Shown here piece by piece: positions 1 through 64,000 of a stretch of DNA of 64,000 nt; positions within the stretch are counted from its first letter, which is position 1; each line of letters begins with the position of its first letter. Made by a program: the position numbers and the translations under genes. The stretch covers positions 1 through 64,000 of the forward strand of contig JAJZIJ010000006.1 of NCBI GenBank assembly GCA_021810625.1, given 5' to 3'. The notes beneath the pieces are model-generated. The model did no database searches. It saw only the letters and a program-made list of their open reading frames with translations, and had not been told where the DNA came from. The DNA comes from Acidobacteriota bacterium. Lineage in GTDB: Bacteria; Acidobacteriota; Terriglobia; Terriglobales; Acidobacteriaceae.

Positions 1-26
1 CAGCGTTCGACGATCATCGAACGCTG
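1..26. repeat. Perfect 10-bp inverted repeat at window edge
   Basis: Arms CAGCGTTCGA and TCGAACGCTG are exact reverse complements around a 6-nt spacer. No T-run follows on either side within the window, so it is not an obvious terminator. It may be the edge of a larger element that starts outside the window. Confidence 0.6.
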
Positions 27-56
27 GATCGAAGCCCCACAACCAGAGTCGAAAGT

Positions 57-99
57 GTAAAGCATGTGTCGAGACACTTTGTAAACCATGTATCGGGAC
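57..99. repeat. Two 19-nt imperfect direct repeats, 24 nt apart
   Basis: Positions 57-75 and 81-99 match at 16 of 19 bases (GTAAAGCATG... and GTAAACCATG...). The first copy overlaps a perfect 12-nt palindrome at 66-77 (GTGTCGAGACAC). Serial short repeats of this kind are seen at the ends of IS21- and IS481-type elements, so this could be a remnant end. No transposase is visible, so that reading is only inference. Confidence 0.45.
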
Positions 100-109
100 T
101 TGACAAATC

Positions 110-166
110 GAGACCTGGGGCACCCAATTTCATGCTCAATCTCGCTCGCTGAGACCTAGGCCACCC
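110..166 (-). repeat. Two degenerate copies of the GGGTGCCCCAGGTCTC dispersed element
   Basis: Read on the minus strand, 125-110 is GGGTGCCCCAGGTCTC and 166-151 is GGGTGGCCTAGGTCTC. The same 16-mer, or a near match, starts elements at 15991, 24652, 26363 and 56689. Here the copies lie just downstream of the minus-strand gene that ends at 170. Confidence 0.6.
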
Positions 167-169
167 GCC

Positions 170-1951
170 TCAGAATTTAATGCCCAGCGGCTTTCCTTCC
201 CGCTCAACAACTGCTTTGCAATCCATAATCTCTTTATTCCAACGCTGAATCGTATCGACGATTCCCTTGTGTATAGTTGCGACCTGATCGGTAAATCTCT
301 CGATCAGGCGGGCACGCATTTCTCGTGTCTCATCCTCAGCGTTCATGAGTACACGTTGTGAGCTTCTACGACTATCATCCAATCTTTTTGCAAGTTTAAT
401 CACTTCTTGATCCATGTCAGCAAGATCAAATGTGTATTCCCTGAGAAAACGCTGTACTGCCCCATGCAGAGATTCGAGCGTCCTTGGTTCGATTGTCTCG
501 AATTTTAGCTTCTCCTTATGTATAAACTTTCTTGCCTGCCGGAACCATGCCTTCCACGCTGACCGCAGATGATCGGACTCAATAGGAAATAAAAATCCCC
601 AGATACCCCTATTCGGAATTGCGTGTAGAACCTCTTGTTCTTCAATGTCAAGTTGTACGATCAACTCACGCAGTAAACGAGGAAAACCATGATAAAAATT
701 CAGTAATCCTTGCTGAAACGTAGTTTCAAGCTTCTGTATTTCATTCCTAGCCTTTTTCAGGATTGCATTCCTCGCCTCCAAGAATTGTTTCTGATATATT
801 TCCTGGAGTGCGGATATCTGCGCGCGGGAAGAATCAATAGATTCCTGCACTGACGTTTGAGCCTTGGCTACCGTTTCGTCATACGACACCTTGGCTGCGC
901 GAAAGGGTGCATGTTGAAGATTCTTGGAAACCTTTTTCCCTCCAATAGCGCCAAAAATTGCACCAAGGAATGCTCCAGCCGCCGCACCGTGAGGTCCGAA
1001 GAATGCCCCAGACGATGCGCCAGCCTTGGCTCCAGCCCAAAGACCAACACCCACTCCGGCAGCATCCATTCCCAAGTGTTTTACCGCTCGATCCAAGCTC
1101 GTCTTTTCATCGAACAAGAGCTTGGTTTCCCGCCAGCATGAGAAAACAATCGTGATCCAGGGAAAGTGAAACCCTGGATGGGAGATGTCGTTCATACCCT
1201 CAAGAGACTGATGTGTGACTTGATGAATGTGATCTGAATTTATACTTTGAAGACCGTGAACAAGCGGATCCTTTACTGCAGCCGCCGCTTCTGGGCTGGT
1301 ATAAATGTCAATTCCATGATGCTGGGCTAAGAACTCTCTTACTCCGGATAGACCTTCTTTAATTTGTACATGCTTCCCATCCACGATTAGATCCCATACC
1401 GGTTGATTCGCTACTGGCGCGACCTCGACGTGGTGCCCCATCGCTCGCAGTGCTGCAGTGGCCTTCTGTTCCGTAACATAGCCAGTCAGCCGCTCAAACC
1501 ATCCATCAGCGCTCTGGACAGGTGTCGCAAAGAAATGATCATGCACATACGTATCCATTGTTGGCAGTGAGTGAAGATGGGCAGCGGTAGAAAATTCCAC
1601 TGCGTGTAGTACCGATGGATCAATGCTGGCTACAGCGTGAAACAATACGGCCCCATGAATTGCGCCGTCCATCGCAGCAGCAAAGAAAACTGGATCGTCA
1701 AAATCTCCAGATTTGATTTTCGGCATCGCCGGATCAGAAAACTCCGCCCAAATGCCTTCATCAGAATCATTGCGATTATCAAGCTGGGGTTGGGAAGGGT
1801 GAATTCTTGTCGAAGTAATCTTTCTTGATAACTGGTTCTTCGGCGGCATCTCGGTGGTGTAGCGGATGCGAGCTTGATAGCTAGCTGCAATTCTCCATAT
1901 TGTGTAGATCGTAAGCACAACTACCGCAGCGAAGAGTTCAAGAATGTGCAT
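170..1951 (-). CDS. Membrane-anchored protein with possible PD-(D/E)XK-like region, glycine zipper and coiled coil
   Basis: 593 aa; I do not recognise the whole protein. A single N-terminal transmembrane helix (about residues 4-22) is followed by a polar linker. Residues 155-200 contain E161, a WDL motif with D187, then Q196-I-K198 inside a VDGKHVQIKEG strand. This spacing resembles the E...D...(E/Q)xK core of restriction-endonuclease-fold nucleases. Residues 298-340 are a Gly/Ala-rich glycine zipper able to pack in a membrane, and about 355-480 is a charged coiled coil. No partner gene is visible: the next genes downstream are outside the window and upstream lies the ATP synthase operon on the same strand. 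The nuclease reading is inference; a structural or membrane-remodelling role is equally possible. Confidence 0.7.
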   Translation of the reverse strand: MHILELFAAVVVLTIYTIWRIAASYQARIRYTTEMPPKNQLSRKITSTRIHPSQPQLDNRNDSDEGIWAEFSDPAMPKIKSGDFDDPVFFAAAMDGAIHGAVLFHAVASIDPSVLHAVEFSTAAHLHSLPTMDTYVHDHFFATPVQSADGWFERLTGYVTEQKATAALRAMGHHVEVAPVANQPVWDLIVDGKHVQIKEGLSGVREFLAQHHGIDIYTSPEAAAAVKDPLVHGLQSINSDHIHQVTHQSLEGMNDISHPGFHFPWITIVFSCWRETKLLFDEKTSLDRAVKHLGMDAAGVGVGLWAGAKAGASSGAFFGPHGAAAGAFLGAIFGAIGGKKVSKNLQHAPFRAAKVSYDETVAKAQTSVQESIDSSRAQISALQEIYQKQFLEARNAILKKARNEIQKLETTFQQGLLNFYHGFPRLLRELIVQLDIEEQEVLHAIPNRGIWGFLFPIESDHLRSAWKAWFRQARKFIHKEKLKFETIEPRTLESLHGAVQRFLREYTFDLADMDQEVIKLAKRLDDSRRSSQRVLMNAEDETREMRARLIERFTDQVATIHKGIVDTIQRWNKEIMDCKAVVEREGKPLGIKF

Positions 1952-2150
1952 GTTCTATTCTCATGTGTTCCAAAGTTTTTATTGTTCATTATCCGTCAGG
2001 AGTTATAGCACATTTCTTCGCAAATATGACCCCAAAATGCTACCATGCCCCCACCTTCGCTTTGCCAAGGTGGGAAGAAAAAAATCCGCGCAAAAATGGA
2101 GAGTCATTCTGCGCGTAGCGAAGGGGTCGGGATGATGAATGTTTGTAGCG

Positions 2151-2579
2151 TTACTTCCCGGACGATGCGGCGGAGGCGATGCGCGCTTCCGCTTCCTGAA
2201 TGATGCGGTTGGCTTCGCTGTAGCGCTTGGATTCTTCCCCAGCCTCGTTCCACATTTTTTGTCCGCGTTCGAGTTCCTGTTGCGCCTCGGCAGTGTTGAT
2301 CGCGTCCGGCTTTATGACGCTTTCCGCCAGAATCGTCACGCGATCCGGCAGGACTTCCACAAATCCCCAGGCTACAAAATAGCGCTGCTCGCCCACGCTG
2401 CCGCCGTGCAGCCGTACTTCGCCCGCGCCAAGCTCCGCCAGCAGCGGCGCATGGCCGTAGAGCGCCTCCAGATAGCCGGAGCGCGAGGGCAGCTCCACTG
2501 CGTCAGCAGTGCTGTCGATGAAGACCTGATCCGGCGTAACCAGCCGAACGCGCAGTTCGTTTTGTGTTGCTTCCGCCAT
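2151..2579 (-). CDS. atpC: F1Fo ATP synthase subunit epsilon
   Basis: 142 aa, last gene of the ATP synthase run. The N-terminal beta-sandwich has the family pattern (LRVRLVTPDQ, then GYLEALYGHAPLLAELGAGEV), followed by a two-helix C-terminal domain of charged residues that in this family can dock on F1 and inhibit ATP hydrolysis. It starts 20 nt after the atpD stop, as expected for translational coupling in an operon. Length is normal for the family. No convincing terminator follows; the 199 nt to the next gene hold only a weak stem. Confidence 0.96.
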   Translation of the reverse strand: MAEATQNELRVRLVTPDQVFIDSTADAVELPSRSGYLEALYGHAPLLAELGAGEVRLHGGSVGEQRYFVAWGFVEVLPDRVTILAESVIKPDAINTAEAQQELERGQKMWNEAGEESKRYSEANRIIQEAEARIASAASSGK

Positions 2580-2599
2580 GCTGAACCAAATGCCTCGCC

Positions 2600-5147
<2,548 letters not shown>

Positions 5148-5165
5148 GCCTCGCTGCGCCTGCTC

Positions 5166-6707
5166 CTATGCCTTGCCCGCTACGGCTGTCTGCCGCTCGG
5201 CTGCAAAGTTCTGCTTGTACTCTTTCAGCGCGGCTCCAATGCGGCTCTTCAGATCGTCGTCGAGCGCTTTCTTGGTGACAATATCCGTCAGCAATGACGA
5301 CTGCGCCGCGTCAAGATATTTGTACAGTCCATCCTCAAAGGCGCGAATATCTTCCACCTTTAGATCATCCAGAAAGCCGTTGGTTCCGGCATAGATCAAA
5401 ATGACCTGCTTCTCCGTAGACAAGGGCGAGAACTGTGGCTGCTTCAGCAACTCGGTCAAACGCTGGCCGCGATTCAACTGATTCTGCGTCACCTTGTCCA
5501 GATCGCTGCCAAACTGCGCGAAGGCCGCCAGCTCGCGGTACTGCGCCAAGTCCAGCTTCAAAGTTCCAGCAACCTGCCGCATAGCTTTGATCTGCGCGCT
5601 GCCACCGACGCGACTCACCGAGAGTCCCACATTCACCGCCGGGCGCACGCCGGAGTTAAACAGATCGGTCTCCAGATAAATCTGGCCATCCGTAATGGAG
5701 ATCACGTTGGTCGGAATGTAGGCCGAAACGTCGCCTGCCTGCGTTTCGATGATCGGCAGCGCCGTCAACGATCCGCCACCATGCTTTTGATCCAACTTGG
5801 AGGAGCGCTCCAGCAACCGCGAGTGGAGATAGAAGACATCGCCCGGGTACGCCTCGCGTCCCGGCGGACGACGCAGCAGCAGAGAAATTTCACGATACGC
5901 CGTTGCGTGCTTGGAGAGATCGTCGTAGATCACCAGCGCATGACGTCCGCTGTCGCGGAAGTACTCGCCAATGGCGGTCGCCGCATACGGCGCGACGTAG
6001 AGCATGGGAGCTGGCTCCGATGCCGAAGCCACGACGACGACGGTATAATCCATCGCGCCATTCTCCGTCAGCGTCTGCACCACCTGCGCCACGGAAGAAC
6101 GCTTCTGCCCGATGGCGCAGTAGACGCAGATTAAATTGTTCTTCGCGTTGTTGATGATGGTGTCAATCGCGACGGCGGTTTTTCCAGTCTGACGATCGCC
6201 GATGATGAGTTCGCGCTGGCCCCGGCCAATCGGAATCATGCTGTCGATGGCCTTCAAACCCGTGGCCATCGGCTCGCGCACGGGCTGACGATCAATCACG
6301 CCCGGTGCCAGGCGCTCAATGGGCAGCGATTGCGTGGTCGCAATTGGCCCCTTGTCGTCAATCGGCTGGCCGAGCGCATTCACCACGCGACCAATCATGG
6401 CGTCGCCTACGGGCACGCTCATGATTTTTCCAGAACGCTTGACCTGATCGCCTTCCTTCAACTCCGTGTACTCGCCGAGCAGCACCGCGCCCACCTGGTC
6501 TTCTTCCAGGTTCATCGCCAGCCCAGCCACGCCGTGCGGAAACTCAATGAGTTCCCCGGCCATGATCTTTTCCAGGCCGTGAATGCGGGCAATGCCGTCG
6601 CCGAGGGAGGTGATGGTGCCAACTTCGTCAACGCGCACGCGCGACTCGAAGTTTTCAATCTGCTCTCGCAGAATCTGCGTTATTTCGTCTGCCTTGATTT
6701 GCGCCAT
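5166..6707 (-). CDS. atpA: F1Fo ATP synthase subunit alpha
   Basis: 513 aa from the ATG at 6707, giving the usual [10 protein letters not shown] start; an in-frame GTG at 6722 would add five residues and is less likely. The P-loop GDRQTGKT is at residues 170-177. The regulatory nucleotide site and the [20 protein letters not shown] signature are intact. Alpha alternates with beta in the F1 head and binds non-catalytic nucleotide. It lies 78 nt downstream of atpH and 18 nt upstream of atpG. Confidence 0.98.
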
Positions 6708-6785
6708 GTTTATCGATTTCACTTATCTGGTTGTAAAAAGTGGGTACGGTTGCAAAGATTCTCTTCTCTGGCAGGACAGCGCGGA

Positions 6786-7325
6786 TTAACTCTCCACAAG
6801 CTGCTGCCGCAATTTTTCGAGATGCCCGCGCACCGAGCCGTCATACAGGATCGTCCCGATACGCAAAACCACCCCTCCCAGCAGCGAAGGGTCTTGCCGA
6901 TACACGGCACGGATATTCTTTCCTGTCAGCCCGGCGGCACGAGCCTCCAAGGCCGCCCGTTCTTCCGAGTCAAGTTCCCGCGTGCTGACAATCTCCGCCT
7001 CGCCGATGTTTCTGCGCGCATCCATCTCGCGACGATACTCCGCGAAAATCTCCGGGTAGGCGGCGATGCGATCATTCTGCAAAAGCACTGCAATAAAATT
7101 CCGCAGCGAATGGAGCATCTGAAGCCGCTGCGCCAAGGCATCGACCACCTTCAGCTTCGCCTCCAGCATCACGGAAGGATTGGCAAACATCTCCTGCAAC
7201 TCCGCGCTGCCCGCCAACAATTCTCCAAAGTCCTGCAATTGCTGCTCGACCTGCTCCGGGTTCAAGGCTTCAGCGAGTACGACCTCAGCCAGCGCGCGCG
7301 CGTAGCGGGAAGCGTAAACACCCAT
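6786..7325 (-). CDS. atpH: F1Fo ATP synthase subunit delta
   Basis: 179 aa, the peripheral-stalk cap that ties subunit b to the top of F1. The N-terminal helical bundle begins ASRYARALAEVVLAEA, typical of the family, and the C-terminal part ends with VLRIGTILYDGSVRGHLEKL, matching the conserved GG.v..vG....D.S...kL pattern. Its ATG at 7325 directly follows the atpF stop codon at 7326, so the two are likely translationally coupled. Confidence 0.95.
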   Translation of the reverse strand: MGVYASRYARALAEVVLAEALNPEQVEQQLQDFGELLAGSAELQEMFANPSVMLEAKLKVVDALAQRLQMLHSLRNFIAVLLQNDRIAAYPEIFAEYRREMDARRNIGEAEIVSTRELDSEERAALEARAAGLTGKNIRAVYRQDPSLLGGVVLRIGTILYDGSVRGHLEKLRQQLVES

Positions 7326-8150
7326 CTAATTCCTCCCCGCGCTGCGGCTCGTGCCACCCAGATCGGAAACGAAGCTCCGCACCAAAAAGCGATCCTCGTC
7401 CGCATCCAGAGAAACATGATGCGTGGCATACTCCAAAATTAAATCTGCCGCCAGTGTTTTGAGGCGACGCTGCGCGTTCGCGCCTACGGAGGCAATCTCC
7501 TGCTCGGCTGCGCGAACCAGACGCTGCTGCTCTTCTTCCATCGAAGCGCGAATGCGAGCCTCGTCGGCCACCGTCTCCCGCTCCGCCTGGCTTTTCAGGC
7601 TGTCAATCTCCGTGTCCAGCCGCGCCAGGCGCTGCTCCACATCCTGCAATCTGCGATTGGCATCCTCCGTCGCCAGACGCGCCTCTTGCAGATTTTTCTG
7701 GATGCGCTCCGCGCGGCTGCGCAGCGCTTTGGGCAAAGCACGCATCACGAACCAGAGAACGGCAATCGCAAGGATCAAAAAATTGAGCCATTCAAAAATA
7801 CGCGCCGTGGTCTCCACCGACAATCCAAGCACGCGCGCAAAGGTATGCACCATCGGAGAATGTCGATAAACATTCACCCCATTGTCTTCAGCGGCAAACT
7901 CCTCCACGGCGCGATCTTCCACCCGCGCCTTGGATTCCTCAATACGCGCCAGCTTTTCATCTTTGCGCGCCAGCCGCTCATCGGCGCGCGCCTTCTTTTC
8001 GTCTGCTTGAATCTGTGCCTGGCTGACAGTCCCAGAGGTTGGCGCGGCGCTGGCTTGCACTGCCACGGCTGAATGCGACGTGCCGCAAAACATTCCTGCC
8101 ACAAAAACCACGCACGCAAACCGCGCGCGCGCGCTGCCGGAACCCGTCAT
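7326..8150 (-). CDS. atpF: F1Fo ATP synthase subunit b with N-terminal export-signal extension
   Basis: 274 aa, much longer than a typical b subunit (about 160). Residues 1-35 look like a signal peptide (basic start, hydrophobic core FACVVFVAGMFC, small residues after). Residues 45-85 are a charged, repetitive helix (KKARADERLARKDEKLARIE), then the real membrane anchor is at about 118-138 (FEWLNFLILAIAVLWFVM). A long coiled-coil stalk follows and the C-terminus matches the delta-binding end. The extension would lie in the periplasm. The gene overlaps atpF' by 4 nt and abuts atpH. Assignment as b is firm by position and C-terminal architecture; the extension's role is unknown. Confidence 0.9.
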   Translation of the reverse strand: MTGSGSARARFACVVFVAGMFCGTSHSAVAVQASAAPTSGTVSQAQIQADEKKARADERLARKDEKLARIEESKARVEDRAVEEFAAEDNGVNVYRHSPMVHTFARVLGLSVETTARIFEWLNFLILAIAVLWFVMRALPKALRSRAERIQKNLQEARLATEDANRRLQDVEQRLARLDTEIDSLKSQAERETVADEARIRASMEEEQQRLVRAAEQEIASVGANAQRRLKTLAADLILEYATHHVSLDADEDRFLVRSFVSDLGGTSRSAGRN

Positions 8151-8614
8151 CGTACCCCCTCTGCGCCGACCCCGGCTGGGGAAAGCAAACGGGCGACCAC
8201 CTGCGCGCCAAGTTGCTCAATCGACCCCTGAATCTGTACCTGCGCCTGCTCCAGGCTCCTGTCCATCTCTTCCCGCGCATTCAGGACGTGCAACCGCGCA
8301 GCAAGGCGCGTGGCCGCCGTGGCCTTGTCCGATTCCAGTTGCAACATGCGGAGCCGTTCTTCCCGTGCGTGCAGAATTGCGGCGCGAGCGGCAAAGAGCT
8401 TCCGCTCATACTCCGTCATGCGCGCCTCCGCAGTCGCAATGGCCGCAGCAGCACTTTCCATTGCCCCCTGCGTGCGTTGGTGACGTTCCGCCAGCGCCTT
8501 CGTCAATGGAATATGCACGAATACGCGATAGGCTAGGAGTGTGCCCAAAAACAGTGCCATTGTCGGCATGGAGTCGAGCACAAGTTCGCTAAGCTGCTGC
8601 AATAAATCGTTCAT
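8147..8614 (-). CDS. atpF': F1Fo ATP synthase subunit b' (second b-type stator)
   Basis: 155 aa, first gene of the operon. One transmembrane helix near the N-terminus (about residues 15-33, ending VFVHIPLTKALAERH) is followed by a continuous charged helix, the standard b/b' plan. With atpF next to it the stalk is probably a b/b' heterodimer, as in photosynthetic bacteria and other phyla with two b genes. It ends by overlapping atpF by 4 nt. The ribosome-binding site and start codon lie in a 16-nt tandem duplication (8606-8637). The a and c subunit genes are not upstream. Confidence 0.9.
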   Translation of the reverse strand: MNDLLQQLSELVLDSMPTMALFLGTLLAYRVFVHIPLTKALAERHQRTQGAMESAAAAIATAEARMTEYERKLFAARAAILHAREERLRMLQLESDKATAATRLAARLHVLNAREEMDRSLEQAQVQIQGSIEQLGAQVVARLLSPAGVGAEGVR

Positions 8615-8637
8615 TTACCTTATCGTTCATTTACCTT
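8606..8637 (-). promoter_or_regulatory. 16-nt tandem duplication doubling the RBS and start of atpF', with an overlapping short uORF
   Basis: Two exact, adjacent 16-nt copies (8637-8622 and 8621-8606, minus strand AAGGTAAATGAACGAT) each hold a Shine-Dalgarno-like AAGG and an ATG. The downstream ATG at 8614 starts atpF'. The upstream ATG at 8630 is shifted by one frame and opens a 13-codon reading frame (MNDKVNERFIAAA, stop at 8589) that overlaps the atpF' start. Ribosomes could choose between the two, which would tune expression of the whole operon. The duplication is seen directly; the regulatory effect is inference. Confidence 0.6.
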
Positions 8638-8804
8638 GTTTCGGTGGCTGCGCCCCGAAGCTCCGCGCGCGCGTTTCGTCAAGATTGAATCCTAGCTACA
8701 CTTGTAACAAACCGCTGCTTTGAGTGTCAAACAATACACCGGTTTCTCAAGGGTTTTCGACGACATTCCGAGGGAATGTTCGCCGCATTCGCATCACGAA
8801 AATC

Positions 8805-10178
8805 TCATTCCTTTTCCTGCGGCAGTTCCATTATTCTCCAGAAATTTCGATACCGATGCAACAGCGATGCCGGCCCGCGCACGCGCACATGCACCTGATT
8901 GTTCTCAAATCTTTTTTCGAGCATCAGCGCATCAGCTTCCAACGCAGACAGCACCGATCCCTCCGATTGCGGGATCTTCAGTTCGCGCTCCTCCAACGGA
9001 TCCGACGCCTCTGGAGCCAGTGTGAGCGCGCGATCCACCTGCGCCAGAAGAAAATCCAGGCCTGTGCGATTCCGCGCCGAGACAGCAAAGGCATCCGTAT
9101 GCGCCAGAAAATTCATCTGGTCGGGCGCAGGCAGCAGGTCGATCTTGTTCATCACATGAATGCAGGGTTTGTCGTCCACATTTAAGTCGCGCAAAACTTT
9201 TTCCACCTCTGCGCGATGCATCGCCAACGAAGGACTCGTCGCGTCCATCACATGCAGCAGAACTTCGGCCTCCTGCACCTCCTCCAGCGTGGCGCGAAAG
9301 GCATTGACCAGCGTGGGCGGCAGCGCGCGAATAAAACCGACGGTATCGGAGAGCAGAACCTTGCGCCGCGAGGGAAGCCGTATCTGACGCAGCGTGGGAT
9401 CAAGCGTGGCGAACATGCGCGAGGATGCCACCACCCCCGCCTGCGTCAAAGCGTTGAAGAGCGTGCTTTTTCCCGCGTTGGTATAGCCGACCAGCGCCAC
9501 CGTCGGCAGTGGAACTGAAGCGCGGTGCCGCCGCTGCTGTCGTCGCGTGCGGCGCACCGCTTCCAGCCGCTTTTTCAGTTGCAGAATGCTGCGGCCAATC
9601 TTGCGTCGATCCGTTTCAAGCTGCGTTTCTCCGGGGCCGCGCGTTCCGATGCCGCCGCCCAGTTGCGACAGGGCGCGCCCGCGTCCCGTCAATCGCGGCA
9701 GCAGGTATTCCAGTTGCGCCAACTCCACCTGCAACTGTCCTTCGCGGGTGCGGGCATGGGCGGCAAAAATGTCCAGGATAAGCTGTGTTCGATCAATCAC
9801 GCGACAGGGCAACGACTCTTCCAACTCGCGCAACTGCGAGGGCGTCAGGTCGGGCTGAAACACAACAACATTCGCCTGGCTGGATTCCACCAGCGCGGCA
9901 ATCTCCAACAGCTTGCCCTTACCCACCATCGTCGCCGGGTCAGGGCGATCCCGACGCTGCGCGACCACATCCACAACCACGGCCCCGGAGCTGGCAACCA
10001 GTTCGCGAAACTCCGACACATTGGCGGCAAAAACATCGTCGGCAGAAGGCGCTCCGACCGCTGCAGCGGCACGCGCCTGCTTCACGGCAGGGGTGATCCC
10101 ATTGCGTTGCGCATGTGCAGGAAAATCGCAACAGACCAGGACGACGCGTTCTGGATGCGGCGGCCCAAATTTAGACAT
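8805..10178 (-). CDS. hflX: GTPase HflX
   Basis: 457 aa from the ATG at 10178 ([15 protein letters not shown]). A longer frame from 10301 is rejected because it would lie inside hfq. The N-terminal HflX domain contains VGKGKLLEI and the [19 protein letters not shown] glycine-rich linker (about 174-192). The G domain has Walker A GYTNAGKS at 231-238, DTVGFI as G3 and NKID as G4. HflX binds the 50S subunit and splits stalled ribosomes in stress. It overlaps hfq by 8 nt; the hfq-hflX pair is a conserved order. A short hairpin lies about 26 nt past the stop. Confidence 0.96.
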
Positions 10179-10515
10179 CCGAAGCAGGAGATGTCTCTCT
10201 GGAGGTGGTAGTTGCCGCCGCTGTCCCAGAGGCAGAAGCTGTGGCGGATGGAACCGTATGCGTGGGCGCATGGGTTCCACCATGTCGAAAATCCCCGGCA
10301 AACACGGAGCGGCTTCCGACCACAGTGGAAATGGCGTGCTTAAAAATCAACTGCTCCTGATTATTGTTTTCCAGTAGTACGGAATACTTGTCGAAGGATC
10401 GGATGCGCCCCGCAAGCTTAACACCGCTCACCAGATAAACGGTGACCTGGGACTTATCCTTGCGAACCGTATTCAAAAATGTGTCCTGAATATTCTGAGC
10501 AGTTTTCGGTTCCAT
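10171..10515 (-). CDS. hfq: RNA chaperone Hfq
   Basis: 114 aa. Residues 5-70 carry the Sm1 and Sm2 motifs: [39 protein letters not shown] and [10 protein letters not shown], close to the canonical [10 protein letters not shown] ending. A Ser/Thr/Ala-rich tail of about 40 residues follows, low complexity and probably disordered. Hfq forms a hexamer that pairs small RNAs with mRNAs. It is divergent from the aminotransferase gene at 10758, with about 240 nt for two promoters, and overlaps hflX downstream. Confidence 0.97.
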
Positions 10516-10757
10516 TTTCCACCCCCATACTTTTCTGTTTTATTGTTAACGAACCCATCCAACCGGGAGTCTGGCAGCGTTCCGCAGTTGAAAGCCGTGC
10601 AAGTAAATCCAATGACCCGACTGCCATCGGGATATTCCTACCATACGTCGCTCTGAAAATTCTTTCAAATCGGAGGGATCGCAGTTGTATCCTTCCCCGC
10701 GCAGCGAAAAGCGAATGCGCTTCCGCCAGACACCCGGATGAAAGTGCTAGCATCTCA

Positions 10758-11957
10758 ATGGATATGGATGCGAACATACCCCCGGATGTATTGTCGGCGC
10801 CGAAGAGATCCATCGCGGTTCCGATGTCAGATTTTTCCCGCCAATATCGACGATTGCGCGAGGAGGTTCTGACCGCAATTGAGCGCGTCTGCGCCAGCCA
10901 GCGCTTCATTTTAGGAAAAGAAGTTCAGCAGTTTGAAACCGAGGCGGCAGCTTTTTGCGGAACCAGCCACGCCATTGGATGCGCCTCTGGAACCGATGCG
11001 CTCTGGCTGGCGCTGGCATCGGTCGGCATCGGCTCAGGGGATCGCGTTCTGACCACGCCATTCAGCTTCTTCGCCACCGTCAGCTCCATCCTTCGCTGCG
11101 GGGCCGACCCCGTGCTGGCCGATATTGATCCCTACACCTACAACCTTGATCCCGGCGCGGCCCAGGAGGTACTCCAGTCCAGCCAGCGCCCGGAGATACG
11201 CGCCATTCTCCCCGTCCATCTCTTTGGCCAATGCGCCGACTGGGATGCCTTTCATGCCCTGCGGCAGGAGCATGGTTGTCTCCTGATCGAAGATGCCGCC
11301 CAAGCCTTTGGCGCGACCTGGCAGGGCCTGCCTGCTGGAAGCCTCGGCGACCTGGCCGCGTTTAGCTTCTATCCCACGAAAAATCTGGGAGCCTACGGCG
11401 ATGCGGGCATGGTGACAACGGACAACCAGCAAATGGCCGAGCGCATTCGCTCCTTGCGCGTTCACGGGATGCGCGAACGCTACTATCACGAAGAGGTGGG
11501 CTGGAACAGCCGGCTCGACACCTTGCAGGCTGCGATTTTATTGGTCAAACTCCGCCACATTAAAGTTTGGAATCAGCAGCGCCGGGAACGCGCTGCCAGC
11601 TACGATCAGCTCTTTCGCCAGAGCGGACTGGCTGAAGCGGGGCCATATCCGCAGCATGGCGTTGTACTTCCCCGCACCGATCCACGCGGCACGCATATCT
11701 TCCATCAATATGTGATTCGCGCCACTCGGCGCGATGCGCTGAAAGCATTTTTAACAGAGCGAAGCATCGGTTCGGAAATCTACTACCCCGTCCCTCTGCA
11801 TTTGCAGCCCTGTCTGGCGACCCTTGGCTACCAAGAGGGCGATCTGCCAGAGAGCGAACGCGCGGCGCGGGAGGTGCTCGCTCTGCCGATCTTCCCCGAA
11901 CTCACCGCCGAGGAACAAGCCTGTGTGGTGGCGACCATCGCCGAATTTTTCAGCTAA
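10758..11957 (+). CDS. DegT/DnrJ/EryC1/StrS-family PLP aminotransferase
   Basis: 399 aa from the ATG at 10758; ATGs at 10764 and 10824 are also possible, while the open frame back to 10479 runs over hfq and is rejected. Fold-type I PLP enzyme: SGTDALWLAL at 77-87, LIEDAAQAFGATW about 176-188 and the Schiff-base lysine K208 in FSFYPTKNLGAYGDAG. The substrate loop WNSRLDTLQAAIL is typical. Members usually transaminate keto-sugar nucleotides for surface polysaccharide or glycoside synthesis, using glutamate or glutamine. No sugar-nucleotide genes are adjacent, so the substrate cannot be named. It converges with the SH3 gene, 2 nt apart. Confidence 0.92.
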   Translation: MDMDANIPPDVLSAPKRSIAVPMSDFSRQYRRLREEVLTAIERVCASQRFILGKEVQQFETEAAAFCGTSHAIGCASGTDALWLALASVGIGSGDRVLTTPFSFFATVSSILRCGADPVLADIDPYTYNLDPGAAQEVLQSSQRPEIRAILPVHLFGQCADWDAFHALRQEHGCLLIEDAAQAFGATWQGLPAGSLGDLAAFSFYPTKNLGAYGDAGMVTTDNQQMAERIRSLRVHGMRERYYHEEVGWNSRLDTLQAAILLVKLRHIKVWNQQRRERAASYDQLFRQSGLAEAGPYPQHGVVLPRTDPRGTHIFHQYVIRATRRDALKAFLTERSIGSEIYYPVPLHLQPCLATLGYQEGDLPESERAAREVLALPIFPELTAEEQACVVATIAEFFS

Positions 11958-11959
11958 GG

Positions 11960-13177
11960 CTAGCTTGCGCTGTGGACGCGATGCTGTTTCTGTCTGGCCC
12001 CCTGTGAAATTGCTGCCGCCTTGCCTCCCGGCGGAAGCACGCGGCGCACGATATTTCCTTCCAGCCGATACGTCAGGGTTTCGGTCGGCACAGCACCAGC
12101 ATTCGTTCCCACGCTCTGGCCAGTCGCAACTCGAATGGAAAAGATCGGCTCCAATCCGCTGCCAAAATTCTGCTGCCCAACCGTTACCGGAAAATATCCA
12201 ACAAGATTGCGTTGCCGAAAGGCCGTTCCATAGCGATGATGCCTGGTATCCCAGGTAAAAACGCGCACCTGATCAAAGTCATACGGCAGCCCGTCTTTGT
12301 ATGGGGTCAGGATGGTCACATACTCCGGCACCTGTCCGCCGGGCCTGCCCGATGCCGGATCGCTGACCATGCGCAGCACATACGCTCCCACCATGCGCTG
12401 GCCTTCGGCGTACTGCGCAATGTCGTCGGGGATATCGACGTCCAACTGCCGCGACTGCATCCATCCCGTATGGCCTGCGCTGTCCCGCACCAGCCACCAG
12501 TCTTCCATCGGCACGGCAGACATCAAAACGTCCGATGTGCCACTTCCCTGCGCCAATCTCTTGCGCCGCCTCGTTCCGTGCTGCGGCTTTGCAGTGGATG
12601 CAGCCTGCGGAACGATGCCGCCGCCCGCTTTTGGAACCGAGGCACGCGCCAGCATCTCCAGCCTGGTATTGGCGGGAATCAGGTAAAAATGCTCCGTCTT
12701 CACTCCCGGAGCCAGGTGCATGTACATGTCATTGCGCAGCACAACATGGCTGATGACAGGATCGCGCTCATGCTGCGCCCGCAAAGCGAGAAAACTGTTG
12801 TAGCCCGCTGCATTGAGTACGGAAGCTTCTTCCACCCAGCCCACGACTCCCTGCGCCGTCTGCACCTTCAAAAAGCGACGCATGTGCTCCAGCACTTGCA
12901 GGCGTTCTCCGTTGCGCACCTGCGCTGTGTGGTTGGAAACCGTTGCTACGCGGTCACGCAGAAAGATGGGTTGCCGTGTGGCGACATAGACATATTCCGC
13001 CTTCGGGCGCGAATGCAAATGCAGATGACTGCATCCCACCAGCGGAATGAAAACCGTGAGCAGAGCCGTAACGCAAAATCCCGTGGAGATGGAACGACAA
13101 AAGCGAATGTGCGCCGGATATAAGACCCACGCGCGCCGGACAACGCCATGACCTGTTGACAACCGGGAATCCTCCAC
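11960..13177 (-). CDS. SH3-domain lipoprotein
   Basis: 405 aa from a GTG at 13177 that has a GGGGGG ribosome-binding site about 6 nt upstream. The N-terminal hydrophobic segment (about residues 34-47) ends in a lipobox-like LVGC, so a lipid-anchored envelope protein is likely. Two bacterial SH3-like regions are visible: about 62-120 (ending QGVVGWVEEASVL) and about 140-245 (EDWWLVRDSAGHTGWMQSR). The C-terminal third (about 250-370) is unassigned. It follows the IPT lipoprotein gene by 14 nt on the same strand, so they are probably co-transcribed. SH3b regions often bind peptidoglycan; exact function unknown. Confidence 0.8.
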   Translation of the reverse strand: MEDSRLSTGHGVVRRAWVLYPAHIRFCRSISTGFCVTALLTVFIPLVGCSHLHLHSRPKAEYVYVATRQPIFLRDRVATVSNHTAQVRNGERLQVLEHMRRFLKVQTAQGVVGWVEEASVLNAAGYNSFLALRAQHERDPVISHVVLRNDMYMHLAPGVKTEHFYLIPANTRLEMLARASVPKAGGGIVPQAASTAKPQHGTRRRKRLAQGSGTSDVLMSAVPMEDWWLVRDSAGHTGWMQSRQLDVDIPDDIAQYAEGQRMVGAYVLRMVSDPASGRPGGQVPEYVTILTPYKDGLPYDFDQVRVFTWDTRHHRYGTAFRQRNLVGYFPVTVGQQNFGSGLEPIFSIRVATGQSVGTNAGAVPTETLTYRLEGNIVRRVLPPGGKAAAISQGARQKQHRVHSAS

Positions 13178-13191
13178 TGCACACCCCCCAC

Positions 13192-14652
13192 TTACTGGGC
13201 GACAGCCATTGAAATCGGGGTGGTTCCCGTGGCTGAATTGGCGATTGGATCCAATTTGCCCGGGCTGGTCGCATCAAAACTGAAGACCTGCAAATCTGGA
13301 TTTCCGTTGGAAGCAATCACCACCATGTACTGTTTGGTCGCGTCCAGGGACATGGCAGCAAGAGCGGATCCAGCCGTAAAGGGCGAGGTGCTCAGCAGCG
13401 TTAACGCGCCCGTCGAACCAAGCGAATATCCCGTGATGTTATTGGAGGCATGACTGGCGACATAGACGTACGCATTGGTGGGATCCATCGCGATGGCGAC
13501 CGGGTCAAGGTAAAGACCTGTAGTAAACGGGGATCCCGTAACCTCCGTCACGCTGCCACCTGTACCGATATTGAAGACCCGCACCCCGCTGCTCCCGTTG
13601 CTTCCGCTGTCGGTTTCTCCTACAAAAAGAAATTTGGAGTTGGCATCGGAGCTGATGGCATTGTCTCCACCAGATGATGGATTCTTCGCCGTGACCGGAT
13701 GCCCCGGATTGCTGAGTGCGCCATTGGTTGCATCCAGAGTAAATACATCCGTACCGCCGCCGCTCGAACCTGATGGGCTGGGATCCTCGCCAACGTAGAC
13801 GTACTGATTGTTGGGCGTTACATATATCTGCGCAGGATTACTGCTAAGCGTAACCTTGGATGTCGGATTTCCTGCAGGAGCTGTCAGTGCCCCGGTGGTG
13901 GGATTGATTTGATATTCAAACATTTCTGGAGCTGAGTTGGAAATGATGAATAGCCAAGTGCCGGTCGTGTCAATCGTCATGTAAGCAGGCGTTAAACCTA
14001 CGTATGCAACCGAATTGCCACTGTTGCCCACGGTGAGCGCGCCATTCGTGCCAACGGTATACACATAAACATCGCCAGAGGAACTGGCAACATACAGCAA
14101 CGATCCCTTGGGCGTGGTCGCAATCGCGCTGGGTGCCGCCGACCCCGGCGGCGTATACGGCGACCCGGAAAGAGCGGTGAGCGTCCCGGAACTGAGTGAC
14201 AGGGCAGTAAGCGTGCTGGCAGTCCCATTGGCGACGTAGATGTAGCTTGCCGCCGCCGAGCCATAAGTGAACTGGCTTGCGCTGCTGGTTGCACTGGTGC
14301 CGCCCGGTGTTGTCACGGTGACGTTTACCGTGCCGCTGCTGCTCACGGCTGGCGAGATCACCACGATCTGCGTTCCCGCCGAGTTGACAGTGGCGCTGGT
14401 CGCAGCCGCGCTGCCAAATGTAATCGCTGTTGCCCCGGTAAGGTTCGTCCCCGTAATGGTCACTGAAGTTCCACCCGCGACCGGGCCGCCCGTCGGACTA
14501 ATGCTGGTCACTGTTGGCACTCCGGTGGCGGTCGCGGGACAGGTGTCCGTCTCCACGCACACCGGGACGAAAAATCCATTGCAGCCCGTCATCCCCGGCA
14601 GAACAGCAAGCAGGAGAAGAAGGGAGAGACGAATCACAACGGATCTACGCAT
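13192..14652 (-). CDS. Lipoprotein with IPT/TIG domain and beta-propeller repeats
   Basis: 486 aa from the ATG at 14652 (MRRSVVIRLSLL); an in-frame upstream start at 14712 is less likely because the signal peptide begins here. A lipobox (GMTGC) follows the hydrophobic core. An IPT/TIG immunoglobulin-like domain (VTSISPTGGPVAGGTSVTI) spans about residues 45-125. The rest is a run of roughly 45-residue blades of lactonase/YVTN type (YIYVANGTASTLTALSLS, YVYVGEDP, YVYVASHASNNITGYSL). Probably a surface-attached protein; ligand unknown. Its first about 30 codons and its upstream DNA are duplicated at 15134-15359. Confidence 0.85.
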   Translation of the reverse strand: MRRSVVIRLSLLLLLAVLPGMTGCNGFFVPVCVETDTCPATATGVPTVTSISPTGGPVAGGTSVTITGTNLTGATAITFGSAAATSATVNSAGTQIVVISPAVSSSGTVNVTVTTPGGTSATSSASQFTYGSAAASYIYVANGTASTLTALSLSSGTLTALSGSPYTPPGSAAPSAIATTPKGSLLYVASSSGDVYVYTVGTNGALTVGNSGNSVAYVGLTPAYMTIDTTGTWLFIISNSAPEMFEYQINPTTGALTAPAGNPTSKVTLSSNPAQIYVTPNNQYVYVGEDPSPSGSSGGGTDVFTLDATNGALSNPGHPVTAKNPSSGGDNAISSDANSKFLFVGETDSGSNGSSGVRVFNIGTGGSVTEVTGSPFTTGLYLDPVAIAMDPTNAYVYVASHASNNITGYSLGSTGALTLLSTSPFTAGSALAAMSLDATKQYMVVIASNGNPDLQVFSFDATSPGKLDPIANSATGTTPISMAVAQ

Positions 14653-14759
14653 AAGGAACCGACCTGCAAATGGAGTGTGCATCTCCGCCCATGCCGCTTG
14701 AAACAGGCGCACTCCAAGTGTACGATGCCTTCCGTCGCATTGCAGAAAAACCTTCCAAA
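14537..14759 (-). repeat. Direct repeat copy 1 (5' end and leader of the IPT lipoprotein gene)
   Basis: This 223-nt stretch matches 15134-15359 almost base for base. The differences I see are about four: one substitution near 14543, a 3-nt AAA insertion in the other copy, and changes just before the start codon and in the leader. It covers the signal-peptide codons and about 100 nt of 5' leader, so the duplicated unit includes the promoter region. Confidence 0.9.
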
Positions 14760-14805
14760 ATCAGGGGAATCCGCCCAGCGGTCGCAATCATGCTGCGTGC
14801 CGCCT

Positions 14806-15252
14806 TCAGCGTAGCCGGAGACTTGAAGAGAACGGTGAGTGTCTTATCCCCGCCGCCGTGCTATAGGTGAACTGTACGCTACCGGTGCTGGTACCACCCG
14901 ATGTTGTCACCGTGACGTTTACCGCGCCGCCGCTGCTCGCTGCTGGCGTAGTCACCGAGATGCTTGTTAGCGAGATCGCGGTGACATTACCCTGCGTATT
15001 CCCAAAGTCCACGATGGCACCGCTGGCGAAGTTCGTCCCAAAGATGGTCACTGCGGTTCCGCCGCCAATCGGGCCGAACGTTGGACTGATGCTGGTCACT
15101 ACGGGCACCCCGGAGGCGCTCGTGCCAGTCGCTGGACAGGTATCCGTCTCCACGCACACCGGGACGAAAAATCCATTGCAGCCCGTCATCCCCGGCAGAA
15201 CAGCAAGCAGGAGAAGAAAAAGGGAGAGACGAATCACAACGGATCTACGCAT
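14806..15252 (-). pseudogene. Truncated duplicate of the IPT lipoprotein gene
   Basis: 148 codons from the ATG at 15252. The signal peptide and lipobox are nearly identical to those of the 13192-14652 protein, and one IPT/TIG domain follows (PVVTSISPTFGPIGGGTAV). Homology stops after FTYSTAAG, where the full-length copy continues into the propeller; here a short unrelated tail (RHSPFSSSLRLR) ends the frame. The IPT part has diverged more than the signal region. It could still make a small one-domain lipoprotein, but deletion of the propeller suggests a gene remnant. It lies 153 nt upstream of the intact gene on the same strand. Confidence 0.75.
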
Positions 15253-15359
15253 AATGAACCGACCTGCAAATGGAGTGTGCATCTCCGCCCATGCCGCTTG
15301 AAACAGGCGCACTCCAAGTGTACGACTCCTTCCGTCGCATTGCAGAAAAACCTTCCAAA
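15134..15359 (-). repeat. Direct repeat copy 2 (5' end and leader of the truncated lipoprotein gene)
   Basis: Near-identical partner of 14537-14759, in the same orientation about 600 nt away. Repeats this similar can recombine and delete the DNA between them, which would fuse the two leaders and remove the truncated copy. Confidence 0.9.
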
Positions 15360-15370
15360 TTTGGGGAAAG

Positions 15371-15925
15371 CTACCCGGCAGTCACTGCTTCCGGCACCGG
15401 GGCGTGTTCCGCGTCCAAAACGGCACCCACGGCGTGAATCAGCGCTGCGATCCGCACGGCGGCGAGGATCGTCTCTTCCGTCATACCCTTCTGCCGTAAC
15501 ACCTGCTCATGCGCATCCAGGCATTTTCCGCAGCCGTTCACCGCAGAGGCAGCCAGACACCACAATTCAAAATCCACGGGATCCGCTCCATGCGCGCGAA
15601 TACCATTCATGCGCAGACGCGCTGGCATGGTGGCGTATTTTTCATTTTTCGTCAGGTGATGAAAGCGATAAAAAATGTTGTTCATGCCCATGATCGCGCC
15701 CGCCGTCTTTACCGCTTCCATCGTTGGCCCGGAGAGATGCCCGGCGGCGGCAGCCATTACTGCCTGGGTCAGCGCAGGCTGGCGCGTGGCCATCGCGCTC
15801 ACCAGCGCCGATCCCCAAAGTTGCGACGGCGTCAGCTCGGTATTCTGGCCGATCAGGGTCGAATAATTCAGCTTCAAATCCTTCGCGTAGTCCGGTAGTC
15901 CCTGAATCAATATGTCCAATGCCAT
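15371..15925 (-). CDS. ahpD: Alkyl hydroperoxidase AhpD
   Basis: 184 aa from the ATG at 15925 (MALDILIQGLPDYAKDLKLN), which has GGAG 6 nt upstream; an ATG two codons earlier is too close to that site. The family active site is present: CxxC at C132 and C135 with H139 (NGCGKCLDAHE). A helical CMD-like fold is expected. In mycobacteria AhpD reduces AhpC through a lipoylated partner. Here it is the third gene of perR-ahpC-ahpD, after a 171-nt gap that contains one dispersed hairpin element. Confidence 0.93.
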   Translation of the reverse strand: MALDILIQGLPDYAKDLKLNYSTLIGQNTELTPSQLWGSALVSAMATRQPALTQAVMAAAAGHLSGPTMEAVKTAGAIMGMNNIFYRFHHLTKNEKYATMPARLRMNGIRAHGADPVDFELWCLAASAVNGCGKCLDAHEQVLRQKGMTEETILAAVRIAALIHAVGAVLDAEHAPVPEAVTAG

Positions 15926-15990
15926 GTACATCTCCGAGATGTTCTGCTCAGTTCAGGGAAGAATGACGAGAGCGCAAAGCCTCACAAAGT

Positions 15991-16030
15991 GGGTGCCCCA
16001 GGTCTCGCTTTTTTTTGAAACCTGGGTTGC
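15991..16030 (+). repeat. Dispersed hairpin element (GGGTGCCCCAGGTCTC family)
   Basis: Begins with the GGGTGCCCCAGGTCTC core, then a T-rich loop, then ACCTGGG, so CCCAGGT pairs with ACCTGGG in a 7-bp stem. It lies between ahpC and ahpD inside a likely operon, so it could affect the relative level or stability of the ahpD transcript. Confidence 0.7.
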
Positions 16031-16096
16031 ATTTTCTACGCTTCGCGCACCTTCCAAATGTAGGGTGCGAATTTCCTGCCCCCCAGGCGATTACGC

Positions 16097-16633
16097 TTAC
16101 ACCGTCAGCGTTGCCTCACCCTTATGCCAGTTGCAGGGACAAAGTTCATCGGTCTGCAAGGCATCCAGCACACGCAAAACCTCCTGCGGATTGCGCCCCA
16201 CCGACAGATCGGTGACATACACAAAGCGAATAATGTTTTCCGTGTCCACAATGAAGGTTGCGCGTTGCGCCACGCCCGCATTGGGATCGAGAATGCCCAA
16301 CTGCTCGCACAAATCACGCTTCACATCGGCAAGCATGGGGAAAGGCAGGTTCTTCAAATCCTCATGGTTGTTGCGCCACGCCAGGTGGACGAACTCTGAA
16401 TCCACGCTGCCACCGAGCAACTGCGCGTCGCGCGCTTGAAATTCGCTGTTCAGCTTTCCAAAGGCGGCAATCTCCGTCGGGCAGACGAAGGTAAAGTCCT
16501 TCGGCCAGAAGAAGACAACCTTCCACTTGCCGGGATAGCTCTTGCCGGTAATGATTTCAAATGCCTTGTCTTTGTCCCGGCTCACGGTTGCGGTAACGGA
16601 AAAATCTGGAAATTTCTCTCCTACTCCAAGCAT
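16097..16633 (-). CDS. ahpC: Peroxiredoxin AhpC
   Basis: 178 aa, thioredoxin fold. The peroxidatic cysteine is C51 in DFTFVCPTE, with the upstream Thr and Pro also conserved. Two cysteines near the C-terminus (DELCPCNWHKG) can supply the resolving thiol, a pattern shared with AhpD-dependent AhpC proteins. It reduces hydrogen peroxide, organic peroxides and peroxynitrite in the cytoplasm. The ATG at 16633 has an AAGGAG site about 6 nt upstream. It starts 42 nt after perR, so it should be co-transcribed and peroxide-inducible. Confidence 0.96.
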   Translation of the reverse strand: MLGVGEKFPDFSVTATVSRDKDKAFEIITGKSYPGKWKVVFFWPKDFTFVCPTEIAAFGKLNSEFQARDAQLLGGSVDSEFVHLAWRNNHEDLKNLPFPMLADVKRDLCEQLGILDPNAGVAQRATFIVDTENIIRFVYVTDLSVGRNPQEVLRVLDALQTDELCPCNWHKGEATLTV

Positions 16634-16675
16634 GTCATACTCCTTTTGTTGTTATGTTAAAAATCTGTTTGACCC

Positions 16676-17116
16676 TTATGCTTTCAATGTCTGCGTCTGG
16701 CAGGACTTGCACCGTCCCAGAATGTCCACAACGTAACGTTCGACGAGAAAACCTTCCGGCAGCTTGCGTGGCTTGGCCGCCAAGCCGAAAAATTTTGCAT
16801 CAACATCCGCAATCGATTTGCACTCCGTACAAATCAAGTGATGATGCGGATGCTCATTTCTCTCCACGCGCAGGGAGCCGTGGTGCAGGCTGACCTCGCG
16901 CAAAATCCCGCTTTCTACAAACAGATGAATGTTCTTATAAACCGTTGCAAGGGAGATGGAAGGAATCCGCTTGCGCACGCGATGATAGACATCCTCCGGG
17001 CTGGGATGGCCGTGCATCCGCTGCATGGCCTCATAAAGAACCTGGCGCTGATGCGTCACCGCCAGCCCATGCCGACCGCAGAGTTCCCGAAACGAAGTGG
17101 AAATCTTCGCATCCAT
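16676..17116 (-). CDS. perR: Fur-family peroxide regulator PerR
   Basis: 146 aa. The winged-helix DNA-binding part includes HGHPSPEDVYHRVRKR and SLATVYKNIHLF. The metal-binding half has HPHHHLICTEC and a C-terminal CKSC, the two CxxC pairs of the structural zinc site. The residue two after the conserved isoleucine of CKSIADV is Asp, which in PerR proteins favours metal-catalysed oxidation, where Fur has Glu. Together with the adjacent ahpC and ahpD this points to PerR rather than Fur or Zur. A perfect inverted-repeat box 11 nt upstream of its start suggests autoregulation. Confidence 0.88.
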   Translation of the reverse strand: MDAKISTSFRELCGRHGLAVTHQRQVLYEAMQRMHGHPSPEDVYHRVRKRIPSISLATVYKNIHLFVESGILREVSLHHGSLRVERNEHPHHHLICTECKSIADVDAKFFGLAAKPRKLPEGFLVERYVVDILGRCKSCQTQTLKA

Positions 17117-17127
17117 GAAACTATATT

Positions 17128-17148
17128 AGATAATAATTATTATTATCT
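17128..17148. promoter_or_regulatory. PerR/Fur-type operator
   Basis: A perfect inverted repeat of AGATAATAAT and ATTATTATCT around one central T. Length, A/T-richness and the TAATAATTATTA-like core fit the Per box of Gram-positive PerR. It lies in the only gap upstream of perR, so it should control perR-ahpC-ahpD. Binding is inferred from sequence and position. Confidence 0.8.
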
Positions 17149-17223
17149 GTCAAGAACGAGGAGCGGCAATCAACCCACCGAGAACAATCTCGTTGATTTT
17201 CTTCGCTACGTTGATTCGCCTCG

Positions 17224-18063
17224 TTATTTGGAATGGCCCCAGTTGAAGTAGTGACCAAGAATACATTTCACAATCAGATGATCGGTTCCGGCGGTCGCCC
17301 CCCAGCCTGCGCCGACGTTGATCTCCCACTTCGGCGAAACAAAGAGGTTCACCACGGGGAAAAATTGCTGCTGCTGATTGTGCAGCGAAACAAATTCTCC
17401 GAACTGCCCATAGTAGCCGTAGTATTCGATGCCCACGTTGTAATACTTGTCCGGCTGATAGGTCACGGTAGCCGCCGGGCCAAAGGTCAGACCCCCAGGC
17501 GAGACATCGCGATAATACGTTTGCCGCTGCTGCGGAGTGAAGTTCGACGGCGGCGGCACAGGATGAATGCCCCAATCCATCGTCGTATTCACTGACCAGT
17601 ACCACTTCCCAAGCGTTTGATCGAAAATGGGCATGATCTGCCAAGACCATGTGGGATTGGCAAACTCTGGCCGCGCGTAGCCAATTTCATTCGAGAGGCT
17701 GACACCAACCGGCCAATGCCAGCGCGTTGGAACGCGGACGCGCGGGCGAATATGGTCGCCGACCCATTGCACCCCCGTACTCCCTCGTTCCTCGGTAAAA
17801 ATGTAAAAACCCAACTCCGACCAATCGGTGAGACCCTGGGTCAGCTCGATGGTTTCATGCTCCTGCCCCTGTGTGGGCAACATGCCGTATTGCGTGGTGG
17901 TGGTGCCCTCGACGGTGTAGTTGCTGTGCAGTTCAGTCAGCAGTGTTTTGGGAGCGATGGTCTCGGAAGGATAGACCTGAATCTCATAATTGTTTTGCGC
18001 GAGCGCCGTGCCTGCGTACAGCATGACGAAAGACAACAGAAACAGAAAACCAACACGACGCAT
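17224..18063 (-). CDS. Predicted outer-membrane beta-barrel protein
   Basis: 279 aa from the ATG at 18063 (MRRVGFLFLLS); an upstream in-frame start at 18084 would only add seven residues. A clear signal peptide ends near ALAQ. The mature part alternates aromatic and polar residues in strand-like segments (YYNVGIEYYGYYGQFG, WEINVGAGWGATAG) and ends near an aromatic residue, as barrels often do. I do not recognise a specific family; similar acidobacterial proteins are annotated only as hypothetical. Downstream on the same strand come the Per box and perR, so it is probably a separate transcript. Confidence 0.7.
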   Translation of the reverse strand: MRRVGFLFLLSFVMLYAGTALAQNNYEIQVYPSETIAPKTLLTELHSNYTVEGTTTTQYGMLPTQGQEHETIELTQGLTDWSELGFYIFTEERGSTGVQWVGDHIRPRVRVPTRWHWPVGVSLSNEIGYARPEFANPTWSWQIMPIFDQTLGKWYWSVNTTMDWGIHPVPPPSNFTPQQRQTYYRDVSPGGLTFGPAATVTYQPDKYYNVGIEYYGYYGQFGEFVSLHNQQQQFFPVVNLFVSPKWEINVGAGWGATAGTDHLIVKCILGHYFNWGHSK

Positions 18064-18226
18064 GATGCAAAAAAGCCCTCGCACTCATCATTACAGAAAA
18101 CAAAAAAATCGTCCGGCGTGCTGGTCAGTGGATGAAATATGGAGGCTGCGAAATGTGGTTTCCTGTGTGCGCCATCCTGGTTGCGACAAGGATGGCGCGC
18201 TCAGTATCCGAATGGCGTCCTGGCTC

Positions 18227-18490
18227 TCATCCCCCGGATTGACTGCGACGATCCTGCCGCAGCTTGCGGCGATCCGCTTTGGCTTGTGGACTCTTTTTCC
18301 CGTACTGCCGCACGTCCGCGCGAAGCTGCTTGCGATCCTGCTTAATTTGTTGCTGGCCTGCAGAAGCTCCCGCCGCAGGCGCGCTTGGGCTTTGAGAAGT
18401 TGGGGCTTGGGCTATGGCAAATGAAGTTCCCACGGCTAAAATGCCAGAGAATGCCAAGGGTTTCAACCATTTCGTCGTATGTTTAAGCAT
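18227..18490 (-). CDS. Small secreted basic protein
   Basis: 87 aa from the ATG at 18490. A signal peptide of about 28 residues (LKPLAFSGILAVGTSFAIA) is followed by a Ser/Ala/Gln-rich linker and a strongly basic tail with repeated K/R-Q-D motifs (QDRKQLRADVRQYG, then KADRRKLRQDRR). No domain recognised. The tail resembles short helical proteins that bind anionic partners in the periplasm, but that is only a guess. The gap after the barrel gene is 163 nt. Confidence 0.6.
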   Translation of the reverse strand: MLKHTTKWLKPLAFSGILAVGTSFAIAQAPTSQSPSAPAAGASAGQQQIKQDRKQLRADVRQYGKKSPQAKADRRKLRQDRRSQSGG

Positions 18491-18780
18491 ATATTTGGGT
18501 GCCTTTGTGTTGGTTTTTACGTCTAAGCAAGAGTGCATGCAAAACTCCAGACATTTACCTTCGTTGTTTCGCGATGCCCGGCTCTCGATTCTCAGACGGT
18601 CTCACACAGGGTTGGACGAAGATCGATGTCCAGGGGTTAGCATCGTCACCGATTTTTAACGATGTGGAAAGGACACACACATACATCACGATTTCCGCCA
18701 CAGGCAGGGATCATGCGGCACCACACAGCAGACCCTGCGATGCAGCACGCATCCATCCATGATTCTGCGCGTCAGGTTTC

Positions 18781-18808
18781 TTTGCGCAAATGTGCTGCGC
18801 GATATACT
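18781..18808 (+). promoter_or_regulatory. Possible sigma70-type promoter for the amylase gene
   Basis: TTTGCG (18781-18786) and TATACT (18803-18808) are 16 nt apart and lie about 90 nt before the amylase start. The whole stretch 18491-18900 has no convincing gene; apart from this weak promoter match I see nothing else in it. Confidence 0.3.
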
Positions 18809-18900
18809 GCTTTCACGGAATTTTTTGCATCTCACCTCACTTGCTGCACTTGGTTTTCTGGTTTTTCCTTTCTGCCAAACCCCAAATAAGAGGAGTAAGT

Positions 18901-20277
18901 ATGAGCGTAATGTTGCAGGCGTTTTACTGGGACTGTCCCGCAAAAGAAAAACAGGAGCACACCTGGTGGAACTTTGTAGCTGAACATGTCCCCGACCTTG
19001 CAAAGGCTGGTTTTGACGCGCTTTGGCTGCCGCCCATCTCGAAGGCCGCCAGCAATCGGTCAATGGGCTATGACCCGTATGACTATTTCGATCTTGGCGA
19101 CTTTGACCAGAAGGGCGGCGTCAAGACCTGGTTTGGCAATCGCGCCGAACTGGAAGCTCTGATTCAGAAAGCGCGCGCCAATGGCATAGGTTGCTATGCG
19201 GATATGATTATCAACCACAACTCCGGCGGGGACGAAGAGGAGACCAACCCCCTCGACGGCCAGAAACGCTGGACAAAATTCCATCCGAAAAGTGGTCGCT
19301 TCCCACGCGACTGGAACTGCTTCCATCCCAGCCGATATGAAGCCGTATTGGAGGGAGAATTGTATGCGGGCTTTCCACACCTGTGCCACCGCAACCCACT
19401 CGTCTACGCTTCCATCATGGAATACGCGCAGATGATTATCGAGGAGCTTGGCTTTGCTGGCTTTCGCTTCGATTTTGTCAAAGGCTATGGCGCATGGATG
19501 GTTGGCACCATCGCCAAGTATCGCTACGTCCAGGATGGCAAGGAGTTCAGTCCCTTCGTGGTCGGCGAGTATTGGGAGGACGGCGAAAGCATCGCCCAGT
19601 GGCTTGACCATGTGAACAGCTTCTCAGATAACCAGGTGGCCGCCTTCGACTTTCCCTTGCGCTACAAGCTCAAGGATGTCTGCGACACGCTCAAGTACGA
19701 TCTGCGTAACCTGACCGACAACGGAGCCATCGTTACCAACCGCCCCATGCGCGCCGTCACCTTTGTGGACAACCACGACATGGGCAGCACCGCCAGCACG
19801 AACAACAACAGCAATCCCGCGAACGATGACAACACCATCGTGAATGACAAGATGCTGGCCTACTCCTACATTCTGGTGCATGAGGGCTACCCTTGCGTCT
19901 TCTGGTACGACTACTACAACAACAATCTGGCCCGCGCTGGCACTCCGAATGGCATCGACGCTCTGATCGCCGCGCACCAGAGACATGCCGGAGGCGATTC
20001 AGCAATCCTCCACGCTGACCCAGACCTTTACATCATGCAGCGCGCTGGCTACCGCGATGACACCGTGCAGAAATCCGGGCTGATTTATGTGCTGAACAAC
20101 CTGGGAGACAAGTGGAGCGGAACCAGCGTGAAAACAAAGTGGAAGAAACAGAAATTCGTCCCCGTGGCCTGGGATGGCCACGACACAGCCACACCCACAG
20201 AGCGCATCACGGATGCACACGGCAACAGCGAGTTCCCCGCCCCACCGCGTGGCTACGCCGTCTACGCCCCAGCGTAG
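18901..20277 (+). CDS. Cytoplasmic alpha-amylase, GH13
   Basis: 458 aa from the ATG at 18901, preceded by a strong AGGAG; the frame continues upstream but would lack a ribosome-binding site. There is no signal peptide. It opens with VMLQAFYWDC like liquefying alpha-amylases. Conserved region I is DMIINH (101-106), the nucleophile is D191 in GFRFDFVKGYG, the acid/base is E223 in VGEYW, and the third carboxylate is D293 in FVDNHDM. The C-terminal part is a short beta-sandwich. Probable role: intracellular breakdown of maltodextrin or glycogen-type alpha-1,4-glucan. It stands alone, closed by a strong terminator. Confidence 0.93.
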   Translation: MSVMLQAFYWDCPAKEKQEHTWWNFVAEHVPDLAKAGFDALWLPPISKAASNRSMGYDPYDYFDLGDFDQKGGVKTWFGNRAELEALIQKARANGIGCYADMIINHNSGGDEEETNPLDGQKRWTKFHPKSGRFPRDWNCFHPSRYEAVLEGELYAGFPHLCHRNPLVYASIMEYAQMIIEELGFAGFRFDFVKGYGAWMVGTIAKYRYVQDGKEFSPFVVGEYWEDGESIAQWLDHVNSFSDNQVAAFDFPLRYKLKDVCDTLKYDLRNLTDNGAIVTNRPMRAVTFVDNHDMGSTASTNNNSNPANDDNTIVNDKMLAYSYILVHEGYPCVFWYDYYNNNLARAGTPNGIDALIAAHQRHAGGDSAILHADPDLYIMQRAGYRDDTVQKSGLIYVLNNLGDKWSGTSVKTKWKKQKFVPVAWDGHDTATPTERITDAHGNSEFPAPPRGYAVYAPA

Positions 20278-20330
20278 GAGAATCTCAACGCATTTCGTTC
20301 TCCCGGCTGGAAGTATCCAATACCGCAAAA

Positions 20331-20368
20331 AGAAATAGCTCTCCGACTGCTGTCGGAGAGCTATTTCT
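20331..20368. terminator. Strong bidirectional terminator
   Basis: A perfect 17-bp stem (20331-20347 with 20352-20368) and a 4-nt TGCT loop. The arms start and end in A- and T-rich runs, so it can work in both directions, between the amylase gene (plus) and the CsbD gene (minus) that converge here. Confidence 0.85.
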
Positions 20369-20384
20369 TCTTACTGCCGCTGGC

Positions 20385-20708
20385 TCATACGAGCCGATGC
20401 TCTTCCTCGGCTTGATGCTCTTCTCTGGTTGCGTTGATCTTGGCCTGGACATGATCCTTCACATCTCCAGTCGTGTGCGAAATGTTCTCGCGCATATCGC
20501 GCGCGCGTCCTTCCGCGTGCTCCTGATGATCCTTGGAAATCTCCCCGGCGACCTCTTTTACATTTCCCCAGGTTTCCTTGACCGCGCCTTTCACTTGATC
20601 GGCAACACCATTGTTGGCCAGTTTTTGATTGCCAACAGCCTCGCCAACATTCTGCTTGACCTTGCCAATGGCCTGATCCGCTTTTCCTGAAATCTGATCC
20701 TTATTCAT
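20385..20708 (-). CDS. CsbD-family stress protein
   Basis: 107 aa from the ATG at 20708, which has GGAGG about 5 nt upstream. It starts MNKDQISGKADQAIGKVKQ, the CsbD signature (KGxxxQxxGKxKqxxG), with a second related block (DQVKGAVKETWGNVKEVAG). The C-terminal half is a long acidic/basic helix. CsbD-like proteins are small, soluble, often disordered proteins induced in general stress; their biochemical role is not established. It is followed upstream by the lmo0937-like gene on the same strand, 100 nt away, itself also a stress-type gene. Confidence 0.88.
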   Translation of the reverse strand: MNKDQISGKADQAIGKVKQNVGEAVGNQKLANNGVADQVKGAVKETWGNVKEVAGEISKDHQEHAEGRARDMRENISHTTGDVKDHVQAKINATREEHQAEEEHRLV

Positions 20709-20808
20709 AAAGTTCCTCCACTTGAAATCTGCAGCGGCTGCGGCAAACGCCGAAAGCACTGGTTATGTCCGTTAGGTACGCGCGATTCCCACCCCTGCAA
20801 CTTTGGAA

Positions 20809-20964
20809 TCACAAGGCTCTGCCGCGACCGCCGTCGATGAGCGCGATAATCAACACCACCACCGCAATCAACAAGAGGATGTGGATATACGCGCCGAGTA
20901 CATGGAAGCCGATAAATCCAAGCAGCCACATAATGAGAAGGACTACGAAAATGGTCCACAACAT
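20809..20964 (-). CDS. lmo0937-family small membrane protein
   Basis: 51 aa from the ATG at 20964 with AGGAGA upstream. It begins MLWTIFVVLLIMWLLGF, then a second hydrophobic segment IHILLLIAVVVLIIALI and a short basic tail GGRGRAL: two transmembrane helices with the conserved MLW start of this family. Function is unknown; such genes often sit next to csbD-like genes, as here. Short but well supported by start, ribosome-binding site and family pattern. Confidence 0.82.
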   Translation of the reverse strand: MLWTIFVVLLIMWLLGFIGFHVLGAYIHILLLIAVVVLIIALIDGGRGRAL

Positions 20965-21181
20965 TGCGGGTTCTCCTTTGCGTTCTGGCTGCACACTACA
21001 GCAGGTGAGATGCTCTCCCCAGCTTTGAAGGTTGCCGCACTCTGCTTATTTCCAAAAGCCTGTCCAGAAACCCGATTGCGTGGAAAGGGACGGACATGCT
21101 CAGATTGCGCTACGATCATGGGAAAGATGCCTGCAAGTTGTGTGCAGCATGACGATCAAGAAAAAATCGGGAGGAGACACG

Positions 21182-21508
21182 ATGCAGCGGAGGAAAATTC
21201 TTTTGAGTGTAGGGTTGAGCCTGATTCTGGGGCTGACGGCTTTTTCGCCGATGCTTGCCGCAAGCGATACCACGACGCAGAGCAACCCCACCTCAACACG
21301 ACACGCCAAGGCGAATCTGATCGACATCAACACCGCCAGTGCCGCCCAGTTGCAGGCCATTCCCGGCATGGGCGAGGTGTATGCGAAGCGCATCATTGGA
21401 GGTCGCCCCTACACTTCAAAGCGGCAACTGCTGACTCGTGGCATTCTGCCGCAGGATGCGTATGACAAGGTGAAGAGTCAGATCATCGCCCATCGCATCA
21501 AAAAGTAG
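21182..21508 (+). CDS. Secreted helix-hairpin-helix (ComEA-like) protein
   Basis: 108 aa from the ATG at 21182, with GGAGGAG upstream. A signal peptide (about residues 1-28, LLSVGLSLILGLTAFSPMLAA) and a short linker precede one double HhH domain: LIDINTASAAQLQAIPGMG and then YTSKRQLLTRGILPQDAYDKV. This matches the DNA-binding end of the competence protein ComEA. It could bind DNA in the periplasm during uptake, but no other competence genes are near. In many acidobacteria such proteins occur alone. Confidence 0.85.
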   Translation: MQRRKILLSVGLSLILGLTAFSPMLAASDTTTQSNPTSTRHAKANLIDINTASAAQLQAIPGMGEVYAKRIIGGRPYTSKRQLLTRGILPQDAYDKVKSQIIAHRIKK

Positions 21509-21595
21509 TCCTGCAATTGAGTCGTCCGGGCTGGCCTGCATCCGGGCTGGCCTGCGTTCGGGATGACATTTTTTCTGTTGCGCCATATAATTTCG

Positions 21596-21770
21596 ACAGC
21601 CTCCGGTGTTCGGGAAGCGCGGTGCGAGTCCGCCACTACCCCGTAACTGTAAGCGTGGAGGGTTGGGAACAGGCCAATATGGCAGCCACTGGAAGCAGAT
21701 TGTAAGGCTTCCGGGAAGGCGTTCCCGCCCGTTGATACGCAAGTCAGGAGACCGGCCAGAGGTCACTTCC
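21596..21770 (+). ncRNA. Cobalamin riboswitch 1 (upstream copy)
   Basis: Contains the conserved aptamer blocks in order: GGAAGCGCGGTGCGAGTCCG, CCCCGTAACTGTAAGCG, GCCACTGG, GGGAAGGCG and AAGTCAGGAGACCGGCC (the B12 box region near 21741). About 170 nt separate it from the second copy. No full gene directly follows it; a 20-codon frame begins at 21771. It can act as a second B12 sensor for the receptor gene at 22136. Boundaries are approximate. Confidence 0.9.
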
Positions 21771-21833
21771 ATGCAGTCTTCGGTTCCGATGGGAGGGCCG
21801 GGGAGCGCGTTTGCTCTGCTGCGTTCGCAGTAG
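21771..21833 (+). other. Possible 20-codon leader ORF after riboswitch 1
   Basis: ATG at 21771 with AGAGG about 7 nt before it encodes MQSSVPMGGPGSAFALLRSQ and stops at 21833. The stop falls in a hairpin (21814-21835, 9-10 bp) that could be part of an expression platform. It may be chance; there is no homology to judge by. Confidence 0.3.
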
Positions 21834-21937
21834 AGGGTCGCAGCGATGCACTGTTATTCCCGTTATGTTTGCTTCCTGAAATCTGTCGCCGGAGGATTGC
21901 AGCCGGGGCCGGAGTTGCGGGAGCAGTTTACTTTGAA

Positions 21938-22116
21938 CCGCAGAGTGTTCGGGAAGCGCGGTGCAAATCCGCCACTACCCCGTAACTGTAAGCGCGGAGA
22001 GCTGGACAAGCCATGTTTGACAGACATGTGCAGCCACTGGAGGCATTCCGAATGTGCTTCTGGGAAGGTGTCCCTGCCCGTCGATGCGCAAGTCAGGAGA
22101 CCGGCTCTGCGATGCA
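21938..22116 (+). ncRNA. Cobalamin riboswitch 2 (proximal copy)
   Basis: Repeats the same blocks as the first element: GTGTTCGGGAAGCGCGGTGC, CCGCCACTACCCCGTAACTG, CAGCCACTGG, GGGAAGGTG and AAGTCAGGAGACCGGC. The aptamer ends about 20 nt before the receptor start, and the ribosome-binding site (GAGGGGGA, 22123-22130) follows directly, which fits control of translation initiation by B12. Confidence 0.93.
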
Positions 22117-22135
22117 CGATCCGAGGGGGATTTTT

Positions 22136-24619
22136 ATGTCACGTTTCTTTGCATTGAACTTTACACGCTTATTTTTTGTTGTCGCTCTGTTGTATCTGGC
22201 ATCGCCGATATGCGCAGCCCAATCCGCCGTGCGTGGCACGGTAACAGACCCTTTGGGCGCAGCCGTCTCGCACGCCCGCGTGGAGCTTGTAACTCTGAAC
22301 GCAAGCCAGGTCGTCGCATTCACCTATACCGATGACCGGGGAATGTATGCCCTTACGACGGCCCAGCCCGGACGCTATGCGGTACGCGTGATCGCAAGCG
22401 GATTCAACCCAACGTACAGCCATGAACTCTATGTCTCCGCCGCAGCGCCAGCGTATCAGGACATGATAATGCAGATGGGCAGTCTGGCCCAGAATGTAAC
22501 CGTCACAGCGAACGGGATGCCCACGCCACAGTCGCAGACCAGCGCATCGGTAACGGTGCTGGATCCGACGCTCTATCTGCACACGCAGGATATTCAGGAC
22601 ATGCTGCGGCTGGTCGATGGCTTGCAGTTTTCCACTACGGGACAGCGCGGCGCGCAGACATCTCTATTTGAGCTGGGCGGAAACTCCGACGCCACAGACG
22701 TGATGCTGGACGGCATTCCGATCAACGACATTGGCGGCGCGGTCAATTTTGCCTATCTGTCGTCGAATGGCATCAACGGAGTGGAAATTTTTCGCGGGCC
22801 AGACAGCTCCTTGTACGGCGCGGGAGCATCCGCAGGCATTATCAATTTGACAACAACACGCGGAACCACGCCGAGGCCGCTGCTTACCTACATGATTGAC
22901 GGTGGAAATTTCGGCACCTATCGGCAGGAGGGTTCGCTGGGCGGCGTGCGCAACCGCGCCGATTACTATGCGGACTTCGCCCGCTTCGATACCGGCAACA
23001 GCTACCCCAACAGCAGCTTCCACAATGGCACCTTCGCGGGAAATTTCGGATACGCCCTCACGCCGCATATGCACATGCGCGCCACGGTGCGTCGCGTAGC
23101 CGCAGCCAGCGGAGAGCCAAACGCGCTGCTGTTCTATGGCATTCCCGATTCGCAAAATCTGGCCGAGCATGATCTTTACGGCAGCGTGACGCTGGAAGAG
23201 CAGCACTCTGCCGCAATGCATATACAGGCGCAGTACGGCTTGGTGCGGCTGCGCTCGCTCAACACCGATCCCTACCCGGTAGGGCTGCTGGTCAACAATC
23301 CCAACGCGGTCAACAACTGCGGCATCACGCAGGAGTATTTGGGATTGCCGGTCACCATCAAAGGCGGAAATGGTTACTCCGCCAGCGGCCAGGCGTTTTA
23401 TAACTGCCCAAATTTTACCTTTCCCGGCACGTACAGCATCCTGACCAATCGCGACGCATTTTATGGCGAATCAGATTACACGGTCAACCCTAAGCTGGTT
23501 CTGCTTGGCTCCTTCCACTATGAATCGGAGCGCGGCGATACGGCCTACGACTACGTTCCGCAGTTTGCGGATCGCGGCAACTTTGACTACATCATGCAGG
23601 CATCTGGAAATCTGGGCAGTCGTTTCTACTACAACGGCGGTACCGATCTGGCCGACTACTCCGTTTTTGGATTTGCTCCAACTCCACGAGCCAGTGTTGC
23701 GTATTATCTGAGAAAGCCATCGTCGTCTGGCTGGCTAACAGGAACAAAGGCTCGCCTCAACTACGCGCAGGGCATTCTGGAACCAACGATTGCCGAGCAG
23801 CGTGGCTCCATCTACGGCGTGCTGGCCTCATTGCCCAACGGACAGCAGTTGATCGCGCAAGATGGCATCACCCCCGTCGGCGCACAGACGACACGCACCT
23901 ATCAAGGGGGCATGGATCAGCAACTCTTCAGCAGTAAAGCGATGCTGCACGCCGGATATTTCCATAATGAATTCGGCAATCAGATTGAATTTGTCGATGC
24001 GCCCGCGCTGCTGCAACTCGGTGTTCCCCCTGCGGCAGAGCAGACGATTGCCTCCACCTCCTTTGGCGCGTACATCAATTCGCTTAGCTTCAGCGCGCAA
24101 GGATTTGAAAGCAGCATGAACTACCACATCACCAACAACATGTACGCGCGCGGTGGCTACACCTACACGCACGCTGTCGTGCAGCGATCCTTCTCCAGCG
24201 ACAATATGTCTCCTTCCACCAACCCGAATATCCCCAACGTTCCAATTGGAGCGTATTCGCCGCTGGTGGGACAGCGTCCCTTCCGTCGCGCTCCGCAGAA
24301 TGGGTTCTTCTCCTTCACCTACGCGCATCCAAAATGGTATGGCACGGTAACAGCAACCATCATGGGGCGGCGCGACGACAGCACATTCCTGCTGGATGCC
24401 AATGGCGGCAATACGCTGTTACTACCCAACCATAACCTTGACCCTGGCTATCAGAACTTTGGTTTCTCCGGCAGCTATCAGATCAGCCATCGCATCTATG
24501 GCTACACCATAATGGATAACCTGCTCAGCCAGCACTACCAGCAGGTGATTGGATATCCCGCGCTGCCGTTTAATTTCCGCGCAGGCATGGAAGTTTCGCT
24601 GGGCGGATTAAGACAGTAG
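22136..24619 (+). CDS. B12-regulated TonB-dependent outer-membrane receptor with CarO-like N-terminus
   Basis: 827 aa from the ATG at 22136, with GAGGGGG 6 nt upstream; the longer frame from 22013 lies in riboswitch RNA. Signal peptide 1-28, carboxypeptidase-regulatory-like domain about 30-115 (AVRGTVTDPLGAAVSHARVE), plug domain about 135-240 (VMLDGIPINDIGGAVN, VEIFRGPDSSLYGAGASAGI) and a large beta-barrel ending in an aromatic-rich strand. The cobalamin riboswitches make corrinoid uptake (BtuB-like role) the likely function. The CarO-like domain is typical of Acidobacteria and Bacteroidetes receptors and is not found in E. coli BtuB. TonB, BtuCDF and other B12 genes are not in the window. 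Confidence 0.9.
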   Translation: MSRFFALNFTRLFFVVALLYLASPICAAQSAVRGTVTDPLGAAVSHARVELVTLNASQVVAFTYTDDRGMYALTTAQPGRYAVRVIASGFNPTYSHELYVSAAAPAYQDMIMQMGSLAQNVTVTANGMPTPQSQTSASVTVLDPTLYLHTQDIQDMLRLVDGLQFSTTGQRGAQTSLFELGGNSDATDVMLDGIPINDIGGAVNFAYLSSNGINGVEIFRGPDSSLYGAGASAGIINLTTTRGTTPRPLLTYMIDGGNFGTYRQEGSLGGVRNRADYYADFARFDTGNSYPNSSFHNGTFAGNFGYALTPHMHMRATVRRVAAASGEPNALLFYGIPDSQNLAEHDLYGSVTLEEQHSAAMHIQAQYGLVRLRSLNTDPYPVGLLVNNPNAVNNCGITQEYLGLPVTIKGGNGYSASGQAFYNCPNFTFPGTYSILTNRDAFYGESDYTVNPKLVLLGSFHYESERGDTAYDYVPQFADRGNFDYIMQASGNLGSRFYYNGGTDLADYSVFGFAPTPRASVAYYLRKPSSSGWLTGTKARLNYAQGILEPTIAEQRGSIYGVLASLPNGQQLIAQDGITPVGAQTTRTYQGGMDQQLFSSKAMLHAGYFHNEFGNQIEFVDAPALLQLGVPPAAEQTIASTSFGAYINSLSFSAQGFESSMNYHITNNMYARGGYTYTHAVVQRSFSSDNMSPSTNPNIPNVPIGAYSPLVGQRPFRRAPQNGFFSFTYAHPKWYGTVTATIMGRRDDSTFLLDANGGNTLLLPNHNLDPGYQNFGFSGSYQISHRIYGYTIMDNLLSQHYQQVIGYPALPFNFRAGMEVSLGGLRQ

Positions 24620-24651
24620 CAACGCGGCGACCTCGCCCTTCGTGCGTCGCC

Positions 24652-24690
24652 GGGTGCCCCAGGTCTCGCTTTTTAGGCCTGAGAGTTGCA
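24652..24690 (+). repeat. Dispersed hairpin element (GGGTGCCCCAGGTCTC family)
   Basis: Exact GGGTGCCCCAGGTCTCGCTTTT core, then AGGCCTGAG in place of the usual ACCTGGG arm, so the stem is weaker here. It is followed by GTTGCACGAC, which resembles TTACACGAC in the copy at 26363. Located between the receptor and kelch genes. Confidence 0.65.
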
Positions 24691-24755
24691 CGACACTCCC
24701 AGAATGATTCGACGGCCCATTCAAGCCAAAAGAAGGCTTGAATGGAGCACCCGCT

Positions 24756-24808
24756 AGGAATATTTTTCCTAAAACTGCTTCCCAATCCAGATATGGATCG
24801 TCCACCAC
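24756..24808 (+). repeat. Second dispersed element, copy A
   Basis: 53 nt matching 29737-29789 at 46 of 53 positions; the shared core is CCAGATATGGATCGT. It lies about 40 nt before the kelch lipoprotein start, so it may carry part of that gene's 5' leader or promoter. Origin unknown. Confidence 0.6.
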
Positions 24809-24849
24809 CCGTAGTTTCCAATATCTACGAGTTACATGAGGTGTTTTAC

Positions 24850-26352
24850 ATGTTCGCGTCGCGTCTTTCTTTCAAGAAAGGGTCTGCCGCGCTGTTGGGC
24901 TTGCCTGTGATCTTCGCTCTCTCGATTCCCCTTCTCCTCACAGCCTGTGGCGGGAAGGCAAGCAGCACGCCCGGTTCCACGTCCGGTTCCACGCCCACGC
25001 CCGGCGCCGCCAGCCGATGGACATGGATGGGCGGCAACAATGCGCCGGGTGCGTCGGGCGTGTATGGTACGCAAGGGGTTCCCTCTACCAGCAATGTTCC
25101 CGGAGGTCGGTTCGGTTCTGTCAGTTGGCAGGACAGCAGCGGCGACTTCTGGCTCTTTGGGGGTATGGTGGTTAACATGCCGGGCGGAGTGACGGCATAC
25201 TACCTCAACGACCTCTGGGAACTCAATCCCGCGACCAAGGAATGGACTTGGATGAGCGGCAGCAAGAATGCGAATGCACCCGGTGTATATGGCACGCTGG
25301 GTACCGCCGCCGCCAGCAATGTTCCCGGAGGCCGATCAAGTTCTTTTGCCAGTTGGACAGACCGCAGCGGCAATTTCTGGCTCTTTGGAGGCTACGGCGT
25401 TGATTCGACTGGAACACTGGGCAATCTCAACGACCTTTGGGAGTTTAATCCCACGAACAAAGCATGGACTTGGATGGGCGGCAGCAATACTGCGAATGCA
25501 AAGGGCGTTTATGGCACGCTGGGCACCCCTGCCGCCAGCAATGTTCCCGGAGGCCGGACAGGTTCCGTCAGTTGGATCGACAGCAGCGGCAACTTCTGGC
25601 TCTTCGGCGGCGGCTTTATTTCGACCACCGGAACGAGCGACACGCTCAACGATCTTTGGGAGTTTAATCCTACGAACAAAGAATGGACTTGGATGAGCGG
25701 TAGCAATACTGCGAATGCAACCAGTGTATGTGGCACGCTGGGTACCGCCGCCGCCAGCAATGTTCCCGGAGGCCGGGCAGGTTCCGTCAGTTGGATCGAC
25801 AGCAGCGGCAACTTCTGGCTATTCGGAGGCAGCTACCCTGACTCGACCGGCGCGTACAGCTTCCTCAACGATCTCTGGGAGTTCAATCCCGCGACCAAGG
25901 AATGGACTTGGATGAGCGGTAGCAATACTGCGAATGCAACCGGTGTATATGGCACGCTGGGTACCGCCGCCGCCAGCAATGTTCCCGGAGGTCGGTTCGG
26001 TTCTGTCAGTTGGATCGACAGCAGTGGCAATCTCTGGCTCTTTGGTGGCGGCGGCTTTGATTCAACCGGAACCAGCGGCCAGCTCAACGATCTCTGGGAG
26101 TTCAATCCCACAACTAGGGAGTGGACTTGGGTAAGCGGTGCCAGCACTGTGGGTGGGGGTTATGCTCAACCCGGTGTCTACGGCACGCTCGATACCCTTG
26201 CTCCCGGCAATGTTCCCGGAGGCCGACAGAATTCTGTCAGTTGGATCGACAGCAGCGGCAACCTTTGGCTCTTTGGAGGCTACGGCGCTGGTTCGATCAA
26301 CGACACGCCCAGGTTCGGCGAGCTTAACGATCTCTGGCGCTACCAGCCATAG
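24850..26352 (+). CDS. Kelch-repeat lipoprotein
   Basis: 500 aa from the ATG at 24850, where the signal peptide begins (MFASRLSFKKGSAALLG). It ends in a lipobox LTACGG, then a Gly/Ser/Thr/Pro linker. Six kelch-type blades follow, each with NVPGGRxGSVSWIDSSGN, FWLFGG and LNDLWEFNP, about 73-77 residues per unit. Together they should form one beta-propeller on the cell surface. Sugar or protein binding is common for kelch propellers, but no ligand can be deduced. The gene is flanked by dispersed repeats on both sides and ends in a strong hairpin. Confidence 0.85.
   Translation: MFASRLSFKKGSAALLGLPVIFALSIPLLLTACGGKASSTPGSTSGSTPTPGAASRWTWMGGNNAPGASGVYGTQGVPSTSNVPGGRFGSVSWQDSSGDFWLFGGMVVNMPGGVTAYYLNDLWELNPATKEWTWMSGSKNANAPGVYGTLGTAAASNVPGGRSSSFASWTDRSGNFWLFGGYGVDSTGTLGNLNDLWEFNPTNKAWTWMGGSNTANAKGVYGTLGTPAASNVPGGRTGSVSWIDSSGNFWLFGGGFISTTGTSDTLNDLWEFNPTNKEWTWMSGSNTANATSVCGTLGTAAASNVPGGRAGSVSWIDSSGNFWLFGGSYPDSTGAYSFLNDLWEFNPATKEWTWMSGSNTANATGVYGTLGTAAASNVPGGRFGSVSWIDSSGNLWLFGGGGFDSTGTSGQLNDLWEFNPTTREWTWVSGASTVGGGYAQPGVYGTLDTLAPGNVPGGRQNSVSWIDSSGNLWLFGGYGAGSINDTPRFGELNDLWRYQP
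25091..26340 (+). repeat. Six tandem 219-231 nt repeats inside the kelch gene
   Basis: The start of the shared block (GCAATGTTCCCGGAGG) recurs at 25091, 25316, 25538, 25757, 25976 and 26207. Units are highly similar at the DNA level as well as in protein, with the middle four closest, so they arose by recent internal duplication and copy number may vary between strains. Confidence 0.85.
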
Positions 26353-26362
26353 GCCGAAATAT

Positions 26363-26400
26363 GGGTGCCCCAGGTCTCGCTTTTGAAACCTGGGAATTAC
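26363..26400 (+). repeat. Dispersed hairpin element (GGGTGCCCCAGGTCTC family)
   Basis: Clean copy: GGGTGCCCCAGGTCTCGC, TTTTGAA loop, ACCTGGG arm giving a 7-bp stem. It starts 11 nt after the kelch stop and runs straight into the 22-bp hairpin at 26401. Confidence 0.75.
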
Positions 26401-26451
26401 ACGACTCTCCAACATGCGCCGCAAAGAACGCGGCGCATGTTGGAGAGTCGT
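26401..26451 (+). terminator. 22-bp hairpin terminator for the kelch gene
   Basis: A perfect 22-bp stem (26401-26422 with 26430-26451) around a 7-nt AAAGAAC loop, followed by ATTTTTG. It is the strongest hairpin in the window and is about 50 nt downstream of the kelch stop. Confidence 0.8.
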
Positions 26452-26519
26452 ATTTTTGTTGAGGAACCCGATACCGAATGTCTCACGGTTGGCGTTGTCG
26501 AATCCACCCAAGAATCGTC

Positions 26520-26560
26520 ATTCTTCTCTACGGTCGCCTGCGGCGACCGTAGGGAAGAAT
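26520..26560. repeat. 19-bp inverted repeat with 3-nt loop
   Basis: Arms 26520-26538 and 26542-26560 pair with one G-T mismatch; the core CTACGGTCGCC/GGCGACCGTAG is perfect. The text around it (ending CTCCTCAGAATGAC at 26635) looks like a REP-like intergenic element. It lies downstream of the ClC gene (minus strand), between the two converging genes, with no other content in 26452-26653. Confidence 0.65.
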
Positions 26561-26653
26561 CCAGACGATACGGGCTGCGCCGACGAAGCGCAGACCTTCT
26601 GGATCCTTCGTCGCGTTGCTCCTCAGAATGACGCATTTTCTATGGCGCGTCAT

Positions 26654-28429
26654 CTATTTGTGAATATGGATTTGCAGATGGTTCTGGTAGCACTGTAAAA
26701 CATCGTTCTGCGAAAGGATGCCTTCCAGAAATCCTGACACGGCGCGATTGACGACCGGCAGCACCGGCCAGCGTCGGAAGTACGGCAGCGTTTCGTCGAG
26801 AGCCAGATCAGGATAGAGCAGCGGCGCGCGCTCATCGGGCAACGCATCCTCAATTTGCGCGGCGCTGGCCTGCGAGGCTTTGGCCGCTTCGCTCGCTGTA
26901 AGAACATACCAGCGATGGTTACGACAACGCACCAGCGCCAACTCCACCTTCTGCTTCTTCATCGTCTCCACAATGCTGGCTGGAGCGTCCGTGCCGAAAA
27001 CCACGGGGACATCGGGAGCATGAACAGCGTCCTCGACGCGTAAGGCCGTCTCCTCCCGCGCCTCCTCCATTGAGGGAAGGCTCAGGCCGTCCTGCAACGT
27101 CAACACTTCAAAAATCGGAATCGTCTGCAAGCTTCGGGCGAGCAGGTACGCGATGGTATTGGCCAAAATAACCGGCAGAACGATGGAATAATTTCCGCTG
27201 ACTTCCAGCACCATAAAGACGCTGGTCAGCGGGGCGCGCAGGAACCCGGCAAAGAGCACTCCCATGCCAACCAGCGCGTAGGAGCCGATGGAGCCGGTAA
27301 GATGCGGGAAAAAGATTTTCTCCACGCTGCCCACCGTCCCGCCCAGCATGGCTCCAATGAAGAGTGTGGGCGCAAACATGCCGCCCGGCGTACCACTGGA
27401 GAAGGACAGCGTGGTCGCCAGAATCTTCAAAATCGCCAGCGTCAACAGAATGTGCCAGAGATATTCGCCGTGCATGGCATGGTCGATGACATCGTAGCCC
27501 GGCCCCATCACCTGCGGAAATCCAAAGAATCCAATAGCCCCAACCAGCAATCCGGCGACGGCGGGCTGCCAGACCTGGGTCTTCTTCGGCAGCGTTCGCA
27601 GCCAGGGTCGCAGCCAGGCAAGCAGCCGGGAAAATAGCACCGAGGCCAATCCCCCAGCCACGCCCAACACAGCGTAGGCCAAAAGTTCGCGGTTGTCGCG
27701 GAGGTTGACGCTGGGGATATGGAACATTGGCTCCGACCCCCAGAAAGCGCGCGCGACCACCACGCTGGAAACAGCGGCCAGCACAATGGAACCGAGCACC
27801 GCAGCGCTCCAGCGACCAATGACCTCTTCAATAACAAACAAAATAGCGGAGATGGGAGCATTGAAGGCGGCAGCCAGTCCGGCAGCAGCTCCCACAGGAG
27901 CGAAGAGGCGCAGCCGCTCCCGCGACAGACGCAAATGGCGGCTCACAATGGAGGCCAGCCCTGCTCCGATTTGCAGCGCAGGGTCTTCCGGCCCAAGCGA
28001 ATGTCCAGACCCGATGGCCAGAGCCGCAGTGATGAACTTCCCGATCATGGTGCGAAAGGAAATGTAACCGTTGTAGATGTACAGCGCGGCCTTGGTCTGG
28101 TTGACGCCGCTGCCACGAGCCTGCGGGAAAAAGTATTTGACCAGAATCGCGACCAGCAGACCGACCAGCATGGGGGCAAGGAGCAGACGATATTGGCCGG
28201 GATGTGGAACCGAGCCAAGCAACAGCACTTGCAGCCACTCGATGGAAATGCGGAAGCAGACCACCGACAGGCCGGAGAGGATGCCAATGAAAATCGACAA
28301 CACGAGAAGGAGGCGATTCTCGCGCGTGGGCGCGATCCGCCGAATCTCCTCTTCACTCAAAACGGAGGAGGCATCCATCGGGGATGGCATCGTTGTCGTC
28401 GAAGGCGATTCCATGTCCATTGCATCCAT
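26654..28429 (-). CDS. ClC-type chloride channel/antiporter with C-terminal CBS-like region
   Basis: 591 aa. The ClC core of about ten membrane segments spans about residues 38-440. Filter motifs: GSGVN at 106-110 (canonical GSGIP), GPEDP at 146-150 (canonical GREGP, so the gating glutamate E148 is present) and GGMFAPTLFIG (GxFxP). The cytoplasmic C-terminus (about 465-590) has two CBS-like halves that may sense nucleotides. Likely a proton-coupled chloride or fluoride exchanger, useful for acid tolerance. The TPR gene upstream ends 11 nt before it, so both are one transcript. Confidence 0.92.
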   Translation of the reverse strand: MDAMDMESPSTTTMPSPMDASSVLSEEEIRRIAPTRENRLLLVLSIFIGILSGLSVVCFRISIEWLQVLLLGSVPHPGQYRLLLAPMLVGLLVAILVKYFFPQARGSGVNQTKAALYIYNGYISFRTMIGKFITAALAIGSGHSLGPEDPALQIGAGLASIVSRHLRLSRERLRLFAPVGAAAGLAAAFNAPISAILFVIEEVIGRWSAAVLGSIVLAAVSSVVVARAFWGSEPMFHIPSVNLRDNRELLAYAVLGVAGGLASVLFSRLLAWLRPWLRTLPKKTQVWQPAVAGLLVGAIGFFGFPQVMGPGYDVIDHAMHGEYLWHILLTLAILKILATTLSFSSGTPGGMFAPTLFIGAMLGGTVGSVEKIFFPHLTGSIGSYALVGMGVLFAGFLRAPLTSVFMVLEVSGNYSIVLPVILANTIAYLLARSLQTIPIFEVLTLQDGLSLPSMEEAREETALRVEDAVHAPDVPVVFGTDAPASIVETMKKQKVELALVRCRNHRWYVLTASEAAKASQASAAQIEDALPDERAPLLYPDLALDETLPYFRRWPVLPVVNRAVSGFLEGILSQNDVLQCYQNHLQIHIHK

Positions 28430-28439
28430 TGCGGGGACG

Positions 28440-29669
28440 TTACTCCGTTCTGTTGGGAACAGTGGCTAGTTGCAGAAGCAGCGCGTCATCGCCAGTGGGT
28501 GCGCCGCAACGTTGGTTGGCCCATATCTCGGTCTGGTCGATCAGCGAAGCCAGCGAATCCTGCTTTCGCTGGTCATTGGCCAGTTGCGAAAGATGAAGGG
28601 AGGGAAATGTTTTCCACTCTGAATTTAGAATAGCTAGCGTTGCCGCGTCCTGCGTTGACTGGGCGGCGGTGGACTGCCGCGCGATGCAGACACGGAGGCG
28701 ATGGCGAGCAATGCTTCCATCGGCCAAAAGCCGTTGCGCGCGCTGGCGAGGCGGAAGACTGGGAAGTGTATCCAACGCCTGCATCCGCTGCAATTGATCG
28801 AACCATGCCTCGACAGTAGAGGGATCCTCTGGAGGACTTGAAACCTGACGCGCATGGATGAGGTAACGTTCCAGCGCACGTCGCGCAATCTTATATTCTC
28901 CCAAGGACTCCGCAACCCGACCTTCGCCGAGGAATGCCTGCAACATCTCTGGACTGTTGGATGGGGCATGTTGCTGCGCGCGCTGATAGGCCGTGAGCGC
29001 ATCCTTCAGGAAATGGGCCTGATCGAGCAAGGCGGCAATCTGATTCATTACCGCCGAATTTTCCAGCGCGTTGCCTTCGGCGGTAAGCAATTCCGCCTGC
29101 GCGCGCGTCGGCATGTGCTGCAAAATCAGATATTGGGCCAGCTCCAGTCGGACTTCGCGACGGCGCAATACGCCCTCGTCCAGCCAGTCGCCATTCAGCG
29201 CCGCTTGATACAAGGCAATCGCCTCTGCCGGATCGTTTTTCCTGACCGCGAGGCGCGCCATGCGCAGATTCAGAAGACCGTCTCCCGGCTTCGCCTCCAG
29301 CAGCGTGGAGTAGTAGGCATACGCTTCGTCGATTCGTCCGGCATCGGCCAACGCCTGCGCCAGGGCCAGTTCATAGGCGCGATTGCCAGAGGACAGGGTG
29401 AGCGCAGAACGAAATGCCTCAACCGCATCTTGCGCGCGTCCGGTGGCCAAATCCTGCTGCCCCCGCGCAAACCAGCGCGACTCCAGCACCTGCCGATGAG
29501 CGCGAAAGGAATAAAAAAAGAAATACGTCACAACCGCAAGCGCCAGCGTGATCCCCGCCAGACTCAGGAGAGCCGCAGCATCCTGCAAAATGAGTCTGCG
29601 TCGTCGGCCACGTTGTCTTGCGTCGAGCGAATTTCCGCCTAATCGGTGAAGCGCTTCTGCCAATCCCAT
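28440..29669 (-). CDS. Membrane-anchored TPR protein
   Basis: 409 aa from the ATG at 29669. A basic N-terminus (RQRGRRRR) precedes one transmembrane helix (about residues 33-53, ALLSLAGITLALAVVTYFFF), placing the rest outside the cytoplasm. Several TPR pairs follow between about 65 and 290 (ARGQQDLATGRAQDAVEAFR, RIDEAYAYYSTLLEAKPGDG). The C-terminal quarter has no recognised motif. It is probably a scaffold for envelope proteins. It lies 10 nt upstream of the ClC gene on the same strand. Confidence 0.8.
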   Translation of the reverse strand: MGLAEALHRLGGNSLDARQRGRRRRLILQDAAALLSLAGITLALAVVTYFFFYSFRAHRQVLESRWFARGQQDLATGRAQDAVEAFRSALTLSSGNRAYELALAQALADAGRIDEAYAYYSTLLEAKPGDGLLNLRMARLAVRKNDPAEAIALYQAALNGDWLDEGVLRRREVRLELAQYLILQHMPTRAQAELLTAEGNALENSAVMNQIAALLDQAHFLKDALTAYQRAQQHAPSNSPEMLQAFLGEGRVAESLGEYKIARRALERYLIHARQVSSPPEDPSTVEAWFDQLQRMQALDTLPSLPPRQRAQRLLADGSIARHRLRVCIARQSTAAQSTQDAATLAILNSEWKTFPSLHLSQLANDQRKQDSLASLIDQTEIWANQRCGAPTGDDALLLQLATVPNRTE

Positions 29670-29736
29670 CCATAGCCATCATAAAGCTCAAATAGAAAAG
29701 CATCCATCCTGTACTACTGTACGCCTGCATCCTGCC

Positions 29737-29789
29737 AGAAATGTTTTTGCTGAATCTGCTTCCAAATCCAGATATGGATCGTCTACCAC
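29737..29789 (+). repeat. Second dispersed element, copy B
   Basis: 46 of 53 bases match 24756-24808. It lies in the 307-nt divergent gap between the TPR gene (start 29669) and the small membrane protein gene at 29977. No other signal is obvious in that gap. Confidence 0.6.
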
Positions 29790-29976
29790 TTGTGCTGCTC
29801 CGTTGGAATATGGGAATGTGAGTGTGTGTTCCCGGATGCCGGGAGCGCCCTTTTGGCGTGAATGATGCGAATATAAGATAAACTGGTTGGGCCGTGCGTA
29901 GCGCAACGATGGATTCCCTGAAAGATAGATGCTCATAATTCAGAAAAATTGCAGTACAGCAGGAAATGCACCCGAA

Positions 29977-30363
29977 ATGGGTTCGGCCCCGCGTCGCCCC
30001 CCACGCTACTGGAGCGGGTTGAGCGTCGGCTGGTTTGTTCTTGCCTTGGCCATTTTCTATTGGGGGCTGCACTATCGGTTACAACAGTATGAATCGGCTC
30101 GGATGAACGGCGGCGCAATTCCCGTGGCGAAAATGTGGCTGGGGGAGCGTAGCCACGCATCCACAACTGCAGTTGTCCACACGGAACGCGGCGGGCCGCT
30201 GTTTCCCGTCATCGTTGCAAGCCTCGGCCTGCTGCTGTGCCTGGGCTTGCGCGTGATGCCCACCCGTGGATTTCTTTTCCGACAGAGTGGGGTTCACCCC
30301 CCGTTATGGGGGCATGGTCATGCTCTTTTTTCCCGTCCGCCACCCTCTCTCGTCTGCTTATGA
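29977..30363 (+). CDS. Small two-helix membrane protein, unknown function
   Basis: 128 aa from the ATG at 29977, preceded by AGGAAA; an in-frame ATG at 29929 is possible but has no ribosome-binding site. Two hydrophobic segments (about 15-33, VGWFVLALAIFYWGLHY, and about 78-94, LFPVIVASLGLLLCLGL) enclose a hydrophilic loop. The C-terminus is proline-rich. I do not recognise it. The RND adaptor gene begins 117 nt downstream on the same strand, so a link to export is possible but unproven. Confidence 0.5.
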   Translation: MGSAPRRPPRYWSGLSVGWFVLALAIFYWGLHYRLQQYESARMNGGAIPVAKMWLGERSHASTTAVVHTERGGPLFPVIVASLGLLLCLGLRVMPTRGFLFRQSGVHPPLWGHGHALFSRPPPSLVCL

Positions 30364-30480
30364 TCTTCCGCGCAGGATTGCAACCTACTGTATCCAACGC
30401 AGTGCGTGGATGCAGTTCGGCGCGTCGTTTCCATATTGCTACATGATTCCGTGCCACCACGCACGATAGGGACGTTCTCG

Positions 30481-31749
30481 ATGGGTGCTTCCAAGCGTAA
30501 ATTTCTGATTGCGATAATTGTCATTGTCCTGCTCGCCGGTTTTTGGATCTGGCACGACCGGGAAAAAGAGAATGCAGCAAAACGTGCCTCGAATGCCATT
30601 GGCCCACCTTCTGCTGCCGTGTCTGTGGTTCGCAGACTACCTGCGGTCTCCAGCGTCACGGTTCCTGGCGTCTTTCAGGCGTACCAAGACGTTCTGGTTG
30701 ATGCCAAGGTCTCCGGCTACGTCAAGCAGATCAACGTCGATATCGGCGATATCGTCCACACGGGAGAGGTGCTGGCGGTTCTGGAAGTTCCAGAGTTGAA
30801 GGCGCAGGTTGAAGCCACGAAAGCGGCCATTACGCGCGACAAGGCCGAGACGCGGCGGACACAAAATGATGTATATCGCGCCAAAGCGCTCCATACGGCG
30901 CTCCATTTGGAGTACGTCCGATTGGTGGGAGCTGCGGCAACCCGTCCGGGCTTGATTGCACAACAGGAATTGGATGACGCGCAGGCCAAGGATCTTTCGT
31001 CCGAGGCGCAAATTGACGCGGCCAAGTCGAGCCACGATGCCGCGCTGGAGAAATTGAGCGAGGATCAATCGGAGTTGCAGCATTACCAGGCGCTGTTTGC
31101 CTACACCTTTGTTCGCGCTCCCTTTGATGGAGTGGTCACTTTCCGCTATGCCGATACTGGCGCGCTGCTTGCTGCGGGCACCAGTGAGGACACGAGCGCG
31201 CTGCCGTTGGTTCGTCTGGCGCAAAGCGGCCTGCTGCGTCTGCGTATGCCCGTTCCAGAGTCGGCGGCAAACTATATGCGCATCGGTGGCGCGGCGACAG
31301 TGCAGGTGCAGGCCACCGGGGAGTTGATCCACACCAAGATCGTCCGCTTCACCCGCTCGATGGATCGCAACACGCGCACCATGCTGACGGAGGTGGACAT
31401 TCCCAATAGAGACCTCCATCTGGCGCCGGGCATGTATGCCAACACCACTTTCCCACTCGTGGATCACAGTCATGCGCTCTCGGTTCCCATTGATGCCATT
31501 GTGGAAGGCGACAATCCCTATGTGCTGGCGCTCGACAAACAGAATCGCGTGATGAAGCGGTCGGTCGTGCTGGGCATTCAAGGGCCGAATCGCTATGAAA
31601 TCGTCAGCGGCGTCAATGAAGGGGATCTCGTGATTGTCGGCAACCAGGCCAACTATCAGCCCGGCGAGGTCGTCACGCCGAGTCCAACGGATACCACGCT
31701 CATCGAGTTCAAGCAAACCCAGAACAACACGCAGGGAGGCACCAAGTAG
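30481..31749 (+). CDS. RND efflux periplasmic adaptor (MexA/AcrA-type membrane fusion protein)
   Basis: 422 aa from the ATG at 30481; the frame upstream to 30406 is dropped because the signal anchor starts here (ASKRKFLIAIIVIVLLAGF). Order: N-terminal membrane anchor, lipoyl half (GYVKQINVDIGDIVHTGEV), long coiled-coil hairpin (about 115-205), second lipoyl half (FVRAPFDGVVTFRYADTG) and beta-barrel/membrane-proximal domain. It bridges the inner-membrane pump and the outer-membrane channel. Its stop codon abuts the permease start, the first of three genes in one operon. Confidence 0.93.
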   Translation: MGASKRKFLIAIIVIVLLAGFWIWHDREKENAAKRASNAIGPPSAAVSVVRRLPAVSSVTVPGVFQAYQDVLVDAKVSGYVKQINVDIGDIVHTGEVLAVLEVPELKAQVEATKAAITRDKAETRRTQNDVYRAKALHTALHLEYVRLVGAAATRPGLIAQQELDDAQAKDLSSEAQIDAAKSSHDAALEKLSEDQSELQHYQALFAYTFVRAPFDGVVTFRYADTGALLAAGTSEDTSALPLVRLAQSGLLRLRMPVPESAANYMRIGGAATVQVQATGELIHTKIVRFTRSMDRNTRTMLTEVDIPNRDLHLAPGMYANTTFPLVDHSHALSVPIDAIVEGDNPYVLALDKQNRVMKRSVVLGIQGPNRYEIVSGVNEGDLVIVGNQANYQPGEVVTPSPTDTTLIEFKQTQNNTQGGTK

Positions 31750-34700
31750 ATGTCTTCGTTTGCGATTAAATACCCATTTTTCATCTTGATGGCCTGCATG
31801 TTCATTGTGGTTGTGGGCACGGTCAACCTGCTCAGTATGCCGGTGGATATGTTTCCGGCAGTCAAGATTCCCGTTGTTGTTGTGGCCACCTTCTACTCTG
31901 GAATGCCGCCTGAGCAGATGGAAGCAGATATCACCAACACCTTCGAGCGCTTTTTTACGCTGGGCAGCAACATTGAACACATCGAATCCCGCTCCATGAC
32001 GGGTGTCAGCCTGATTAAGGTTTACTTTCAGCCGGGCACCGATCCCAATGCCGATGTCAGTAACATCTCCAACCTGGCGATGGCCGACTTGCGAAGATTG
32101 CCGCTGGGAACCTTTCCGCCCGTGGTGCTGTCGTTCGATGCTGCCAATCTCCCCGTCTGCCTGATTACGGTGGAAGGCCAGGGGTTGAATCAAGAAAAGC
32201 TAAAAGATTACGCGATGTTTGAGGTTCGCGACCAGGTCGCCAACGTCAGCGGCGCGTCGGTTCCACAGCCGTATGGCGGAACGTATCGCCAGATTATGGT
32301 CTACGTCGATCCGCTGAAGCTGGAAGCGAGCGGTCTGAGCGTCGATGACGTTTATCAGGCCGTGAATCAATCCAACCTCATTCTGCCCGCTGGCGACGTC
32401 CGCATTGGCCCCAAGGATTACAACATCTACGCAAATAGCCAGGTTATCAAAGGCAGCGATGCAAACTATATTCCTTTGAAGACCTCCGGCAACTCCTCCA
32501 TTCTGGTGGGCGATGTTGGCCACGCCGTGGACGGCGGACAACTGCAATACAACGTCGTGCGCGTGGATGGGCAGCATTCCGTTTATCTGCCGATTTTCAA
32601 ACAAGGCGGCGGCAGCAACACGATCACGATTGTGAATGGCATACGTGATCGCGTGAAACATCTTCTGGACGTCCCCCCACAATTGAAGGCAAAGGTCGTC
32701 TTCGACCAATCCGAATTTGTTAAATTGGCGATCGCAAACGTAATCCATGAGGGCGGCATCGGCCTGATCCTGACCGGCCTGATGATCCTGCTGTTTCTGG
32801 GGAACGTGCGGGCAACCGTGTCGGTTATGTTGTCGATCCCCATTTCGGTGCTCACGGCCTTTCTGTTGCTCAATGCGACCGGCAATACGGTCAATACAAT
32901 GGTGCTGGGCGGTTTGGCGCTGGCCCTGTCGCGATTGATCGACAACTCGGTCGTGGTGCTGGAAAATATCTTCCGCCACATGGAGATGGGTGAGCCTCCC
33001 ATTGTCGCCGCCGAACAAGGCGGCAATGAGGTCGCGCTGGCGGTGTTGGCGGCCACAGTCAGTACGTCGATTGTCTTCTTCCCTGTGGTTTTGTTGGTGG
33101 GCGTCAGTAAATATCTCTTCTCTGCGCTCGCTCTGGCCGTGGTCTTGGCCTTGATGGCCTCCTACATGGTTGCCATGACCGTCGTGCCACTCTTTTGCGC
33201 CAAGTTTATTGAGTTCACCGGGCACGCCAGTCATGAACATGAAGGAGAATCGGCTGCGGAAATTCATGATCGAGTCGAGCAGGAGCAGCAGGAGCAGCAG
33301 GAGCGCGCCAGCCATCCCGTCAAACTATCCCCTTTCCAATATGTGTTCACAAAATTCAACGCAGGCTTCCACTCAATTCAGAAAAAATATGACGGAGCCA
33401 TCCTGTATTGCCTGGATCGTCCAGTTCCCGTGGTTCTGGCCTTCTCCGCCTTCGTTGTCTTCAGCTTTGCGCTCTATCCGCTTTTGGGCGTGGCATTTTT
33501 TCCGCGCACCGATCCCGGCCAGTTTGTCATCATGTTCAAAGCTCCTGCCGGCTCTCGTATCGAGTTGACCGACCAGATTGCCGCGCGCATTGAAAACGTT
33601 GTTCGCCAGGAGGTTCGCCCCTCGGATTTGAACATGATCGTCTCCAATATCGGCGTGTATCCCGATCTGTCCGCGATCTACACGACAAACACGGCAATGG
33701 ATAACGGCGTGGTGCAGGTCAGCTTGAAGGAAGATCACAAGATTGGCAGCTATGCGTACATGCAGCGCGTCCGCACCCGGCTGCGTAAAGAGGTTCCAGA
33801 GGTACAGGCATTTTTCCAGGCTGGCGGATTGGTGGATTCCATCGTCAATCAGGGCAAGCCTGCTCCGTTCGACATCCGTATCAGCACCATGAGCTTCCGA
33901 GACGGCAACAAAATCGCACAGGAGATTGCCACCAAGATTCGCGGGGTTCGCGGAGTAAGCGATGTCCTGATTCCACAAAGCATTGACTATCCTGGGTTGC
34001 AGTTGAATGTGGATCGCCAGCGTGCCGCGATCCTGGGCTTGACCGAGGAAAATGTGGTGAATGGTGTCATCACCGCGCTCACCTCCAACGGCCAGATTGC
34101 GCCGACCTACTGGATTGACCCAAAGAGCGGCAACAACTACATGCTGACCGTGCAGTACTACGACAGTCAGATTCAATCCATCAAGGACTTCAAGGAGATT
34201 CCATTACGCTCCCGGCGACCTCCAGAGTCGCCCTCCCTGCGCAACGCGGATCCCGATAATGGAACTAAGGGCATTCCGCATGACAATATCACGCCGCTGG
34301 AGGCCGTGGCCGATGTTAAATACATCAACACGCCAACGGTGGTGGATCATTATCAGTTGCGCCGCGTCTTTGATGTCTACGTGATGCCAAAGACGGAAGA
34401 CCTTGGCGGTGTCGGCAAGAGGATCAATAAGGTGCTCGACGGCATTCATCCGCCGCATGGCACGCTCGTCAGCGTTGCAGGCGCCATCAACGATATGAAC
34501 AGTTCTTTCCACAGCTTTGCCATTGGATTGATCCTCTCCGTCGTGCTGGTCTATCTGGTATTGATGGCGCAGTTCGCGTCCTTTTCTGATCCATTCGTTA
34601 TTCTGCTTGCCGTTCCACCTGGACTTTCCGGGGTGCTGCTGTTTTTGTTGGTGACAGGCACCAGCATTAACATCATGTCGCTGATGGGTGTTTTGATGAT

Positions 34701-35052
34701 GACCGGAATTGTGGTCTCCGACAGCATCCTGATTGTTGATTTCGTCGGCATACAGCGCGCCGAGGGCAAGCCGCTCAAGGTGGCGCTGGCCGAAGCCTGT
34801 AAAGTGCGCCTGCGTCCCATTATGATGACAACCCTGGCCACCGCGCTGGGCATGATTCCAATGGCCCTCGGCGTGGAAGCGGGCAGCGAACAGTATGCTC
34901 CTCTGGCCCGCGCCATTCTGGGCGGCCTGACGGTTTCCGGCATCGTCACGGTCTTCCTGGTGCCCACGGCCTACTTTCTGATCCATCGCAACCATGAGAA
35001 ATCGGGAGAGATGCACGATCAGCAACATCCGAATCTGGAGGCACGCGCATGA
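31750..35052 (+). CDS. RND-family efflux permease (HAE1-like)
   Basis: 1100 aa, twelve transmembrane helices in the usual two halves with two large periplasmic loops. TM4 reads ALALSRLIDNSVVVLENI, so the first proton-relay aspartate of AcrB (D407) is kept but the second (D408) is Asn. TM10 has GIVVSDSILIVDF, with Ser where AcrB has K940. A cytoplasmic insert after TM6 (about residues 494-520) is His/Glu/Gln-rich. The start is the ATG directly after the adaptor stop; the end overlaps the outer-membrane gene by 4 nt. Likely exports hydrophobic or toxic compounds; substrate unknown. Confidence 0.93.
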   Translation: MSSFAIKYPFFILMACMFIVVVGTVNLLSMPVDMFPAVKIPVVVVATFYSGMPPEQMEADITNTFERFFTLGSNIEHIESRSMTGVSLIKVYFQPGTDPNADVSNISNLAMADLRRLPLGTFPPVVLSFDAANLPVCLITVEGQGLNQEKLKDYAMFEVRDQVANVSGASVPQPYGGTYRQIMVYVDPLKLEASGLSVDDVYQAVNQSNLILPAGDVRIGPKDYNIYANSQVIKGSDANYIPLKTSGNSSILVGDVGHAVDGGQLQYNVVRVDGQHSVYLPIFKQGGGSNTITIVNGIRDRVKHLLDVPPQLKAKVVFDQSEFVKLAIANVIHEGGIGLILTGLMILLFLGNVRATVSVMLSIPISVLTAFLLLNATGNTVNTMVLGGLALALSRLIDNSVVVLENIFRHMEMGEPPIVAAEQGGNEVALAVLAATVSTSIVFFPVVLLVGVSKYLFSALALAVVLALMASYMVAMTVVPLFCAKFIEFTGHASHEHEGESAAEIHDRVEQEQQEQQERASHPVKLSPFQYVFTKFNAGFHSIQKKYDGAILYCLDRPVPVVLAFSAFVVFSFALYPLLGVAFFPRTDPGQFVIMFKAPAGSRIELTDQIAARIENVVRQEVRPSDLNMIVSNIGVYPDLSAIYTTNTAMDNGVVQVSLKEDHKIGSYAYMQRVRTRLRKEVPEVQAFFQAGGLVDSIVNQGKPAPFDIRISTMSFRDGNKIAQEIATKIRGVRGVSDVLIPQSIDYPGLQLNVDRQRAAILGLTEENVVNGVITALTSNGQIAPTYWIDPKSGNNYMLTVQYYDSQIQSIKDFKEIPLRSRRPPESPSLRNADPDNGTKGIPHDNITPLEAVADVKYINTPTVVDHYQLRRVFDVYVMPKTEDLGGVGKRINKVLDGIHPPHGTLVSVAGAINDMNSSFHSFAIGLILSVVLVYLVLMAQFASFSDPFVILLAVPPGLSGVLLFLLVTGTSINIMSLMGVLMMTGIVVSDSILIVDFVGIQRAEGKPLKVALAEACKVRLRPIMMTTLATALGMIPMALGVEAGSEQYAPLARAILGGLTVSGIVTVFLVPTAYFLIHRNHEKSGEMHDQQHPNLEARA

Positions 35053-36584
35053 TGAGAGCAATCCCTGATCGTAAAACCTCTATTATCTGGCTGGCCGGGT
35101 GTGTCGGCGTGGCTCTCAGTTGTTCTGCTCCATCCGCAGGCGCGCAAAAAACCAGCGCGCCGCAGTTGGTCGATGCGCCTTCCGCTGTATTGTTGGCGAA
35201 AAATCTTCAGCAGGAGCAACAGCGCGCCAACCCCGTCGGCACATCCATAAGCAACACGGCAACGAATGCAGGGAGCGCGTCCTCGTCGTCCGCTCCCAAT
35301 GGATACTCCACGCCAAATACCCCCACAGCGTTAACGTTGCCTGACATATCAGGACAGCCAATCACCCTGACCCGCCAGCAGGCGGAGCAGATTGCCATCA
35401 AGAACAACCCACGCATCAGCGCCAGCAAATTGATTGCGCTTGCCCAGCACCAGGCATATCGCGCAACGCGCTCGCAGTATCTGCCACAGTTCTACGGCGG
35501 AATGGTTGGCGAGAAGGCGGACACTGGCAGCCGTGACACCATTGATAACTTGCGCGCGACGCGCCTGATTACCCACGCGGGCGGCGGCGTGACCATGCAT
35601 CAACTCATCACGGACTTTGGCCACACCTCCAACCTGATCGCCTCTTCCAAGTTGTACGAGAAGGCCCAGAACTCTCATGCGATGGCCACAGAACTGGACA
35701 TCGTATTGGTCACAGACCAGGTTTTTTACAACATGCTGGAGGCAGAGGCGCTGGTGAAGACCGCGCAGCAGACGGTGGAGACGCGCCAGAATACACAGGA
35801 TTTGATCTCGGAGCTTACCAGGAACAAGCTGCGTTCCGACATTGATCTGGCCTTTGCCAACCAGGACCTTGCGCGGGCGCAGCTTCTACTGCTCGATGCG
35901 CGCGACGAATATCTGAAGGATTTGGATGCCTTGTCTGCCGTTCTGGGATACGACCATCCCCAGAATTATCACCTGGTGGATGACAGCGCAACGCCGCCGC
36001 TGCCCGCGCCCGATGTCGATGCGCTGGTCAAGCTGGCGCTGCAACAGCGCCCGGATTTGATGGCGCTCGATTACAACCAGAAGGCCGCCAGCAAGTTTAG
36101 CCGCGCGCAGCATGAGCAACTGCTCCCCACCATCAACACCGACGGCATCTTTGGTGGCACGCCGGTTCGTACCGACCAATACTTCAACAGCAATTGGTTT
36201 GGGGCGATTGGCGTAAACCTGAGTGTTCCCATCTTCAATGGATTTTTATATACGGCAGAGGCCTCCGAGGCATCGCAGCAAGCCAAGGCGGCCAAGGAGC
36301 GACTGCGCGATCTGCGCGACCGCGTGGTGCGCAACGTAAACGATGCCTGGCTGGAGACCAACACCTCCTACGAAAAGATTGGCGTGACGGAAAAACTGGT
36401 GGAGGCGGCCAATCTTGGACTCGACCTGGCGCAGGCGCGTTACAAGCTCGGCCTCAGCTCCATTGTTGAATTGAGCCAGTCGCAGTTGCAGCAGACGCAG
36501 GCGGCCATCCAGAACATCAACGCCCGCTATGAATATGAGCTGTCCCTGTCCGCGCTGAACTATCAGATTGGCAACATGCCATAA
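35049..36584 (+). CDS. TolC-family outer-membrane efflux channel
   Basis: 511 aa from the ATG at 35049, which overlaps the permease stop (ATGA). A signal peptide (about 1-33, IIWLAGCVGVALSCSAPSAGA) and a low-complexity Ser/Asn-rich linker precede two outer-membrane efflux repeats (about 100-295 and 310-510) of long helices, e.g. ALVKTAQQTVETRQNTQDLI and YKLGLSSIVELSQSQLQQ, the latter a TolC signature. It forms the exit duct of the tripartite pump. A terminator follows at 36611. Confidence 0.92.
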   Translation: MMRAIPDRKTSIIWLAGCVGVALSCSAPSAGAQKTSAPQLVDAPSAVLLAKNLQQEQQRANPVGTSISNTATNAGSASSSSAPNGYSTPNTPTALTLPDISGQPITLTRQQAEQIAIKNNPRISASKLIALAQHQAYRATRSQYLPQFYGGMVGEKADTGSRDTIDNLRATRLITHAGGGVTMHQLITDFGHTSNLIASSKLYEKAQNSHAMATELDIVLVTDQVFYNMLEAEALVKTAQQTVETRQNTQDLISELTRNKLRSDIDLAFANQDLARAQLLLLDARDEYLKDLDALSAVLGYDHPQNYHLVDDSATPPLPAPDVDALVKLALQQRPDLMALDYNQKAASKFSRAQHEQLLPTINTDGIFGGTPVRTDQYFNSNWFGAIGVNLSVPIFNGFLYTAEASEASQQAKAAKERLRDLRDRVVRNVNDAWLETNTSYEKIGVTEKLVEAANLGLDLAQARYKLGLSSIVELSQSQLQQTQAAIQNINARYEYELSLSALNYQIGNMP

Positions 36585-36610
36585 CCATCCAGAGAGACAT
36601 TTTCCTTGGG

Positions 36611-36643
36611 GGGCCGTCCAGCATTGGATGGCCCTCAATTTTT
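36611..36643 (+). terminator. Rho-independent terminator of the RND operon
   Basis: GGGCCGTCCA (36611-36620) pairs with TGGATGGCCC (36625-36634) with one G-U pair and a GCAT loop, followed by TCAATTTTTA. It is 26 nt after the TolC-family stop codon. Confidence 0.8.
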
Positions 36644-36826
36644 ATGCCAACAGCGCAAAAAAAACCAGAAGGCGCGCTGTATTCATACGATTTTCAACAA
36701 ATTCATCTTATGTTCACGTTCTATTTCCCGGGCGTTCATCTTGGGCTGCCATCCTCGTAGGCAGTGCGGGGACTCTGCTGCCTACGGCAGGATTCCGGCG
36801 CTGGAGATCGACAAGTGAGAGGCCCA

Positions 36827-38653
36827 ATGAAGAATTTTCGACCCAATACGCTACAAGCTCTGCTTCTAGCCTGCTGTGTAACCGTTGTCCCCGCCGCAAG
36901 CCGCATCGCGCTTGCCCAGTCCAGCAGCACGAACCAGTCTGGCAACACGACGACGGCACACAAGAAGGCAGCCGCAGACAAGAACCCAAGCGTCGAATCG
37001 CAGATCGAACAGATGCGCCAGCAGTTCCAAACCCAGATCGACCAGTTGAAGCAACAGGTCATCGAGAGTAACCAGAAGTTGCAGCAGGCCCAGAGCGCAG
37101 CAGCGCAGGCGCAACAAGCCGCCACGCAGGCCCAGTCGCAGGCGCAAACCGCTGCCCAGACCAACGCGCAGAGCAAAACCGCCGTAACCGGCCTGAAGCG
37201 GGACATGCAGAACCTCAAAACCGATGCGGCGCAAATGAAAGCGGACATCACATCTGTCCGGCAAAATGACGAGGGGATGCGCGAAAACTATGCGAATCCC
37301 ATCGCCATGAAATACAAGGATGTCTACATTACACCGGGAGGCTTCCTGGCGGCTGAAACTGTGGATCGCCAGCGAGCCACAGGCGGCGGGCTGAACACTC
37401 CGTTCAACTCCATCCCGTTCAGCGGTTCTGCGCTTGGGCACCAAAATGAATTTGTTGCCACGGGCCGTCAGTCGCGCATCACCCTTCTTGCAGAAGGAAA
37501 ATATCCCACAGCCACCATCGGCGGCTACTACGAGGCTGACTTTCTGTCGGCTGGCACCACCTCCAACAACAATGAGAGCAACAGCTACACACTCCGGCAA
37601 CGCCAGATGTGGGCGCGCTATCAGAATACCGGCGGCCTCACCGTGGTTGGCGGACAAATGTGGTCGTTCCTGACTCTCGATACGGTAGGCATGGAGAACC
37701 GCTACGAGGCGATTCCACTCACCATTGACCCGCAGTACGTACCGGGCTTTATCTGGACGCGGCAGTATGGATTTCGCGTCTATCAAAATTTATTCCATAA
37801 AAAAGCCTTCGTCGGTGTCGCGCTGGAAAATCCGCAGACAACGTTTGGCGGCCAAGGATTCAGCAACAACTTTGTTCTTGGCACGGCAGGAAATCCTGGC
37901 GGTCTGCTCAATCCAGCGACCAATTACTCCATCAACATGGCCCCGGATGTGATTGCCAAAGTGGCCGTCGAGCCGGGGTTTGGGCATTATGAAGTGGCAG
38001 GCATTGCCACCTTTCTGCGCGACCGCGTGTATCCGAACGCCAGCCCCGTGAATCCTGCGAGCGCAGTCGGCGCATATAACGACTCCAAAGTCGCCGGTGG
38101 CGTCGAGGCTGCCGCATGGCTGCCTTTCCATAAGGGGTTGTACGACTTTGGACTGCGCGGCCTGTACGGTCAAAGTGTTGGCCGCTACGGTGCGGGCGGT
38201 TTGCCCGATACAACCGTTCATCCGAACGGGACGCTGGCGCCGTTACACAATGTCGTCGCGTTATTTTCTGCAGAACTCCATCCTGGAAAATGGGACTTGT
38301 ATGAGTACTACGGCGGTGACTATGCTGGTCGCGCCGCGTATATAAACGCAGCCGGAAAGCCGGTTGGCTATGGTTCTCCTCTGTTCGACAACAGTGGTTG
38401 CGAAACGGAGACGGTTCCCAGTTCTTCGCCCTATGGCCCCGGCGGTCAGGCAAATTGCGCCAATGACACCCGCGCCATCATCAACGAAACGGCTGGATTC
38501 TGGTACAACTTCTATCGCGGGGGCAAAGGCAAGCTGGTCTTCGGTATGCAGTACAACTACGCGCAGCGCAAGCTCTGGGCGGGACTCGGCGGCATACAGC
38601 CGGAGGCCAATGACAATATGTTCTGGACTTCGTTCCGCTATTACATCCCTTAA
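36827..38653 (+). CDS. Outer-membrane porin with N-terminal coiled coil (DcaP-like)
   Basis: 608 aa from the ATG at 36827, after GAGAGG. Signal peptide to about residue 31. Residues 48-145 form a long Gln/Ala-rich coiled coil (QIEQMRQQFQTQIDQLKQQV and a run of AQAQ repeats), then a beta-barrel of about 430 residues with typical strand patterns (RQSRITLLAEGKYPTATIGG) ending in the aromatic FRYYIP. The coiled coil could span the periplasm and touch peptidoglycan, as in DcaP-type trimeric porins. It has its own terminator, so it is a separate transcript from the efflux operon. Confidence 0.82.
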   Translation: MKNFRPNTLQALLLACCVTVVPAASRIALAQSSSTNQSGNTTTAHKKAAADKNPSVESQIEQMRQQFQTQIDQLKQQVIESNQKLQQAQSAAAQAQQAATQAQSQAQTAAQTNAQSKTAVTGLKRDMQNLKTDAAQMKADITSVRQNDEGMRENYANPIAMKYKDVYITPGGFLAAETVDRQRATGGGLNTPFNSIPFSGSALGHQNEFVATGRQSRITLLAEGKYPTATIGGYYEADFLSAGTTSNNNESNSYTLRQRQMWARYQNTGGLTVVGGQMWSFLTLDTVGMENRYEAIPLTIDPQYVPGFIWTRQYGFRVYQNLFHKKAFVGVALENPQTTFGGQGFSNNFVLGTAGNPGGLLNPATNYSINMAPDVIAKVAVEPGFGHYEVAGIATFLRDRVYPNASPVNPASAVGAYNDSKVAGGVEAAAWLPFHKGLYDFGLRGLYGQSVGRYGAGGLPDTTVHPNGTLAPLHNVVALFSAELHPGKWDLYEYYGGDYAGRAAYINAAGKPVGYGSPLFDNSGCETETVPSSSPYGPGGQANCANDTRAIINETAGFWYNFYRGGKGKLVFGMQYNYAQRKLWAGLGGIQPEANDNMFWTSFRYYIP

Positions 38654-38667
38654 GTCAGTAACCAGCA

Positions 38668-38718
38668 AGAGAACCAGCGGGAGCGGATACTTTCACTCCT
38701 CTCGCTGGTTCTCTTTTT
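38668..38718 (+). terminator. Rho-independent terminator of the porin gene
   Basis: A 16-bp stem (38668-38683 with 38699-38714) with one mismatch and a 15-nt loop, followed by TTTTTC. It starts 15 nt after the porin stop. Confidence 0.8.
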
Positions 38719-38818
38719 CATTGTGCTTCCGGCAAACCGAATGCTTGCGGACGCCGCTTGTCCTTGGCAGACCACGCTTCTCGCTCCATCAGCCTTTTTG
38801 CTTCAAAATCGGGCGCGG

Positions 38819-39295
38819 TTACTTTGCTGGTACCACCATGATCTCGTTGTTTTTCGCGGCTCCCCGGGCTGCCTCATGTTCTTCCTGCACCTTCGCCGAT
38901 ATCCAAACGATGCTCCCTGGCGTGTAGCTTGCGTTCTTTACGGCAGCGCAAAGCATATCGTTGGTGACATAGGCATTGGGGGCTAAACGTAGGATCGCCA
39001 CGCCATGCTTCAGGTTGAATTGAACGCTGGTAACGCCAGGAACTGTCTCCAGGCGATGGACGACTCCGAAGGAAGTAAAGGGTATAGCTACTCCCTTCAC
39101 TTGCACCATCACATCCCCACCCAATGGTAGCGTACTGCCAGTTTTTGAAATCTTGGTGATGGTCGTTTTCGCCTTGGCCGTTTGCGTTGGAACCAGCGCT
39201 TTCGCCGAGGCTGCGGCACACGCGAAGCAGAAAATCAAAGCCGCGATCAGGCACTTTCCTGGCTTACCTTGTGTAAGCCAGTGGATGGATTTCAT
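38819..39295 (-). CDS. Secreted protein with HMA-like fold lacking metal cysteines
   Basis: 158 aa from the ATG at 39295; upstream in-frame starts are discarded because the signal peptide begins with MKSIHWLTQGK. Signal peptide to about residue 32. Residues 63-125 follow a heavy-metal-associated domain pattern: VMVQVKGVAIPFTSFGVVHR, then TVPGVTSVQFNLKHGVAIL, where metal-binding members have GMxCxxC. Here AIPFTSFG replaces it, so no classic CxxC site exists. It probably adopts the ferredoxin-like fold without binding metal by that route. It is the last of three closely spaced minus-strand genes for exported proteins. Confidence 0.65.
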   Translation of the reverse strand: MKSIHWLTQGKPGKCLIAALIFCFACAAASAKALVPTQTAKAKTTITKISKTGSTLPLGGDVMVQVKGVAIPFTSFGVVHRLETVPGVTSVQFNLKHGVAILRLAPNAYVTNDMLCAAVKNASYTPGSIVWISAKVQEEHEAARGAAKNNEIMVVPAK

Positions 39296-39378
39296 GTGTG
39301 TGTTCCTTAACGGTTTAATGTGTAGCCACGTTGAATTCTTATGCAAGCGTGAATCAAAGGAAAATCGCGCCATTCGCG

Positions 39379-40314
39379 CTAAAGATGGTGCCTGGTAAAC
39401 CAGACATGACGATATACCAGGAGTACTCCGTAATTTCTCTCTGGCGAATTTCCATTCACATTCTGATAACCCGGAACCTCTACCACAGTAGCGAATCCCC
39501 AGTTTTTGCCTACGAAACGAATTCCTGGGTCAAACTGCAAAAGTGTCCCGCCACTGTCAATGTTTTGGGTCATTCCCACTAAGCCGAGGGTGGAGCCGCC
39601 TTGCATTGGCATTGACAATTCCTGATCATTTTCGTTCACCAGAAAATTGGTCTCAAACAACAGGAACGTTTCCACGCTGGGGACACCAACATCCTTCAGT
39701 TTCGGCGCGATGCGACGCTGCAAACTGTCATCGGCAAAATAGGAATTTCCCAACTGATAGCCGTGGGATGCAGTGTGATAAACGAATCCGCCATATCCGT
39801 CGATTTCCGTGTCGAGAGTCTGACGAGTAAAAATGATGCCATCCTTTGTTCCCCACGCCCCCGTACTCGGTTGCAAGGTGTAGGGCAGTCGTCCGTAACT
39901 GTCATGCTCGTCGTGCGGCCCAACCGGCACGAGCAGACCACCGAGGGCTGAAAGTCGATTCGTCGTACCAATTCCATCCTGTTCCCAAAAGGTGTAACGC
40001 GACAGAATCGAGAGATCACCAGGCCCCCACGAATGCGGGGTATGAAAGACTGGGTCGGTAAAGGATTGCTGGTTATATTGAATTGGATTTTCTTCCAAAA
40101 TGAAGGCGATGTTGTGGCTCAAGCCGTAAATACTCACACTCTCCGCGTTGAATTCTCGCTTGAACTGGGTTCCCGAATAATAGACCGGTTGCTCACGATA
40201 CGTGATGTCGCCAGCAGAGATTGGAGCCGCAGCGGGAAACGTCATCGGAGCAGCCCACAAACTTGATGATGCAACCATAAGCGAGAAAAAGATGAGACAC
40301 GCCAGAATAATCAA
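39379..40314 (-). CDS. Predicted outer-membrane protein (MetA-type beta-barrel)
   Basis: 311 aa with a signal peptide (about 1-22, ending SSLWA). The mature chain is built of strand-like alternations (YGLSHNIAFILEENPIQYN, LSILSRYTFWEQDG, GYGGFVYHTASHGYQLG) and resembles small barrels annotated as transporter or phenol-degradation MetA-like proteins. The gap to the HMA-like gene is 83 nt and to the TPR-like gene upstream 83 nt. No catalytic motif is visible. Confident as an envelope protein, not as to cargo. Confidence 0.65.
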   Translation of the reverse strand: MIILACLIFFSLMVASSSLWAAPMTFPAAAPISAGDITYREQPVYYSGTQFKREFNAESVSIYGLSHNIAFILEENPIQYNQQSFTDPVFHTPHSWGPGDLSILSRYTFWEQDGIGTTNRLSALGGLLVPVGPHDEHDSYGRLPYTLQPSTGAWGTKDGIIFTRQTLDTEIDGYGGFVYHTASHGYQLGNSYFADDSLQRRIAPKLKDVGVPSVETFLLFETNFLVNENDQELSMPMQGGSTLGLVGMTQNIDSGGTLLQFDPGIRFVGKNWGFATVVEVPGYQNVNGNSPERNYGVLLVYRHVWFTRHHL

Positions 40315-40397
40315 GTTTTTTCACCCCTTCCAACCCAGTATACCAACCAAAATGTACGATTGTTTGCCGCATCGCGGAGGCTCTGCCTCGGAAAAAA

Positions 40398-41252
40398 TTA
40401 TTGAATCTTCGCCAGTTGCCGCGCATACAGCGGGTTGTTGGGAAACTCCGTGGCCAGGGAGTCGAGAATCTGCCGCGCTTTGATCTTGTCCTTGTCGCGC
40501 AGCGCCGCCACAGCCAGAAGCAGCCGGGCAAACGGAGCCAGATAATGCCCCTTGCTGGCGGCCAGATTCATATCTTTTTTCCCAAGAACGACGTTGGTTT
40601 GCGCTCCGGTCAGCTTCAGGAACCATCGAACGGGCGCGGGATTCAATCCAAGAATGTAATTTTCCAGTCCGATGGCAAGGTAGGCATCGTACTCCTGCGG
40701 CGCAACGGCCAGTAATCGGCCCGCATACTTGCTGGCGGCCTTGGTGTATCTCAGCCCGGCAAAATCCCGCTTTTCGATCATCTGGGCATAATCGGCATGG
40801 AGACCGTTGGCCAGCGTTTTTACAAACAACGCGCGCGCATCTTGTGGAGACGCGGCAAGAACCGCATCGGCCAATTGATTGGCCCGATCCAGTTGGCGCT
40901 TAAACGCGACCTTAATGGCTGGATCGGGCGCATTCTTGTTGCGATTTTCAAAGTTGTTATCGTCCGAAAAAAGGTCGATGTCCAGAATGCCCAGGCGAGC
41001 GAATTCCGTAAACAGATAGGCCGCAGCGTCCGAAACCGGCCCCATCGGATCGGCGGGGTGGACTTGCATCCAGATTGCGAATTCGTGATGCGCCTGTGCG
41101 AAATCGAGGTCGTACATGTCGTAAAACCCGCGATCCAGGCCCGTTGGCCCCAAAGCAAACGGATTGGCTGCCGGAGGATTTTCTGCCCACGCAGCCGAAC
41201 CAGACAGAAGGGTCAAACCTGCGATCACGGCAAAAACGCGCAAAATGTACAT
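40398..41252 (-). CDS. Secreted TPR-like protein
   Basis: 284 aa from the ATG at 41252 (MYILRVFAVIAGLT); the open frame from a TTG at 41270 is less likely. Signal peptide to about residue 22. Weak TPR-like helical pairs follow (FYDMYDLDFAQAHHEFAIW, KTLANGLHADYAQMIEKRDF). C-terminal helices (IKARQILDSLATEFPNNPLY) look like a TPR capping pair. It is first in the three-gene run with the barrel and HMA-like proteins, so it may be a periplasmic scaffold for them. A 303-nt divergent gap lies upstream. Confidence 0.65.
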   Translation of the reverse strand: MYILRVFAVIAGLTLLSGSAAWAENPPAANPFALGPTGLDRGFYDMYDLDFAQAHHEFAIWMQVHPADPMGPVSDAAAYLFTEFARLGILDIDLFSDDNNFENRNKNAPDPAIKVAFKRQLDRANQLADAVLAASPQDARALFVKTLANGLHADYAQMIEKRDFAGLRYTKAASKYAGRLLAVAPQEYDAYLAIGLENYILGLNPAPVRWFLKLTGAQTNVVLGKKDMNLAASKGHYLAPFARLLLAVAALRDKDKIKARQILDSLATEFPNNPLYARQLAKIQ

Positions 41253-41437
41253 AGAGTCTTTGGATTCCAAACGCCCATATTCAGAGGTCTGGCAACATCC
41301 ATAAAAATATCATCCCCTGGGATTGCCTTTGTTGGAATTGCCCCTGTCTCGCGTCCAGGCAACAGTTCCGGCGCGCCCCTCCGGTAAGATGGGATGTAAG
41401 GATACATTTTGAACCTGAGGGCGAAGTCTGATCCATT

Positions 41438-41466
41438 GCGTTTTTTCAGAAATTGCGAAAAAACGC
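41438..41466. promoter_or_regulatory. 10-bp dyad in a divergent promoter region
   Basis: GCGTTTTTTC (41438-41447) and GAAAAAACGC (41457-41466) are exact reverse complements 9 nt apart. It lies midway in the 303-nt gap between divergent genes at 41252 and 41556 and could be a shared operator. A smaller ATTCCG/CGGAAT dyad is at 41493-41510. Nothing else is obvious in the gap. Confidence 0.4.
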
Positions 41467-41555
41467 TTGGGCCAGCAACAAAATTCCCTCTGATTCCGTC
41501 TTACCGGAATAGACTCTACTCCATAGAACACGCTTTACGTTAGGAACCCTTAGCT

Positions 41556-42566
41556 TTGCGCCAGAGACTCTGTACCATCGCCGTATCTTCCTTGATTTGC
41601 ATGGCAGCCCATCTTCCCGCGCAGCAACGCGGAGCCGCGCTGCCCGACGCTCCCGACGCATCATCCGTAGCGGCGGCACAGGCTATAGCCGCAGCCAGCG
41701 TGGCATACTCCTCCTCTGTGACATCGGAGGAACCAATCTTTGCGTTGGCCCAGCAAACATCCTCCAGTTCCACGTCGTCCTCGGCACCATCTACAGCGCC
41801 CCCTCCCACAGCGCAAACACCAGCGCCCAGTCCGGCAAAACAAGCTCCTGCAAAACAGGATCAAAACATGATGATGCAGAACACGCCGGGGGGCAGCGGC
41901 AATCGCATTCAATACGCCACGCCCGGAGGTGTACAGCCCAATACGCCGCCTCCGGACTTTGGCCAACAACCCAAGCGAATTCTTGGCCTGATGCCGAACT
42001 TTCGCGCCGTCGGCGCAGATGTCCATCCTCCACCGCCAACGGTGAAAGAGAAATTTAAGATCGCCACCTTCAACAGCTTTGATTACTCCGCATTTGCCTT
42101 TGCAGCGCTGGATGCCTATCCCTTGTATGTCGCAAAGGATTATCCGACGCTGGGCAACGGCTGGGTTGGATATGGCCAATACTACTGGCGCTCGTTTACC
42201 GACAAGGCTGTGGGCAATTACATGACGGACTTTCTTTTCCCAACGATCACGCATGAGGACTCGCGCTACTTCACCCTGGGGCATGGGCGCAAGCTGTACC
42301 GCGCCTACTATGCGCTTTCTCGGCTCTTTATTACTCCCAACGATTCCGGCAGCAATACGTTTAACTTTTCAGAGGTTGTCGGCAAGGGTGTGCAGGCTGG
42401 ACTTGGGAATCTCTACTATCCGGCAACCGGAACCTCCGGAGTCTGGGTCATGACGGAGCAGCGCTGGCTGGAACAACTTGGACGCGATGGCCTGACCAAT
42501 ATCTTCCGCGAATTCTGGCCGGATATCAGCACGCATATCCTACACATGAAACAGGCGAATCCATAG
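41556..42566 (+). CDS. Acidobacterial conserved secreted protein of unknown function
   Basis: 336 aa from a TTG at 41556 with AGGAA 9 nt upstream. The frame has a stop just before it, and the next in-frame ATG at 41601 would cut the signal peptide, so TTG is chosen. Signal peptide to about residue 22, then a Ser/Pro/Ala-rich linker (about 50-100). The conserved part is from about 140: TVKEKFKIATFNSFDYSAFA, FPTITHEDSRYFTLGHG and SEVVGKGVQAGLGNLYYP. I know this family only as uncharacterised acidobacterial protein; the barrel-like pattern of small aromatic-rich strands suggests the outer membrane. Confidence 0.65.
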   Translation: MRQRLCTIAVSSLICMAAHLPAQQRGAALPDAPDASSVAAAQAIAAASVAYSSSVTSEEPIFALAQQTSSSSTSSSAPSTAPPPTAQTPAPSPAKQAPAKQDQNMMMQNTPGGSGNRIQYATPGGVQPNTPPPDFGQQPKRILGLMPNFRAVGADVHPPPPTVKEKFKIATFNSFDYSAFAFAALDAYPLYVAKDYPTLGNGWVGYGQYYWRSFTDKAVGNYMTDFLFPTITHEDSRYFTLGHGRKLYRAYYALSRLFITPNDSGSNTFNFSEVVGKGVQAGLGNLYYPATGTSGVWVMTEQRWLEQLGRDGLTNIFREFWPDISTHILHMKQANP

Positions 42567-42608
42567 AGTCTGTTTGCGGCGGCGCATCGGGCTGTTTAAG
42601 ATGAAGCC

Positions 42609-43565
42609 ATGTTGCGCGTCGGCATTTCTGAAAACATTCCCCCCGCATGGCTGCCCGAATTTCCAGAGCAAGTACAACTCATCCCGCTTGGATATACGTC
42701 AAGTGAAATCCACGAGATTGATTTCTGGATTCCTCCGCTCTATCAAAAATTTGCCGAGCCGCAACATGCGCGACTACGCGGCGTGAAGGTGGTGCAATCC
42801 ATGCTGGCGGGCGTGGATTGGATGCTGCCGTGGGTACGGCCCGGAGTCACGCTCTGCGATGGACAGGGTCTGCATGATGTTTCTACTGCGGAGTGGGTGG
42901 TGGGCGGTATTCTCAGCGCATATAAACGGTTTCCAGAATTTCGCGACCGCCAGCGGGAGGAGTTCTGGGACGGCCAACTGGTCGGCGGAAAATTTCCCGA
43001 CAATCAGGAGCCTCCGCCCTATCGCGTTCTTGGCGAGGAACTGTCTGGCAAAACGGTGCTGATTATTGGCTATGGCAGAATTGGCATCGCAATCGAAACG
43101 CGCCTGAAGGCTTTGGAAGTGGATATTTTGCGCGTGGCCCGGTCGGCGCGGCCCGGCGTGTCTCCGGTTTCCGATCTGCCCGCGCTTCTGCCGCAGGCCG
43201 ACATCGTTGTCCTGATTATTCCACTGACAACGGAGACACGCGGCATGATGAATGCCTCCCTGTTCGCGCGCATGAAGCCCGGAGCCTTGCTGGTCAATGC
43301 AGCGCGCGGGCCTGTCGTCGATACGGACGCACTGCTGCAAGCGCTCTGCGCGCATCGCATCCACGCCGTACTGGACGTGACCGACCCAGAGCCGCTACCC
43401 AAAGGCCACCCGCTCTGGGCTGCGCCAAACTGTTTTCTCACGCCGCATGTGGCTGGCTCCACGCCCGGATTTTTCATTCGCGGCTACCGCTTCGCCGCAG
43501 AACAAATGCGGCGGTATCTGGCCGGGGAACCGTTGCGGAATATCGTGAACGCGCAGGGTTATTAG
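42609..43565 (+). CDS. D-isomer-specific 2-hydroxyacid dehydrogenase (NAD-dependent)
   Basis: 318 aa. The NAD-binding Rossmann motif is IGYGRIG at about 155-161. Catalytic residues are in place: Arg in NAARGPVVD, Glu in DVTDPEPLP and His in TPHVAGST. The N-terminal substrate domain is short, as in phosphoglycerate dehydrogenase- and glyoxylate reductase-like members. It interconverts a 2-keto acid and a D-2-hydroxy acid. Its 3' end overlaps the convergent FAD/Fe-S gene by 4 nt, which suggests related metabolism but is not proof. Confidence 0.9.
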   Translation: MLRVGISENIPPAWLPEFPEQVQLIPLGYTSSEIHEIDFWIPPLYQKFAEPQHARLRGVKVVQSMLAGVDWMLPWVRPGVTLCDGQGLHDVSTAEWVVGGILSAYKRFPEFRDRQREEFWDGQLVGGKFPDNQEPPPYRVLGEELSGKTVLIIGYGRIGIAIETRLKALEVDILRVARSARPGVSPVSDLPALLPQADIVVLIIPLTTETRGMMNASLFARMKPGALLVNAARGPVVDTDALLQALCAHRIHAVLDVTDPEPLPKGHPLWAAPNCFLTPHVAGSTPGFFIRGYRFAAEQMRRYLAGEPLRNIVNAQGY

Positions 43566-46537
43566 CGGCAGCATGATGTTTCGCACAGCACTTCCGCCAG
43601 ATGAACGGCGCGGCGCGGCGACATCTGCGCGATCTGTTCGCGGCAACTGAATCCATTCGTAACAATCACTGTTTCATTTTCCGCAGCGCGAACGGCGGGC
43701 AGCAAAACGCGCTCGGCCAGATTTATTGAAACCTCATATTTGTCCTTCTCAAATCCGAACGGGCCTGCCATGCCGCAACATCCAGAGTCGAGGGTCTGTA
43801 CCGTCGCTCCAGTGCGCGTCAGCAAGGACAATTCCTCCTGCATCGAGGTCTTCTGATGGCAATGTCCGTGGAGCAAAAGACTTCTTCCGGCGAGAGACGG
43901 CGGCGCATACTGCGGCGCTCGCTGCACGAGAAATTCCCCCAGCGAGTAGGTCTGCCGCGCAAGTTGTGCTGCGCGGGGATCGTTGGGAAATAGATTTTGC
44001 ATCTCATCGCGAAAGCCGCTGGCGCAGCTTGGTTCCAACACGATGATCGGAGTCTGCGCCTGCAACTGCGGAGCCATTGCTGCGAGAACATTTTTTAGAT
44101 ACCGCTTCGCTCGATCCAACATTCCAAAGTCATACAAGGCACGCCCACAGCAAAGATGTTGCTGCGGCAACTGCACATCGAACCCTGCGCGATCCAGAAC
44201 GCTCCAGGCAGCGTGCAAGGTCTGCGGATGGAAATAATTATTCCAGGTGTCGGCCCAGAGAAACACTTTTACACGCGCAGCAGCAGGATTGATTTCCATC
44301 GGCAAGCGCAAATGCGAGCGGCGCAACATTTCCGCGCGAAAATTTTTCTGCGCAAACGCTGGCAATCTGCGCTGTGGCGCTACACCAAGCGCTTGTTTGA
44401 TGCCTGCGGCAAACAAAGCATTCTGGCCAAAGAAGTTTGCCACGCGCGGCATAACTGAAGCCAGATGCGCCCATTGATCCATCCAGCCAAAGGCATAGGC
44501 ATGCAAGGGACGCACGCGACCTTTGTAATACTGTGCGAGAAATTCCGCCTTGTACGTTGCAATATCAACGTTGACGGGACACTCATTCTTGCACGCCTTG
44601 CAGGAGAGGCATAGTTCCAACGCATCCTTGACGGCCTTGCTGCGCCAGCCTTCGGGACGCAACTCGCCCTGCAACATCTCCCATAACAAATGCGCGCGGC
44701 CCCGCGTGGAGTGCTGCTCCTCGCCCGTGACCATGAAGCTGGGGCACATGGTTCCAGAGTCTACTTTGCGGCAGGCGCCAACGCCGACACAGCGCATGGT
44801 TGCGTGGGCAAAGGAGCCGCCATCAGCGGGAAACTGGAAGTGCGTTGAAGTTGGAGCCAACTGAAAATCAGCTCCCAGGCGCAGATTTTCCTCTGGCTGG
44901 TAGACGGCAACCGGATCGACGAGCTTGCCGGGGTTCATTTTGTTGGTTGGATCCCAGATAGCTTTGAACTCGCAAAATGCCTGCATTAACTCCGGCCCAA
45001 ACATTTTAGGCAGTAGAGCCGCACGCGCCTGCCCATCGCCATGCTCACCGGAGATGGAGCCGCCATGTCGCAAAACAACATCGGTGGCATCCTCCAGAAA
45101 GCCGCGAAATTTTTGAATGCCCGCTGCGCTTTCCAGATCGAAATTCATGCGCATGTGGACACAGCCCTGGCCAAAGTGTCCATAGAGCGGTGTGCGATAG
45201 CCGTAGCGCTCCAGCACAACAGCAAGCTCGCGCAGATAGCGACCCAGCCGATCCACAGGAACCGCCGAGTCCTCCCATCCCTCCCATCCATGCGGCTCAC
45301 CGGGAACAAAAACGGTCGCTCCCAGCGCGGACTCGCGCACATGCCAGACGCGACGAGCCTCTCCTGCGGAGTAGATACGCGCAGTCGGCATGGGTGTGAG
45401 CCGCCTGCACGCTGCAACCAGAGCCTCAGCTTTGGCTGCGGCTTCTTCGGCGCTCCAGCCCCCAAACTCCACCAGAAGATGGCCGCGTCCTTCGGGCAGC
45501 AGCGCAATGTCGTTCACGGCAAGTTGCTTGCGGCGCATCCCGTCGATCAGCAAGCCGTCGAATCCTTCCAGTCCGATGGGCTGATGCTCCAACAGAAAGG
45601 GAACATGATCGGCGGCGATATAAGCATCGGAAAATCCCAGCCCCACCAGCACGCGATGTGGCGGGCTGTCGCGCAATTGCAGCGTGGCCTCGGTAACAGT
45701 GACGCAGGTGCCTTCACTGCCGACCAATGCGCGCGCAACGTGGAAGCCATTCTCCGGCAGTAGCTCGTCCAGATTGTAGCCGGAGACGCGACGCGGAATG
45801 CGCGGAAAGCGCTGGCGAATCAACGGCGCATATTGATCGCGAAGGCGACGCAACGCGGCATAGATTTCCCCGCGCCGCCCGCCTTGATTAATGATGCTGG
45901 CAAGTTCCTCTTCCCTGGTCGCGCCCACTTCCATTTCCGTTCCGTCGTAAAGCAGCACGCGCAGGGAGTGGATATTGTCCACGGTTTTTCCGCCCATCAG
46001 CGCGTGTACGCCGCAGGCATTATTGCCGATCATGCCGCCGAGTGTGCATCGGTTGTGCGTGGCCGGATCAGGAGCAAAGGTCAGGTGGTGCGACTCTGCG
46101 GCTTCGCGCACGCGATCCAGAACGATGCCTGATTGCACGCGCGCAATTTTTTTTACAGGGTCGAGTTCGAGAATTTTTTGCAGATGCCTGGAGAAATCCA
46201 ACACAACGGCCACGTTGCAACACTGGCCCGCCAAGCTGGTACCACCGCCGCGAGTGAGCACCGGCGCATCAAATTTTCTGCACGCGGCAATGGCGGCGCG
46301 CACATCTTCCTCATCCTGCGGAATCACAACGCCCAGCGGAACCTGTCGATAATTGGAAGCATCCGTGGCGTAGAGGGCGCGCGATCCGGTGTCAAAACGC
46401 ACATCGCCATGCACAGAGTTCCGCAGCGCGTTTTCCAACGCGCGCAATTGTTCGGATGTCGCCGCATACGCTTGTCGCGCAGCGTTGCCACCCGCATTGG
46501 AAAGGATGTTGAACCCTTTGAGATTTTCGGTCGCCAT
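43562..46537 (-). CDS. FAD-linked oxidase fused to Fe-S protein (D-lactate/glycolate dehydrogenase-like)
   Basis: 991 aa from the ATG at 46537, which gives a normal N-terminus; an upstream frame start at 46612 is rejected. The N-terminal half is a GlcD-like PCMH-type FAD domain with RGGGTSLAGQ at 96-105 and SGEHGDGQARAALLPKMFG at about 496-514. Then ferredoxin-type clusters: C583, C589, C598 and C643, C646, C649, C653 (CLSCKACKNECP), and two CCG-type motifs in the C-terminal part (LCCGRALYDF, DSGCCGMAG). So GlcD and GlcF activities are in one chain. Probably oxidises a D-2-hydroxy acid and feeds electrons to quinone; exact substrate not deducible. Confidence 0.9.
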   Translation of the reverse strand: MATENLKGFNILSNAGGNAARQAYAATSEQLRALENALRNSVHGDVRFDTGSRALYATDASNYRQVPLGVVIPQDEEDVRAAIAACRKFDAPVLTRGGGTSLAGQCCNVAVVLDFSRHLQKILELDPVKKIARVQSGIVLDRVREAAESHHLTFAPDPATHNRCTLGGMIGNNACGVHALMGGKTVDNIHSLRVLLYDGTEMEVGATREEELASIINQGGRRGEIYAALRRLRDQYAPLIRQRFPRIPRRVSGYNLDELLPENGFHVARALVGSEGTCVTVTEATLQLRDSPPHRVLVGLGFSDAYIAADHVPFLLEHQPIGLEGFDGLLIDGMRRKQLAVNDIALLPEGRGHLLVEFGGWSAEEAAAKAEALVAACRRLTPMPTARIYSAGEARRVWHVRESALGATVFVPGEPHGWEGWEDSAVPVDRLGRYLRELAVVLERYGYRTPLYGHFGQGCVHMRMNFDLESAAGIQKFRGFLEDATDVVLRHGGSISGEHGDGQARAALLPKMFGPELMQAFCEFKAIWDPTNKMNPGKLVDPVAVYQPEENLRLGADFQLAPTSTHFQFPADGGSFAHATMRCVGVGACRKVDSGTMCPSFMVTGEEQHSTRGRAHLLWEMLQGELRPEGWRSKAVKDALELCLSCKACKNECPVNVDIATYKAEFLAQYYKGRVRPLHAYAFGWMDQWAHLASVMPRVANFFGQNALFAAGIKQALGVAPQRRLPAFAQKNFRAEMLRRSHLRLPMEINPAAARVKVFLWADTWNNYFHPQTLHAAWSVLDRAGFDVQLPQQHLCCGRALYDFGMLDRAKRYLKNVLAAMAPQLQAQTPIIVLEPSCASGFRDEMQNLFPNDPRAAQLARQTYSLGEFLVQRAPQYAPPSLAGRSLLLHGHCHQKTSMQEELSLLTRTGATVQTLDSGCCGMAGPFGFEKDKYEVSINLAERVLLPAVRAAENETVIVTNGFSCREQIAQMSPRRAVHLAEVLCETSCCR

Positions 46538-46598
46538 CGCACTCCATCGTAGCAGTCGGCGGTGTGCGCCGATAACGCCGAACGGAAATATCCACTTT

Positions 46599-46718
46599 AG
46601 GAACCTCTGCACAAGTACCGAGCGTTCCCTCAGCGGCTAAAGCCGCATTGCAATGCTTGGACTTACGGCGGGACTAAAGTCCCGCCCCTTCAAAACGCTG
46701 ACTTGTGCAGAGCTTCCT
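46599..46718. mobile_element. MITE-like element with 18-bp terminal inverted repeats
   Basis: AGGAACCTCTGCACAAGT (46599-46616) and ACTTGTGCAGAGCTTCCT (46701-46718) pair as terminal inverted repeats with one mismatch. Inside are two perfect palindromes around CTAAAG: GCGGCTAAAGCCGC (46633-46646) and one at 46667-46686. CTTTAG occurs at both edges (46595-46600 and 46717-46722), either a target duplication or part of the unit. No coding capacity. It lies between the FAD/Fe-S gene and the lipoprotein gene, whose stop codon overlaps its edge. Confidence 0.7.
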
Positions 46719-47270
46719 TTAGTGAGCGGGCAAGGATGAATTGGGATTCCATTCATCCACCACCACGCCAAGGTCGCGCAAGGTCTGGAGCGTGACTTCC
46801 ACGTTGCGGCGAATCTGCGCGCGATCCTGCCTGCTCTCGTAGCCCTCCGCCACAGCCACCACGCGGCCATACGGCCAGGAGCCTTCCGGCAGCGCAGCCA
46901 ACGCTCTGGGTAAATCGCGCAGGCGGATATTCAATTCCTGCTTGCGCGCATTCGCAGGCCGCGTGATGCCCCCCACATCCGTGGCGCTTGTGTTCTCGTC
47001 GGGAAGATAAATACGCAGCAACAACATGTTGTCTTCAACGCTGATAAATGGATTCTGCCATCTCGACTCTTCGCGCACCGCCAAATACAAATTCTTTGAT
47101 GGCAGCGGAATGGTGGCGATGTCGGGACGCGCCGCATCGCTGACCGCCTTGGAGGGTTGGGCAAAGGACTGCATCTTGGCAGCCGGGGAACGCGAGCATC
47201 CCATCGGCGCAAACCAAAAGGCCAATATGAACATCAGGGCCAACGATTGCGGGCGAGCGTGGAAGAACAT
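46719..47270 (-). CDS. Uncharacterised lipoprotein
   Basis: 183 aa from the ATG at 47270 with GAGGAG upstream. A signal peptide ends in a lipobox-like APMGC at about residues 21-25. The mature part has strand-like segments (SKNLYLAVREESRWQNPFIS, MLLLRIYLPDENT) and a C-terminal charged helix (RRNVEVTLQTLRDLG). I do not recognise a domain. Its stop codon at 46719 abuts the MITE-like element. It may be in one transcript with the enoyl-CoA hydratase gene, whose stop is 61 nt upstream. Confidence 0.65.
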   Translation of the reverse strand: MFFHARPQSLALMFILAFWFAPMGCSRSPAAKMQSFAQPSKAVSDAARPDIATIPLPSKNLYLAVREESRWQNPFISVEDNMLLLRIYLPDENTSATDVGGITRPANARKQELNIRLRDLPRALAALPEGSWPYGRVVAVAEGYESRQDRAQIRRNVEVTLQTLRDLGVVVDEWNPNSSLPAH

Positions 47271-47331
47271 TGCTCCTCAAGAATAGCAGCGAGAGAGAAC
47301 CGTTGGCTCTCGAAGGATAGGCTTCGAGTCG

Positions 47332-48114
47332 TCAGCGACCTTGCCACACGGGAACGCGCTTCTCCAGAAATGCGCGTGTCCCTTCCACTTTATCGGCTGT
47401 GTCGCAACAGAAGCCAAAGAGCGCTGCCTCCTGTTGCAGCGCCTCGTCCAACGGAAGATCAAAGCCGCGATGAACAGCTTCCAGACTGGCTCGAACGGCC
47501 AGCGGAGCCATGCTGGCGATGACGCGGGCAATCTCTTCTCCACGCGCCAGCAATCGATCCGGCGCAACAACTTCATTCACCAGGCCAACGCGCAGCGCTT
47601 CAGCAGCAGAGAGCATCTCCGCAGTCAAGATCATTTGCAGCGCGACCCCCTGACCCACCAGCCGCGCCAGACGCTGCGTCCCGCCATAGCCGGGAATCAG
47701 GCCGAGCTTGACCTCCGGCTGGCCAAAGCGGGCCGTTTCGCTGGCGATGCGCAACGTGCAGGCCAGCGCCAGCTCGCAGCCTCCACCCAGAGCGAAGCCG
47801 TGGATGCAGGCAATCACCGGCTTGCCGCAATCTTCGATCCTGCGAAAGACCGCCTGTCCGCGACGCGCCAATTCCCTTCCCTGCGCGCCATCGGCCAGCG
47901 CCAGCTCTTGAATATCCGCTCCGGCGACAAAGGCCTTTTCGCCCGCGCCCGTCAGAAGGACGGCGCGAATGGAAGCATCTTCACGAATCGCGATGAAGAC
48001 AGCCTCCAGTTCCGCCAGCGTGGCCGCATTTAGAGCATTCAAAACCTTCGGGCGGTTGAGCGTGACGAACGCCAAACCATCCCGCGCCTCGAAGAGTAGA
48101 TTTTCAAAGTTCAT
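47332..48114 (-). CDS. Enoyl-CoA hydratase/isomerase family protein
   Basis: 260 aa, crotonase fold. The oxyanion hole is AFVAGADIQEL (about 66-76). Both catalytic glutamates are conserved: in GGGCELA (about 109-115) and FGQPEVKLGLIPG (about 131-143). The rest of the chain (GGTQRLARLVG, and helices at the C-terminus) is full length for a single-function hydratase. Likely hydrates trans-2-enoyl-CoA in fatty-acid or amino-acid breakdown. No other beta-oxidation genes are close, so the pathway is not fixed by context. Confidence 0.92.
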   Translation of the reverse strand: MNFENLLFEARDGLAFVTLNRPKVLNALNAATLAELEAVFIAIREDASIRAVLLTGAGEKAFVAGADIQELALADGAQGRELARRGQAVFRRIEDCGKPVIACIHGFALGGGCELALACTLRIASETARFGQPEVKLGLIPGYGGTQRLARLVGQGVALQMILTAEMLSAAEALRVGLVNEVVAPDRLLARGEEIARVIASMAPLAVRASLEAVHRGFDLPLDEALQQEAALFGFCCDTADKVEGTRAFLEKRVPVWQGR

Positions 48115-48205
48115 TGCAGTCGCGCCCCAGAAAATTTTCTTAAGAGGACGTTATGTGTAGCCCAATTGGGGGATCGTCCCCTTCGCGGGAAGACAACCCA
48201 ACCTC

Positions 48206-48577
48206 CTACGTTGCGGTGTGCAGCACCGACACGTAGGAGTCGGCTATAGGGACGAGGACATGGCTCGATTTTGCACTGAGAGTCTTCCCTTCATTCGGCC
48301 CCGATCCGAAAGCGGAGTATTCGTTCGCAATTAAGATAACTCCATTGACTTCGCGTGCATTCGTCACTTTGATTTTTATTTTGGTCCAACCTTGAGCAAA
48401 GATACCGCCGAGCAAGTCTGCGATTTCTGATTGTCCTATAGCGGTGACATACCCAACCAAAACACTGTCTAGAGCGTACAGCTTTACCGTCGCTTCAACA
48501 CCTTCGTTATTCCAAGCGTCTTCCCACGCCGTGATGTACTCCTGCGCGATTTCTTTGGGACTCTTCGCCACTTTCAT
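48206..48577 (-). CDS. NTF2-like (SnoaL/SgcJ-type) small protein
   Basis: 123 aa. Its N-terminus SPKEIAQEYITAWEDAWN with VEATVKLYALDSVLVGYV, then a helix-strand pattern ending SSHVLVPIADSYVSVLHTAT, matches the cone-shaped NTF2-like fold of SgcJ/EcaC and SnoaL-like proteins. Such domains bind small hydrophobic ligands or act in isomerisation; the active site cannot be placed confidently. It stands alone between two genes and is on the minus strand; the gap to the VOC-RibH gene is 108 nt, divergent. Confidence 0.75.
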   Translation of the reverse strand: MKVAKSPKEIAQEYITAWEDAWNNEGVEATVKLYALDSVLVGYVTAIGQSEIADLLGGIFAQGWTKIKIKVTNAREVNGVILIANEYSAFGSGPNEGKTLSAKSSHVLVPIADSYVSVLHTAT

Positions 48578-48685
48578 ACTCCCATCCCTGCCTTTTACAT
48601 TTTATACTTCCCGTTTTGCGGAGTACATCAACTGCGCTGGAGCCGAGTAAAGCAGCGCCTTCGTTTGGCGGTGTACCATCGAACT

Positions 48686-49579
48686 ATGATTAAGGGACTT
48701 ACGCTGGTGCGCGTCGCCAGCACTTCAGCCATTTTTGACAAGCTGACCAGATTTTTTTCTGCTCTGGGCTTTGAGCCGGGCAAGGGCTGGGTCGAGGGCG
48801 CAAGCCGAGGCGCGCCATTTCTGGCTCCGCTGGGCAATCTGGAATTTGTCGAAGGCATGCCTCCTGCGACACCGGAGATTTTAGTAGAAGTTACCAGCCT
48901 GGAGGCCGTACATGCGATCGCGCAGCATTGGCTGGAGCAGAATAATTCTGATCCAAAAAGCACTCAACGTATCTCTGCAATTCAGCCAACGCATTGGAAA
49001 TCGCGTCTGTTCACCGTGGAGCCAGTTCCGGGAATCTCGCTCGCATTTTGGGAGCGCGAAAATCCTCTGCCGGAAAAACCTGTAGCCATCGAAGGCGACC
49101 TGACGGCGGAGGGAATGAAATTCGGCATCGTGGTTGCCCGCTGGAACGCTGTCATCACGGATCGCCTGTTGCAGGGAGCGCTGGATGGCCTGCTACGCAG
49201 CGGCGCAAAAAGGGACGATCTGCGCATCGCGCGGGTTCCCGGCGCATGGGAAATTCCCGCTGCGGCGCGCGCGCTGGCGGAGACGAAACAGGTGGATGCC
49301 ATCCTGACGCTGGGCTGTTTATTGCGCGGAGAAACGGCCCACTACGAGGCCATCTACACCGAAGTGGCGCGTGGCATTGGGCAAAGCCAGCAGGAAACGG
49401 GCATTCCTCACGCATTCGGCGTGCTCACCTGCGACACGCTGGAGCAGGCGCTGGATCGGGCGGGACTGAAGCTGGGCAATAAGGGATTTGAGGCGGCGAT
49501 TGCAGCCATTGAGATGGTTTCCATACAGCGTAAGATTGTAACTGTAACAGTTACAATCTCTACGACAGGGCGAAGCTGA
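48686..49579 (+). CDS. ribH: VOC-like domain fused to 6,7-dimethyl-8-ribityllumazine synthase (RibH)
   Basis: 297 aa from the ATG at 48686; a TTG start at 48665 would only add seven residues. The first about 125 residues look like a glyoxalase/VOC-type module (MIKGLTLVRVASTSAIFDKL, GFEPGKGWVEG, GISLAFWEREN). Residues 133-290 are lumazine synthase: FGIVVARWN, the phosphate-loop region and LRGETAHYEAI with the catalytic H219. It makes the riboflavin precursor by condensing a pyrimidinedione with a butanone phosphate. Standard RibH is about 155 aa, so this is nearly double. nusB follows 1 nt after the stop, the usual ribH-nusB order. Confidence 0.9.
   Translation: MIKGLTLVRVASTSAIFDKLTRFFSALGFEPGKGWVEGASRGAPFLAPLGNLEFVEGMPPATPEILVEVTSLEAVHAIAQHWLEQNNSDPKSTQRISAIQPTHWKSRLFTVEPVPGISLAFWERENPLPEKPVAIEGDLTAEGMKFGIVVARWNAVITDRLLQGALDGLLRSGAKRDDLRIARVPGAWEIPAAARALAETKQVDAILTLGCLLRGETAHYEAIYTEVARGIGQSQQETGIPHAFGVLTCDTLEQALDRAGLKLGNKGFEAAIAAIEMVSIQRKIVTVTVTISTTGRS
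49533..49559. promoter_or_regulatory. 27-nt perfect palindrome at the ribH-nusB junction
   Basis: AGATTGTAACTGT and ACAGTTACAATCT are exact 13-nt reverse complements around one central A. It lies in the last codons of ribH (IVTVTVTIST), beyond the usual RibH C-terminus, 21 nt before the nusB start. With a one-base centre it is a better dimer-operator candidate than an RNA hairpin. What binds it is unknown. Confidence 0.6.
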
Positions 49580-49580
49580 C

Positions 49581-50024
49581 ATGGGAAAACGTCGCAAATC
49601 CCGCGAGTTGGCCATGCAGATGCTTTTTCAAGCGGATATTGGCAAGCAAACGCCCGATGCGGTTCGCCGCACTTTCTGGCAGGCCCGCGAAACGAATGAT
49701 CCTGACACACGCGGATTTGCGGAGGATATTTTTCGCGTTGCCTGCGAGCGCAAGGAAGAGATCGACGGCTTGATGGAGCAAACCAGCCAGCGCTGGCGTC
49801 TGGATCGCATGGCCGCCGTAGATCGCAATTTGCTGCGCGCATCCATTGCAGAAATGCTGGGCTATCCCGGCACGCCACTGCCCATCATCATCAACGAAGC
49901 GCTGGAGGTCGCGCGGCTCTATGCCGCCCCTGAATCCATTCCATTTTTGAATGGAGTGCTGGACACCATTGCTCGCACACTGCCACGCACGGCGAAACAG
50001 TTAGCGCCAAAGCTGGAAAAATAG
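49581..50024 (+). CDS. nusB: Transcription antitermination protein NusB
   Basis: 147 aa, all-helical. The N-terminus GKRRKSRELAMQMLFQADIG matches the RNA-binding R/K-rich start of the family, and the conserved C-terminal stretch INEALEVARLYAAPESIPFLNGVLD carries the family signature. NusB joins NusE (S10) at boxA during rRNA transcription. It begins 1 nt after ribH, and a terminator follows 29 nt after its stop. Confidence 0.95.
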   Translation: MGKRRKSRELAMQMLFQADIGKQTPDAVRRTFWQARETNDPDTRGFAEDIFRVACERKEEIDGLMEQTSQRWRLDRMAAVDRNLLRASIAEMLGYPGTPLPIIINEALEVARLYAAPESIPFLNGVLDTIARTLPRTAKQLAPKLEK

Positions 50025-50053
50025 GTCGGGGGAATCCATCCACCGAACAGAGG

Positions 50054-50081
50054 AAAGGCCCTGCGACATTGCAGGGCCTTT
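50054..50081. terminator. Bidirectional terminator after nusB
   Basis: AAAGGCCCTGC (50054-50064) pairs perfectly with GCAGGGCCTTT (50071-50081) around a 6-nt loop, followed by GTTG. It lies between the convergent nusB (plus) and large propeller gene (minus). Confidence 0.85.
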
Positions 50082-50109
50082 GTTGTGGGATACGCAGCGC
50101 GAACGCGCT

Positions 50110-52680
50110 CTATTCGATGGGCCGCGGCTTGGCAGCCATAAAAAAGGCAGGAACGGGCTGGTTATTGGAATTCGTCAGGCCCGGATTGATCTGCTGGGTG
50201 TCCGTCAGTGTTGTGGTATTGATGAGGTGAACCAGATTGTCCTGATCCGTGCTGACGTAAAACGTATTGGTGTCTGGACTGAAGACGCCCTCAATCGGCG
50301 CTCCCGGAGTCGTGCCAGCGAGCGTAATTGGCTGGACGACCGCCCCCCCGGTTGGCGGAATCTTGTAGGCCGGCAGTATGGTGTTGTTGCTGGTGCCGGG
50401 CGTCGTCGGATAGAAGGTCACGAAGGCCAGCCCGGAGGTCGGCGAGTTCAAAACCTGGCTGATACTGGCGATCTTCGGCACATTCAGGCTGGCGATGTAT
50501 GGTGTTCCCGCTACATTCGGGGTCGGGCCAAATTGCAGATTCCCTGTCGCCGGACAGGCTCCGGGAGGAATGGTTACGTCGATGTCCGTAATGGTAAGCA
50601 GGCCCGCGCCCACATTGGCTGTTGCGCCGATGATGTGATGACCATCCGTGGTGCTGGCCACCTGATCGACGGGATCGGTAACTACACCAACTGGCGGATA
50701 ATAATTCGTCGGATTCAGCGCGGTATTGGGATTGGTGGATGTATTGTTGGGGCCAGAGGCACAGTAGCTGAAAGCGCTCGCCTGTGTTCCTCCGGCGGTG
50801 CTGGCGTAAACGCCCACTCCGGGCACAGTAATCGTATTGCTAGGTACAGGGGTGGGAGTAGTGGCGGGCGAACTCGCAGGACAATTCGTGGCAACACTGT
50901 TTCCATTGTCCGTGCAGGCGTGCCAGCCCGTGAAGCGGGAGTAGACGAACAGCGTGGCCGCATTCGGCGTATTGGCGCTGGGCGGATTGGAGTACGTGAT
51001 GTACAGAGTCTGATTGTCTTCCGTAAATGTCGCCGAATAGGGCGGATTGACTTCTCCACCGGGATTGCTCGTCGAATAAATAGGATTGACCACGCCAGCA
51101 GGATAGATGGGCTGGTTGTTCGCATCGCAGGCGACGGTGGGGCCGGGCGCTGGAAATTGGAGCGACGTGCCCGATGCCGGGTTATACAGGTAAAAAAGCT
51201 TGCGGCACGGATCGTGGATAACGACGGTCTTGTTATCCGGGGATACGGCCAGCACGGTTCCGGGAAGGAATGCGCTCTGCTTGCTTAGGGTATTCGTGAA
51301 TGCGGTAACGACCATCAACTCCGTCGCGCTTCCAAAATACACCGCCGTCCCCTGCTGGTTCATCACCATCGAGTTCGGCAGATAGGGCAGCTTGACGGGA
51401 ATCGGTACATTGCCAACGATAAAATCGATCGGAACGAATCCGTAGGACTGCGGATTGGCCAGATACAGCACCGCAGAACTGGGACCCGGCGTATGAACGG
51501 TGATAGGGTTGCTGGTGACGGGCATTCCCGTTCCCAGCATCCCAACCAGATTTTGCGGGGCTGGATTGCATATGCCCGGAAGACACTGCACATCAATATC
51601 CGCATCGCTCGGAAAATTGGCAGACACCACGCCCGTACCGTTTACGCTGATGTTGATCGGATTCGTGGAGCTATAGGTGAGATCCAATCCGATGATCGGA
51701 TTGTTGTTGGTATCGAGTACCGTGGCCGTCAGGGGCTGAATGTTCGTCTGATTGACCGTAATGCTGGTCTGCGCCGTGTTGCCGACCGTCAAAGCAATGC
51801 TCTTCGGCGGACAGGTGAAAAAGTATCCTGTCGAACTGGAGGCCTGCGCAACGGTCGCATTGATGACGGTCGCTCCGGGCTGGTGGGCTGTGGCGATGCC
51901 GTTTTGATCCACGGTCACGATGGACGAATCCTGCGGCGCATACGTCAAATGTCCAACAGCGCAGGTGATGTCCTTGGGAGAACCCACAGTGCAGGCTCCG
52001 CCGCCTGTGCAGACGGTCGCCGCCAGCGGCACTGTGTTGTTCTGGGAGATGCAGCTTGTCTGCGTATATGCGGGAAGGCAGCCCGCCGGAGTGTTATTGG
52101 CCGGGTTCAAAGGATCAACGTGGGTACAAACCGTAACCGGAGATGGCTGCCCATTGGCGGGATTACTGGTGTACGGGCAACTTTCTGCCGCGCCGCCCGA
52201 TGTCAACACCACGCTTGTTACCTCGGGATGTACGAAGACGGGCACAACGTTACTGGTGGCACCCCCACCACTGGCCGTAACATACGCGATGCCGGTTTTA
52301 TTCGTCGGAATACAGGTCGTGAAGTTGGCAATGCCATTGCCGGAGTTCCGATTCCAGGTGCCACCACAAAGCTGGCCTGAGGGGGAGACATCCGCAATCG
52401 TCATGTCGCTGCTGCCATAGGTGAAACTATTGAGGCGGGATGGAACGCCCTTGCAGGTATACGCCGTTGGCGTGAGTACTTCATTGGTGGCACCAAAGTT
52501 GATCGAGACACCATAAGTCCTCGGCTCCAGGTCAATGGTGGACGTGGCGGAGGAGGAGGGGCCGCTTTGGTAGCCGCTGCAAAAATTTTGCCCGTAGTCG
52601 GTCAGGTAGCACCCGGTCAGGGACACGCTGATGGGTAGGGACAAGGTACAGAGAACCGCAAGAAAAGCAAACCGCCGCAT
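50110..52680 (-). CDS. Large lipoprotein with Ig-like and beta-propeller regions
   Basis: 856 aa from the ATG at 52680 after GGGAGG. A signal peptide with a lipobox-like LTGC at about residue 24 is followed by cysteine-containing Ig-like modules (about 45-390, with TSGGAAESCPYTSNPANGQP and VNQTNIQPLTATVLDTNNNP) and a C-terminal propeller part of about 450 residues (VLYLANPQSYGFVP, NTFYVSTDQDNLVHLINT). Such modular proteins are typical of acidobacterial surfaces; ligand and role unknown. A long antisense frame at 50080-51288 is only its shadow. Confidence 0.8.
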   Translation of the reverse strand: MRRFAFLAVLCTLSLPISVSLTGCYLTDYGQNFCSGYQSGPSSSATSTIDLEPRTYGVSINFGATNEVLTPTAYTCKGVPSRLNSFTYGSSDMTIADVSPSGQLCGGTWNRNSGNGIANFTTCIPTNKTGIAYVTASGGGATSNVVPVFVHPEVTSVVLTSGGAAESCPYTSNPANGQPSPVTVCTHVDPLNPANNTPAGCLPAYTQTSCISQNNTVPLAATVCTGGGACTVGSPKDITCAVGHLTYAPQDSSIVTVDQNGIATAHQPGATVINATVAQASSSTGYFFTCPPKSIALTVGNTAQTSITVNQTNIQPLTATVLDTNNNPIIGLDLTYSSTNPINISVNGTGVVSANFPSDADIDVQCLPGICNPAPQNLVGMLGTGMPVTSNPITVHTPGPSSAVLYLANPQSYGFVPIDFIVGNVPIPVKLPYLPNSMVMNQQGTAVYFGSATELMVVTAFTNTLSKQSAFLPGTVLAVSPDNKTVVIHDPCRKLFYLYNPASGTSLQFPAPGPTVACDANNQPIYPAGVVNPIYSTSNPGGEVNPPYSATFTEDNQTLYITYSNPPSANTPNAATLFVYSRFTGWHACTDNGNSVATNCPASSPATTPTPVPSNTITVPGVGVYASTAGGTQASAFSYCASGPNNTSTNPNTALNPTNYYPPVGVVTDPVDQVASTTDGHHIIGATANVGAGLLTITDIDVTIPPGACPATGNLQFGPTPNVAGTPYIASLNVPKIASISQVLNSPTSGLAFVTFYPTTPGTSNNTILPAYKIPPTGGAVVQPITLAGTTPGAPIEGVFSPDTNTFYVSTDQDNLVHLINTTTLTDTQQINPGLTNSNNQPVPAFFMAAKPRPIE

Positions 52681-52835
52681 CGAACCTCCCCGTCGGCGCA
52701 CTTACAGGCGCGGACGGTCAAAAAAACTCAGGCCTTCACGAACATGTGACCGATGTCCTTAGTGTATGGGTCTGGCGCGGCTTCGGCAACCGTACTGGAG
52801 GCGGGGGGAGTCATTCGTTGAAACTGCCGGAAATT

Positions 52836-52862
52836 GCCGATTCCACGGGACATGGAATCGGC
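52836..52862 (-). terminator. Hairpin downstream of the glycosyltransferase gene
   Basis: GCCGATTCCA and TGGAATCGGC are a perfect 10-bp inverted repeat around a 7-nt loop, 31 nt past the gene's stop on the minus strand and followed by AATTT. Short U-run, so only a moderate terminator candidate. Confidence 0.45.
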
Positions 52863-52893
52863 GATGCAGAATCGCTGCTGCAAGCGCTACCAA

Positions 52894-53664
52894 TTATTTC
52901 TGATTGCGGGCTGACTCCCATGCCTTGGCATATTTCCAGCTCGTGTAGGCGGCGTGGTAGAGATGCAGCAGCAGACCTTCCCTGCCATCCAGAAATCCAA
53001 GTCGGACAACGTAGTTGTAGAAAAATGTCGCAATCGGCGTGAGCAGCGTGTTCCAGAGGAACGCCAGCAAACTGCGCGAAACGCGGTGGTCTGCGACGAG
53101 GATTTCCGCGCCCAACGCGCTGTAGCGATTCATGTGCTCAATGTATCCGGTCAGCGTCGGGTAGGCGTGATGCAGCAAATCACCATGCAGGTGGCCGATT
53201 ACGCCATCGCAGCGGAGCGTTTCATGCACGGCTCGTTCAGCAAATGCCGCCGCGCCACGCCGGAAGAGACGCAGCTTGGCATCGGGATAAAAACCACCCC
53301 ACGCCAACGGACGGCCAAGAAAATAATTGCGTCGCGGAAGCGTATAGGCATCCGCAGTGGGTTGCGACGCGAGCAGGGTTTGAATTTCCAGCGCCAGCGC
53401 CGCGCTCACCTCTTCATCGGCATCGAGCGAGAGTACCCAGTCGCCCGTGCATTGGGCAATGGCAAAATTCTTTTGCGCCGCAAAGCCCGTCCAGTCGCGG
53501 AGAAAAACCTGCGCTCCAGCGGCCCGCGCAATGGCCGCCGTCGTGTCCGTCGAATGGGAATCGACAACGACAATCTGATCGGCCCAGCGCGCGCTGGCCA
53601 GCGCGCGAGGAAGATTCGCAGCTTCGTTGTTCGTGATGATGGCGACAGAGAGGGTCATGCACAT
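52894..53664 (-). CDS. Glycosyltransferase family 2 (WaaE/KdtX-like)
   Basis: 256 aa from the ATG at 53664; a second ATG two codons later is possible. GT-A fold: LSVAIITNNEAANLPRALAS at the start, VVDSHSTDTT with the nucleotide-binding Asp, RDWTGFAAQKNFAIAQCTGD, and the metal-binding DAD in WVLSLDADEEV (about 84-94). C-terminal hydrophobic segments (LLAFLWNTLLTPIATFFYN) suggest membrane attachment. The DWTGFAxQKNFA pattern matches WaaE/KdtX enzymes that add a glucose to the LPS inner core. It begins 28 nt after cyaY, same strand. Confidence 0.88.
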   Translation of the reverse strand: MCMTLSVAIITNNEAANLPRALASARWADQIVVVDSHSTDTTAAIARAAGAQVFLRDWTGFAAQKNFAIAQCTGDWVLSLDADEEVSAALALEIQTLLASQPTADAYTLPRRNYFLGRPLAWGGFYPDAKLRLFRRGAAAFAERAVHETLRCDGVIGHLHGDLLHHAYPTLTGYIEHMNRYSALGAEILVADHRVSRSLLAFLWNTLLTPIATFFYNYVVRLGFLDGREGLLLHLYHAAYTSWKYAKAWESARNQK

Positions 53665-53692
53665 GGAGGATGCAAGTACCGTGGAATCGCGG

Positions 53693-54025
53693 TTACAGCG
53701 TAATGGCTTCTGCGCCGAGATGTTCATTGATGAGCCGGGCAACCAGCGGGCGGAGGGACTCGCCTGTTTTTAACAGAACGAATGTCTCCGATGTCGCATC
53801 CCAATCCAGCTTAAAGCTGGTGGAGAGCGCCGATATCCAGATTTGCCGAACCGGGCTGTTGGGCGTAATGACAAACTTCGCCGGAGGCTCTTCAAAAAGA
53901 ACGTTCAACACGCCATTCTGTTCTTCCACTTCAAAGTCAGCCTCGCTCTCCGCTTGAATGAGCGATTTCTTGAGCGATTCAAGAGCGGCTTCGGCGGCGC
54001 GGCGGAATGCAGTCTCGTCCAACAT
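53693..54025 (-). CDS. cyaY: Frataxin-like iron donor protein CyaY
   Basis: 110 aa. It matches the bacterial frataxin pattern along its length: an acidic first helix (AAEAALESLKKSLIQAESEA), DFEVEEQNGVLNVLF, VITPNSPVRQIWIS, then FKLDWDATSETFVLLKTGESL. The alpha-beta sandwich is complete. CyaY binds iron through acidic residues and modulates Fe-S cluster assembly by IscS. Frataxins are best known from proteobacteria, so finding one in an apparently acidobacterial genome is worth noting. The gene is divergent from hpt, with 75 nt between starts. Confidence 0.82.
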   Translation of the reverse strand: MLDETAFRRAAEAALESLKKSLIQAESEADFEVEEQNGVLNVLFEEPPAKFVITPNSPVRQIWISALSTSFKLDWDATSETFVLLKTGESLRPLVARLINEHLGAEAITL

Positions 54026-54100
54026 GGCCCCAGTGTATCAAGCCCGCGACCCAAAGAATGGTTAGGGCCGCTCCCAGATATACTTTAGCTACGGGCAGCC

Positions 54101-54646
54101 ATGCAGACCACGCACACGCAACTGGAAGTCATCTACACCGCCGAGCAGATTGCCGAGCGCGTCGTTGCAATGGGCGCGGAGATCAGCCGCGACTATGCAG
54201 GAGAACGCATTATCCTGGTAGGCGTCTTGAAGGGGGCCTCCATCTTTTTGTCCGATCTGGCCCGCGCCATCACGCTCGATTGCACCTTCGACTTTGTTGC
54301 CATCTCCAGCTATGGCCGGGGGCTGCGTTCCAGTGGAGCCGTTAAGCTCATCAAGGATTTAGATCACTCCATTGAGCATCGGCACGTCATTCTGGTTGAA
54401 GACATTCTGGACACGGGCCTCACCCTCGCCTACCTGCGCGGCCTGTTGTTGCAGCAGGAACCAGCCTCGCTCAGGATCGCCACGCTGCTGGATAAACCGG
54501 CTCGCCGCCTGCAAAAAATCGAAGCAGATTATGTGGGCTTCTCCCTGCCCAACCTCTTCGTCGTGGGCTATGGCATGGACTACGCCGAGCGCTACCGCAA
54601 CCTGCCCAATATCTGCCTGATGCCACCTGAAGCCCCGGAAGAGTAA
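54101..54646 (+). CDS. hpt: Hypoxanthine phosphoribosyltransferase
   Basis: 181 aa, type I phosphoribosyltransferase. The PRPP loop is HVILVEDILDTGLTLAYL (about 91-108) with the two acidic residues that hold ribose; the flexible loop region holds SSYGRGLRSSGAVK (about 68-81); the C-terminal GFSLPNLFVVGYGMDYAERYRNLP is the hood typical of Hpt. It salvages hypoxanthine (and usually guanine) with PRPP to IMP or GMP. The hpt stop is followed 28 nt later by the phosphatase gene, same strand. Confidence 0.95.
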   Translation: MQTTHTQLEVIYTAEQIAERVVAMGAEISRDYAGERIILVGVLKGASIFLSDLARAITLDCTFDFVAISSYGRGLRSSGAVKLIKDLDHSIEHRHVILVEDILDTGLTLAYLRGLLLQQEPASLRIATLLDKPARRLQKIEADYVGFSLPNLFVVGYGMDYAERYRNLPNICLMPPEAPEE

Positions 54647-54674
54647 TCTGTCGAGACCGTCTGTCCAAACAATT

Positions 54675-56639
54675 ATGAAACAGAAAGACCGCAAATCGAA
54701 ACCGGCAAACGGCAAGGCCAAGCGAAACGACGGCAAAGCACGGATCGCTGCCGCGCGCGACAAGACTCGTCCGGACGCGAAGCTGCCCGCCCTTGCCCCG
54801 ACGCTGGCTGCGGCTGCGGACACAACGGCCTCCCCGTCCTTTGAAGGCGATTATCGACCCTCCACTCCAGAGAGCGCCCTGCCCGCACTGCCGCGCATTG
54901 ACACCATGCAGAGCGACTTTTTGATGCAGTTGGCCGACACGCTGAATACCACGCTCGATCTGCAAACGCTGCTGCATCGCGTCGCGAATTTGGTGCGGGC
55001 CGTCATCGACTTTCGCATCTTCTCCATCCTGCTGCTGAATGACCACACCCATGAACTTCGTATGCGCTTCCAGATCGGCCACGCGCTGGAGGTGGAGCGG
55101 ATGCGCATTCCCACAGGACAAGGCATCGTGGGACAGGTGGCCGAGCGTCGCGAGGCCATGCTGGTTCAGGATGTCCGAACCATCAGCAACTACATTGACG
55201 CCAACCCGCATGTGCGCTCGGAACTGGCCGTTCCGCTCATCACCAAAAACCGTGTCATTGGCGTCATCGACATTCAATCCGAGCAAGTGGATTACTTTCG
55301 CCCGGAGCATCTGCACCTGCTGCAATTGACGGCCTCTCGCGTAGCCATTGCCATAGAAAATGCGCGCCTGTACACGCGCATCTCGCGCCAGGCGCAGACG
55401 CTCGAAGTGCTGCACGAGATCAGCCGCGAGCTGACCTCCATCCTCGATCCCGATCAACTGCTGGAGCGCGTCGGCCATTTGTTAAAGCGCGTAATTCCCT
55501 ACCAGATGTTCGTCATCTGGATGCTGGACGAAAAACGCACCCTTCTGGAACATCGCTTCTCCATTCGTTTTGGCGAGACGGATACATCTCCGGCGGAGCC
55601 TGTTCCCATCCACCGGGGATTGATTGGCGCAGCCGTCACCCACCGCCAGCCGGTTCTGACGGGTGATGTGCGACACGACCCGCGCTACGTGATGGTGCAT
55701 GAGGATACGCGCTCGGAGATGGCCGTGCCGCTCCTCTACAAAGGCAAAGTCATCGGAGTGCTTGACCTGGAACACACGCGCCCGCACTTCTTTACGGAAG
55801 AGCACCTGCACGCCCTCACTACGCTGGCAGCACAACTTGCCGTGGCAATGGAAAATGCGCGCCTCTACCAAAGGCTCGCCCAGGAGGAACAGCGCCTGGA
55901 GGAAGATCTGGCGATGGCGCGCGAGGTGCAATTTCGCCTGCTGCCGCCCTCCATGCCGCAGATGCCCCATGCCCAGTTCGCCTCACGTTTTGTTCCCGCG
56001 CAAACCATCGGCGGCGACATGTACGACTTTCTGGATTACGGCGATGGCCGCCTCGGCATCGCGCTGGGCGATGTAAGCGGCAAAGGAGCGCCCGCCGCCC
56101 TCTATGCGGCTGTCGTCAGCGGATTGCTGCGCTCCAACGCCGCGCGACGGCCCTCCCCGGCGCAGATGCTGAAGATTCTCAACAACTCGTTGCAGGAACG
56201 TAAAGTCGATTCGCAATATGTGGTCATGCTCTACGCCGTCTGGAACGATAACGACCACACACTGCAAATTGCCAATGCAGGCTCCACGCAGCCATTCTTC
56301 TGTAGCGCGGGAAACGTCGAATCGATCCAGGTTGAGGGGTTTCCGCTGGGCATGTTTCCCGATGTGGAGTATGAAGAAATCACCTTGGCCACCCAGCCCG
56401 GCGACTTTCTGGTCTTCTTCAGCGACGGCATGTTGGACGCGGAGAACGACGCGGGCGAGATGTTCGGCAAGGAGCGCCTGACCGCCCTCCTGACCAAGAA
56501 CCGGCGCTGCTCGGCCAATACGCTGGTCAATGGAATCTTGAAGGCCGTCTCCACCTTTCAGGGCGGCATCGAGCACTTCGACGACGAAACCATCGTGGCC
56601 CTGCGCGTCGTCAGCGAAACTGTCCAGCCAGAGTGCTAA
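54675..56639 (+). CDS. GAF-GAF-SpoIIE (PP2C-type) serine phosphatase
   Basis: 654 aa, no signal peptide. Residues 1-75 are a basic, Ala/Pro-rich tail. GAF domain 1 about 88-235 (QLADTLNTTLDLQTLLHRVA, IPTGQGIVGQVAERREAML), GAF domain 2 about 250-405 (LEVLHEISRELTSILDPDQL), then a coiled linker (EEDLAMAREVQFRLLPP) and the SpoIIE/RsbU domain 415-650 with GGDMYDF, GDVSGKGAPAAL and FFSDGMLDAEN metal-binding Asp motifs. It likely dephosphorylates an anti-sigma antagonist in a partner-switch, controlled by small-molecule binding to the GAFs. No anti-sigma partner is adjacent. Confidence 0.92.
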   Translation: MKQKDRKSKPANGKAKRNDGKARIAAARDKTRPDAKLPALAPTLAAAADTTASPSFEGDYRPSTPESALPALPRIDTMQSDFLMQLADTLNTTLDLQTLLHRVANLVRAVIDFRIFSILLLNDHTHELRMRFQIGHALEVERMRIPTGQGIVGQVAERREAMLVQDVRTISNYIDANPHVRSELAVPLITKNRVIGVIDIQSEQVDYFRPEHLHLLQLTASRVAIAIENARLYTRISRQAQTLEVLHEISRELTSILDPDQLLERVGHLLKRVIPYQMFVIWMLDEKRTLLEHRFSIRFGETDTSPAEPVPIHRGLIGAAVTHRQPVLTGDVRHDPRYVMVHEDTRSEMAVPLLYKGKVIGVLDLEHTRPHFFTEEHLHALTTLAAQLAVAMENARLYQRLAQEEQRLEEDLAMAREVQFRLLPPSMPQMPHAQFASRFVPAQTIGGDMYDFLDYGDGRLGIALGDVSGKGAPAALYAAVVSGLLRSNAARRPSPAQMLKILNNSLQERKVDSQYVVMLYAVWNDNDHTLQIANAGSTQPFFCSAGNVESIQVEGFPLGMFPDVEYEEITLATQPGDFLVFFSDGMLDAENDAGEMFGKERLTALLTKNRRCSANTLVNGILKAVSTFQGGIEHFDDETIVALRVVSETVQPEC

Positions 56640-56688
56640 GAATTTTCATCAATACTGCAATGGGAAATAAAATTCGTCATTCTGAGCC

Positions 56689-56731
56689 GGGTGCCTCAGG
56701 TCTCGATTTTCGGAGACCTGGAATCACACGA
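56689..56731 (+). repeat. Dispersed hairpin element (GGGTGCCTCAGGTCTC variant)
   Basis: GGGTGCCTCAGGTCTCGATTTT then GGAGACCTGGAATCACACGA. The stem CAGGTCTC/GAGACCTG is 8 bp with an 8-nt loop. It sits between two convergent genes and ends at the stop of the minus-strand TPR gene, so it could double as a terminator for both. Confidence 0.7.
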
Positions 56732-57517
56732 TCAATTCTTCGCCATCTGTCCTGCCAATTCCCGCAGTTTTCCCAGTTCCCGCTGCAATTCATCGCGCTG
56801 CGGAGCCTGTTTCCCCTCCAACCCAAGATAGGTTTCCAGTTCATCCGCAGCCTGCGCGTACTGGGCAATGGAAACCAGCGCGCTGGCGTGGAGCAGATGT
56901 AGTGGAGCAAAATCCTGCGGAGCCTGCAACGCGGCCCGATTGCTCCAGTCGAGCGCGGCCCGCGCATGATCCAGACCGGCTTCGGCGCGCGCTCGTTGGT
57001 ACGATATCTGCCACCACTGCGCGCTGTCTGCCTGCACCTGCCGCAACGCCGCCACCGCATCCGCATACTGGCCCATGTAGTTGTCTGCCGTCGCCAGAAT
57101 CACGTAGGCTTTTCCATTCGACGCATCGGCATCAATGGAAGATTTCGCTGCGGATTGCGCCAGCGAAAACTTCCGTTGTGATAACTCCGCCGTTGCCGCC
57201 AGCGCATACGCATCAGAGAAATTTTCCCTGGCCTTGATCTTTTCCTTGATCGCTTTCTGCGCGTCGCGTTCCGCCTCCGCCGCATGGCCGCGATGCAAGG
57301 CCTGCACGCCTTGCCGATAGAAATCGCGCGGCTTTTTCGCAGAATTCAACTCCGCAATGGAGGCAAGCGTGCTGTCACTAAAGATTGCCCCTGTCTCTGC
57401 TTGCGCCCCGCTCTCAGCGGCGGCCTTCGGCGGTGCCGTTGCGCCTGCGGCAAAGGCCGTCGCCCACAACACAACCAGACCAGCCAGCACATTGCGTATT
57501 TGCGCGTTTTCTCGCAT
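56732..57517 (-). CDS. Secreted TPR-repeat protein
   Basis: 261 aa from the ATG at 57517 with GAGGGG upstream; an in-frame start eight codons further up is less likely. Signal peptide of about 26 residues (NVLAGLVVLWATAFAAGATA). TPR-like helix pairs cover about 60-230 (RQGVQALHRGHAAEAERDAQ, GKAYVILATADNYMGQYADA), then a charged tail. Function unknown; possibly an envelope scaffold. It is transcribed away from the aroA gene, with a 183-nt divergent gap that shows nothing else. Confidence 0.75.
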   Translation of the reverse strand: MRENAQIRNVLAGLVVLWATAFAAGATAPPKAAAESGAQAETGAIFSDSTLASIAELNSAKKPRDFYRQGVQALHRGHAAEAERDAQKAIKEKIKARENFSDAYALAATAELSQRKFSLAQSAAKSSIDADASNGKAYVILATADNYMGQYADAVAALRQVQADSAQWWQISYQRARAEAGLDHARAALDWSNRAALQAPQDFAPLHLLHASALVSIAQYAQAADELETYLGLEGKQAPQRDELQRELGKLRELAGQMAKN

Positions 57518-57700
57518 CTTGTTTCCCCTCTGCGGCGACACTCGGCCACGCCTTCAGTATTGGGGGAAAACCACTGCGACTTCGCAGAAGAATCGTCTCG
57601 CGGTACGATGAAGATTCCACTTTGAATTGTCGGTTTCAAAATGGGATAGAGCCGCGTAAAAATTTATATCCCGCGCTCACCCAGAGAAAGGAAGTTTTTC

Positions 57701-59014
57701 GTGTCCAGTACCGCATCCAGCACCGTATCCACGCGCCGGGTTCTGCCTGCGCGAAACGTACTCGGCAGCCTTCGCCTGCCGGGGGATAAGAGCATCTCGC
57801 ATCGCTACGCCATGCTGTCCGCGCTGGCCGAAGGGGTCACGCGCCTGCAAAATTTCTCTACTGGGGCCGATCCGCACAGCACGCTGGCCTGTATGGAGCA
57901 ACTGGGCGCGCGCGTATCGCACTCCGCCGAAGGCGTCATCGAAGTCACTGGCTGCGCCGGACATTTTCAGCAACCCGCCGCGCCCCTCGATTGCGGCAAC
58001 TCCGGTTCAACCATGCGCATGTTGGCTGGCCTGCTGGCCGCGCAGCCCATTGCCTGCACACTGATCGGCGATGAGTCTCTGACGCGCCGTCCAATGGAGC
58101 GCATCCGCAAGCCGCTCTCCGCTATGGGAGCGCGGATTGACCTGACCGACGGCCACGCGCCGCTGACGATTCGCGGCGGAGCCTTGCAGGGCACCGACTT
58201 CACCACGCCCATCGCCAGCGCGCAGGTAAAAAGCTGCCTGCTCTTTGCCGGATTGCAGGCTGCGGGCGTGACCACGGTTCATGAGCCGGTACGCACACGC
58301 GACCACGGTGAGCTGGCACTGCGCGCCTTTGGCGCGGCGCTGACGCGCACCCGCGACAGCGTCAGCATTCCCGGCGGACAATCCCTGCGAGCCATTGAGG
58401 CCACCGTGCCCGGCGATCTCTCCTCTGCCGCATTTTTTCTTTGCGCGGCGGCCATCTTTCCCGACTCCAACCTTGTACTCGACGGCGTGGGCATGAATCC
58501 AACGCGGGCCACGCTGCTCGATGTGCTGCGTTCGCTCGGCCTGCGCATCTCCGTCATGCAGTTGAGCGAGCAGCACGGCGAACTGGTCGGCTCCATCCAG
58601 GTCTCCGGCCCTGCGGAAGGATTGAGCGGCGCAACCATCTCCGGCGCGCTCTCCGCGCAGTTGATCGACGAACTGCCCGTACTGGCCGCCATCGCGCCCT
58701 ACACGCGGGATGGCATTCAGATTCGCGATGCCCGCGAGCTGCGCGTCAAGGAATCTGACCGCATCGCGCTGGTGGCGCAAAATCTACGCGCAATGGGAGC
58801 GTCGGTTACGGAGCATGAGGATGGACTCGACGTGCCCGGCGGACAAGCGCTGCATGGCGCGGAGATTGATTCTGGCGGCGACCATCGCATCGCGATGGCC
58901 TTCTCTGTAGCTGCCTTACGCGCCAGCGGAGAGACGCTGGTGCATGGCGCGGAGTCGGCAGCCATCTCCTTCCCGGAGTTCTTCGATCTGCTGGATCGCG
59001 TCACCGAACGATAA
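57701..59014 (+). CDS. aroA: 3-phosphoshikimate 1-carboxyvinyltransferase (EPSP synthase)
   Basis: 437 aa from a GTG at 57701, with AAGGAAG about 8 nt upstream. Signature sequences are all present: LPGDKSISHRYAMLSALAEG (about 27-46), DCGNSGSTMRMLAG (about 98-111), RDHGELALRAFGA and RVKESDRIALVAQNLRAMGA near the C-terminus. It transfers enolpyruvyl from PEP to shikimate-3-phosphate in aromatic amino acid synthesis. It stands alone; the peptidase gene follows after 103 nt. Confidence 0.95.
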   Translation: MSSTASSTVSTRRVLPARNVLGSLRLPGDKSISHRYAMLSALAEGVTRLQNFSTGADPHSTLACMEQLGARVSHSAEGVIEVTGCAGHFQQPAAPLDCGNSGSTMRMLAGLLAAQPIACTLIGDESLTRRPMERIRKPLSAMGARIDLTDGHAPLTIRGGALQGTDFTTPIASAQVKSCLLFAGLQAAGVTTVHEPVRTRDHGELALRAFGAALTRTRDSVSIPGGQSLRAIEATVPGDLSSAAFFLCAAAIFPDSNLVLDGVGMNPTRATLLDVLRSLGLRISVMQLSEQHGELVGSIQVSGPAEGLSGATISGALSAQLIDELPVLAAIAPYTRDGIQIRDARELRVKESDRIALVAQNLRAMGASVTEHEDGLDVPGGQALHGAEIDSGGDHRIAMAFSVAALRASGETLVHGAESAAISFPEFFDLLDRVTER

Positions 59015-59117
59015 CGCCGATAGAGCCGATGGATAGGGTGGGCAGAACGCTCCGTGCTACCATCAGATTTGGCAGGGTTGGCGCGCTTTGGACGCTCCAG
59101 GGCTGCGCACAATCCAC

Positions 59118-59813
59118 ATGAATCTTCATCTCGTTCTCATCCTGTTTCAAGTCGCCGTTCTGCTCTTTGCCCTCAGCTTTCACGAGGCGGCGCACGGCTG
59201 GATGGCCTCGCGCCTGGGCGACCAGACGGCGCGGATGCTGGGCCGCGTCACGCTGAACCCCATAAAACACATTGACCCCATCGGAACCGTTCTGATGCCC
59301 GCGCTGGCTATTATGTCCGGCTGGCCGCTGATTGGCTGGGCCAAGCCCACACCGGTCAACACGCGCAACTTCAAACGTTTCGTTCATGACGACATTCTGA
59401 CCACGCTGGCCGGCCCGGCCAGCAATCTGTTGACGGCCATCGTCGCCCTGCTGCTGCTGTTGCTGCTGAAATTTCTTAGCGCGCAGACGGTGGTGGCCGC
59501 CGTGGTCTCCGTCCAGATGGGCATGGCCGATGCGGGCGTGGTCAACGGCAGCCCGGTGATTTTTCCGCTCGCGTTGCTGCTCTACTACGGCGTGTTTCTC
59601 AATATCGTGCTAGCGGCCTTTAATCTGCTTCCCTTGCCACCGCTTGATGGAAGCCACCTTATTCGTCACATGCTGCCCTACAACTGGCTGCGTGTGTACG
59701 ATTCGCTCGGCATCGTCAGCATGATTCTGATTCTCTTCTTTGGCGGACGCATGATCGGCGTGGTCATCCATCCGGCAATGGCGATTTTCAATCACATTCT
59801 TCTGACGTTGTAA
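59118..59813 (+). CDS. Site-2 protease family (M50) membrane metalloprotease
   Basis: 231 aa from the ATG at 59118 (MNLHLVLILFQVAVLLF). The zinc motif HEAAH (LSFHEAAHGWMA, about 21-32) lies in the first membrane segment, and the third zinc ligand motif NLLPLPPLDGSHL (about 178-190) is intact. Around it are four to five hydrophobic segments, the compact form without a PDZ domain. It probably cleaves a membrane-bound substrate within the bilayer. Similar short M50 proteins are common beside trpS-scpA in this phylum, as here. Confidence 0.9.
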   Translation: MNLHLVLILFQVAVLLFALSFHEAAHGWMASRLGDQTARMLGRVTLNPIKHIDPIGTVLMPALAIMSGWPLIGWAKPTPVNTRNFKRFVHDDILTTLAGPASNLLTAIVALLLLLLLKFLSAQTVVAAVVSVQMGMADAGVVNGSPVIFPLALLLYYGVFLNIVLAAFNLLPLPPLDGSHLIRHMLPYNWLRVYDSLGIVSMILILFFGGRMIGVVIHPAMAIFNHILLTL

Positions 59814-59870
59814 GCAGACATCCCAAACCAGGCCGGAATTCCGTTACCATCAGTGTTGAAAGCATTGCGA

Positions 59871-60995
59871 ATGACTTTGTCTCCAACCAACCCGACCGCA
59901 ACCAGTTCGTCTGCGCGCAAGCGCGTCCTGAGCGGAATGCGACCCACGGGCAAGCTGCATCTGGGCAATTACATGGGCGCGCTCTACAACTGGCTGCAAC
60001 TCCAGCACAAGTACGAGTGCTATTTCTTCATCGCCGACTGGCACGCCCTCACCACCGACTACGCTGACACATCCAACCTGCGCGAGAACACGCTGGATGT
60101 GGCGCTCGACTGGCTGGGCGCGGGACTTGACCCGGAGACCTGCGTGCTCTTCGCGCAATCGCACGTTCCGCAGCACGCCGAGTTGCACCTGCTCTTTTCC
60201 ATGATTACGCCGCTGAGCTGGCTGGAGCGCGTGCCCACGTACAAGGAGCAGCAGGAAAATCTCCGCGAAAAAGACTTGAGCACCTACGGCTTTCTCGGTT
60301 ATCCGCTGCTGCAATCGGCAGACATTTTAATCTATCAAGCAGACTTTGTTCCCGTGGGTCAGGATCAGGTCGCTCACGTCGAGCTAACCCGCGAAGTGGC
60401 GCGGCGGTTCAATAGCATGTACAACCGGGAACAAGCTCAAGGCCGGAAAATAATAGGAGATGTGTTAAGCACCGGTTCATATCAAAAACTGATGTACGTT
60501 TTCCCTGAACCCGGCGTTCTGCTCACCCCATCCCCCAAGCTGCCCGGCACGGATGGCCGAAAAATGTCGAAGAGCTACGGCAATACCATTCTGCTGACCG
60601 ATGCGGAACCTGTGGTGCGACAGAAGCTAAAGACGATGAAGACCGACGAGCAACGCATTCGCCGCACCGATGTTGGCAATCCCGATGTCTGCCCGGTCTT
60701 CGATTTGCACAAGGTTTTCTCTACAACAGAAACTCAGCAGAAAGTCCGCGAAGGCTGCACCACAGCGAGCATCGGTTGCATTGAGTGCAAGGGCTGGGCC
60801 GCTGACGCCATTGTCCGCGAGATCGCGCCGATTCAAGAACGCCGCGCCGGATTTACCGCCAACCCGAACCGCGTCTGGGAGATTCTCGACGCAGGCGCAA
60901 AGCGCGCACAACTTCGCGCTGAAGCGACCATGCAGCAGGTTCGCGCCGCCATGCACTTAGCACCTACACTAGCGCAGAAAGAAACACGCGCATGA
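59871..60995 (+). CDS. trpS: Tryptophanyl-tRNA synthetase
   Basis: 374 aa from the ATG at 59871; the open frame starts at a TTG 18 nt earlier but has no better ribosome-binding site. Class I signature: RPTGKLHLGNYMGAL at about 24-38 (HIGH motif as LHLGN) and GRKMSKSYGN at about 226-235 (KMSKS). DWHALTTDYAD and the C-terminal helical domain are normal. It charges tRNA-Trp. Its last codons overlap the scpA start by 4 nt, so the two are coupled. Confidence 0.96.
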   Translation: MTLSPTNPTATSSSARKRVLSGMRPTGKLHLGNYMGALYNWLQLQHKYECYFFIADWHALTTDYADTSNLRENTLDVALDWLGAGLDPETCVLFAQSHVPQHAELHLLFSMITPLSWLERVPTYKEQQENLREKDLSTYGFLGYPLLQSADILIYQADFVPVGQDQVAHVELTREVARRFNSMYNREQAQGRKIIGDVLSTGSYQKLMYVFPEPGVLLTPSPKLPGTDGRKMSKSYGNTILLTDAEPVVRQKLKTMKTDEQRIRRTDVGNPDVCPVFDLHKVFSTTETQQKVREGCTTASIGCIECKGWAADAIVREIAPIQERRAGFTANPNRVWEILDAGAKRAQLRAEATMQQVRAAMHLAPTLAQKETRA

Positions 60996-61918
60996 CCCCG
61001 GACATGACCAAGGCCGAGCAACAATCCGCACAAACATCGCCTGACCCGCAGACGCAGGATGCCACGACCGACACGGCGCAACCTGCAATAAAATCATCAG
61101 GGCCAAAATCCGCTCCGCCCCCGGCAAACTCTCCAGCGCAAAATGAAGACAGCGCCTATCCCTTTTCCGTCTTCGTCGGCCAGGTCTACGATGGCCCGAT
61201 GGATTTGCTGCTCGATCTGATTCGCAAGCAGGACATCGACATCTACGACATTCCCATTGCGCGCATCACAGCGCAGTTTCTCTCGTATGTCGAAACGCTA
61301 AAGCAATCCGATGTGGATGCTGCGGGCGAGTTCATCTACATGGCCTCGCTGCTCATCCATATTAAGAGCAAGATGCTGCTGCCCCGCGCCAACGATGGCG
61401 CTGCCGACAACGCGCAGGACGATCCGCGCATGGAACTGGTGGAGCGGCTGCTGGAGCATGAGAAGTTCAAAAACGCCGCGCAGATGCTGCTGCAAAAGCA
61501 GTTGGTGGAAGATGCCACCTGGACCAACCCGGCCATCCGCGAGTTTGTCGATGCTCCCGGCTCTGAGCCGGAGATGGCCGCCGACACGGTCGATCTGGTG
61601 CGCGCCTTCCGCGAGATTCTCGATCGCGTTCGGCAGCGGCCCGTTCTCAACGTGGATGAGGATGCCGTCACCGTGGCGCAGATGATCGACTATGTGCGTC
61701 GCCGTTTGATTACGGAAGATCGCCCCGTGCCACTGCGTCGCCTGCTCCACTCACTGCGCTCGGAGCGCGCGCTGATCTGTACTTTTCTTGCGCTGCTGGA
61801 ACTGGTGCGACTGCAAGCGATTCTGCTGCGGCAGGATCGCACTTTTAGCGAAATTCTGATCAAGAAACATGAAAACTTTGAATCGGTGCAGACCGAGGGT
61901 CGCGACGACTGGCGCTAA
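60992..61918 (+). CDS. scpA: Segregation and condensation protein A
   Basis: 308 aa; the ATG at 60992 overlaps the trpS stop (ATGA). The first about 50 residues are a Gln/Pro/Thr-rich tail not seen in shorter ScpA proteins. The core begins near FVGQVYDGPMDLLLDLIRKQ (about 62-80) and the conserved DIDIYDIPIARITAQFLSY. The C-terminal winged helix (RRLLHSLRSERALICTFLALLE) is complete. ScpA is the kleisin that links the SMC heads with ScpB in chromosome condensation. SMC itself is not in the window. Confidence 0.94.
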   Translation: MTPDMTKAEQQSAQTSPDPQTQDATTDTAQPAIKSSGPKSAPPPANSPAQNEDSAYPFSVFVGQVYDGPMDLLLDLIRKQDIDIYDIPIARITAQFLSYVETLKQSDVDAAGEFIYMASLLIHIKSKMLLPRANDGAADNAQDDPRMELVERLLEHEKFKNAAQMLLQKQLVEDATWTNPAIREFVDAPGSEPEMAADTVDLVRAFREILDRVRQRPVLNVDEDAVTVAQMIDYVRRRLITEDRPVPLRRLLHSLRSERALICTFLALLELVRLQAILLRQDRTFSEILIKKHENFESVQTEGRDDWR

Positions 61919-61958
61919 AAATGCCAGCGGTTGATATGCTTAGATTTCACAGGAAACC

Positions 61959-62834
61959 ATGAGCTTAAAAGCAAAAATCGAGGCCGTCATTTACGCGGCA
62001 GAGGAACCTGTCACGCTGGCCCAATTGACGGCTGTCTTTGGGCCGGAGATTCTCGCCAGCCTGCCAACGGAGCCAGAAATTTCCCTGGCAGAAGCGACGC
62101 TGGATGCGGAAGAAATATCCGCAGCCAACGCGCCCGCCACAGAAACCGCTATCGAAGCCAACCCAACGCAGGCGGCTCTCCCCATCGCGGGAGCCACAGT
62201 CGAGGAAGGCACCAAGCTGGCACGCCAGCGCGACCGACAGGTACGCGCTGTGGTCGAGTCGTTGGTACATGAATTGATCTCCGATTACGTCAGCGACGAG
62301 CGCGGCATGGAAATCCGCGAGATCGCCGGAGGCTATCGCCTCGCCACCAAAGCGCAATATCACGATGGCGTTCGCGCATTCGTCAAACGACTCAAGCCGC
62401 CCATGAAGCTCTCCCTGCAGGCGTTGGAGACTCTTGCCGTGGTCGCCTACAAGCAGCCCGTCACGGCACCGGAGATCAGCGAGATTCGCGGTGTCGATTC
62501 CGGCGGCGTGCTGGGCAGCCTCATCAGCCGCAAGCTGATTGCAACCGCAGGGCGCAAGCAGGTAATCGGGCGTCCGATCCTTTACAAGACCACCAAGGAA
62601 TTTCTGCTACGCTTCGGCCTGAAAGATATCAACGATCTGCCCAGCATCGAGGAGTTTGAAAAGATGGCTGCGGAAATGGAAGATGCAGAGGCCATTGATC
62701 CATCCTTGCATGAAAATTCAGAGGCCGAATTGACGGGTGAAAATATCGCCGAAGACGCATCGGACGCAGATTTCAATGAGAATGAAACCGTGATGGTTAC
62801 AAATTCAGAAACACCGGAAGAGTCCCAGCCATGA
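61959..62834 (+). CDS. scpB: Segregation and condensation protein B
   Basis: 291 aa from the ATG at 61959 with AGGAAA upstream. The first winged helix starts LKAKIEAVIYAAEEPVTLAQL; a low-complexity Ala/Glu/Thr insertion of about 45 residues (about 40-85) splits it from the QVRAVVESLVHEL part. The second winged helix has LSLQALETLAVVAYKQPVTAPEISEIRG, the family signature, and ends RPILYKTTKEFLLRFGL. An acidic tail follows. ScpB dimers bind ScpA. rluB overlaps its end by 4 nt. Confidence 0.94.
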   Translation: MSLKAKIEAVIYAAEEPVTLAQLTAVFGPEILASLPTEPEISLAEATLDAEEISAANAPATETAIEANPTQAALPIAGATVEEGTKLARQRDRQVRAVVESLVHELISDYVSDERGMEIREIAGGYRLATKAQYHDGVRAFVKRLKPPMKLSLQALETLAVVAYKQPVTAPEISEIRGVDSGGVLGSLISRKLIATAGRKQVIGRPILYKTTKEFLLRFGLKDINDLPSIEEFEKMAAEMEDAEAIDPSLHENSEAELTGENIAEDASDADFNENETVMVTNSETPEESQP

Positions 62835-63763
62835 CCCAGCCAAAGGCCCACAGGTCAGAGCCACCGCCAGAGTCAAAACCAGAGCCAAGGCCAGAGCCAA
62901 GGCCAGACAGCGTAAAGCGCAACGAGCAGCGTTTGCAAAAAATTCTCGCAGCAGCAGGCGTTGCCTCCCGGCGCAAGGCGGAGGAACTCATCACGCAGGG
63001 CCGCGTGCAGGTCAACAAGGAAACCATCACCACGCTGGGCACAAAGGCCGATCCGCAACTGGATCACATTCGCGTCGATGGCAAGCGCATCCATGCTGCT
63101 GAAAGCCATCGCTACTTTGTGTTGAACAAGCCCAAAGGCTATGTGACGACGACCAACGATCCGCAGGGGCGTCCCACAGTCATGGATTTTTTTTCGCGTA
63201 TTGGCCTGCGCCTCTATCCTGTGGGCCGACTGGATTATTACAGCGAGGGATTGCTGATTGTCACCAACGACGGCGAGCTGGCGCAGACCTTGACCCATGC
63301 CTCTTCCAACGTGGCCAAGACCTATCTGGTCAAGGTCAGCGGCGTGCCCGATGAAGCCGCGATCGACCGCCTGCGACGTGGCGTCTCCATTCCTCTTGGT
63401 CGCCCCGGATTTCAGGAAGGCCGCGTCAAAACCTCTCCCGCAAAGATTCGTCCCTTTCGCGAGGGCGATAATCCCTGGTTTGAAGTCACCATTACGGAAG
63501 GCCGCAATCGCCAGTTGCGAAAAATGTTTGAGCATATCGGCCATCATGTGGAGAAGATTCGTCGCATCGGCTACGGCCCGCTGGAATTGGACGTGGCTCC
63601 GGGAGAGATGCGCGAACTGACTCCAAATGAAGTGCGCGCCTTGCAGCAGGCGGCTACAGGCAAGGCGCAACCTGTACCGCGCATTCGACACAAACGACTT
63701 GCCACAAAAACGCGCCCCGCAAAAGCTGCCCGTACTCCCAAGCCCGCCAAAAAGAAAAGGTAG
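62831..63763 (+). CDS. rluB: 23S rRNA pseudouridine synthase (RluB-type)
   Basis: 310 aa. A Pro/Glu/Arg-rich N-terminal tail (about 1-25, encoded by short CCAGAGCCAAGG DNA repeats) precedes an S4 RNA-binding domain (QKILAAAGVASRRKAEELI). The catalytic domain has the RluB/RsuA signature GRLDYYSEGLLIVTNDG with the catalytic Asp, and LGRPGFQEGRVKTSP and EGRNRQLRKMFEHIG. The C-terminus is a basic Ala/Lys/Pro tail. It likely makes a pseudouridine in helix 90 of 23S rRNA. It overlaps scpB by 4 nt. Confidence 0.92.
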   Translation: MTQPKAHRSEPPPESKPEPRPEPRPDSVKRNEQRLQKILAAAGVASRRKAEELITQGRVQVNKETITTLGTKADPQLDHIRVDGKRIHAAESHRYFVLNKPKGYVTTTNDPQGRPTVMDFFSRIGLRLYPVGRLDYYSEGLLIVTNDGELAQTLTHASSNVAKTYLVKVSGVPDEAAIDRLRRGVSIPLGRPGFQEGRVKTSPAKIRPFREGDNPWFEVTITEGRNRQLRKMFEHIGHHVEKIRRIGYGPLELDVAPGEMRELTPNEVRALQQAATGKAQPVPRIRHKRLATKTRPAKAARTPKPAKKKR

Positions 63764-63859
63764 ATTTGTTATTCGCCTGCTGGCCTGTCGCGCTGCAAGC
63801 TGACGCTAGGGCCGCTATACTGCAAACCAGCGGGTATCCTGCGCCGCGTGGAGGATGCG

Positions 63860-64000
63860 ATGAAAGAAGCTGCGATGGAAAAAGCGACCTTTGGAGCCGG
63901 GTGTTTCTGGGGCGTTGAGGTCGCATTCCAGCGGCTTCCCGGCGTGCTGGACACTGCCGTCGGTTATGCAGGCGGCACTCTGGAAAATCCAACGTACAAA
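63860..64000 (+). CDS. msrA: Peptide methionine sulfoxide reductase A (5' part, cut by the window end)
   Basis: The first 47 codons from the ATG at 63860, with GGAGG 5-6 nt upstream. The catalytic-cysteine motif [18 protein letters not shown] and the following [15 protein letters not shown] are diagnostic for MsrA. The rest lies beyond position 64000. It repairs methionine-S-sulfoxide in oxidised proteins with thioredoxin. The 96-nt gap after rluB shows nothing else. Confidence 0.95.

Follow-up and report, generated by a model that had tools for sequence, protein, structure and literature searches.

Tandem riboswitches for AdoCbl have been described in some number: 26 doublets have been catalogued, pseudo-cooperative pairs have been told apart from bi-mechanism pairs, and sharper control has been put forward for doublets that share a ligand (PMC9481103, 2022). 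Acidobacteria are not mentioned in a 2025 survey of contiguous riboswitches (PMC12452182), and a term search of both papers, covering open-access literature only, found no mention of tandem-riboswitch origin by duplication or gene loss (PMC9481103; PMC12452182). The origins of tandem riboswitches are rarely traced; relatives of the bacterium described here preserve many steps, from a full cob operon through a shortened operon to an adjacent pair of riboswitches.

The doublet analyzed here lies in a 64,000-nt stretch of DNA (the window) from a bacterium of the Acidobacteriaceae (Table 1). Like the same-ligand (pseudo-cooperative) tandem AdoCbl riboswitches, it consists of two complete aptamers, each with a putative expression platform, no gene between them and one gene downstream; unlike those, it has no intrinsic terminator after copy 1, contains two kinds of platform and has an origin that is probably traceable to loss of intervening genes (PMC9481103). 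With the bi-mechanism tandems of the SAM-II/SAM-V type it shares one ligand sensed by two switches that probably act at different steps, but here both aptamers belong to one family and we only infer the mechanism of copy 1 (PMC9481103). The single RF00174 riboswitches before btuB-like receptors resemble copy 2 in aptamer, in the platform by the ribosome-binding site and in target, and differ from the present locus in lacking the additional complete riboswitch of the cobU-operon type upstream. The reading that we favor, at a probability of roughly 0.8, is that the doublet represents two B12 OFF-riboswitches arranged in series on the receptor mRNA and formed by operon collapse.

Table 1. Features of the doublet locus (window coordinates)
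Feature	Position	Strand	Description
Predicted sigma-70 promoter	21563–21591	+	ATGACA-17-TATAAT, 11/12
Aptamer copy 1	21587–21774	+	RF00174 Cobalamin, 95.0 bits, E 2.3e-22, model 1-189/189
Hairpin b (P13-like), copy-1 expression platform	21777–21804	+	9-bp stem 21777-21785/21796-21804, loop CCGAUGGGAG
Linker hairpin f	21814–21835	+	CUCUGCUGC-GUUC-GCAGUAGAG, z -4.4
Conserved element d	21856–21862	+	AUUCCCG, complementary to UGGGA of the hairpin-b loop
Aptamer copy 2	21926–22123	+	RF00174 Cobalamin, 89.5 bits, E 8.2e-21, model 1-189/189
Hairpin c, copy-2 expression platform	22119–22131	+	AUCC-GAGGG-GGAU, holds the Shine-Dalgarno sequence GAGGGGG (22123-22129)
TonB-dependent receptor	22136–24619	+	827 aa, start ATG 22136; Pfam CarboxypepD_reg + Plug

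An earlier note on this DNA had proposed two complete aptamers in series and named a covariance-model search as a check. When the whole window was searched against all Rfam (cmscan), exactly two cobalamin riboswitches and no other RNA family were found at the gathering threshold; both match RF00174 over the full model and pass its gathering score of 31.5 bits, bearing out the proposal. The same holds for the single receptor gene after the pair and for its ribosome-binding site directly after copy 2. The conserved blocks are nearly identical, as described there, but the whole aptamers are only 74% identical. The copies are 151 nt apart, measured between Rfam ends, and the genome (2.45 Mb, 99% complete) has no further cobalamin riboswitch.

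Both aptamers are predicted to lie on one transcript. One sigma-70-like promoter was found, against 0.2 expected in shuffles, and other doublets have TTGAC(N) boxes at the equivalent position upstream of copy 1. As the predicted promoter ends at 21591, the transcript is expected to start at about 21598, in the first P1 strand of copy 1. No second promoter was found from there to the receptor gene (checked up to 22300) and no intrinsic terminator in 21400–22300, in agreement with a separate scan. The 5' UTR thus holds two complete aptamers of the same class with no intervening ORF apart from a 20-codon frame in the linker (21772–21834); compared by eye, neither this nor other small frames were conserved between genera as a leader peptide. 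The global fold of the 573-nt leader is no more stable than that of shuffles (z -0.85), an uninformative result. The doublet is not an assembly artefact, as it recurs in another species of the genus (G001) and in further genera. Plasmid records contained no similar DNA. A short direct repeat, CCGGGCTGGCCTGC (21527–21556), lies directly upstream of the promoter and was not seen at that place in the sister species.

Both putative platforms are conserved and covarying. Hairpin c is 98.5% paired, with a core of CC-GAGG-GG and outer pairs that covary (double changes at two pairs). Since this hairpin contains the purine-rich Shine-Dalgarno sequence of the receptor gene, copy 2 probably blocks translation initiation: with plentiful B12, copy 2 would close and ribosome binding would be blocked at GAGGGGG. 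Hairpin b begins directly 3' of copy 1 and has a loop of about 10 nt with a conserved UGGGAG, ending in GGGAG. Among 14 distinct sequences, 6 of the 7 pairs in the stem have changed on both sides, and pairing is kept in 99% of cells. A covariance model consisting of the B12 box and hairpin b (R1) matches the window at 69 bits, and the platform is class-wide, being found in other families of the class as well.

Downstream of hairpin b, UCCC is present in 66 of 73 leaders with this hairpin (b-leaders), mostly as UCCCG and 46–67 nt past the loop. The potential pairing of loop and UCCCG covaries slightly (A-U for U.G in G087, G226 and G149; C-G in G015) and is mismatched in some other leaders. A terminator-like site occurs in only 5 of 59 b-leaders. 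Copy 1 would act on the shared transcript before copy 2 does and would use hairpin b, the UGGGA loop of which can pair with the downstream UCCCG. Because it has neither an intrinsic terminator nor a gene right behind it, copy 1 most likely reduces how often RNA polymerase passes, through Rho or by pausing, or alters folding of the linker; with moderate to low confidence, the loop–UCCCG pairing is regarded as its candidate switching element, acting on elongation of the transcript or on how the linker folds. The joint effect of two OFF-switches for one ligand would be a tighter or steeper shut-off of the receptor by B12; the sharper control suggested in the earlier note may apply. At the site of linker hairpin f, the sister species also has a hairpin, with changed pairs. 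A kissing loop between L5 and L13 was considered and rejected: the native L5 performed no better than shuffled L5 (397 of 500 shuffles scored as high), and no covariation was seen.

In relatives, the two platforms belong to different genes, hairpin b standing before cobU and hairpin c before the receptor; in the other genera with a doublet, too, copy 1 carries hairpin b and copy 2 carries hairpin c. Strong R1 matches number 91, in 85 of 398 Acidobacteriaceae genomes, and such a match lies within 300 nt upstream of cobU in 48 of the 56 cobU-bearing genomes of the family. The most complete arrangement is riboswitch(b)-cobU-cbiA/cobB-btuF-riboswitch(c)-receptor, followed in several genomes by btuC-btuD. 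The distance from the b-type riboswitch to the next forms a graded series: about 3130 nt with cobU-cbiA-btuF between them, 2226–2714 nt, 1827 nt with cobU-btuF, 1424 nt in G126 with a cobU remnant and btuF, about 930 nt with cobU alone, 592 nt, and finally 294–360 nt for doublets. The broken cobU of G126 (L068, G126:C444, ~130–420) aligns with only the first 72 positions of a 168-position profile, and the same assembly has a separate, intact cobU elsewhere; the shortened gene between hairpin b and btuF is likely an intermediate of the collapse. CobU was found in none of 17 doublet genomes, searched anywhere in the genome, vs 50 of 68 other b-type genomes (Fisher 1.4e-8, with species that are not independent). 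A FecCD (BtuC-type) permease is absent in 9 of the 11 doublet genomes tested; G201 has a full-length protein and G023 a weak match. Another layout with two riboswitches also exists in the family, namely divergent cobalamin riboswitch pairs that share one intergenic region (L061 of G214, and G288, G241 and G289).

The ancestor would have been one operon with a promoter, riboswitch(b), cobU, cbiA/cobB, btuF, riboswitch(c) and the receptor gene, extended in some lineages by btuC-btuD. Loss of cobU-cbiA-btuF would have left the first riboswitch, which kept the only promoter, about 150 nt before the second. Parsimony and the G126 remnant argue for loss, rather than insertion, of cob genes. In the receptor tree, doublets are scattered over four distinct positions between operon bearers (g1+g16+g70, including the window; g23; G226; G325+G390), suggesting that doublets arose independently about four times.

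A local tandem duplication, in which a single riboswitch ahead of the receptor gene was duplicated on the spot into two equal copies, would account for the near-identity of the conserved core blocks. In the AU test on a smaller, aptamer-only set, within-genus grouping of the copies is not rejected (p 0.31), an outcome that is expected because the alignment has only about 170 columns. Since a genus-level duplication is compatible with the aptamer sequences taken by themselves, the argument on origin rests on platforms and gene order. There, the two platforms differ and each matches another gene context in relatives; furthermore, in the larger aptamer tree, copy 1 of the window clusters with the first copies of other genera and not with its own copy 2, and the two copies are only 74% identical. 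Duplication is largely refuted by these results and is considered very improbable. A division of labor by ligand, in which the copies would sense different corrinoids such as adenosyl- vs methyl- or hydroxocobalamin, was raised by the earlier note as two-input control and could be read from the divergent arms and from the L5 loops, which differ between the copies (UGCGAGU and UGCAAAU). However, UGCAAAU is present in both copies of G001, cobalamin riboswitches are broadly corrinoid-sensitive (PMC9600662), and no AqCbl tandems were found in the earlier catalogue (PMC9481103). Because the best full-model match of both copies is RF00174, and not two ligand classes, a two-input logic gate is unsupported, and this explanation is given hardly any weight.

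Collapse of an operon might also have left copy 1 as a functionless relic, with the receptor regulated by copy 2 only; the former target genes of copy 1 are gone, and neither an ORF nor a terminator follows it. Against this, the linker drifts whereas copy 1 and hairpin b stay conserved. In between-genome comparisons, identity is 71–100% for copy 1, 67–100% for hairpin b, 56–98% for copy 2 and 55–96% for receptor coding DNA, so that copy 1, hairpin b and copy 2 are usually at least as conserved as the coding DNA; the remaining linker, at 34–95%, falls below both copies in every comparison. The only promoter, moreover, belongs to copy 1, and decay in genus g23 affects copy 2 rather than copy 1: copy 2 of G105 and G178 (L044, L045) scores 47 bits and is without the CCACUG...GGGAAGG arm, with hairpin c and the receptor kept, and in G140 and G160 copy 2 is missing, leaving a single aptamer with hairpins b and c, in that order, behind it. 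Given the conservation of hairpin b and of both aptamers, a relic status for copy 1 is improbable. The state of copy 2 in g23 indicates that two copies are not always needed and that one- and two-switch forms are both viable. In L054 (G078:C70:33134-33400), copy 2 has an internal insertion or rearrangement and reaches only 32 bits.

Beyond the preferred reading of two serial OFF-switches left by operon collapse, a wider proposal is offered tentatively: gene loss between same-ligand switches might be a recurrent route to tandem riboswitches, the product being selected as a two-step B12 shut-off with an undescribed copy-1 platform, in which UGGGA of the P13 loop would pair alternatively with UCCCG and no intrinsic terminator is present. 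With about four independent lineages and preserved steps, the family allows a test of whether serial switches add function or are tolerated leftovers. The copy-1 platform, being class-wide and without an intrinsic terminator, is a good place to seek another mode of action of cobalamin riboswitches.

The receptor itself has BtuB as its closest PDB matches. Its best NCBIfam match, TIGR01779 (TonB-B12), is partial, being limited to the plug region and below the cut-off (77.6 vs 599.7 bits). As this score is far under the BtuB-type cut-off, the name B12 receptor is based on the riboswitch and on the neighbors cobU, btuF and btuCD in relatives, which make import of B12 by the receptor probable. The genome of the window keeps the B12-dependent methionine synthase MetH and the B12-binding radical-SAM protein HpnJ, and neither CobU nor a FecCD permease was found in it, so the organism probably depends on taking up B12 from outside. 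Downstream of the receptor gene, at 24742–26352, lies a lipoprotein-like ORF made up of highly similar Kelch repeats.
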